Translations under genes and position numbers: made by a program
Shown: piece by piece, positions 1-32,894 of the stretch
Layout: each line of letters begins with the position of its first letter
How positions within the stretch are numbered: the stretch's first letter is position 1
Notes under the pieces: generated by a model
Told to the model about the DNA's origin: nothing
The model's input: only the letters and a program-made list of their open reading frames with translations
The model's database searches: none
Assembly (NCBI RefSeq): GCF_016278385.1
Contig: NZ_JADQBY010000023.1
Span: 1 to 32,894 of the forward strand
Length of the DNA: 32,894 bases
Origin: Methanolobus sp.
Lineage (GTDB): Archaea; Halobacteriota; Methanosarcinia; Methanosarcinales; Methanosarcinaceae
Direction of reading: 5' to 3'

Positions 1-48
1 ATGGTTCAAAGAATGAAGCAAGAAGCTCCATGCGTAAGCGTGGAGTAG
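1..48 (+). pseudogene. tnpB: 3' end of an IS200/IS605-type tnpB (cut by window edge)
   Basis: Reading from base 1, an open frame gives MVQRMKQEAPCVSVE and stops at TAG 46-48. TnpB/OrfB proteins often end this way, with the last codons running into the element's right-end hairpin, which is present here at 28-47. Only about 15 residues are inside the window, so whether the gene is intact further left cannot be judged. The call rests on the ending and the hairpin together; no catalytic residue is visible. Confidence 0.55.
28..47 (+). mobile_element. IS200/IS605-like right-end hairpin
   Basis: CTCCATGC-GTAA-GCGTGGAG forms an 8-bp stem with one G-T wobble and a four-base loop, followed by TAGTTCAC. 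This form is typical of the right end of IS200/IS605 elements, where the single-strand transposase binds. In many TnpB systems the same stretch is the 3' part of the guide (omega) RNA. The exact cleavage site cannot be fixed without the left end of the element. Confidence 0.55.
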
Positions 49-132
49 TTCACATTAGTATTATTGTGTTTTACTTGATGTTGTGAAATAAATATGTCTC
101 ATTAAAGACAGCACTTATTAAAAAAATAACAG

Positions 133-176
133 TTTAATCGATGGCCATAATGGTTTTATTATAATTCTGTGTAGAA
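133..176 (+). promoter_or_regulatory. Promoter module with TTTAATCGATGGCCATAA box
   Basis: TTTAATCGATGGCCATAA (133-150) is followed by a TATA-like TTTTATTATAATT (about 163-175). The 18-base box recurs exactly, inverted, at 12385-12402 upstream of the metzincin pseudogene. A looser form lies directly before the gene at 403. A start about 25 bases after the TATA-like box would initiate transcription near 200, ahead of the hairpins at 220-272. Confidence 0.45.
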
Positions 177-199
177 TGAATTGTTTGTACCCAACCAAC

Positions 200-315
200 A
201 AACTTGCACAGAAATTGATGGAGGAAGATGACGTTTTGAATGTCCTCTTCTTCCAACCTTGCATAAGGTTGGCTATACTCCATAATAAAATTCCTCCTTC
301 CTTTTTCTTTTTTTC
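200..315 (+). ncRNA. Candidate structured small RNA
   Basis: Two consecutive hairpins are visible. The first pairs GGAGGAAGATGAC (220-232) with GTCCTCTTCTTCC (242-254), 12 of 13 positions pairing with one wobble. The second is a perfect 8-bp stem, CCAACCTT (253-260) with AAGGTTGG (265-272), loop GCAT. They share bases 253-254, so they stack or compete. A pyrimidine- and T-rich tract at 291-315 follows, as at an archaeal terminator. No reading frame covers the region. The limits are estimates from the upstream TATA-like box and the T tract. It could instead be a long structured leader of the gene at 403. Confidence 0.4.
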
Positions 316-323
316 TCAGTTAA

Positions 324-350
324 ATAAATGGCTATAAAAGTTATATATGA
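324..350 (+). promoter_or_regulatory. TATA promoter of the 403 gene
   Basis: AATGGCTATAAAAGTTATAT (327-346) contains a strong TATA box. Its spacing places transcription start near 370, about 30 bases before the ATG at 403. It resembles the inverted element before the metzincin pseudogene, ATGGCCATAAAAATTATATA (12393-12374 on the minus strand), so the two secreted proteins may share control. Confidence 0.5.
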
Positions 351-402
351 CTAAATTTCATCCTTTTCTGCTAATTGGCATATAATTAGCAGGAGTACAA
401 AC

Positions 403-858
403 ATGAGAAAAATAGCAATAGGATTTATAGTATTTTTGCTCTGTATTTCAGCTGCAAGTGCAAGTACAGCTGAAAAAGACACGGATTTCTCTTTGATTTC
501 CGCAGAAGACCTAGGATACAAGATCGTCCCTGCGAAAGTGGACGATGGCGGTGTTAGTGTCAGGACCGTATATGATACTATCACTCAGGGAGAGACTAAC
601 TGGCATGGTAAAACTGTAAGTTCATACACTGAGTCCTTAAAGATTGATCTCAACTGGGGAGATACAAGTGATTCACTTAAACTTTACATATATGATCCAA
701 GTTATAATTGCCTTGGAACATTTTATGATTCATCTGATGGAAGTATCAATGGAAGAATAACTTTGTACATCAACAATGACAATGGGATTGAACAGGGAAC
801 TTGGAGATGTAGAGTTTATGGTTATTCTGTCAGTGGAACAGAAGATTATTCAATATGA
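403..858 (+). CDS. Secreted beta-rich protein, PPC-like
   Basis: This 151-residue protein starts with a clear signal peptide (residues 1-21, basic MRK, hydrophobic core, ASA-S cleavage region). The mature part from about residue 58 is a single small beta-sandwich-like domain of the kind often called pre-peptidase C-terminal (PPC). Its pattern is an aromatic/hydrophobic strand, LKLYIYDP, then G-T-F-Y-D and GTWRCRVYGYSVSG near the end. Such domains usually bind or accompany extracellular proteases. No catalytic motif is present. An AGGAG ribosome site (391-395) supports the start. The stop overlaps the next ATG by four bases (ATGA), so the two genes are co-transcribed. Family assignment is from pattern only. 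Confidence 0.7.
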   Translation: MRKIAIGFIVFLLCISAASASTAEKDTDFSLISAEDLGYKIVPAKVDDGGVSVRTVYDTITQGETNWHGKTVSSYTESLKIDLNWGDTSDSLKLYIYDPSYNCLGTFYDSSDGSINGRITLYINNDNGIEQGTWRCRVYGYSVSGTEDYSI

Positions 859-1583
859 TGTTATATAAGGAATTTATGAAAAAATCCCTCCTTATTTTTT
901 TATCTATTCTTTTACTTTTTATAATACCGTGCTATGGGGATTACACAATTGTTTACCATGAAGACGAAAATAAAATAACAGACAATGATGGTTTTGACAC
1001 TAATTATTCTTTCTGGGATTTGCCTCTATATTTTAAACTAATAACAATCGGTGCCATTGTCCTCGCACTTGGCTGGAAGCTTGTAGCACTACTCACTGCA
1101 TGGGCAAAGAAAGACCCCAATAATGAGAATCGCCTGAATATACTTAATTTCATAGAGCAAAATCCCGGCAGTACGGTCAACATGATAGAAAACGACCTCG
1201 GGCTTAAAAGAGGTACTGTGCGTTATCATGTAAATACACTGAAAGATACCGGTAAAATACTTTTGTTCAGGAACGGGAACTATGTGAGTTTGTTCCGTAA
1301 TGAAACTGATCTGTGGAATAGAAGCCAGAGGCAGATAATTGAGCCTCATTTGCAGGGCGTGACATGTAAAAATGTTTGCCAACTCATATATGAAAATCCG
1401 GGTATAACGAACATGGATATTTCCGACAGATTAGGAATCACCCGGGCTGCTGTCGCGTCTCATATAAGGACGCTGGAAGACATGGGCTGTCTCATAATTG
1501 AGTACAGTGGCAAGTTCAAGAACTATTACTTGGATGATGGCTATCATCCTGATGCATTGCCTTTCTTTGAAAGGGTGCAATGA
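855..1583 (+). CDS. Membrane-anchored winged-helix regulator with two HTH domains
   Basis: The N terminus is a signal-like hydrophobic segment (MKKSLLIFLSILLLFIIPC, from residue 8). A second transmembrane helix lies near residues 57-78, leaving a short outer loop and a cytoplasmic DNA-binding part. Two winged-helix units follow: about 95-150 (NMIENDLGLKRGTVRYHVNT) and about 175-235 (MDISDRLGITRAAVASHIRT), both MarR/ArsR-like. This arrangement, common in methanogens, suggests a one-component sensor that binds DNA at the membrane. It overlaps the secreted protein gene by four bases, so that product may be its signal partner or target (inference). The internal ATG at 876 is preceded by AAGGA and gives a better signal sequence; it may be the real start. 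Confidence 0.8.
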   Translation: MMLYKEFMKKSLLIFLSILLLFIIPCYGDYTIVYHEDENKITDNDGFDTNYSFWDLPLYFKLITIGAIVLALGWKLVALLTAWAKKDPNNENRLNILNFIEQNPGSTVNMIENDLGLKRGTVRYHVNTLKDTGKILLFRNGNYVSLFRNETDLWNRSQRQIIEPHLQGVTCKNVCQLIYENPGITNMDISDRLGITRAAVASHIRTLEDMGCLIIEYSGKFKNYYLDDGYHPDALPFFERVQ

Positions 1584-1746
1584 ATTTGCACTTCCTTTGG
1601 CAGATAATTCCATTCGGCTTTGCTTTGGTTGCCTATCAAAGTGTTTATTGTTCTATTTCTTGAGTATACATTGCTTCTGATATTATTACACGCTTAATTT
1701 TTGGTTATTTCGATTTTAGCAAACAAAAACAGTCACATTAATGCTG

Positions 1747-1780
1747 CATTTATATATATATCCTTATATTTATATACCTT
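1747..1780 (+). promoter_or_regulatory. Double TATA region upstream of the hybrid kinase
   Basis: Two TATA-like stretches lie at 1750-1760 (TTATATATATA) and 1764-1777 (TTATATTTATATAC) in the 320-base gap after the regulator gene. Either can serve the kinase gene, giving a leader of about 100 bases. The rest of the gap, 1584-1904, holds no convincing gene. Confidence 0.4.
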
Positions 1781-1904
1781 AAAACCTATTATATGTGTAA
1801 CATTGAAGCATTGAAGGATATGTGCTTTAGCTCAGTGAATGTGTATCGTTAATTTATTTATTCACAGAAAATCTTGACCCAAGGTAAACTAGCAGGGAGG
1901 TCAT

Positions 1905-4900
1905 ATAATCAAAAACGGGATTGAAGGAAGTATATGCAGCGAAAAAGAATATTTGAATCTTATTTTGAGGTCACTAGATGTGGTTGTTTGGTCTGCAACT
2001 TTTCATGATCTCAAACTACTTTATATCAGTCCATCGTCTGAACATATCTTAGGCCTTGACCCTCAGAAGCTTATAAGCGAAAATGCTCTTTGGTATCAGT
2101 ACGTCCATCCTGATGATCTGCAAATTGTGCAGAACGCTGCACAACAAAGGGAACTTGAAGGCAAGGTTTCAACAGAGTATCGCATCTTAAGAACTGACGG
2201 AAGTATCTGTTGGATCCGTGAAATTTCAGAGATCAAATATGACGCTGATAATGTTCCTGTGTTTGTAGAGGGTGTTCTTACAGATATAAACAGGAGTAAA
2301 GAAGCTGAAGAAGAATTGCACATCAGAGAAGAACGATTAAAAAGTATTGTTTCTATTCTGGAATACAGCCAGGATTCAATTCAGGATTTTCTTGATTTTG
2401 CACTCGATGAAGCAATTAAACTCACCCAGAGTCATATTGGTTACATTTATTTTTACAATGATGCAAAAAAGGAATTCATTTTAAATTCATGGTCAAAAGA
2501 AGTTATGGAAGAGTGCTCCGTCACAGAAAAACAAACTACTTATATGCTTGATCATACTGGTCTATGGGGAGAAGCCGTCAGGCAGCGCAGAGAAATAATT
2601 GTAAACGATTTTCAGGTCCATAATCCGCTGAAAAAAGGTTACCCTGAAGGTCATGTTGAACTTCTTAAGTATATGACAGTACCGGTAATCAAAAACGGTG
2701 AAGTAGTTGCTGTTGTCGGGGTAGCCAACAAAGAATCTGATTATAATGAGAATGACGTACTCGATCTGACCTTACTTATGGGATCAGTGTGGGATATTGC
2801 GGAACACATAAAGTCAGAACAGGCTCTGTTAGAAGAAGAAGCCCGAATAAGAGTTATTACCGAATCTGCACAGGATGCGATCCTGATGATGGATCCAAAG
2901 GGGGATATCTCCTTCTGGAATCCAGCTGCGGAAAGAATTATTGGATATTCAATAGAAGAAGCCATTGGCCAAAACCTGCATTTGTTTATAGTGCCTCCAC
3001 GGTATTATTCAGCTCATAAGGAAGCCATCGGACGCTTCCTTAAAACCGGGCAGGGTAATGCTATAGGCAAAACACTGGAATTAGAAGCCCTTTGTAAGGA
3101 TGGACAGGAAAAATCAATTGAACTATCACTTTCTGCTATTGAGCTTTCCGATGGATGGCATTCAGTGGGGATTATGCGGGATATCACTAGTCGTAAGCTT
3201 GATGAGAAAAAAATGCTGGCATATGCAGACGAATTAAAAACAAAGAATAAGGAACTTGATATAGCATTAGTTAAAGCAGAGGAAGCAACCAAAGCCAAGA
3301 GCGAGTTCCTGGCAAATATGTCTCACGAGATACGCACACCTATGAATGGTGTTATCGGTATGACCGGGCTACTTCTTGAAACGGAGCTCAGTGATGAACA
3401 AAGACATTATACTGAAACAGTGAGACTGAGTGGAGAATCACTACTTCAACTTATCAATGATATCCTTGACTTTTCCAAAATAGAGGCTGGTAAGCTTGAA
3501 CTGGAAATGGTGGACTTTGACCTGCATAATATGCTGGATGATTTTGCTTCCATGGTCTCAGTAAAGGCTCATGAGAAAGAACTGGAGTTTATCTGTGCAC
3601 CCGCACCCGATGTGCCTGCATGTGTCCAGGGTGACCCGGGGCGCTTGCAGCAGGTACTGACCAATCTTACCGGAAACGCGGTCAAGTTTACCCATGAGGG
3701 TGAAGTAGTTGTACAGGTGACTCTGGAATCAGAGACTGAGGCAGAAGCACTGTTACGTTTCTCAGTTCGTGATACTGGTGTCGGTATTCCTGAAAATAAA
3801 AAGCATGATCTTTTTGAAAAATTTTCTCAGGTGGATGCATCAACCACACGGCAATATGGTGGCACAGGACTTGGATTGGCAATCTCCAAACAACTGGTTG
3901 AGATGATGGGCGGTGATATAGGTGTTGAAAGTGAGAAGGGTAAAGGTTCAGAATTCTGGTTTAGAATAAGTCTTGCAAAACAGAAGGAAAGCTGCCATGA
4001 AAAGGTCCATTCTGCAGAAATAAGCGGTTTGCATATCCTGATCGTTGATGATAACGCCACAAATCGTGAGATCCTCAACAAGCGTTTAGCTTCATGGGGT
4101 GCAAAAGTAGATGAGGCCGTGGACGGTCCCACAGCACTGCAAGCTTTGTATCGTGCATATGAAGACAGCGAGCAGTACCACATGGTTATCCTCGATATGC
4201 ATATGCCCGGTATGGATGGGGAATCTGTGGCAAGATTCATCAAATCCGATGCAAAACTAAAAACTGTTCATCTGGTGATGCTGAGTTCTTTAGGACAACG
4301 TTCCAATGTCCATGGCTTCGGAGAGAGGCATTTTGCAGCATATCTCACCAAACCTGTAAGGAATCAGGAATTATTAGATGTCCTATCCGGTATATTGAAC
4401 ACTGAAAAGCAGAGAAACAAGGTACTTACTCGTGTTTGTGCTCCTTCTGTTCCCTCTCAAATTCATAAGAACTTAAGATTATTGCTGGCTGAAGACAATA
4501 TAGTAAACCAAAAAGTAGCTCAGGGTATGCTACAAAAACTGGGCTATCATGCGGATACTGTAGCCAATGGTCTGGAAGCAATAAAAGCACTGGAAATGGT
4601 GCCATACGATCTGGTACTTATGGATGTGCAGATGCCTGACATGGATGGGCTTGATGCTACTCGTCTTGTACGGAATCCTCACTCTTCAGTCCTTGATCAT
4701 GAAATTCCTATTGTTGCAATGACTGCATACGCAATGAAGGGAGATAAAGAACGTTGCCTGGAAGCTGGTATGAACGATTACATCACAAAACCGGTTTCAT
4801 TGCAGGCACTAATGGAATTGCTGGATAAATGGCAGAGTATACTGGAAAATGAAACAAGTCGGACTGCTATGTCTACAGAAGGGATAAAGTACTCAACTGA

Positions 4901-5231
4901 TCTTCTAGTATTTGACAAGCCTGCACTTCTTGAAAGAGTAATGGATGATGTGGACCTTTCCAGAAGATTGATAGCAATTTTCCTTGAAGATATGCCCAAA
5001 AATATGACTGCTCTAAAGGATTGCATAGGGAAAAAAGAATTGGAAAATGTAAATGTATATGCACATAAAATAAAAGGTGCTTCTGCAAACATTGGAGGTT
5101 TGGTTTTAAGTGCTGTGGCCTCACAGATGGAGCTTGCCGGAAACAAAAATCAGGTTGATAAAATGGACATGCTTTTGGCTGAACTTGAAAAGCAGTATGA
5201 TCAATTGGTTGATGAACTTAAGGATGTTTAA
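1905..5231 (+). CDS. Hybrid sensor histidine kinase, BarA-like phosphorelay (PAS-GAF-PAS-HisKA-HATPase-REC-REC-HPt)
   Basis: This cytoplasmic multi-step phosphorelay kinase has no transmembrane segment. Counting from the TTG at 1953, the domains are PAS 1-118, GAF 130-290, PAS 300-415, a short coiled coil, HisKA 448-515 with phospho-His 458 in [11 protein letters not shown], and HATPase about 560-680 (DTGVGIPE and GTGLGL boxes). REC1 is 692-812 (acceptor Asp748, [12 protein letters not shown]), REC2 840-960 (Asp891, [12 protein letters not shown]) and HPt about 1000-1090 (His1038, [12 protein letters not shown]). All phosphotransfer residues are present. The start is unusual. The best ribosome site, GGAGGT (1896-1901), sits before an in-frame ATA at 1905, and the frame is open from there (IIKNGIEGS). 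The first ordinary alternative is TTG at 1953, 50 bases away with a poor site. The 1905 start is my inference. No partner output regulator lies nearby. Confidence 0.88.
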
Positions 5232-5303
5232 CACAGTGTTACATCCTGTCCATTTTTTGCTGTTTTAATTTTTCCAGAATCGATTGTATATTAAAAAATC
5301 GGT

Positions 5304-5319
5304 CTATCTTATAAGATAG
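5304..5319. promoter_or_regulatory. Perfect 16-base palindrome upstream of hcp
   Basis: CTATCTTATAAGATAG is fully self-complementary and is followed at once by a TATA-like TTTATAAT (5321-5328). It may be an operator for a dimeric repressor, or part of the terminator region of the kinase gene. The 320-base gap 5232-5551 holds no convincing gene. Confidence 0.35.
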
Positions 5320-5481
5320 CTTTATAATGTCTCGATTGCTAAATAGAATTGGGTATATGTATGGGAATGGACAGTGACATCTGTACTTGTGAAAACAGAT
5401 TATGAGTGATAGGATAATAATTCGTCCATCGTAAATGCTGGTTTTATTTTTCAAGCACGATATCCACTTAGAAACTGCCCT

Positions 5482-5515
5482 CCTTATATACGAGTATCCC
5501 TTATATACTGGTATC
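5482..5515 (+). promoter_or_regulatory. Tandem 17-base repeats in the hcp promoter
   Basis: CCTTATATACGAGTATC (5482-5498) is followed without a gap by CCTTATATACTGGTATC (5499-5515), 15 of 17 bases identical. Each carries a TTATATAC TATA-like core, so the pair lies in the promoter, 37 to 70 bases before the start at 5552. This suggests cooperative binding by a transcription factor, or two alternative TATA boxes. Confidence 0.5.
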
Positions 5516-5551
5516 TTAAAGATATCATAAATAGGAAACATGGTGAATAAA

Positions 5552-7237
5552 ATGTTCTGTTATCAATGTGAAGAAACTATGAATGCCACTGGCTGTACAA
5601 AGAACGGTGTATGTGGAAAGAAAGGCGAAGTTGCAGACCTTCAGGACGATCTTATCTATGTCCTAAAAAGTATCGCATTCTACAACTCAAAAGCAAGGGC
5701 AAACAATCTCAACGATGCGAAGACTGATCAGTTCATCCTCGACGGGCTTTTTGCCACAATCACTAATACCAACTTCAGCAAAGTTGACTTTGAGAAAATG
5801 ATCAACGAAGGTTTTGAACTGAAGGATGGCATCAAAAAGAAACTGATGGCTGCAAATGTCATTAATGAGAAGTCCGGTTCATCCTTCCCCCGTTGGATAA
5901 AGGAGAAACTTCTTGGTGCAGTTCCAAACGCAGGTGAAGAACTTCCAATAATGGCAAAGGTCACAGCAGAGAGTATTGCCAACATAAACACAGGAGTACT
6001 TGCAACTGAGAACGAGGACATCCGCTCCCTCAGGGAATTGCTTATCTACGGTCTCAAAGGCATGGCTGCATATGCTCATCATGCAAATGTCCTTGGATAC
6101 AAGGATGATGAAGTTATGGCATTCTTCGAGAAGGCGCTTCTGGCAACAATGGACGATGAGATAGGTGTCGATGAACTTGTCCCAATGGTTCTGGAATGTG
6201 GTTCAATGGGTGTCGCTACCATGGCACTGCTTGACAAGGCAAACACTACGACCTACGGTAATCCGGAGCCAACTGCAGTAAACATTGGTGTAAAGGATAA
6301 TCCGGGCATCCTTATCAGTGGGCACGATCTTCACGACCTTGCACAGCTCCTTGAGCAGACACAAGGTACAGGTGTCGATGTTTATACACATGGTGAAATG
6401 CTTCCTGCAAACTCTTACCCGGCATTTAAGAAGTACGATAACTTTGTTGGAAATTATGGAGGATCATGGTGGAGGCAAAAAGAGGAATTCGAAAAGTTCA
6501 ATGGTCCTATATTCATGACCACAAACTGTATCGTTCCTCCAAAAGAGTCCTACATCAACAGGATATACACAACGGGAATCGTCGGCTTTGATGGTGTAAC
6601 CCACATAGATGCAGGTGAAGACGGTGGCAAGGACTTCTCATCCATCATCGAACAGGCAAAGACATGCAAATCACCGCAGCAGCTTGAAGAAGGAACCATT
6701 ATGGGTGGTTTTGCACATGTAGCTGCACTCTCTGTTGCTGATAAGATCATTGAGGCTGTAAAGGCAGGACAGATCAAGAAATTCGTTGTCATGGCCGGAT
6801 GTGACGGAAGGCACAAGGAGAGAGACTATTATACAGACTTTGCAGAAGCTCTTCCAAAGGACACTGTCATCCTTACAGCAGGATGTGCAAAGTACCGTTA
6901 CAACAAGCTTGACCTCGGAGACATCGGTGGAATTCCAAGGATCCTCGATGCAGGACAATGTAATGACTCCTATTCACTGGTTGTCATAGCACAGGCACTT
7001 GCAAAGGCATTCGGACTTGATGACATCAACGACCTTCCAGTATCATATAATATAGCATGGTACGAACAGAAAGCATGCCTTGTCCTGCTTGCACTGCTAA
7101 GTCTTGGTGTCAAGGATATAATGCTTGGTCCGACACTGCCTGCATTCGTCTCACCAAATGTTCTCAATGTCCTGGTCGAGAACTTCAATATCAGACCAAA
7201 TTCCACAGTTGAGGAGGACCTCAAGGTCCTTCTCTAA
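5552..7237 (+). CDS. hcp: Hybrid cluster protein (Hcp)
   Basis: Hcp carries a [4Fe-4S] cluster and a 4Fe-2S-2O hybrid cluster; it reduces NO (and hydroxylamine in vitro) and protects against nitrosative stress. The N terminus [15 protein letters not shown] has the CX2CX8CX5C spacing of the class I (4Fe-4S) proteins rather than the CX2CX11CX6C of enterobacterial class II. Hybrid-cluster landmarks are visible: [38 protein letters not shown] and [13 protein letters not shown]. At 561 residues it is full length for class I. An ATG at 5540 is also in frame, but GGTGA (5542-5546) is ideally placed for the ATG at 5552, which matches the usual MFCYQC start. No Hcr-type reductase is adjacent; a cupin gene follows. 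Confidence 0.95.
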
Positions 7238-7303
7238 ATCTTTTACCGGAATATACTTACTAAAATAATCACTTAATTTAATTTTATCCAAGGACGTGAA
7301 TTA

Positions 7304-7642
7304 ATGATAATAACAAATTACAAAGATGCAGAGAAGAAGGATAATCCACATGGGGTGACCGTTCACAAGCTCTATGATACAGAGCATGCCCAAGTAATGC
7401 ACATGCAATTAAACCCTGGTGATGCACTGAAGAAGCACTCAACACCTGTTGATGTGTTTTTTTACGTCCTTGAAGGTGAGGGAATCGTAGAGATCGGTGA
7501 TGAGCAGCAAACTATCACCAAGGATATGCTTGTTGAAAGTCCCGCAAAGATACCTCACAGATTAATGAATGAAAGTGACAGTCTTTTCCGTTTTCTGGTA
7601 GTGAAGGTTCCACGCCAGACCATACAGACTAAAATGATGTAA
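7304..7642 (+). CDS. Small cupin-domain protein
   Basis: This 112-residue single-domain cupin has motif 1 around residues 37-60 (LNPGDALKKHS...FYVLEGEG) and motif 2 around 78-90 (ESPAKIPHRLMNES). His44, Glu56 and His85 are candidate metal ligands, as in Cupin_2 family proteins. The reaction cannot be told from sequence; relatives include sensors, isomerases and dioxygenases. A ribosome site (GGACGTGA, 7293-7300) precedes the ATG. It lies 66 bases after hcp in the same direction and may be read with it. Confidence 0.8.
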   Translation: MIITNYKDAEKKDNPHGVTVHKLYDTEHAQVMHMQLNPGDALKKHSTPVDVFFYVLEGEGIVEIGDEQQTITKDMLVESPAKIPHRLMNESDSLFRFLVVKVPRQTIQTKMM

Positions 7643-7675
7643 GCCGGGTTGTATCCGGCATTCTATCTTTTTCTT
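7643..7675 (+). terminator. Hairpin and T tract after the cupin gene
   Basis: GCCGG (7643-7647) pairs with CCGGC (7655-7659), starting right at the stop codon. A T-rich run (CTATCTTTTTCTTTAT, 7663-7678) follows. This is a plausible terminator ending the hcp-cupin transcript. Confidence 0.45.
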
Positions 7676-7787
7676 TATACTGTCTGGAACTGTGATTGTA
7701 CCTGATTATTGTCTGTGGGAAATAGATAAATAATGATATCCAGAATATACCCTTCATACCTTTAATTCACTATATCGGAGATTATCT

Positions 7788-8066
7788 ATGACCGACCTTG
7801 CACCTATAATGGAAAAAACGCATGAATGGGCTTCAAAATATGCAAAGAAGAAGGGTTTTATTCTGAATCCGGACGAAGAAATGCTTCAGATGGTCATCGA
7901 AGGCCTTTCAAGGAACAAACATGAACATGGAAAACAATACTGTCCATGCAGAATAATAAGTGGTGATGAAGAACAGGACCGTAAGATAATCTGTCCCTGT
8001 GTCTATCATGAGCATGAGATAAACGATGATGGGAACTGCCACTGTTCTTTGTTCTTTAAAGTCTGA
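7788..8066 (+). CDS. Ferredoxin:thioredoxin reductase catalytic chain
   Basis: This 92-residue protein has the full cysteine signature of the FTR beta (catalytic) chain: CPC (52-54), CPC (69-71) and CHC (84-86), with HEHEINDDGNCHCSLFF at the end. In the family four cysteines bind a [4Fe-4S] cluster and two form the active disulfide, passing electrons from ferredoxin to thioredoxin. The residue before the first CPC is Tyr, as in many methanogen forms. There is no variable (alpha) chain here, as usual in archaea. No thioredoxin is adjacent. The next gene, an iron-sulfur protein, may be an electron donor (inference). Confidence 0.93.
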   Translation: MTDLAPIMEKTHEWASKYAKKKGFILNPDEEMLQMVIEGLSRNKHEHGKQYCPCRIISGDEEQDRKIICPCVYHEHEINDDGNCHCSLFFKV

Positions 8067-8135
8067 AGGGTATGAAGCAAAAACGATTGTTTCAGTATAA
8101 TAATACCAGGAATTTACTTCCGGAAGGTGATAATA

Positions 8136-8597
8136 ATGGCAAATGTGATGGAAATATACCAGTTACTTCCAAAAACGAATTGTAAGGAATGCGGGAAAAC
8201 CACATGTATGGCATTTGCTGTTGATCTCCTTGGACGAAAGGTAAAGGTGGATGATTGCCCTCCACTTGTGAATGAAGCAAAATATAAGGCCAACTATGAG
8301 ACATTATTGGAAATGTTCGGTTCTGTGAAGGATGTCACTGAAACCGGTCTGATCGTTCATAACGAGAAGTGCATTGGTTGTGGCAATTGTGTAGTTGCAT
8401 GTCCTGTTAATGTAGCCAATGATCCATTTGGTGCAGGAAGCGGAAAGGCACCTACCTCTGATAAGGTAATCTTCAAAGTAGAGGATGGTGTTGTAAAGGC
8501 AAGGAACGTGCAGGAATGCCGTCGCTTCGGTGAGAACAAGATCCTCTGTGTTGCCTGTATAGATACATGTCCGACAAAAGCAATAGAATTCGTTTAA
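8136..8597 (+). CDS. Fes-domain polyferredoxin upstream of fwdB
   Basis: The 153-residue protein opens with a Fes domain: CX2CX4CX16C (Cys16, 19, 24, 41; TNCKECGKTTC) as in the gamma subunit of CO dehydrogenase/acetyl-CoA synthase. Two ferredoxin-type clusters follow: CIGCGNCVVACPVN, then ILCVACIDTCPTKA with an extra upstream Cys (VQEC). It probably relays electrons to or from the tungsten/molybdenum enzyme encoded next, in the manner of Fwd/Fmd polyferredoxin subunits (inference). A GTG at 8127 is in frame but lies inside the ribosome site GGTGA (8126-8130), so the ATG at 8136 is chosen. It is 35 bases before fwdB. Confidence 0.88.
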   Translation: MANVMEIYQLLPKTNCKECGKTTCMAFAVDLLGRKVKVDDCPPLVNEAKYKANYETLLEMFGSVKDVTETGLIVHNEKCIGCGNCVVACPVNVANDPFGAGSGKAPTSDKVIFKVEDGVVKARNVQECRRFGENKILCVACIDTCPTKAIEFV

Positions 8598-8632
8598 CCT
8601 GCCTTGATTCTTATTTTTAGTGTGGTGATGAT

Positions 8633-9886
8633 TTGACTGGAGAATATTATGTTTGTACGGGTTGTGCTCTTCTCTGTGATGACATAGAGGTTGAAACAGA
8701 AGACCGCAAGCTGAGCAAAGTGCATGCTGCATGCCTTAAAGGTGTTGCACGTATGAAAGGTTGCAGTGATCCTCTGGAATGTACAGTGGATGGGGAGAAG
8801 GCTGACATTGATTCTGCTATTACAAAAGCTGCTGCCATACTCAGGAATGCAAAGAACCCGCTGATATTCGGTCATGGTAATTCAAGTTCAGAAGCACAAA
8901 AGATTTCTATCGGACTCGCAAAGAAGACCGGTGCATACATTGATGATACTTCTTCCTTCTGTCAGGGACCGATAGTAGAAGCCATACTTCAGGACAAACT
9001 CAGGACATGCACCCTTGATGATGTAAGGCACAAGGCGGATGTTATCATTTTCTGGGGAGCCGACCCTTCCAACTCACATCCTCGCCATCTATCAAGATAT
9101 TCCTATTTCCCCCGTGGCAAGGAGCGCCAGAGGGGATGGGAAGAGGACAGGACTGCAATAACCATTGATATCAGGAAATCATCTACTGCTAAAATTTGCC
9201 GGGATACGCGATTCTACCAGATACCCATGAGTGCAGATGCAGAGTTCATGGATGCCATTGTAAGTGGCCTGTCTGGCAAAATTCCAAAAACATCGTTTGA
9301 TTTCGACAAGAAAAGGATACTGGAACTTGCAAATGTAATGAAGAAGGCGAAGTTCGGTGTTATATGTGTTGGCCTTGGACTTGTTTATTCCCTTGAGGAA
9401 CTTGAACCCCTGTTCAAATTGATGGAAAAGCTCAATGAAGTTTCCAATTTCTACTTGATACCCATGGTTGGCCAGTACAATATGAGAGGCTTTAACCAGA
9501 ACCTCTTTGCAGAAACGGGATTTATAAACCGTGTGAAATTTAATAGTGAAACCGGCAATGCCAACCACGGAGCTGAGAATTCAGTTGTCGAAGCTCTCAA
9601 AAACAAGTCAGTGGATGCAGCGCTTATCATTGGCTCAGATCCATTATCAAGTCTGCCGCTTTCCGTTGCACGCTACCTTACAGAAATTCCACTCATAACC
9701 ATTGACCCATGCCAGAACCTGACAGCAACAAGATCAACAGTGACCATACCCTGTGCACTTGGCGGAGTTGAAGCCGGTGGCACTGCTGTACGTATGGATG
9801 GCGTGGAAATCGAATTAAAAAAGATTGTTGAAAGTGATAATCTCTCAGATAAGGAAATACTAACAAGGATAATGGAGGCGATCTGA
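8633..9886 (+). CDS. fwdB: Formylmethanofuran dehydrogenase subunit B
   Basis: This is the catalytic molybdopterin subunit that reduces CO2 (via formate) in the first step of methanogenesis, or runs in reverse during methyl-group oxidation. The N terminus has the [4Fe-4S] motif CTGCALLCDD (Cys8, 11, 15) plus a later Cys in HAACLKG. The active-site metal ligand is Cys110 in SSFCQGPIVEA, so this is a Cys rather than selenocysteine enzyme. IIFWGADPSNSHPRH is a typical cofactor-binding segment. At 417 residues it is near full length. The start is TTG, with GGTGA (8624-8628) upstream. It overlaps fwdD by one base (TGATG). Subunits A and C are absent from the window. Whether it is the tungsten (fwd) or molybdenum (fmd) isoenzyme cannot be told. 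Confidence 0.92.
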   Translation: MTGEYYVCTGCALLCDDIEVETEDRKLSKVHAACLKGVARMKGCSDPLECTVDGEKADIDSAITKAAAILRNAKNPLIFGHGNSSSEAQKISIGLAKKTGAYIDDTSSFCQGPIVEAILQDKLRTCTLDDVRHKADVIIFWGADPSNSHPRHLSRYSYFPRGKERQRGWEEDRTAITIDIRKSSTAKICRDTRFYQIPMSADAEFMDAIVSGLSGKIPKTSFDFDKKRILELANVMKKAKFGVICVGLGLVYSLEELEPLFKLMEKLNEVSNFYLIPMVGQYNMRGFNQNLFAETGFINRVKFNSETGNANHGAENSVVEALKNKSVDAALIIGSDPLSSLPLSVARYLTEIPLITIDPCQNLTATRSTVTIPCALGGVEAGGTAVRMDGVEIELKKIVESDNLSDKEILTRIMEAI

Positions 9887-10287
9887 TGGGATTCGGACAA
9901 TTCCTTGCTGCACCGGAAATCAAACTGAAAATAGTGACCTACAGAGATGTGTTCCAGAACACGGCCCAGGAATCCTCACGGTTTGGTGAAGAATATGAAA
10001 AGCTCTCAGCAGTTATCAAACTCGATCTAAAGGATATATCCAAACTAACTATTAAAGAAGGAGATACTGTGATAGTAAAGAATGGCTTTGGAAAAGTTGT
10101 TGTCAAAGCACAGAAGTCAGGATATGAAGAAGCTCATCCCGGAATTGCCTATATGGTGAATAGTCCCTGGTCCAATGTTCTTGTGCCGGATGAGACTGGT
10201 GGCTCCGGAGTTCCGAAATTCAAGAATTTTGAAGTAACAGTACAGGGTGCAAAGGGCGAGAAGGTTACGGGGATAAGGGCTCTGTAG
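9886..10287 (+). CDS. fwdD: Formylmethanofuran dehydrogenase subunit D, 3' end made by an IS terminus
   Basis: This molybdopterin-dinucleotide-binding beta-barrel subunit (133 residues) is the partner of FwdB. Typical features are an IKLDLKDISKL strand, KEGDTVIVKNGFG, and HPGIAYMVNSPWSN followed by TGGSGVPKFKNFEVTV. It is co-transcribed with fwdB by a one-base overlap. The last residues, R-A-L-stop, are encoded by AGG GCT CTG TAG, which lies over the terminal inverted repeat GGCTCTGTAGAAA of the insertion sequence starting at 10278. The native end of the gene has been replaced. The loss is probably a few residues since overall length is close to normal, so the protein is likely still functional (inference). 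Confidence 0.92.
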   Translation: MGFGQFLAAPEIKLKIVTYRDVFQNTAQESSRFGEEYEKLSAVIKLDLKDISKLTIKEGDTVIVKNGFGKVVVKAQKSGYEEAHPGIAYMVNSPWSNVLVPDETGGSGVPKFKNFEVTVQGAKGEKVTGIRAL

Positions 10288-10796
10288 AAAACCGACTTCC
10301 TACTTTATTTTAATATCATGATTTAAAAAGAATTAATCCTTAGCATTATCTGCTACCGAAAACACAAAGGGGATGATTGTGTTTGTTTCAGATTGAAAAT
10401 ATGTAACTCTCATTAAATTTTTGATTCAATGGCTAGTCTAATAAGTTTTTAAAGTTTCCGGATACAGCACAAGCTATATCAGGAAACTCACATCTTCAAA
10501 TGTATAGTGCAAATATTCTAAAAAAGAATATACTCAACATTATTTAATGGTACTTAAGAAAAAGGATCAAGGGAAAGTTCCGTAGAAAAATGGTATGGGA
10601 ATTTGACAAGGAATTATACCATAACAGAAACTTGGTTGAAACGATGTTATCCGTTCTGAAAAGAAAATACGGAGAATATGTAAAGGCAAAAAGCACTGGA
10701 ATAGAACAAAGGAAGTTAAATTCAAAATATTAGTGCATAACCTTGACATACCTGTCAAGGTTATACGTGTTGTCAAAATGAGGATTTCTACAGAGA
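10278..10796 (+). mobile_element. Degenerate DDE insertion sequence, copy 1
   Basis: The left end GGCTCTGTAGAAA (10278-10290) matches the left ends at 12479 and 32841. The right end TTTCTACAGAG (10785-10795) is its complement. Inside, 10590-10740 encodes a transposase C-terminal piece (RKMVWEFDKELYHNRN, then [15 protein letters not shown]), whose N-x-x-E-x-x-x-x-LKRKYG pattern is that of IS4/IS5-type DDE transposases around the catalytic Glu. The element is only 519 bases and lacks the upstream catalytic region, so it is an internally deleted, non-autonomous relic. A perfect 12-bp inverted repeat, ATAACCTTGACA/TGTCAAGGTTAT (10737-10764), lies near the right end. The shared 5' part (10295-10400) contains an identical AAAACACAAAGGGG block also seen in copy 2. 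Confidence 0.75.
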
Positions 10797-11013
10797 CATT
10801 TTTTAGGCTCTGCAAAATAACTATTATAATCATGATCCATGGCCAAAATTATGCAAAAATAATCACTATTTTGAGCACATGTAGAACTGACTGCTATTCA
10901 ATCTATATAGAATAAATTCTTTTCAACTCTTATGGGCCATCGTTAGTACGAATCATTACTCTGAATCTTTTGATACTTTCAGTATAGTCAAAAATAAATC
11001 TATGCCCCCATGA
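10797..11013. other. Gap after IS copy 1
   Basis: No gene is seen. At 10805-10818 AGGCTCTGCAAAAT resembles the outer end of a related insertion sequence (GGCTCTG start), followed by AT-rich sequence. It may be a relic of a second, nested element. Nothing else is recognised. Confidence 0.25.
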
Positions 11014-11370
11014 TTAATCTGCCCACTCAATGTGAATACCATAATAGTTATCGCCAACTTTCAGGAAGTCAGTTTCATTGCTCTGCAGAATCTGGCTGAA
11101 TTCATCTATATTTTTCATAACATCTTCATCCTTATAAGGAATTTTGATTTCATTCCCTGGAGAAGACACTGCTTTCTGTATATAGGGATAATTTTCCAGT
11201 TTATTTAGAGTAAATTCCACAAAATTGTCTGGTTCCCCCGGGAGTTGCTCTGCCCATACATAGAGACCTGCTCCGGGACTGTATATAGCTGAAATGAAGT
11301 AAGCTAATGCAATAACAACTAAAAATGCAATAAAGCTGCCAATGACTTTTAAACCTGTATTTCGTTTCAT
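11014..11370 (-). CDS. Small membrane-anchored protein, unknown function
   Basis: This 118-residue protein has one N-terminal transmembrane helix (about residues 8-29, after MKRNTGLK) and an outer domain of about 85 residues without cysteines. I do not recognise a family. The outer part is acidic (EDVMKNIDEF, NETDFLKVGDN) and ends YYGIHIEWAD. A GAGGATGAT ribosome site precedes the ATG. It lies directly downstream of the metzincin pseudogene in the same direction, so the two were probably one transcript and this may have been an accessory or anchoring partner (inference). Confidence 0.65.
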   Translation of the reverse strand: MKRNTGLKVIGSFIAFLVVIALAYFISAIYSPGAGLYVWAEQLPGEPDNFVEFTLNKLENYPYIQKAVSSPGNEIKIPYKDEDVMKNIDEFSQILQSNETDFLKVGDNYYGIHIEWAD

Positions 11371-11406
11371 TCTATCATCCTCATAAAAATAAAGTAGAGT
11401 TTCCCC

Positions 11407-12296
11407 TACCCATATATTTGCTTAGAAATGATATCTATTATTTTCAATAGTAGCATCACAGTTGCTACACCAAACATTTTGTGACATCATATAGTCATAG
11501 GACATAATACAAACTGGTCCTAAATAACCATGATCTGGACAACCATAATTATGAGATGCTTCGTGCTGTGCAACATGCCAATCTCAATTAAATGAAATCT
11601 GGTGTTTCATTATCCATGCATCGCCGCCGTAAGTATTAATGCCTTCAGCTCTACCCCTCACATCCGTAGCTTGATTCGTGAAAATTGCCATCATATCCAT
11701 GCCCTGTTGATTAGAATTCCAACCAGTCTCACTCTGGGCTTCTGCCATTAATATACTTGTACTATCCTCACCATCTGTACTATCCCATTCGGAATACTTG
11801 TTAACTATAAAATTTATGTCATGATCTGCATAGAATGCATTATCTGCGGATTCTATAGTATCATATGCCTCCTGTTGCCGCCAAAGTGACTCCTGTACTC
11901 TTCATCTGCAACAATCCATACATATACACTCACAATAGATGTTCTATCTACTGATGATTGATTACTCTGTACAGATATTAGATCGTTAATTCCGGCATTT
12001 GTTAGATTTTTTGAATAGTTTTCAGGCAAATATTTCAGATCTTCAAAACTCTCAATCTTTGCTCCATCCAGCTTCAGATCATCTTCCAAGAGCTTTCTAG
12101 CTGTTTCGTTTGTCTTAGCCAATTCGCGGATTTCATCTGTTGACAGACGATTGAATTCGTCTCCTTCTTCAGACCAAGGAGTACCGATTAATTCAACTTT
12201 AGTATCCCTTTTTGCACTTGACATTGGTATCATTGCAACACTTGAAAAAAGTATTGCTATGATTAACAAGCTAAATACTGTTCTTTTTGTATTCAT
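11407..12296 (-). pseudogene. Secreted metzincin metalloprotease, inactivated by a frameshift and a stop
   Basis: The frame starts at the ATG at 12296 (GAGGA upstream) with a signal peptide (MNTKRTVFSLLIIAILFSS). It runs through a propeptide-like region to VYVWIVADEEYRSHF, then is lost by a one-base change near 11870-11890; the original frame ends at TAG 11853-11855. In the shifted frame it continues WRQQEAYDTIESADNAFYAD to SFN, a TGA at 11584-11586, then DWHVAQHEASHNYGCPDHG. HEASHNYGCPDH is an exact HExxHxxGxxxH metzincin zinc motif, and CIMSYDYM is the Met-turn. The TGA probably replaced a TGG codon. The protein end lies between 11407 and 11425. About 296 residues would result if repaired. 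Lying between two IS relics, it seems a recent loss. Confidence 0.8.
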
Positions 12297-12369
12297 TCTT
12301 TTTTCCTCATTATCTCTCACTGTTTGGATTTCTATAATATTTCTTTACTAAACAAAGACAAATTAAGAT

Positions 12370-12402
12370 GGTACTATATAATTTTTATGGCCATCGATTA
12401 AA
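12370..12402 (-). promoter_or_regulatory. Promoter of the metzincin pseudogene
   Basis: Read on the minus strand, TTTAATCGATGGCCATAA is followed by AAATTATATAG, a TATA box about 80 bases before the ATG at 12296. The 18-base box is identical to 133-150. The TATA part resembles the promoter before the secreted-protein gene at 403. Confidence 0.5.
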
Positions 12403-12478
12403 TAGTTTAAACAGTTGTGGCAAGCTAGAAAATGTACAGCATTATAATCAAGAAGATTTCAAAAGCTCAATAGAAATT

Positions 12479-13072
12479 GGGCTCTGTAGAAACCCTACTT
12501 CTATTTTTATTTTAGCATAACCATTTAAAAAGGATTAATCCTCTGAGTATTACTTACTACAACTTACTACAACTTACTACAAGAAAACACAAAGGGGAAG
12601 ATTGTGTTTGTTCCAGATATATAAATAAATTACATCTTAATTTAAATTTATCCATTTTAAACTTAAAAATAAGTCCTCAGAAGGTAGGAATTGTCGGACA
12701 GCCTGTAAAGCAATGTCATAAAACTCGCAAATCAAAGTACTATGTCATGGACAAAGGTTACGACTCAGAAATATACATTTAATAACAAGAGAGCAACTAA
12801 ATGCAATAGCTATGATTCCTTTGAGAAAAAGGAAAAGAATCAAAGGAAAAGATCGTAGAAAAATGGTATGGGAATTTGCTGAAGAATTATATCATAACAG
12901 AAATCAGGTTGAAACGATGTTCTTTGTTCTGAAACGAAAATATGGAGGGGAAAAGAAAGGCTAAAAAATACTGGAATCAAACAAAAGAGGTTAAATTCAA
13001 ACAATTAGTTCATAACCTTGACAGGTATGTCCAGGTTATATTTAGTATTCGAATAAGGATTTCTACAGAGCC
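12479..13072 (+). mobile_element. Degenerate DDE insertion sequence, copy 2
   Basis: GGGCTCTGTAGAAA at the left and TTTCTACAGAGCC (13060-13072) at the right are perfect terminal inverted repeats. The inner sequence encodes broken pieces of a transposase: KTRKSKYYVMDKGYDSE with a catalytic Asp region, then DRRKMVWEFAEELYHNRN and [14 protein letters not shown]. Frameshifts and stops lie between 12780 and 12960. It keeps more of the transposase than copy 1 but is still too short (594 bases) to be complete. It has the same orientation as copy 1. A short triplicated CTTACTACAA/ACTTACTACAA tract occurs at 12551-12582. Confidence 0.8.
12551..12582. repeat. Short tandem repeat in IS copy 2
   Basis: ACTTACTACA is repeated three times in tandem near the left end of the element. 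Copy 1 lacks it at the matching place, so it expanded after the copies separated. Confidence 0.6.
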
Positions 13073-13113
13073 GGGGGAAGATCCATTTTTTAGTTACCCT
13101 CACTTTTTAATAT

Positions 13114-13320
13114 TTAGTTGTTGTAGGCATCATAGATCTGCCAGACCCATACAATGAGTCCCAGTAGATAGCCTATGATGATGAATTGTAAGAACCAGCA
13201 GATTACAAGGACTGTCCATATGCCGATTGCCTTGAAAAATTCGCCTTTTATTATCTGCCCTAAACCTGGTATAAAAAATGAAAGTAGTGCAGGAACACCG
13301 TATTTTTGATTGCTGCTCAT
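13114..13320 (-). CDS. Small TM2-like membrane protein
   Basis: The likely protein is 68 residues from the ATG at 13320 ([16 protein letters not shown]). [18 protein letters not shown] is a short amphipathic or transmembrane hairpin typical of archaeal TM2-like proteins. It is followed by two transmembrane stretches (about 25-42 and 45-62) and ends QIYDAYNN. Function is unknown for the family. The frame also extends upstream to an ATG at 13413, but the added residues look non-conserved and a purine-rich site (TAAGGG) precedes 13320. Confidence 0.75.
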
Positions 13321-13570
13321 ATTATAGCCCTTAATCGATGGAATTAATAACCACAAACTATATTCTACTCTGGTATATAAAGCCTTTAGGAGAACTGCTT
13401 TCTGATTGAACAAAAATGATGAAGTGATCCTGGGAAATAGTAAAACTTTTAATCCATGGGTACCTTAGACAGGTATAGGCGACGATATAAATGCTTACGA
13501 CTAAATTATTTATTCATTCTTTCCCGATTTGCAGGTGATTTTGTTCTTTATGATGTCTATTTTAATATCA

Positions 13571-13590
13571 TCTAAAATTATATATTTGAT
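13571..13590 (+). promoter_or_regulatory. TATA promoter of the SRPBCC gene
   Basis: AAAATTATATATTTGATTAG contains a good archaeal TATA box about 105 bases before the ATG at 13685. The 250-base gap 13414-13663 shows no gene. Confidence 0.4.
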
Positions 13591-13684
13591 TAGCGCTAGA
13601 ACGGATGAAATAAGTAGGGATTGAGTGTGACCGATCAAATATTTTCTTTTTATAAGTTCCTTTTTGCCGGAGGTTTACCTCACA

Positions 13685-14155
13685 ATGCATAAGATTTGTA
13701 CTGATATAACAATTGAAGCTCCTATTAATGTGGTCTGGGAAATCCTGACAAATTTTGATGAATATGAAACGTGGAATCCTTTTATAACGAGAATGAAAGG
13801 AAAGTTTGAACTTGGTTCAAAACTCGATGTTTTTATGCAGCCTCCGGGAATGAAGGGTACGAATTTCACTCCTGTAATTACAAAAATAGAACCTGTAAAT
13901 GAGTTCAGGTGGATAGGTAATTTGTGGGTCAGAGGCATCTTTGACGGAGAGCATGTGTACAGGCTTGAGGAACTGGGAAATGACCGGTCAAGGCTGATAC
14001 AGTGCGAAAGGTTCAGAGGTATTATGGCTCCGCTTATACTGCACATTATTGGTGAGAAGACAAGAAAAGGCTTTGAAAAAATGAACAACAGCCTTAAGAG
14101 AGAATGTGAAAAAATACAGGAACAAGGGATTACACAAAATGCGCCCTTGGTCTGA
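13685..14155 (+). CDS. SRPBCC (START/polyketide-cyclase-like) protein
   Basis: The 156-residue protein has the SRPBCC fold pattern: an N-terminal strand with IEAPINVVWEILTNFDEYETWNPF, a middle LGSKLDVFMQPPG, GEHVYRLEEL, and a long C-terminal helix (GEKTRKGFEKMNNSLKRECEK). Such proteins bind hydrophobic ligands in a cavity; the ligand is unknown. A TTG at 13664 is in frame but overlaps the ribosome site GGAGGT (13669-13674), so the ATG at 13685 is preferred. Its last 26 bases overlap the 3' end of the citrate synthase gene on the other strand. Confidence 0.85.
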   Translation: MHKICTDITIEAPINVVWEILTNFDEYETWNPFITRMKGKFELGSKLDVFMQPPGMKGTNFTPVITKIEPVNEFRWIGNLWVRGIFDGEHVYRLEELGNDRSRLIQCERFRGIMAPLILHIIGEKTRKGFEKMNNSLKRECEKIQEQGITQNAPLV

Positions 14156-15227
14156 TAACTTTGTTATCATCATATTGTTCCATGCAGTGGGCTATCCATC
14201 CTGAAACCCTTCCCATTGCAAATATAGACGTTGCGAGTTCAGCAGGAATATCAAGATACTTGTACACCACGGCAGAATAGAAATCAACATTAGGATATAT
14301 TGGTTTGCCCTTAACTTCGACAAATTCATGGAACAGTATGTGTTCAAGTTCTTCAGCTAGATCAAACCAGTAGCTGTTGCCGTTTTCAATTGACAGTCTT
14401 CTGGCAACATCCTTGTAAATTCTTGCTCTGGGATCCAATGTCTTGTAAACACGATGGCCAAAGCCCATTATCTTCTCTTTTCTTTCAAGTTTTCCAAGAA
14501 CATAGCTCTGGACATTCTCTATGCTGCTAACTTCATCCAGCATATCCATTACTCCTTTTCTGGCACCACCATGCAAAGGTCCTTTTAGGGTACAAAGACC
14601 ACATATGACTGCAGAATAGATATCTGAAAGGGTTGATGCTGCAATCCTCAATGCAAAAGTTGAAGGATTCAGTTCATGTTCTGCGCTCAGTATAAGATCC
14701 TTCTCCATTGCTTCAGCTTCAAGTTCTGTTGGGATCCTGCCTGTGAGCATGTAAAGGAAGTTAGCACCATGGGATAGCTCCTCATTGGGTTCAATGGGTT
14801 TCTGATTAAAACTTGCACGATGTAAAGCTGCAACAATAGTCGGAAATTTTGCAACAAGTTTTATAGACTTGTTTTTATTGGCATCCGGTGAATGATAGTT
14901 ATTTTCAAGATCAAAATGCGCTGTGCAGGAAATAGCAGTTCTTAACCCGTCAAGAGCGTCAAATCCAAAATCAAATTCCTTGAGGACTTCAATTTGTTTG
15001 CCATTGATATTACGATTATTTTTAATTTCCCGGGAAAATTCGGATAATTCGGTTTCATCGGGGAGCTTTCCATTAATAAGCAGATAAGATACTGCATCAT
15101 AAGGAAGATCTACAAGCTCTTCTATCTTGATTCCCCTGTACATCAGGATTCCCTGGATACCGTCAATGAAGGATATTTTTGTATCCAAAGCTACTACGCC
15201 TTCAAGGCCTTTTTTCATCTCTTCCAT
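14130..15227 (-). CDS. gltA: Citrate synthase
   Basis: The enzyme condenses oxaloacetate and acetyl-CoA to citrate, feeding 2-oxoglutarate and glutamate synthesis in methanogens with an oxidative partial citric acid cycle. The catalytic triad is visible: His219 in LKGPLHGGARKG, His258 in MGFGHRVYK and Asp315 in PNVDFYS, spaced as in known enzymes. SAEHELNPSTFALR is the usual substrate-binding segment. At 365 residues it has the short form of archaeal and Gram-positive enzymes. It lies downstream of aconitase on the same strand with a 163-base gap holding its own TATA box and an inverted repeat. The 3' end overlaps the convergent SRPBCC gene by 26 bases, so antisense effects are possible. Confidence 0.96.
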   Translation of the reverse strand: MEEMKKGLEGVVALDTKISFIDGIQGILMYRGIKIEELVDLPYDAVSYLLINGKLPDETELSEFSREIKNNRNINGKQIEVLKEFDFGFDALDGLRTAISCTAHFDLENNYHSPDANKNKSIKLVAKFPTIVAALHRASFNQKPIEPNEELSHGANFLYMLTGRIPTELEAEAMEKDLILSAEHELNPSTFALRIAASTLSDIYSAVICGLCTLKGPLHGGARKGVMDMLDEVSSIENVQSYVLGKLERKEKIMGFGHRVYKTLDPRARIYKDVARRLSIENGNSYWFDLAEELEHILFHEFVEVKGKPIYPNVDFYSAVVYKYLDIPAELATSIFAMGRVSGWIAHCMEQYDDNKVIRPRAHFV

Positions 15228-15246
15228 TTAAAATCCCCCAATGGTT

Positions 15247-15305
15247 AAAGTGTACGTTTTGCCAAAATAGGTCCAATTACACTTTTTAATTGTCAATATA
15301 TAAAC
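15247..15305 (-). promoter_or_regulatory. Citrate synthase promoter with inverted repeat
   Basis: On the minus strand GTTTATATATTGAC (15305-15292) is a strong TATA box, so transcription would start near 15270. AAAGTGTA (15247-15254) and TACACTTT (15278-15285) form a perfect 8-base inverted repeat with 23 bases between. It spans the predicted transcription start and leader, as an operator would. Confidence 0.5.
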
Positions 15306-15390
15306 TTTGCTGGATTTTCGCCGCCATAATATAATTATATTCTGAGGAAATATGAACATAACATTCAAACAGAAAAAGAGAATGAACAGT

Positions 15391-18174
15391 TCATTCTCCG
15401 TTTATACTATCTCTAAGGAATTTGTGAAGGATGCCACCATTCATGTAATACTCTATTTCAATATCAGAGTTCAGGCGTACAAGGACATTAAAAGTTTTTT
15501 CGATTCCCTTATCTGATCTTGCAATAACTGTGAGTTCACCGAACGGTTTGAGTTCATCAATGCCTTTGATAGTGAATGTTTCTTTACCATCAAGTCCAAG
15601 GACTTCTGCAGATTCTCCTTCCCTGAACTGCAGCGGAAGTACTCCCATACCAACAAGGTTACTGCGGTGTATTCTCTCATACGATTCCGCAATAACTGCC
15701 TTGATACCAAGCAACTGGGTACCTTTTGCAGCCCAGTCACGTGAACTTCCAGTACCATATTCCTTACCGGCAATAACTACAAGTGGAGTACCTTCTTCTA
15801 CGTACTTCATAGCAGCATCATAGATTGGCAGTTCCTGGTTTTCGGGCTGGTGTATGGTCCATGAACCTTCTTTGCTTCCAACAAGCCTGTTCTTAAGGCG
15901 CACATTTCCAAATGTACCTCTCATCATAACTTCATGGTTACCACGCCTGGAACCGTATGAATTAAAGTTCTTTTCATCTACTCCCTTTGAGATCAGATAC
16001 TGACCTGCAGGATAGCTTGAGGGAATTGAGCCTGCCGGAGATATGTGGTCTGTAGTTATACTGTCAGCAACCATCACAAGAGCACGTGCATCTTTGATGT
16101 CGCTCAGTTTGTCCACATTAAGTGGGAAATCCTTGAAAAAAGGTGGTTCTTGGATATATGTTGAATTCTGGTCCCAGCCATAGAGTAATCCTTTCGGTGC
16201 ATCCAGGCTTCTCCAGAGATCAGTACCCTTGTAGACATTGGAATACTGCTCAATGAACATTTCAGGAGTTACAGCTTTGTGAATGCATTCATCAAGTTCT
16301 TCCTTGCCAGGCCATATATCTTTAAGGAAGACCGGCTGACCGTTAGGGTCACAGGCTATAGGCTCTTTCATAAGATCGATATCAACTGTGCCTGCAAGTG
16401 CGTAGGCAACAACAAGCATTGGTGATGCTAAGTAGTTTGCTTTTACCTGGGAGTTTATCCTGCCCTCAAAGTTCCTGTTTCCACTAAGAACTGCTGCAAC
16501 TGTGAGATCCTTTTCTTCTATCACACTTGAGACCGCTTCCCGTAGAGGGCCACTGTTTCCTATGCATGTAAGACAACCATAGCCTACAAGATGGAACCCT
16601 AGTGCATCGAGATAAGGCATAAGGTTGGCTGTCTTGAGGTAATCAGTAACTACACGGGAACCAGGTGCAAGACTTGTCTTTACGAAAGGTTTTACCTTAA
16701 GTCCCTTTTCGACAGCTTTCTTTGCAACCAATCCGGCCCCGATCATAAGAGATGGACTGGATGTGTTAGTACAGGATGTGATAGATGCAATAACAACTGA
16801 TCCGTGTGTAACAGCAACTACATCGTCTGCACACTTTATTTTAGTAATACCTGTTTGATGTGGATGTGTGATCTCTGAAACACTGTATCCGCCTTCCCCA
16901 AGCCAGCGGCTGTAGTCAGGATCATCACCGTTAGCATTTTTACCACTCTTTGCAGTGAAAACATCTTTTATCGTCTGGTGGAAAGCTCTTGACATTTCCT
17001 GAACAGGTATGCGGTCCTGTGGTCTTTTTGGTCCTGCAAGACTTGGTTCTACCGTGCTGATGTCAAGTTCAAGTGTTGATGTAAAGTCAGGCTCAACTGC
17101 TCCTTCTTCAAGGAAAAGGCTCTGCTCTTTACAGTACTGCCTTACAAGGTTTACCTGTTCTTCGCCTCTGCCTGTCATGAGCATGTAGTCCAGAGTAATC
17201 TCATCCACCGGGCAGAATCCCATTGTAGCACCGTATTCAGGAGCCATATTTGCAAGTACTGCTCTGTCAGTCAGTTCCAATGTTTTGTATCCTGGTCCGT
17301 AGAATTCCACAAATTTGCCAACAACTCCATGTTGTCTGAGCATTTCCACAACTGTAAGCACAAGGTCTGTGGACGTGATACCATCCCTAAGTTCTCCTGT
17401 GAGCTTAAAGCCTACAACTTCAGGAATTGGCATATAGTATGGTTGACCGAGCATAACAGCTTCAGCTTCAATTCCACCGACACCCCAACCAAGGACACCA
17501 AGTCCGTTTATCATGGTGGTATGGGAATCAGTACCTACAAGTGTATCAGGATAAGCGACAAGTTCGCCACCTTTTTCTCTCAGGTGGACAACTGATGCAA
17601 GGTACTCAAGGTTTACCTGGTGGATTATACCACTTGCAGGTGGCACTACTCTTAGATTATCAAAGGCATTCTGGGCCCAGTGTAGTAATTCATACCTTTC
17701 CTTGTTGCGGTGGAACTCATATTTCTCATTGCAGTTGCGGGCATAGGAAGTTCCATAGTAATCTACCTGTATTGAGTGGTCAATTACAAGGTCTGCAGGA
17801 ATAACAGGATTGATCGCTGAAGGGTCACCACCCAGTCTTTTCATGGCTGACCTTATGGCAGCAAGGTCCACTACTGCAGGAACGCCTGTAAAGTCCTGCA
17901 TGAGAACTCTTGAAGGAATGAATGGTATGTCTATTGCAGGAACTCCTTTAGGACTCCAGCCTGCAAGGTTTTTCACATCATCTTCGGTAATTACTTTACC
18001 ATCTACATTCCTGAGTATCGCTTCAAGCAAAACACGGATGGAGTAAGGTAATCTGGAAATGCTGGTAATTCCCAGTTCTTCCAGCTTATGTAAGCTATAG
18101 AAGTTTACCTTTTTATCGCCGATATTGATGGTCTGTTTGGATCCGAAAGGATCTTTAAAATCATCACTTGTCAT
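15391..18174 (-). CDS. acnA: Aconitate hydratase A (AcnA/IRP1 type)
   Basis: The enzyme isomerises citrate to isocitrate. At 927 residues it is a full-length AcnA/IRP1-type protein, not the smaller archaeal aconitase. The three [4Fe-4S] ligands are Cys468 (ITSCTNTS) and Cys534 and Cys537 (GCLTCIGNSG), with the same spacing as Escherichia coli AcnA. DSHTTMINGLGVLGWGVGGI and the swivel-domain GKEYGTGSSRDWAAKG motif are intact. The bacterial-type form suggests ancient transfer from bacteria (inference). An AGGTGA site precedes the ATG. Citrate synthase follows on the same strand, so the two consecutive reactions are linked. Confidence 0.97.
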   Translation of the reverse strand: MTSDDFKDPFGSKQTINIGDKKVNFYSLHKLEELGITSISRLPYSIRVLLEAILRNVDGKVITEDDVKNLAGWSPKGVPAIDIPFIPSRVLMQDFTGVPAVVDLAAIRSAMKRLGGDPSAINPVIPADLVIDHSIQVDYYGTSYARNCNEKYEFHRNKERYELLHWAQNAFDNLRVVPPASGIIHQVNLEYLASVVHLREKGGELVAYPDTLVGTDSHTTMINGLGVLGWGVGGIEAEAVMLGQPYYMPIPEVVGFKLTGELRDGITSTDLVLTVVEMLRQHGVVGKFVEFYGPGYKTLELTDRAVLANMAPEYGATMGFCPVDEITLDYMLMTGRGEEQVNLVRQYCKEQSLFLEEGAVEPDFTSTLELDISTVEPSLAGPKRPQDRIPVQEMSRAFHQTIKDVFTAKSGKNANGDDPDYSRWLGEGGYSVSEITHPHQTGITKIKCADDVVAVTHGSVVIASITSCTNTSSPSLMIGAGLVAKKAVEKGLKVKPFVKTSLAPGSRVVTDYLKTANLMPYLDALGFHLVGYGCLTCIGNSGPLREAVSSVIEEKDLTVAAVLSGNRNFEGRINSQVKANYLASPMLVVAYALAGTVDIDLMKEPIACDPNGQPVFLKDIWPGKEELDECIHKAVTPEMFIEQYSNVYKGTDLWRSLDAPKGLLYGWDQNSTYIQEPPFFKDFPLNVDKLSDIKDARALVMVADSITTDHISPAGSIPSSYPAGQYLISKGVDEKNFNSYGSRRGNHEVMMRGTFGNVRLKNRLVGSKEGSWTIHQPENQELPIYDAAMKYVEEGTPLVVIAGKEYGTGSSRDWAAKGTQLLGIKAVIAESYERIHRSNLVGMGVLPLQFREGESAEVLGLDGKETFTIKGIDELKPFGELTVIARSDKGIEKTFNVLVRLNSDIEIEYYMNGGILHKFLRDSINGE

Positions 18175-18414
18175 AATGTCACCTCTTAAAATATAATCTT
18201 TGATTATGATATTTGTATAAGATCAAAACCGACTTTCTGCCGGATTTCTGTACCTGTGCCTTCTGGCACTCCTATCCATTCACATATATTCCCCGCTTTT
18301 TCTATTATAATAACACAATAGTGACTTGTCTGCAGGGTGTTTTGACTAGGGAATAAAAACCTGCATTGGAATAAATAAGTTTGCCCTCATGAAACCTTTT
18401 CCATGAACTATTTT
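18175..18414. other. Upstream region of aconitase
   Basis: No gene is seen. It holds the aconitase promoter on the minus strand (a possible TATA box is GGAATATATGTG at 18293-18282) and a small GTGCC-TTCT-GGCAC hairpin (18256-18269). Confidence 0.3.
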
Positions 18415-18690
18415 TGATGTCCAATTGTACCGTTAAAAAATATGGATAATCAAGATTTGTAATATCACAGAGACACGGTTCAGACAGAATCCAAGATATC
18501 TGATGGGAAATGTAGGATTGTTTGGATGTGGTTGTGTGTGCACAATTAAGTACAGTATTCAAGATTATCTTCGTGAATATGCAGAAATTGTTGGACTAAG
18601 GAAAAAACAGTTATCGGTTGGATTTGCAGGTGTGGGGAAGAACGGGAGTATTTTGTTTTAACTTGCATCAAATGAAAGCACTAACAAACA
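18415..18690 (+). pseudogene. Transposase N-terminal relic (IS1/ISNCY-like)
   Basis: Fragments scattered over three frames resemble a zinc-ribbon transposase start: SNCTVKKYG (18421-18447), SRFVISQRHG (18451-18480), and further on TKEKTVIGWICRCGEEREYF. The last recalls the TVLRWL-x-RAGEH helix-turn-helix of IS1/ISNCY-type transposases. Several stops and shifts break it. The call is tentative, since it rests on short motif resemblance. Confidence 0.35.
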
Positions 18691-18769
18691 AGGGAATTAT
18701 TCAGTATAGTGGAAGCTACATTAAATCAAGGAATATTTACCAGAAACCTACAGTGGAGACGCGTTGGAA

Positions 18770-18866
18770 TAATCGATTTTTCAAAATATTTGCAGGCATA
18801 ACTGGATGTTTTGTCGGAAATAAAAAAGCACAAATAATCCTTAAAATGATTGAGCGTATGACATGA
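18770..18866 (+). pseudogene. Relic copy of the 19706 small gene
   Basis: The last 28 codons read FFKIFAGITGCFVGNKKAQI then ILKMIERM. The intact gene at 19706 ends FTKYLQAGLNLFVGNEKAEL then ITKKIEQM. The DNA is also alike (AAATATTTGCAGGC and TTTTGTCGGAAAT are shared exactly). The upstream part does not match, so this is a 5'-truncated, same-orientation duplicate next to the transposase relic. Confidence 0.7.
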
Positions 18867-18975
18867 ATGGTGTTAAACTGATAGTCGTACCTCTACTGAT
18901 TCTCTAATTGCGTAACTGCTGAATTAAATTATGATTTTAATTATGTTGATAGTGTTAACATCGGTAGCATGCAAA

Positions 18976-18992
18976 CATTAATATATAAGTGG
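18976..18992 (+). promoter_or_regulatory. Promoter of the three-gene unknown operon
   Basis: ACATTAATATATAAGTGGC contains a strong TATA box about 50 bases before the ATG at 19038. A TGTTAACA palindrome (18953-18960) lies just upstream and may bind a regulator. Confidence 0.5.
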
Positions 18993-19037
18993 CAGTATAT
19001 TTTTTGCTGTTATAAATTAGTAAGATAGAGGGATAAA

Positions 19038-19376
19038 ATGGTAATAGAAATACTAAGTTATAAGGAAAGTTTTCTAAACCCGCTGTTAAAAATGGTTACT
19101 CCAATATTGTTTGTCATTGGGGTATATTATTTTTATCAAGCCCGACAGGCATATGGCGGAGAGATACAGAAGATTGCAAATTTGTTGTTTGCAGGTGGAA
19201 TAGCAGGTTTTATTGCTATGGCCTTCAGGTATGGTGGCGACAAAATCGTCTCATGGAAATGGGGCGAGAGTGTATTCATCCTTATCTTTGCAATTATCAG
19301 CGTATACGTGGCGTATCTTGTAAGGAATAGGTTAATTGTAGCTGCCAGAGCACTTGGGATAATGGAGGATGAATAA
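19038..19376 (+). CDS. Three-helix membrane protein, unknown, paralog of the next gene
   Basis: This 112-residue protein has transmembrane helices near residues 17-33, 45-64 and 75-96. The first ends with the motif YYFYQARQAYGG, and FRYGG follows the second. The C terminus is cytoplasmic and charged (ARALGIMEDE). I do not recognise a family. The next gene encodes a protein of the same layout and motif, so the two probably form a heteromer. A GAGGG ribosome site (19028-19032) sets the start. The stop abuts the next ATG directly. Confidence 0.85.
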   Translation: MVIEILSYKESFLNPLLKMVTPILFVIGVYYFYQARQAYGGEIQKIANLLFAGGIAGFIAMAFRYGGDKIVSWKWGESVFILIFAIISVYVAYLVRNRLIVAARALGIMEDE

Positions 19377-19703
19377 ATGTCTGCTTTATTTGATTATTCT
19401 ACAAGTCCACTCAACCCGGGGCTAAAAATACTTACAACCTTGCTGTTCTTCGTAGTCGCGATCATTTACTATGATGCAAGGACAAAGTATGGTGGAGCAG
19501 TGCGAAATTTTATTAGCCTTTTATTAGTTTTTGCATTGTTATTTGCCATGTCGTCCCTGTTCCGCTACTTCGGACACGGAACTGATTTCGGATTCACAAA
19601 TGATTACTCTCTTAAATGGTTGCAGAGTTTATTTTTAATGCTGTCTTCATTGTTCTATGTACTTGCGGGAAGAAAATTACTTGGATTGTTTGGGGGTAAA
19701 TGA
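19377..19703 (+). CDS. Three-helix membrane protein, unknown, paralog of the previous gene
   Basis: This 108-residue protein has helices near 16-32, 43-61 and 84-103. Its first helix ends IIYYDARTKYGG, matching YYFYQARQAYGG of the upstream protein; FRYFGHG matches its FRYGG. The two arose by tandem duplication and diverged. The ribosome site GGAGGATGA lies within the 3' end of the previous gene. Downstream coupling is tight: the stop overlaps the possible ATG at 19700. Function unknown; a small membrane complex is likely (inference). Confidence 0.85.
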   Translation: MSALFDYSTSPLNPGLKILTTLLFFVVAIIYYDARTKYGGAVRNFISLLLVFALLFAMSSLFRYFGHGTDFGFTNDYSLKWLQSLFLMLSSLFYVLAGRKLLGLFGGK

Positions 19704-19705
19704 AA

Positions 19706-19933
19706 ATGGCAGGATTATCGGATCAGGTTGTTAGTTTACTGGAACCACACATTGGGAAGACAATGGCACAGGCCTCAGTTAAAACACAATGCAAAAAAAT
19801 AGGAATTACACCCGAACAGCTTTCTTCTGCACACTTAAATGAATTTACAAAATATTTGCAGGCAGGGCTGAATCTTTTTGTCGGAAATGAAAAGGCAGAG
19901 CTAATTACTAAAAAGATCGAGCAGATGAAATAA
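19706..19933 (+). CDS. Small helical cytoplasmic protein of the unknown operon
   Basis: This 75-residue protein has no signal or membrane segment. It looks like two or three helices (LSDQVVSLLEPHIGKTMAQA; LNEFTKYLQAGLNLFVGNEK; AELITKKIEQMK). The N-terminal half resembles small archaeal helical domains in general, but I cannot name a family. An ATG at 19700 overlaps the preceding stop (ATGA), but GGGGGT (19692-19697) is only two bases from it and well spaced from the ATG at 19706, which I prefer. A truncated relic of the same gene lies at 18770-18866. Confidence 0.8.
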   Translation: MAGLSDQVVSLLEPHIGKTMAQASVKTQCKKIGITPEQLSSAHLNEFTKYLQAGLNLFVGNEKAELITKKIEQMK

Positions 19934-20419
19934 ACCGTTTTTGAGGTTTATTTACCTACATTCTTAGAAACGATCAAATCATATCAAATCTAATTTGATT
20001 GTCTCTGATTTTTTTATTTAGGTCACTCACTAATCCATAAGTTCTATACTTAAATTTTGCTCTTTTTAATATCCACAATCAACTTTGACTTTCATACCCA
20101 CGTTTTAGCTAAAATGACATTGAAATGGAACCCATAGGGCAGTATAGTGGTTTATTATGTCTTAATTCAAGAAGCCATTACAAGTCATTCAGAGCAACCA
20201 TCGTATAGGTTTTAGATATAGGTATTCCTTAATTTCCATAGTACTATACCCAGTACTCCATAAAGTATGGTTTAACTCCTTTTAGTACGAGTATATATAT
20301 ATATATATATATATATATTCACAAAAATATGATGCAAAGTAGGGTATGTACCCCCTAATTACTTACATTTTGACAACAAGGTTACCAAATCAGCACACAT
20401 CTTTTTTTGAACCTTGCTT
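19934..20419. other. Gap with TA tract
   Basis: No gene is seen. AAACC-GTTTTTGA-GGTTT just after the operon (about 19932-19949) may be a weak terminator. The rest is AT-rich, with the TA tract at 20292-20319. Confidence 0.4.
20292..20319. repeat. (TA)n dinucleotide tract
   Basis: About 14 TA units in a row form a pure simple-sequence repeat between the unknown operon and a membrane protein gene. It is easily melted and prone to slippage, and may vary between strains. Confidence 0.95.
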
Positions 20420-20842
20420 TCATACAATTCCCAGGTCAAGTGCTAATGATAATACAATAGCTATTATCGAGAAAGCAAATATCACCAGGTAATTCATGCG
20501 TTCCTTTGAGACGGACAAACTCCACATGATATATTGTAATCCGTGGTAATCATTCTCAGTCAAAGGAGTCCTGTTCTCAATTTTCTTAAGCAACTCCAGG
20601 TTTCTCAGAACACTTACCCGGCGTGTTGCAATGTGATATCTGTGTGCGAAAAACACCAGATATCCTATAACACCCAGGTAGAATAGAACTTTTGAAATTA
20701 CCCCGCTATAATAATCTGCGATAATAATCAGTCTTAAGAAGATTGCCGATACAAGTCCTAGCCAGAAGTAGAACTGTATCCTCTTTAAGCTGTAACCTTC
20801 CGGGATATTTATGCTATTTATGCTTGTGACTGTTTGAGTCAT
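20420..20842 (-). CDS. Small membrane protein, unknown
   Basis: This 140-residue protein has three transmembrane helices, near 24-43, 48-66 and 117-138, and a charged middle loop (ATRRVSVLRNLELLKKIENR, then TPLTENDYHGLQY). No family is recognised. It stands alone, facing the operon at 19038-19933 across the TA tract. No function can be inferred. Confidence 0.75.
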   Translation of the reverse strand: MTQTVTSINSINIPEGYSLKRIQFYFWLGLVSAIFLRLIIIADYYSGVISKVLFYLGVIGYLVFFAHRYHIATRRVSVLRNLELLKKIENRTPLTENDYHGLQYIMWSLSVSKERMNYLVIFAFSIIAIVLSLALDLGIV

Positions 20843-21019
20843 TATATCTTTCTACCTGTTATTTTGTTTTCGATAATTCGTTTTTATGTTTAATCAGAAG
20901 ACAGATTCCTATTACCGTCTTTATTGTATTTAAGTATTTTGTAATATTTTGTGTGTTGGCAGTATATGACTAAATAATTACCCTCCATTTTTCATAATTA
21001 TTCTTTCACTGGCATAAGC

Positions 21020-21283
21020 AACAAAATCCATGTGTCTATTGGTGACAATGTTATCGGGATTCCGGAAGAGAAAATCGAATCAGTATTTGATGATTTCTAT
21101 CAGGTGGATGGGTCGCTTACAAGAACATATGGAGGTGCAGGTATTGGTTTATTCATAAGTAAAAAGATAATCATAAACCATGGCGCAGACATCTGGCTGG
21201 AAAGCAAAACGGAAACCGGAACCATAGTTCATGTGATACTTCCTGTCAATTATAGCAAGAAAGCTGCATCTGTAATTAAATGA
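21020..21283 (+). pseudogene. Histidine kinase ATPase-domain relic
   Basis: The piece reads NKIHVSIGDNVIGIPEEKIE then SVFDDFYQVDGSLTRTYGG, AGIGLFISKKI and TGTIVHVILP. These are the G1 (DNxIGI, with Val for the usual Gly), F and G2 boxes and C terminus of a HATPase_c domain. The frame begins abruptly (stop at 20975-20977) and has no HisKA, N box or sensor. A GTG at 21032 could start an 83-residue fragment but no ribosome site supports it. It is the 3' remnant of a larger kinase, clearly different from the one at 1905. Confidence 0.8.
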
Positions 21284-21411
21284 AGATTGATGTGGCTAGA
21301 AAGACTGAATATATCAACTTAATTTTTCCGAAATTCAAGAAATATTAATAATGAAAAACAAAACAAGTAAAGTTGACGGAGGATACTAAATAGAATATTT
21401 AGATAAAGGAA

Positions 21412-21591
21412 TTAACATTCCAGACAATCAACTGGTCTCTTTAAGAATGCTTTTATCATTCCATTTTCATCTGTATCTTCTGAGAAGCGTATAAGTTCCC
21501 AGCCGTCTACACCGAGTTTATTCAGATCCTCTTTTGTACTGTCCCATTCTCCATAGCGGACAGATCTTATGTCATATTCCCATGGTGCCAT
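21412..21591 (-). CDS. Small DUF4177-like protein
   Basis: This 59-residue protein begins MAPWEYDIRSVRYGEWDS and continues LNKLGVDGWELIRFSEDTDE then GMIKAFLKRP. The pattern W-E-Y, L-x-x-L-G-x-D-G-W-E-L and A-F-L-K-R is that of DUF4177 proteins, small beta-alpha domains of unknown role. GAGGT before the ATG gives a well-placed ribosome site, and a TATA box (TTTATATAAC, about 21658-21649 on the minus strand) lies upstream. Confidence 0.8.
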   Translation of the reverse strand: MAPWEYDIRSVRYGEWDSTKEDLNKLGVDGWELIRFSEDTDENGMIKAFLKRPVDCLEC

Positions 21592-21759
21592 TTTCTAACC
21601 TCTTATCGCATTATGTTTAATGAGTATACATTATTGTATAATCGCGTTATATAAATAACTTGTCAAAAAATCAAGTTGTGTTTAAAACAACTAAATTTGA
21701 TTTTAAGGGGGCACCAATTAATACCAAATCTATTTTGAGATTAAAAAAGAATGCCGGTA

Positions 21760-21780
21760 AACCGGAATTGAATTCCGGTT
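21760..21780. terminator. Perfect hairpin AACCGGAAT/ATTCCGGTT
   Basis: Nine-base arms (21760-21768 and 21772-21780) pair perfectly around TGA. A second hairpin, AATAGCAG/CTGCTATT, sits at 21798-21824. They lie just past the end of the small gene at 21858 on the minus strand and upstream of the DUF4177-like gene, so either may end the minus-strand transcript. Confidence 0.4.
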
Positions 21781-21857
21781 ATTATTAACATATAAAAAAT
21801 AGCAGCTAGTATTAGCCTGCTATTAATGATTAGTAATTGGGCAAGTTATCCGGAAAA

Positions 21858-22124
21858 TTACTGGCGAGATATCTTTTTAATGCTTTCAAGATCCATTTTC
21901 TCTTTAGAAAGCCCGTCAAAAATCCTGCTTTTATCGATCCACATATCGGATGCACTTTGCAGACCCTGGGATTTGTGAGGTGCGTACTCTACTTTAAACC
22001 CTGGGGTAATTGCAGCTTCACCAGTGACAGAACTACTAAAGGCCTTTTGAAACAGCGAACTGTTAGGATCATTTGTGATCTTTGCTTCTGTCAAAATCTC
22101 CTCATCATTCTTGTTGTCAGTCAT
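21858..22124 (-). CDS. Small hydrophilic protein, unknown
   Basis: This 88-residue protein is soluble and charged, without membrane segments or cysteines (MTDNKNDEEILTEAKITNDP at the start; SKEKMDLESIKKISRQ at the end). I recognise no family. No clear ribosome site precedes the ATG. The opposite strand also carries an open frame here, but its composition (many Cys, Phe and Arg) is that of a shadow. Existence is likely but not certain. Confidence 0.5.
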   Translation of the reverse strand: MTDNKNDEEILTEAKITNDPNSSLFQKAFSSSVTGEAAITPGFKVEYAPHKSQGLQSASDMWIDKSRIFDGLSKEKMDLESIKKISRQ

Positions 22125-22307
22125 ATATCAGTAGATTGATCTCATGATTCTTAAAGGATTCTGACAATTGTATAAAATAGAATATGAAAACAGAACTTCT
22201 AAATTCAGCGGCATATCTTTATTAGATAAAGCGGCTGTCTTTTTATGGGAGTATAATTCAAAATATTCTTATTTTCTTTATGTGTTTCATAGGTCGTGGG
22301 TGATCAT

Positions 22308-23696
22308 GTGGTCAGGTTAGAAAAAGATACTTTAGGAAAAGTAGAGGTAGCTGATGATGTATACTATGGCCCTCAGACTGCAAGAGCAGTAGACAATTTC
22401 AGGGTAAGTGGTGAGAGCTTACCAATGGAGTTCATAAAAGCTCAGGCAGCTATAAAAATAGCATCTGCAAAGGCCAATATTAAAGCTGGCAAACTCGATT
22501 CTCAGATTGGGGACTCAATAATTGAAGCTGCATTTGAGATTAGAAATGGGAAACTGGAAGATCAGTTTGTTGTCGATGCTTTTCAGTCTGGTGCGGGTAC
22601 TTCACAGAACATGAATGCAAATGAAGTAATCGCTAACCGTGCACTTGAGATCTTAGGGTTTGAAAAAGGAAGATACGATATCATCCATCCAAATGACCAC
22701 GTAAACATGTCCCAGTCCTCAAATGATACGACTCATACAGCCATTCACATTTCAGCGGCTGAAATCCTAAAGGCAGATCTTATTCCGGTAATTGATGATT
22801 TTCTGTACACTCTCAACAAGAGATCCATTGAGTTCATGCTGGTTGTCAAACCAGGGCGAACACATCTGCAGGATGCAGTTCCAATCACGCTTGGTCAGGA
22901 ATTCAGCGGCTATGCCAGAATGATAGAAATTGATAGGGAAAGGTTACTACAAGCTCTGGATGGCCTGCTTGAGTTGAATATGGGTGGAACTGCCGTGGGA
23001 ACAAGATTGAATGTCCCTCCCGGTTTTTCAGATATTACTATCAGTGAGATGAGGGATATAACAGGGATTGAATTCAGGATGGTTAAAAATACCTTTGAAG
23101 CAACCCAGGGTGCTGGTGCCATACTTGCCTCTTCTGCCGCACTCAGAGGTCTTGCAGTAAGTCTTACTAAGATAGCAAATGATCTGCGTTTGCTTTCAAG
23201 TGGCCCAAGGGCAGGAATGGGCGAGTTAAACCTTCCGGCAGTGCAGCCAGGGTCATCGATTATGCCCGGAAAGGTCAATCCGGTTATGGCGGAAATGCTC
23301 AATATGGTATGTTTTCAAGTAATCGGTAACGATACTGCTATTATGATGGCGGCACAGGCAGGGCAGCTTGAACTCAATGTATTCACACCACTTCTTGCCC
23401 GCAATCTTCTCCAGTCTATTAAGATACTTGCAGGGGCAATTGATTCTTTCAACAGGAAATGCCTTGCAGGTCTGAGTGTCAACATTCAAAGGTGTGCAGA
23501 GCTTGCCGGTTCGAGTCTCGCATTGGTAACTTCTCTTGTTCCTGTAATCGGTTATGATAAAGCTGCTGAGCTAGCTCACCGGGCGCACAGCGAGACTCTT
23601 TCAATCAAGGATGTCGTTATTGAACAGGGATTGTTTACAAGCAAAGAAATAAAAGACCTTCTGGATCCAATGAAATTAACGGGGGCTAACAGATGA
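22308..23696 (+). CDS. Class II fumarase/aspartase family enzyme (probable fumarase)
   Basis: A family lyase that hydrates fumarate to malate, or deaminates aspartate to fumarate. Family signatures are all present: [55 protein letters not shown] with the catalytic-region His, and [16 protein letters not shown] (GSSxMPxKxN). The GAGTS and HVNMSQS segments resemble aspartases; [13 protein letters not shown] resembles fumarases. The location before fumarate reductase fits either. The start is uncertain: GTG at 22308 has GGTGA (22299-22303) five bases upstream; a GTG at 22296 is also in frame. It overlaps the next gene by four bases (ATGA), so expression is coupled. Confidence 0.9.
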
Positions 23697-25366
23697 TAGA
23701 TCATGATATTATCGTGATTGGTGGTGGACTTGCAGGACTTCGGGCAGCCATTGAAGCTTATCAGTTGGGGGCGGATGTTGCCATAATTTCAAAGGTTTAT
23801 CCCATACGCAGTCATTCAGGTGCTGCCCAAGGAGGTATCAATGCATCACTTGGATTTGATGATAGTTGGGAAGCACATGCATTTGATACTGTAAAAGGCA
23901 GTGATTATCTCGCTGACCAGGATACAGTTGATGTGCTTTGCAAGGAGGCGTCTGAAAGAGTAATTGAAATGGAGAACTGGGGGTGTAATTTCTCAAGGCA
24001 GGAGAATGGAAAAATTGCCCAGCGTCCTTTTGGTGGTGCAGGGTTCCCACGGACATGTTTTGCAGGAGACCGGACAGGGCATAACCTGTTGCATACATTA
24101 TACGAACAGGTTCTAAAATGTAACATCAAAATATACAGCGAATGGCTAGTGACCAAACTGGTTATTGATAAAGGCAGATGTGCAGGATGTATTGCGATGA
24201 ATATGGCTGATTCAAAGCTTGGGGCTTTTCGTTCAAAGGCAATTATTCTTGCAACCGGTGGATATGGAAGAATATACCAGCGTTCCACCAATGCCATGAT
24301 TAACAGGGGTTTTGGTATCAGCCTGGCCTATATGGCTGGTGTTGCGTTGGAAGATATGGAATTTGTTCAATTCCATCCCACAACTCTTCTGGGAACAAAT
24401 ATACTGATTACAGAGGGAGCACGTGGGGAGGGTGGCTACCTTTTCAATAAAGATCATGAGCGCTTCATGAGTAACTACGCAAAGGATTCAATGGAGCTTG
24501 CACCCCGGGATATCGTTGCCAGATCAATTCAAAAAGAAATAGATGAGGGTCGAGGCTTCCCTGGAGGGTATGTTCATGTTGATCTGACTCATCTGGGAAA
24601 GGATGTAATCAATGAACGTCTTCCGGGAATCAGGCAAATATCAATTGATTTTGCAGGCATCGATCCTGTGAAAGAACCTATACCTGTGCAGCCTGGTCAG
24701 CATTATTCTATGGGTGGCGTAAGTTCTGACATTAATGGCAGAACACCAATGCCGGGTCTTTATGCTGTAGGTGAATGTGCCTGTATAAGTGTTCATGGTG
24801 CAAACCGGCTTGGTGGTAATTCACTTCTTGACACTGTTGTTTTCGGAAGAAGAGCAGGGATCGATGCAGTAGATTATATAAAATTGATTCAAAAGGCTGA
24901 TGGAGACAAACTGATTGAAGCTTTCCGACAGGAGGAGGGAAGGCTTCAGGGAATGTTTGGTGGTGAAGGGGGAAACTTTGCTTCTATCAGGGATGAGCTG
25001 CAGCAGATCATGCAGGAACATGTAGGTATATTCAGGAACCGTAAGGGGCTGGAACATGCTCTGGATGAAATAAGGAAACTCAAAAAAAGGGCAGCAAAAC
25101 TAAGGGTTCAGAGCAAGGTCAAGGTTTTTAATTTCGAACTTATAAATGCCCTCGAATTGCAGGGCATGCTTGAACTTGGACATATTATAACTATAGGAGC
25201 ACTTGCAAGGGAAGAAAGCAGAGGTGCGCATTATCGTACGGATTACCTTGAAAGGGATGATGGACACTGGTTGAAACATACACTTGCTTACAAAGATGTG
25301 GAGCCACGTCTTGAATACAAGGAAGTTAATATTGGCCGTTTCACTCCACAAAGGAGGGAATACTGA
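23693..25366 (+). CDS. Fumarate reductase/succinate dehydrogenase flavoprotein subunit
   Basis: This 557-residue FAD subunit interconverts fumarate and succinate. The dinucleotide fold is [27 protein letters not shown] contains His41, where FAD is covalently attached in family members. Other motifs are [42 protein letters not shown], the active-site region [10 protein letters not shown], and [13 protein letters not shown]. All catalytic elements seem intact. In methanogens the equivalent TfrA works in CoM/CoB-dependent fumarate reduction. Here the partner iron-sulfur subunit is a plain SdhB type, so the electron donor is open. It overlaps the gene before it by four bases and the gene after it by one. 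Confidence 0.95.
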
Positions 25367-26127
25367 TGGTACAACTGACAATCAGAAGGCAGGATGGGAA
25401 TACAATATGGTATGAAACTTTTGATGTGGAAGAAAAACCTGGAATGACGGTGCTTGAAGCATTGTTCCAGATACAGGAAAAACAGGATGGAAGTCTTTGT
25501 TTCAGGTATTCCTGCAGGGGCGCCGTATGTGGGAGTTGTGCCATGCTCATAAATAGAAAACCCGTACTTGCGTGTAGAACGCAGTTATCTGCTGTTAAAT
25601 CTGAAGTAATCCTGGAATCTGAAAAAGAGGAGATTCTTCTGAAACACAGCAGTAAGGATGAAAGCAAAGAAGATGTTCTTGTTGAACCGCTTCCAAATTT
25701 AAGAGTTATTAGGGATCTGATAGTTGATATGGACCATTTTTACAGGCTCGTTAATTCTATTGAACCATGGATACATGTGTCTGAAAAGACGGGCTATGAA
25801 GAGAATATAATTGAACCTTCCATGCAGATTCAAATTGAGAAATACACCAACTGTATACTCTGTGCCACATGCCATGGAAACTGTCCGGCGGCAGCAAGGG
25901 ATGATAAGTATCTCGGACCAGCTGCACTTGCAAAAGTATGGCGCTTTTGTCTGGACCCTCGCAGCAGAAGAGAGGATGTTGACAAACTTACTTCCCAGGT
26001 TAACTCTAAAGAGGGTGTTTGGGGATGTGATGTTGTTTACAAATGCGTAGCTGTATGTCCAAAGAAAGTACCGCCTACAACTGCCATTCTCAAGATGAGG
26101 GAGAATACAAAGAGTAAGAGTGATTAA
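25366..26127 (+). CDS. Fumarate reductase/succinate dehydrogenase iron-sulfur subunit (SdhB/FrdB length)
   Basis: A 253-residue iron-sulfur subunit. The [2Fe-2S] motif is FRYSCRGAVCGSCAM with a later Cys in PVLACRTQL. The [4Fe-4S] motif is CILCATCHGNCPA. The third cluster is built from GCDVVYKCVAVCPKKVP. The methanogen thiol:fumarate reductase subunit TfrB is about twice as long and has a C-terminal HdrB-like domain with CCG motifs. That domain is absent here, and no SdhC/SdhD membrane anchor follows, as the next gene is on the other strand. How electrons reach it is therefore unknown. Confidence 0.93.
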   Translation: MVQLTIRRQDGNTIWYETFDVEEKPGMTVLEALFQIQEKQDGSLCFRYSCRGAVCGSCAMLINRKPVLACRTQLSAVKSEVILESEKEEILLKHSSKDESKEDVLVEPLPNLRVIRDLIVDMDHFYRLVNSIEPWIHVSEKTGYEENIIEPSMQIQIEKYTNCILCATCHGNCPAAARDDKYLGPAALAKVWRFCLDPRSRREDVDKLTSQVNSKEGVWGCDVVYKCVAVCPKKVPPTTAILKMRENTKSKSD

Positions 26128-26237
26128 TAATCTCTTTTTCCAGATTATACTAGTTGACAGTATATCTTTTAAATAACATCAAGTTATACAATATTTTGTG
26201 GGTATAGGGTTCATTACATACAGGATCAGTGGGAAAA

Positions 26238-26269
26238 GATGCCTATGGATATTTTTATTCATAGGCGTC
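26238..26269. terminator. Hairpin between convergent genes
   Basis: GATGCCTATG (26238-26247) pairs with CATAGGCGTC (26260-26269), ten pairs with one wobble, around an AT-rich loop. It sits between the ends of the iron-sulfur subunit gene (+) and the dolichol-kinase-like gene (-), so it can end both transcripts. Confidence 0.5.
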
Positions 26270-26289
26270 ACAACCGTTGAAAATAGTTG

Positions 26290-26886
26290 TCATAAACCAA
26301 GGTGAAGAAGTAATAAGAAAGCCAGTTCTGCAAAGGCACCGGAAAATACAGGGATCACAATGTTATCATCTATTTTCACGAATGTAGTTTCCACGTAAGT
26401 TGCAACAAATGCCATAAAAACAGAGACAAAAGGGTTTTGAATTAAAAGAACTGCTATAAACAGGTCTACGATAAATTCTGCAATGCAGCCTTCCAGACTC
26501 TTTCCATTAGCAAAGATCCTTATTTTTCCAAACTTTTTACCAATCAGTGCTGCACTCATATCGCCAAAAGTTGTCATAAGGATAGCTGCAAAAGCAATGT
26601 TTTTACTGAATACCGAGACCGCTATAAGTGCACCAAGTGTAAAATATACATGTGAGCCAATTCCTGCCTTTTCTTTTTGGCGTAGGAGAATATGGAATAC
26701 AGGAAGTTTGATACCTCTGTCAAGTCTTAGATGTTCGATACTCAGTATCAGCACAAGATAAATAATTAATAGGGTCTGTGTTTCCTGTTTTCCAAAAAAG
26801 GCATAGACAAGTATAATAAGAATTGAGGTAAAATGTATGCCCTTTCGCATAAGCTCATTAGCAAAGGATATCGAAGCCATTGCCAT
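26290..26886 (-). CDS. Dolichol kinase/CTP-type polyprenol or diacylglycerol kinase family membrane protein
   Basis: This 198-residue protein has about six transmembrane helices. TTFGDMSAALIGKKFGKIRI then FANGKSLEGCIAEF is the family motif (G-D-x-x-A-A-x-x-G-x-x-F-G ... K-S-L-E-G), as in SEC59/DGK1 CTP-dependent lipid kinases. In archaea it likely phosphorylates dolichol or another isoprenoid lipid (inference). The start is unsure: a TATA box on the minus strand (CTTATATATACT, 26914-26903) is so near that transcription would start around 26880. The message may be leaderless from an ATG at 26886 or 26880, or translation may begin at the ATG at 26850. Confidence 0.8.
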   Translation of the reverse strand: MAMASISFANELMRKGIHFTSILIILVYAFFGKQETQTLLIIYLVLILSIEHLRLDRGIKLPVFHILLRQKEKAGIGSHVYFTLGALIAVSVFSKNIAFAAILMTTFGDMSAALIGKKFGKIRIFANGKSLEGCIAEFIVDLFIAVLLIQNPFVSVFMAFVATYVETTFVKIDDNIVIPVFSGAFAELAFLLLLHLGL

Positions 26887-27268
26887 TTATTTATTCTGTT
26901 AGTATATATAAGAGCATGTCATAATGAAAATTGAAGAGGTCTATATTCAATTGGTTTTTTGATCTTACAATGAACCTCTTTCAATAAGGTTTTATTTGGA
27001 TAAATAAATCTATTATTGTGTTTAAAGGTTATAATGAGTATATGTGGATAATTCATCTGATAAAAATGTCTCAAAAGATGTATAATCAATTAAAATACTT
27101 TTAATATTAAAACAATTATATGTCTGGTAGTTAATTCTGTTCTAATAACATGTTCGAAAATACAGGAATGTGATCATCCGGGACTTTCAATCCTTTTCAG
27201 GAATATGATGACTAAAATGATTAATTAATTTGAATTGTTTTGATACCTTTTCTGGGAGATATGGGATA
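26887..27268. other. Divergent promoter gap
   Basis: No gene is seen in these 380 AT-rich bases. They contain the minus-strand TATA box at 26903-26914 and possible plus-strand TATA stretches (AAAGGTTATAATGAG at 27025-27039) for the cysteine-cluster gene. Confidence 0.4.
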
Positions 27269-28315
27269 ATGACTGAGATAGACTTTACACCGTTAAAAGG
27301 AATTAAATTTAATTGTCTTGATGGATGCGGATTTTGCTGTTCCTTCCCGGCAGAGGTGAGAGAATGGGAAAAGTACTTCCCGATGATACTGGAAAAGAAC
27401 GGTACAGCATTCAGGAAATGGGAGAATGGACATTCCTGTCTTAATGGAATTTTTACAATGAGGCAGCAGGATGAAAAAGGTGCCTGTATTTTTCTATGCG
27501 ATGATAAAAAATGTGGGATATATGATATCCGTTCACTTCTGTGCAGGATATTCCCGGTGAAGTTCTTCTTCGGGTGGCGGTTGCAGTTATATCCAAGCAT
27601 GTCATGCAGAGGATTTTCCAAAGATGAAAAATCAGATATGATGCGCCTGGGAAAAGAGACTATTGAAGAATTATCTCCTGGATTCATTGAAAATATGCTA
27701 AAAGAATCAAAGGCAATGTATGCAGATCTATCTGTCAGACTTGAGAATTACATAGCTCCGGATGTGTTGCAAAGTATGTTGCTTGAATATGCTGGGGAGA
27801 TGGAATTTAGTCTAAGCAACATAAGTTCTGCGAGCAGGGCCGGGTTTGAAGCAGAATTATCGTCTGATTGTTTTATAGACCTGCCATCATATCTTACAAA
27901 GGACCTTCAATGGCAGGTATTTAAGCTTGAGAATGGCCTTGTCAGGAGAATCTTACTGAAACAAACAGGTGAAACAGAACATGTTGACAGTATGTTATAT
28001 TCCTGTCTTACTGTCAGAACCCTGTCATCAGATGCAGTTGAAGCTGTTAAAAGGTATATGCGGTTGATAACTTCTACGGACCATTTTATTGGTATGGTCT
28101 ATCGCAAAGCTGTGGAACAAAAAACACCGGACGTACAATTATTACTGCTTGCAATTGCTGAACTGGAAAATGTGAAAGAACTCTTCCTGCTGAAAGCAGA
28201 CCTTCTTTCAAAGTTTGAAAAACAGGAATATATTGATGAAAAAATAATAGAGGACACTATCGTCCTGTTTGATGGATATCTGGCAACAGTGCCAGCATTA
28301 GGCATGATATTATAA
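27269..28315 (+). CDS. YkgJ-family cysteine-cluster protein
   Basis: The N-terminal 120 residues carry the YkgJ metal-binding cysteine cluster: NCLDGCGFCCSFPAEV, ACIFLCDDKKCGIYDIRSLL then CRIFPV, and MSCRGF. It probably binds zinc or an Fe-S cluster; the biological role is unknown. The C-terminal 220 residues are helical and not recognised. An in-frame TTG at 27230 is a weak start; GGGAGAT (27254-27260) supports the ATG at 27269, giving 348 residues. It stands upstream of the MprF-like gene, separated by 150 bases holding a promoter. Confidence 0.8.
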   Translation: MTEIDFTPLKGIKFNCLDGCGFCCSFPAEVREWEKYFPMILEKNGTAFRKWENGHSCLNGIFTMRQQDEKGACIFLCDDKKCGIYDIRSLLCRIFPVKFFFGWRLQLYPSMSCRGFSKDEKSDMMRLGKETIEELSPGFIENMLKESKAMYADLSVRLENYIAPDVLQSMLLEYAGEMEFSLSNISSASRAGFEAELSSDCFIDLPSYLTKDLQWQVFKLENGLVRRILLKQTGETEHVDSMLYSCLTVRTLSSDAVEAVKRYMRLITSTDHFIGMVYRKAVEQKTPDVQLLLLAIAELENVKELFLLKADLLSKFEKQEYIDEKIIEDTIVLFDGYLATVPALGMIL

Positions 28316-28416
28316 AAGAATTTCAGTTAATATCAAACGGATATTATGTAGTTTTGCTCAGTCTGCCTATAAAAAGATCCTGTATTTTTTTCAGATAGAT
28401 TAATCTTGAATAAATT

Positions 28417-28441
28417 CTATATAGAGTTAGCTATATACCTT
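28417..28441 (+). promoter_or_regulatory. Promoter of the mprF-like gene
   Basis: TTCTATATAGAGTTAGCTAT (28417-28436) has two TATA-like CTATATA cores 14 bases apart (28419 and 28433). The second lies about 30 bases before the TTG start, so the first is the better TATA box. Confidence 0.35.
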
Positions 28442-28465
28442 TTCTATCTTTACAGGTGACACGTT

Positions 28466-31039
28466 TTGTTTAAGAAGAACTATTATCGTACCCATGAGCT
28501 CTTTAAGAAAGTAAGTTATTTTGTACCGATAGTCATTTTTGCTCTGTCGTTACTTCTTCTGGATAGCCAGTTACATCATTTACGCTTAAAGGACATACTC
28601 ACTAGTTTTTCTGTTATTTCGCTGTTGAATATTCTCCTGGCTCTCATCTTCACTGTTCTGAGTTATATTGCACTTACTGGTTATGACCTTCTGGCCCTGC
28701 GTTACATAGGTGAGTCAGTTCCGTATCGCAAGATAGCAAAGTCCTCATTCACCAGCACAGCTATCAGTTACAACGGAGGGTTTAACCTGCTAACAAGCGG
28801 CTCCCTTCGATACAGGTCATATTCCGAATACGGATTGACCTTGTTGCAGATAGGCAAAATTATCACATTCTGCAGTATAACTTTCTGGACAGGGTTCTGT
28901 TTTGTGGGGGGAATGCTATTATGTATTTACCCGTCAGAGTTGTCTGAAGTATTTTATGTATCCGCTTTTTTTGTGAGAAACACAGGGTTTCTGTTATTAT
29001 CTCTACTTCTAATATATCTTATACTCTGCCTGTTTCAAAAAGCATTCAAGGTAAGGGATTATGAGATTCGGTTCCCTTATATCCGGATAGCCTTGCTACA
29101 GATATTCATCTCATCACTTGACTATATCTTTGCAGGGAGTATACTGTATTTCCTGCTGCCTCCGGATACGGGGATATCATTTACATTCCTACTCGCAATA
29201 TTTTTGATAGCACAGATAGTTGCCCTGATGAGCACCATACCTGCCGGTCTGGGTGTATTTGAAGCTGTCATGCTCTTTATGCTAATTCCATATTCTCTTG
29301 CAGCAAACACTATTGCGGCGCTTGTAGCATTCAGGTTCATCTACAACATCACTCCTTTTGTGACGGGAATCATTGTACTCTCCTACAGCGAGTTCAATGC
29401 AAGGAAAAAAATATTGGTGAGCCTTCATAAAAAGACCTACTTGAAACTCTCTGCTTTCACTCCGCAGATATTTGGTGTGCTTGTGTTCTTCGCGGGGATA
29501 TTGCTCCTTTTTTCCGAGGCTCTGCCACCACAGATGGAAAGCATGCGGTTTATTGGTAGAATAATACCCCTTTCATTGATAGAATCTTCCAGTCTGTTGA
29601 GCAGTATAATAGGTGTCATACTACTTGTCCTGGCCAACGGTCTCTGGAAAAGAGTAGATGGGGCATATCTGCTGTCTGTAATAATACTATTTCTTGGAAG
29701 TATCTTCTCCATTCTCAAAGGTTTCAACTATACAGAGTCAATTATATTGTTCTTTATTTTCTTACTCCTGCTACCCCAGAGGAAACATTTCTACAGGAAA
29801 TCCTCCCTTCTCAACCAGTCATTCAGCAGGGATAATATCATTGTTATTGCTGTTGTTGTCCTGAGTTTCATATGGCTTGGAATGTTTACTCATGAACATG
29901 TTGAGTATTCGGGTGAAATGCTCTGGCAGTTTGGTGCCAACATGCAGGTTTCGAGGTTCCTAAGGTCGGTTGTTGGAGTACTTTTCGTCCTTTCAGTTAT
30001 CGGTACAATGAAATTGCTGGGAGGTTCGAACAAGGGTCTGAAACTTCCTGATGATGCTACCTTGAAAGTGGCAGAGGGGATAATAAGGAGCAGTAAGGAT
30101 ACGAATGGGCATCTGGCAATGCTCAGGGACAAATACCTGTTCTTCGATGAAAAGAATGAAAACTTCCTAATGTATGGTGTCGAGGGAAAAAGTTGGGTCT
30201 GTTTGGGTGACCCAATTGGCAATGGTAAGAACGTAAAAGAACTGATATGGGATTTCCATGAACTGGCTAACCTGCATCAGGGGTGTGCTGTGTTCTATGA
30301 GGTCAGTGAAAAGTATATTCCATATTATCTGGACATCGGTCTTACTTTCATCAAGATAGGTGAAGAGGGAAAAGTTCCGCTTTCATCATTCACACTTGAA
30401 GGCAGCGCCTCAAAGGATTTCAGATATTCTGTAAAACGTATGGAGAAGGAGGGTTTCTATTTTGAGGTCATGCCACCGGAGGATATAGTCAGCCATGCTG
30501 CAGAATTAAAAAGCATATCTGATGCCTGGCTGGAAACGAAAAGTACAAAGGAAAAGAAATTCTCCTTGGGCTATTTTGATATAGGTTACTTGGCTAATTT
30601 TCCTCTTGCAATTGTCAGGAAAGAAGGGACAATAGCTGCATTTTCAAACGTCCTTATCGGTGCGGACCAGGAAGAGATAACTATCGATCTTATGAGGTAC
30701 GATCCAGAGATATCAAACGCATCCATGGAGTATCTTTTTGTCAAGCTCATGCTATGGGGCAAGGATAATGGTTACAAGTACTTTTCATTGGGCATGTCTC
30801 CTCTTTCAGGCCTGGAGAACAGGACCCTTGCACCCATGTGGAACAAGATCGGTTCTGCCATTTTCACACACGGGGAATATTTCTACAATTTCAAGGGTCT
30901 GCGGGTGTATAAGGAAAAGTTCGACCCGGTATGGGAGCCAAGATACATAGCCATGCCCAAAGGTCTCAGGCAAATGTTCGTTCTGAAGGATGTAGCTTTA
31001 TTGATATCAGGAGGGACGAAGGAGATATTTTCTAAATGA
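28466..31039 (+). CDS. mprF: MprF-like phosphatidylglycerol aminoacyltransferase/flippase
   Basis: The 857-residue protein has about 14 transmembrane helices in two groups (about residues 15-310 and 330-520). A cytoplasmic C-terminal domain of about 540-840 of the LPG-synthase (DUF2156, GNAT-like) type follows. SYNGGFNLLTSGSLRYRSYS and STIPAGLGVFEAVM in the first part are MprF flippase signatures. FRYSVKRMEKEGFYFEVMPP and LMRYDPEISNASMEYLFVKL in the last are synthase signatures. In bacteria MprF adds lysine or alanine from tRNA to phosphatidylglycerol and flips it outward, lowering surface charge. In an archaeon the acceptor would be archaetidylglycerol (inference). Start is TTG with GGTGA (28455-28459). 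No soluble lysyl-tRNA gene is adjacent. Confidence 0.9.
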   Translation: MFKKNYYRTHELFKKVSYFVPIVIFALSLLLLDSQLHHLRLKDILTSFSVISLLNILLALIFTVLSYIALTGYDLLALRYIGESVPYRKIAKSSFTSTAISYNGGFNLLTSGSLRYRSYSEYGLTLLQIGKIITFCSITFWTGFCFVGGMLLCIYPSELSEVFYVSAFFVRNTGFLLLSLLLIYLILCLFQKAFKVRDYEIRFPYIRIALLQIFISSLDYIFAGSILYFLLPPDTGISFTFLLAIFLIAQIVALMSTIPAGLGVFEAVMLFMLIPYSLAANTIAALVAFRFIYNITPFVTGIIVLSYSEFNARKKILVSLHKKTYLKLSAFTPQIFGVLVFFAGILLLFSEALPPQMESMRFIGRIIPLSLIESSSLLSSIIGVILLVLANGLWKRVDGAYLLSVIILFLGSIFSILKGFNYTESIILFFIFLLLLPQRKHFYRKSSLLNQSFSRDNIIVIAVVVLSFIWLGMFTHEHVEYSGEMLWQFGANMQVSRFLRSVVGVLFVLSVIGTMKLLGGSNKGLKLPDDATLKVAEGIIRSSKDTNGHLAMLRDKYLFFDEKNENFLMYGVEGKSWVCLGDPIGNGKNVKELIWDFHELANLHQGCAVFYEVSEKYIPYYLDIGLTFIKIGEEGKVPLSSFTLEGSASKDFRYSVKRMEKEGFYFEVMPPEDIVSHAAELKSISDAWLETKSTKEKKFSLGYFDIGYLANFPLAIVRKEGTIAAFSNVLIGADQEEITIDLMRYDPEISNASMEYLFVKLMLWGKDNGYKYFSLGMSPLSGLENRTLAPMWNKIGSAIFTHGEYFYNFKGLRVYKEKFDPVWEPRYIAMPKGLRQMFVLKDVALLISGGTKEIFSK

Positions 31040-31163
31040 AGAATAATGAAGCTTTTAGTGGATGATGCGTAAATGTTCAGGGTTAATATCATAATTTCAT
31101 GTAGTGTCATATTGCATAAATTGATGAAAACATTTAATTTGTATCAAAGCTTGAAGCGCATGC

Positions 31164-32363
31164 ATGACTACTATATTTGCTGACAGAATGGGTAATACCC
31201 GTAAGTCCTTTATCAGAGAGATCCTGAAAGTTACCCAGCAGCCGGAGATTATATCCTTTGCTGGCGGACTGCCAAATCCTGGTCTTTTTCCGGTGGAAGA
31301 AATTGCAGCAGCATCTGCAAAAGTTCTGTCAGAGGATGGAAAAAATGCTCTTCAATATAGTACAACTGAAGGATATTTGCCTTTGAGGGAGTTCATTGCG
31401 CAAAGATATCTTGAAAAAAATGGGCTTAAGATAGACCCTAATGAGATATTGATCACGAACGGTTCACAGCAGAGCCTTGACCTGATAGGTAAGGTTTTTC
31501 TGAACAAAGGAGACAGAGTCATTATTGAAAGCCCCGGCTACCTTGGAGCGATCCAGGCTTTCTCTCTTTTCGAACCGGAATTCAGTAATGTTCCTCTTCT
31601 TGATGATGGTATTGATACTGATATGCTGGACAGTACTTTAAGTGAAGGCAGTGCAAAGCTTTTCTACACGGTTCCAACATTTCAGAATCCTTCAGGCATA
31701 ACTTATTCCAGGCAGAAGAGAATCGATACTGCCGAAATACTTGACAGGCACAATGTGATCTGCGTTGAGGACAATGCATATGGTGAACTGAGATTTGCAG
31801 GTGATGACCTGCCGACCATCAGGAATTATTCAGACAATACCATTCTTCTTGGTTCCTTCTCTAAAATAATTGCTCCGGGACTCCGAATGGGATGGATATG
31901 CGCCAAAAAGGAAGTCATGGAGAAGCTGCTCATAGCCAAACAGGCGGCTGACCTGCATTCTAATTACCTTTCGCAAAGGATTATCCACCAGTACTTGCTG
32001 GATAATGATATCGATAAACACATCCTGAAAATAAAGGATGCATACGGAATACGTCGTGATCTCATGGTAAATATGATGACTGAGCACTTCCCGGAGGAAA
32101 TAGCTTATACAAAACCTGAAGGTGGGATGTTCATCTGGGTCACATTGCCTCCTGGAATCTCATCAACAGACCTGTTCGAGCTGGCAATAAAAGAAAACGT
32201 TGTCTTCGTTCCCGGCAGTCCGTTCTATACTGAAGATGGTATTGGCAATAACACATTGAGATTGAATTTCTCCAATTCGGATTTTGAACAGATAGAAGAG
32301 GGGATAAAAAGGCTGGCCGTGTGTCTGGAAAGGCTTACTGAGAGTAAGCTTATTGCGAAGTAA
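31164..32363 (+). CDS. PLP-dependent class I aminotransferase (AAT fold, LysN/ARO8-like)
   Basis: A fold-type I aminotransferase of 399 residues. PLP-binding Lys234 is in LLGSFSKIIAPGLRMGW. Other motifs are SFAGGLPNPGLFP, QYSTTEGYLPLREFIAQRYL, TNGSQQSLDLIGKVF, PTFQNPSGITYS and LRLNFSN with the substrate-carboxylate Arg. The PEIISFAGGLPNP start is typical of the 2-aminoadipate/aromatic/branched-chain group, so substrate cannot be fixed. It has no neighbour suggesting a pathway. No good ribosome site is seen before the ATG. Confidence 0.92.
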   Translation: MTTIFADRMGNTRKSFIREILKVTQQPEIISFAGGLPNPGLFPVEEIAAASAKVLSEDGKNALQYSTTEGYLPLREFIAQRYLEKNGLKIDPNEILITNGSQQSLDLIGKVFLNKGDRVIIESPGYLGAIQAFSLFEPEFSNVPLLDDGIDTDMLDSTLSEGSAKLFYTVPTFQNPSGITYSRQKRIDTAEILDRHNVICVEDNAYGELRFAGDDLPTIRNYSDNTILLGSFSKIIAPGLRMGWICAKKEVMEKLLIAKQAADLHSNYLSQRIIHQYLLDNDIDKHILKIKDAYGIRRDLMVNMMTEHFPEEIAYTKPEGGMFIWVTLPPGISSTDLFELAIKENVVFVPGSPFYTEDGIGNNTLRLNFSNSDFEQIEEGIKRLAVCLERLTESKLIAK

Positions 32364-32386
32364 TGGGGAAAGTTATCCTAGGTTCT

Positions 32387-32421
32387 ATGCATTCTCTCTT
32401 GATGCATCAAAAAGGTGTTTT
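32387..32421 (+). terminator. Weak hairpin after the aminotransferase
   Basis: ATGCAT (32387-32392) can pair with ATGCAT (32402-32407), followed by GGTGTTTTTAAAA. Short stem, moderate T run; a possible terminator. Confidence 0.3.
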
Positions 32422-32540
32422 TAAAATTACTTCGTATAATGCTAATTCTTTAGACCCAGGCAAAGCTCATATTGAATAGAGTAACATCAACAAATTTGAA
32501 AAATTCTCAATAAAATATAAAAATAAAGAATTTAGTCTAT

Positions 32541-32717
32541 TCATTCCAGTGAAATTGCTTCAACCGGACAAATATCTACGCAGTCACCACAGTCCACGCA
32601 TTCGTCTGCATTAACAACTGCAATATCATTATCGCCCATTGAGATTGCTTCTACCGGACAGGAATTAACACATAGTTCGCACCCTGTACATACATCTTTA
32701 TCAACAATTGCTGGCAT
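32541..32717 (-). CDS. 2[4Fe-4S] ferredoxin
   Basis: A 58-residue low-potential electron carrier with two CX2CX2CX3CP motifs: CTGCELCVNSCPVEA and CVDCGDCVDICPVEA. It is short and acidic, like clostridial ferredoxins that serve methanogen enzymes such as CO dehydrogenase or formylmethanofuran dehydrogenase. GGAGTGA precedes the ATG as a good ribosome site. It faces the aminotransferase gene convergently. Confidence 0.96.
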   Translation of the reverse strand: MPAIVDKDVCTGCELCVNSCPVEAISMGDNDIAVVNADECVDCGDCVDICPVEAISLE

Positions 32718-32840
32718 TTTTCTTTCACTCCTGTATTATCTCTTTTGAAAATAATACAGTTTCTTTCTGGGATTATCGGATAAATAGTTGTCGAATTTAG
32801 GAGATAGCCTCGCTAATGTTATATAAAAAAAAATGTGAAC

Positions 32841-32894
32841 GGCTCTGTAGAAAACCTACTTCCTATTTTATTTTGACATAATAATTTAAAAAGG
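32841..32894 (+). mobile_element. Left end of IS copy 3 (cut by window edge)
   Basis: GGCTCTGTAGAAAACCTACT and the sequence after it (TCCTATTTTATTTTGACATA, then AATAATTTAAAAAGG) match the left ends of copies 1 and 2 closely. The window ends 54 bases into the element, so its completeness is unknown; it could be the active master copy. Confidence 0.75.

Follow-up and report, generated by a model that had tools for sequence, protein, structure and literature searches.

A conserved three-gene module of methanogens that may encode a split membrane sensor and its cytosolic adaptor

Three small genes in a 32,894-nucleotide stretch of Methanolobus sp. DNA (hereafter the window, which means the whole stretch that was analysed) encode two three-helix membrane proteins, A and B, and a small soluble protein, C, and raise the question of what such a trio, whose families went unrecognised in a preliminary description of the locus, may do for the cell.

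The three genes and the predicted structure of their products

The genes and the elements associated with them are as follows.

18770..18874, + strand: decayed, frameshifted copy of the C 3' end, upstream of the operon (75% DNA identity over 106 columns)
19028..19033, + strand: Shine-Dalgarno-like GAGGGA of A, read from the sequence
19038..19376, + strand: gene A, 112 aa, three-TM; putative half of a split membrane sensor
19364-19369, + strand: Shine-Dalgarno-like GGAGGA of B, read from the sequence
19377..19703, + strand: gene B, 108 aa, three-TM; paralogue of A and putative second half of the sensor
19692-19696, + strand: Shine-Dalgarno-like GGGGG of C, read from the sequence
19706..19933, + strand: gene C, 75 aa (77 aa from 19700), four-helix and soluble; relative of partner proteins of HAMP receptors

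All three open reading frames are present on the same strand, as had been described, and A and B adjoin with no gap, whereas the reported overlap of the third gene amounts to 4 bp and exists only if C begins at the ATG at 19700, which would give a protein of 77 aa. The spacing from GGGGG favours the ATG at 19706, from which C has the 75 residues originally assigned to it and does not overlap B. The ribosome sites were likewise found, with a Shine-Dalgarno-like sequence before each gene. The TATA box that had been taken as a sign of expression did not hold up: the TATA-like element TTAATATA at 18978-18985 carries one mismatch, and the window contains 154 such elements where 130 +/- 12 would be expected, a count at chance level that does not demonstrate expression. 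It is the orthologues, which keep intact frames at roughly 36-57% identity, that identify A, B and C as real and conserved genes by sequence comparison.

The decayed C copy upstream may be what remains of a second A-B-C copy, and an (AT)n run lies downstream of the operon at 20290-20317. The module is flanked on one side by citrate synthase and aconitase genes (14130-18174) and on the other by genes for a class II fumarase-like lyase, a succinate dehydrogenase/fumarate reductase-type flavoprotein and an Fe-S protein (22296-26127); for a methanogen, such a clustering of TCA-type genes seems unusual.

Sequence comparisons identify A and B as ancient paralogues. The A query matches B at E 5e-8 in a single-sequence search, the profiles of the two families match each other with a probability of 99.6 and E 1.1e-23, and when all A and B sequences are placed in one tree, the A proteins (n=18) form one clade apart from B with a support of 0.997, which indicates a single duplication older than the whole known spread of the pair. 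The proposed tandem duplication followed by divergence is thus borne out. Each protein has three hydrophobic helices, in agreement with the earlier description and with the AlphaFold2 model, and FRY-x-G is common to both, also as described. The other proposed shared motif, YY-x(2,3)-AR-x2-YGG, fits A, where YYFYQARQAYGG reads YY-x3-AR-x2-YGG, but not B, where IIYYDARTKYGG reads YY-x1-AR-x2-YGG and the first spacer falls outside the two to three residues allowed.

The families remain as unrecognised as they were at first sight: neither single proteins nor family profiles of A, B and C gave a match above cut-off in Pfam, NCBIfam, PADLOC or PDB sequences, and the A and B profiles matched no PDB chain with E under 0.25. 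No sequence likeness of A or B to any known sensor was found, Pfam detected no HAMP domain in either, and a HAMP profile gave zero matches in the A-B loci at E 1e-4. A literature search, which mostly left subscription journals outside its reach, found no description of the three families.

Because A and B are separated by an in-frame stop, the pair was modelled with AlphaFold2 as a read-through chain, using an alignment of six relatives of the same arrangement plus B-only rows; an alignment containing both A-only and B-only rows was dropped, as MAFFT put A rows on the B half. The resulting model is a confident bundle of six helices (pLDDT 78.7; pTM 0.77), with a shallow alignment and an artificial linker (107-124, pLDDT below 50) that may shape it. 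The folds that match it best are those of GPCR and rhodopsin bundles (lowest Foldseek E 0.02), and the chain with its artificial linker aligns to GPCR bundles with a VIA Z of 15.8 and an rmsd of 3.6 over 197 residues; since helical bundles often reach Z 14 according to the VIA guidance, this likeness is one of general plan only. In both families, loop 1 carries positive charge (+2.0 and +2.6); the N-terminus and loop 2, by contrast, range from neutral to negative and hold 9 of the 15 near-invariant columns of A and 13 of the 18 of B. By the positive-inside rule, these patterns suggest that A and B have their N-terminus outside, their C-terminus inside and a conserved outer face. Judged from the model, an obligate A-B heteromer, as first proposed, is plausible.

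Distribution and probable acquisition of the A-B pair

A and B are neighbours in all 19 distinct A-B loci, although A is apparently frameshifted in one of them (L023), and C is nearly always attached, as it follows B in 15 of the 19. One locus (L028) meets a contig edge just after B. The hosts are mostly Methanomicrobiales, including Methanoregula and Methanospirillum, together with an ANME-2 MAG, a Woesearchaeote MAG, whose A-B contig also bears ribosomal-protein-like and SecY-like genes, a Chloroflexi MAG and a Contendobacter MAG. A gene for a DUF4388-like protein that ends in a helical tail precedes A in the Contendobacter locus. The C-terminal part of the L034 DUF4388-like protein was considered as a C-type domain, and this assignment was not established. 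No A-B pair beyond the two seed MAGs was found in 301 genomes of the phylum of the Chloroflexi MAG or in 249 genomes of that of the Contendobacter MAG, so that these two copies could stem from rare transfers or from errors in binning. Of the 13 loci obtained by scanning GTDB genomes with a profile, one is the G403 locus again.

Among 60 genomes sampled at the level of the order (the window's own, 26 of the same genus, 10 others of the same family and 23 of the same order), A was found only in the window's genome and in G037, and the A-B-C module was absent from the 26 congeners and the 10 other family members searched; across the phylum, A occurs in 7 of 393 sampled genomes. The conserved co-occurrence anticipated for the module therefore stands for the linkage of A with B, but not as a trait of Methanosarcinales, since the pair belongs mainly to Methanomicrobiales. 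In the tree, the A-B pair of the window groups with those of Methanomicrobiales, away from the type found in ANME and G037; given its absence from congeners, the module of the window was probably acquired horizontally. A near-identical short ORF or element flanks A-B in G037 (L007:6716-6946, - strand) and in the ANME-2 MAG (L032:8673-8918), and looks like a repeated element or a shared flank.

Relatives of C, output-less HAMP receptors and signalling neighbours

The model of C is confident and all-helical with four helices (pLDDT 89.7), and its fold has no convincing match in the PDB (best Foldseek E 0.94; VIA Z 6.3). As a Roadblock/LC7 protein C does not qualify, for it has no Pfam match and its all-helical model differs from the alpha/beta Roadblock domain. 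A profile built from three HAMP-type C members and run on 247 genomes of the phylum detected C relatives in 17 of them, the window's own included. In all 18 complete stand-alone C relatives outside A-B loci, which were picked up from the C sequence only (16 in that search, with L002 and L039 in addition), a HAMP protein is encoded immediately upstream on the same strand. HAMP was confirmed by Pfam in the five upstream proteins tested (E 1e-11 to 1e-15), where it lies at the C-terminal end, with weak Cache- or 4HB-type matches in some; as the receptor chain ends just after HAMP, it has no kinase or MCP output. The profile of C from A-B operons matches that of the HAMP partners over its full length (hhalign probability 98; E 2.4e-13; 74 columns), and the C of the window alone matches the HAMP-partner profile at E 6e-8. 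C thus shares with these partners both homology over the full ~75 aa and a position directly after an output-less membrane protein. The other matches of the profile are truncated ones and three fusions to the ends of other proteins, which together with the HAMP cassettes of interest are listed below.

L054:1456-2532, - strand: C-type domain at the C-terminus of a larger protein (profile E 9e-12), with hydrophobic N-terminal helices too
L056:1444-2466, - strand: C-type domain at the C-terminus of a larger protein
L065:1438-2337, - strand: C-type domain at the C-terminus of a larger protein
L085:3843-6145: methanogen cassette of an output-less HAMP protein, a C-type protein, Roadblock/LC7 and PATAN-like + Roadblock
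L086:3658-5385: cassette of HAMP, C-type, Roadblock/LC7 and PATAN-like + Roadblock genes
L087:7341-9061, - strand: cassette of HAMP, C-type, Roadblock/LC7 and PATAN-like + Roadblock genes

No published description of this conserved HAMP/C-type/Roadblock/PATAN-like cassette was found. By their homology, the relatives of C point to transmembrane signalling, and it is from them that such a role for the trio is suggested.

A second small protein, C', of ~55 aa with the pattern FGPASA...CRxK...FLGxxxAKEFD, precedes A in two A-B loci (L032 and G037, contig C23), adjoins an output-less HAMP receptor in G050 (L046, Pfam HAMP E 1.3e-6) and adjoins another small 3-TM protein in G037 (contig C33). Its match to C (hhalign probability 77; E 2e-5) is only suggestive, and C' was not accepted as a member of the C family, of which it may be a short, distant relative. 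Because C and C' each pair both with A-B and with HAMP receptors, A-B is most simply read as substituting for the receptor in a cassette of receptor plus small partner. A small 3-TM protein encoded directly before a C' gene (L045:5282-5584, - strand) is possibly a third input type; its kinship with A or B was not established (6.7 bits, not significant).

The neighbours of the Methanomicrobiales A-B-C loci are signalling genes as well. A histidine kinase gene of the PAS/HATPase type adjoins 12 of the 13 loci, in six upstream on the same strand and in six downstream and convergent, with no clear orthology between the kinases of the two arrangements; in the 13th (G281; L018), a soluble tandem-HAMP MCPsignal protein is encoded ~200 bp upstream of A and divergently. 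In L025, for example, the genes for the kinase, A, B and C lie in an unbroken row. Given that each of three Methanomicrobiales genomes holds 39-66 related kinase copies and that the related loci are not independent, kinase adjacency counts as supporting evidence only. No intact kinase lies beside the module in the window, whose genome has related kinases in trans. An isolated remnant of a histidine kinase ATPase domain at 21032-21283 (~80 residues; HATPase_c E 5e-16), which lacks the kinase body, was rejected as the kinase of the module. Downstream of HAMP-C pairs, REC-GAF-kinase genes were found in L047 and L048, and Roadblock/LC7 and PATAN-like genes in L060/L085 and L061/L086.

A putative split sensor and its alternatives

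We propose, with somewhat better than even confidence, that A and B together make up a 3+3-TM sensor split over two chains, for which C serves as the cytosolic adaptor that feeds kinases in trans. A and B would be parallel three-TM subunits and would combine into a single six-helix membrane sensor that lacks an output domain, and a signal reaching the outer face of this bundle would alter helix packing. C would dock on the cytoplasmic side, completing a physical A-B-C complex, and would pass the state of A-B to a soluble signalling protein supplied in trans, in most cases a PAS-type histidine kinase or, alternatively, an MCP-like protein. The closest parallel is provided by the uncharacterised output-less HAMP receptors of methanogens, in which the order is also a membrane protein and then a ~75-aa helical protein homologous to C, and the C' family likewise serves both membrane types. 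A and B differ from those receptors in lacking any HAMP, Cache or 4HB domain, and two short 3-TM chains stand in for one receptor chain. A bolder form of the proposal, in which A and B are halves of a six-helix ligand receptor with a 7TM plan minus helix 4 that signals via a common adaptor, C or C', which output-less HAMP receptors would use as well, is tentative and on balance unlikely; the bundles of GPCRs and microbial rhodopsins align to the read-through model, with no homology claimed, but have seven TM in one chain rather than 3 + 3 helices in two.

Two parallel 3-TM halves, the topology we infer for A-B, are also the plan of SemiSWEET dimers, SWEET, PnuC and, by structural argument, GPCRs (PMC7162841). 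A and B could accordingly be a SemiSWEET/MPC-like carrier, a heterodimer with a central cavity for small-solute transport and C as regulatory subunit, and such a function would be in keeping with a bundle that has conserved polar and charged residues at one of its ends. We nevertheless regard a carrier as improbable. The A and B profiles have no convincing PDB chain match and no Pfam model over cut-off, no sequence relation to SemiSWEET, SWEET or PnuC is detectable, and the relatives of C accompany receptors, not transporters. These transporters are moreover homodimers or fused chains rather than two paralogues, and they function in transport, whereas the context of A-B is signalling. No SemiSWEET, SWEET or MPC chain is among the fold matches listed for the A-B model, which excludes nothing. 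The idea that A and B are mere membrane anchors or a scaffold for C, with no sensing role, draws on their very small size and short cytoplasmic tails; it appears very improbable, for conservation is concentrated on the predicted outer face, and two conserved paralogues, distinct since before their spread to several phyla, would be needless for anchoring.

C might instead signal to Roadblock proteins rather than kinases, in a Roadblock/LC7 and PATAN-like pathway, possibly with an MglA-type GTPase. The Roadblock/LC7 and PATAN-like genes after HAMP-C cassettes in several genomes agree with this route, as do a weak DUF4388 (PATAN) match in the protein preceding A-B in the Contendobacter MAG and the PATAN genes recorded near MglB/MglA genes (PMC4316618). 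The Streptomyces conservons (CvnA-D) and MglA/MglB are likewise multi-gene membrane signalling cassettes with small proteins of unknown function, and their Roadblock proteins have counterparts after some HAMP-C cassettes; A-B-C, however, contains no GTPase or Roadblock gene, and no GTPase was identified beside the HAMP-C cassettes. Pfam also found no Roadblock/LC7 match in the window's genome, which is rated 100% complete, although five related genomes have one, and this argues against the route in that organism; overall, we hold it to be distinctly improbable. Patchy distribution and probable horizontal acquisition would fit a mobile or defence-type gene set (phage defence, toxin or conjugation pilin-like) as well, yet there was no PADLOC match, no relatives were found in viral contigs or plasmids, and the Pfam matches of that kind, such as TrbC (the TrbC/VirB2-type pilin family) in one of seven B members at E 0.035, were confined to single members and below cut-off; such a role is very improbable.

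To our knowledge, most archaeal sensory systems have been described solely in terms of kinases and receptors whose domains are recognised. The A-B-C module, read as a split sensor with an adaptor, is best seen as a new input variant of modular receptor signalling, and with the HAMP cassettes it makes up a repeated pattern of small unannotated proteins in which an output-less membrane input is joined by a helical partner of 55-75 aa. Were the split 7TM-like reading true, methanogens would have plug-in receptors assembled from an input chain, an adaptor and a kinase, each encoded by its own exchangeable gene. If the small partner acts as an adaptor, it could connect many orphan HAMP receptors of methanogens with their soluble kinases, A-B would be a new input type, and how the many membrane-less kinases of methanogens get outside signals would become directly testable.
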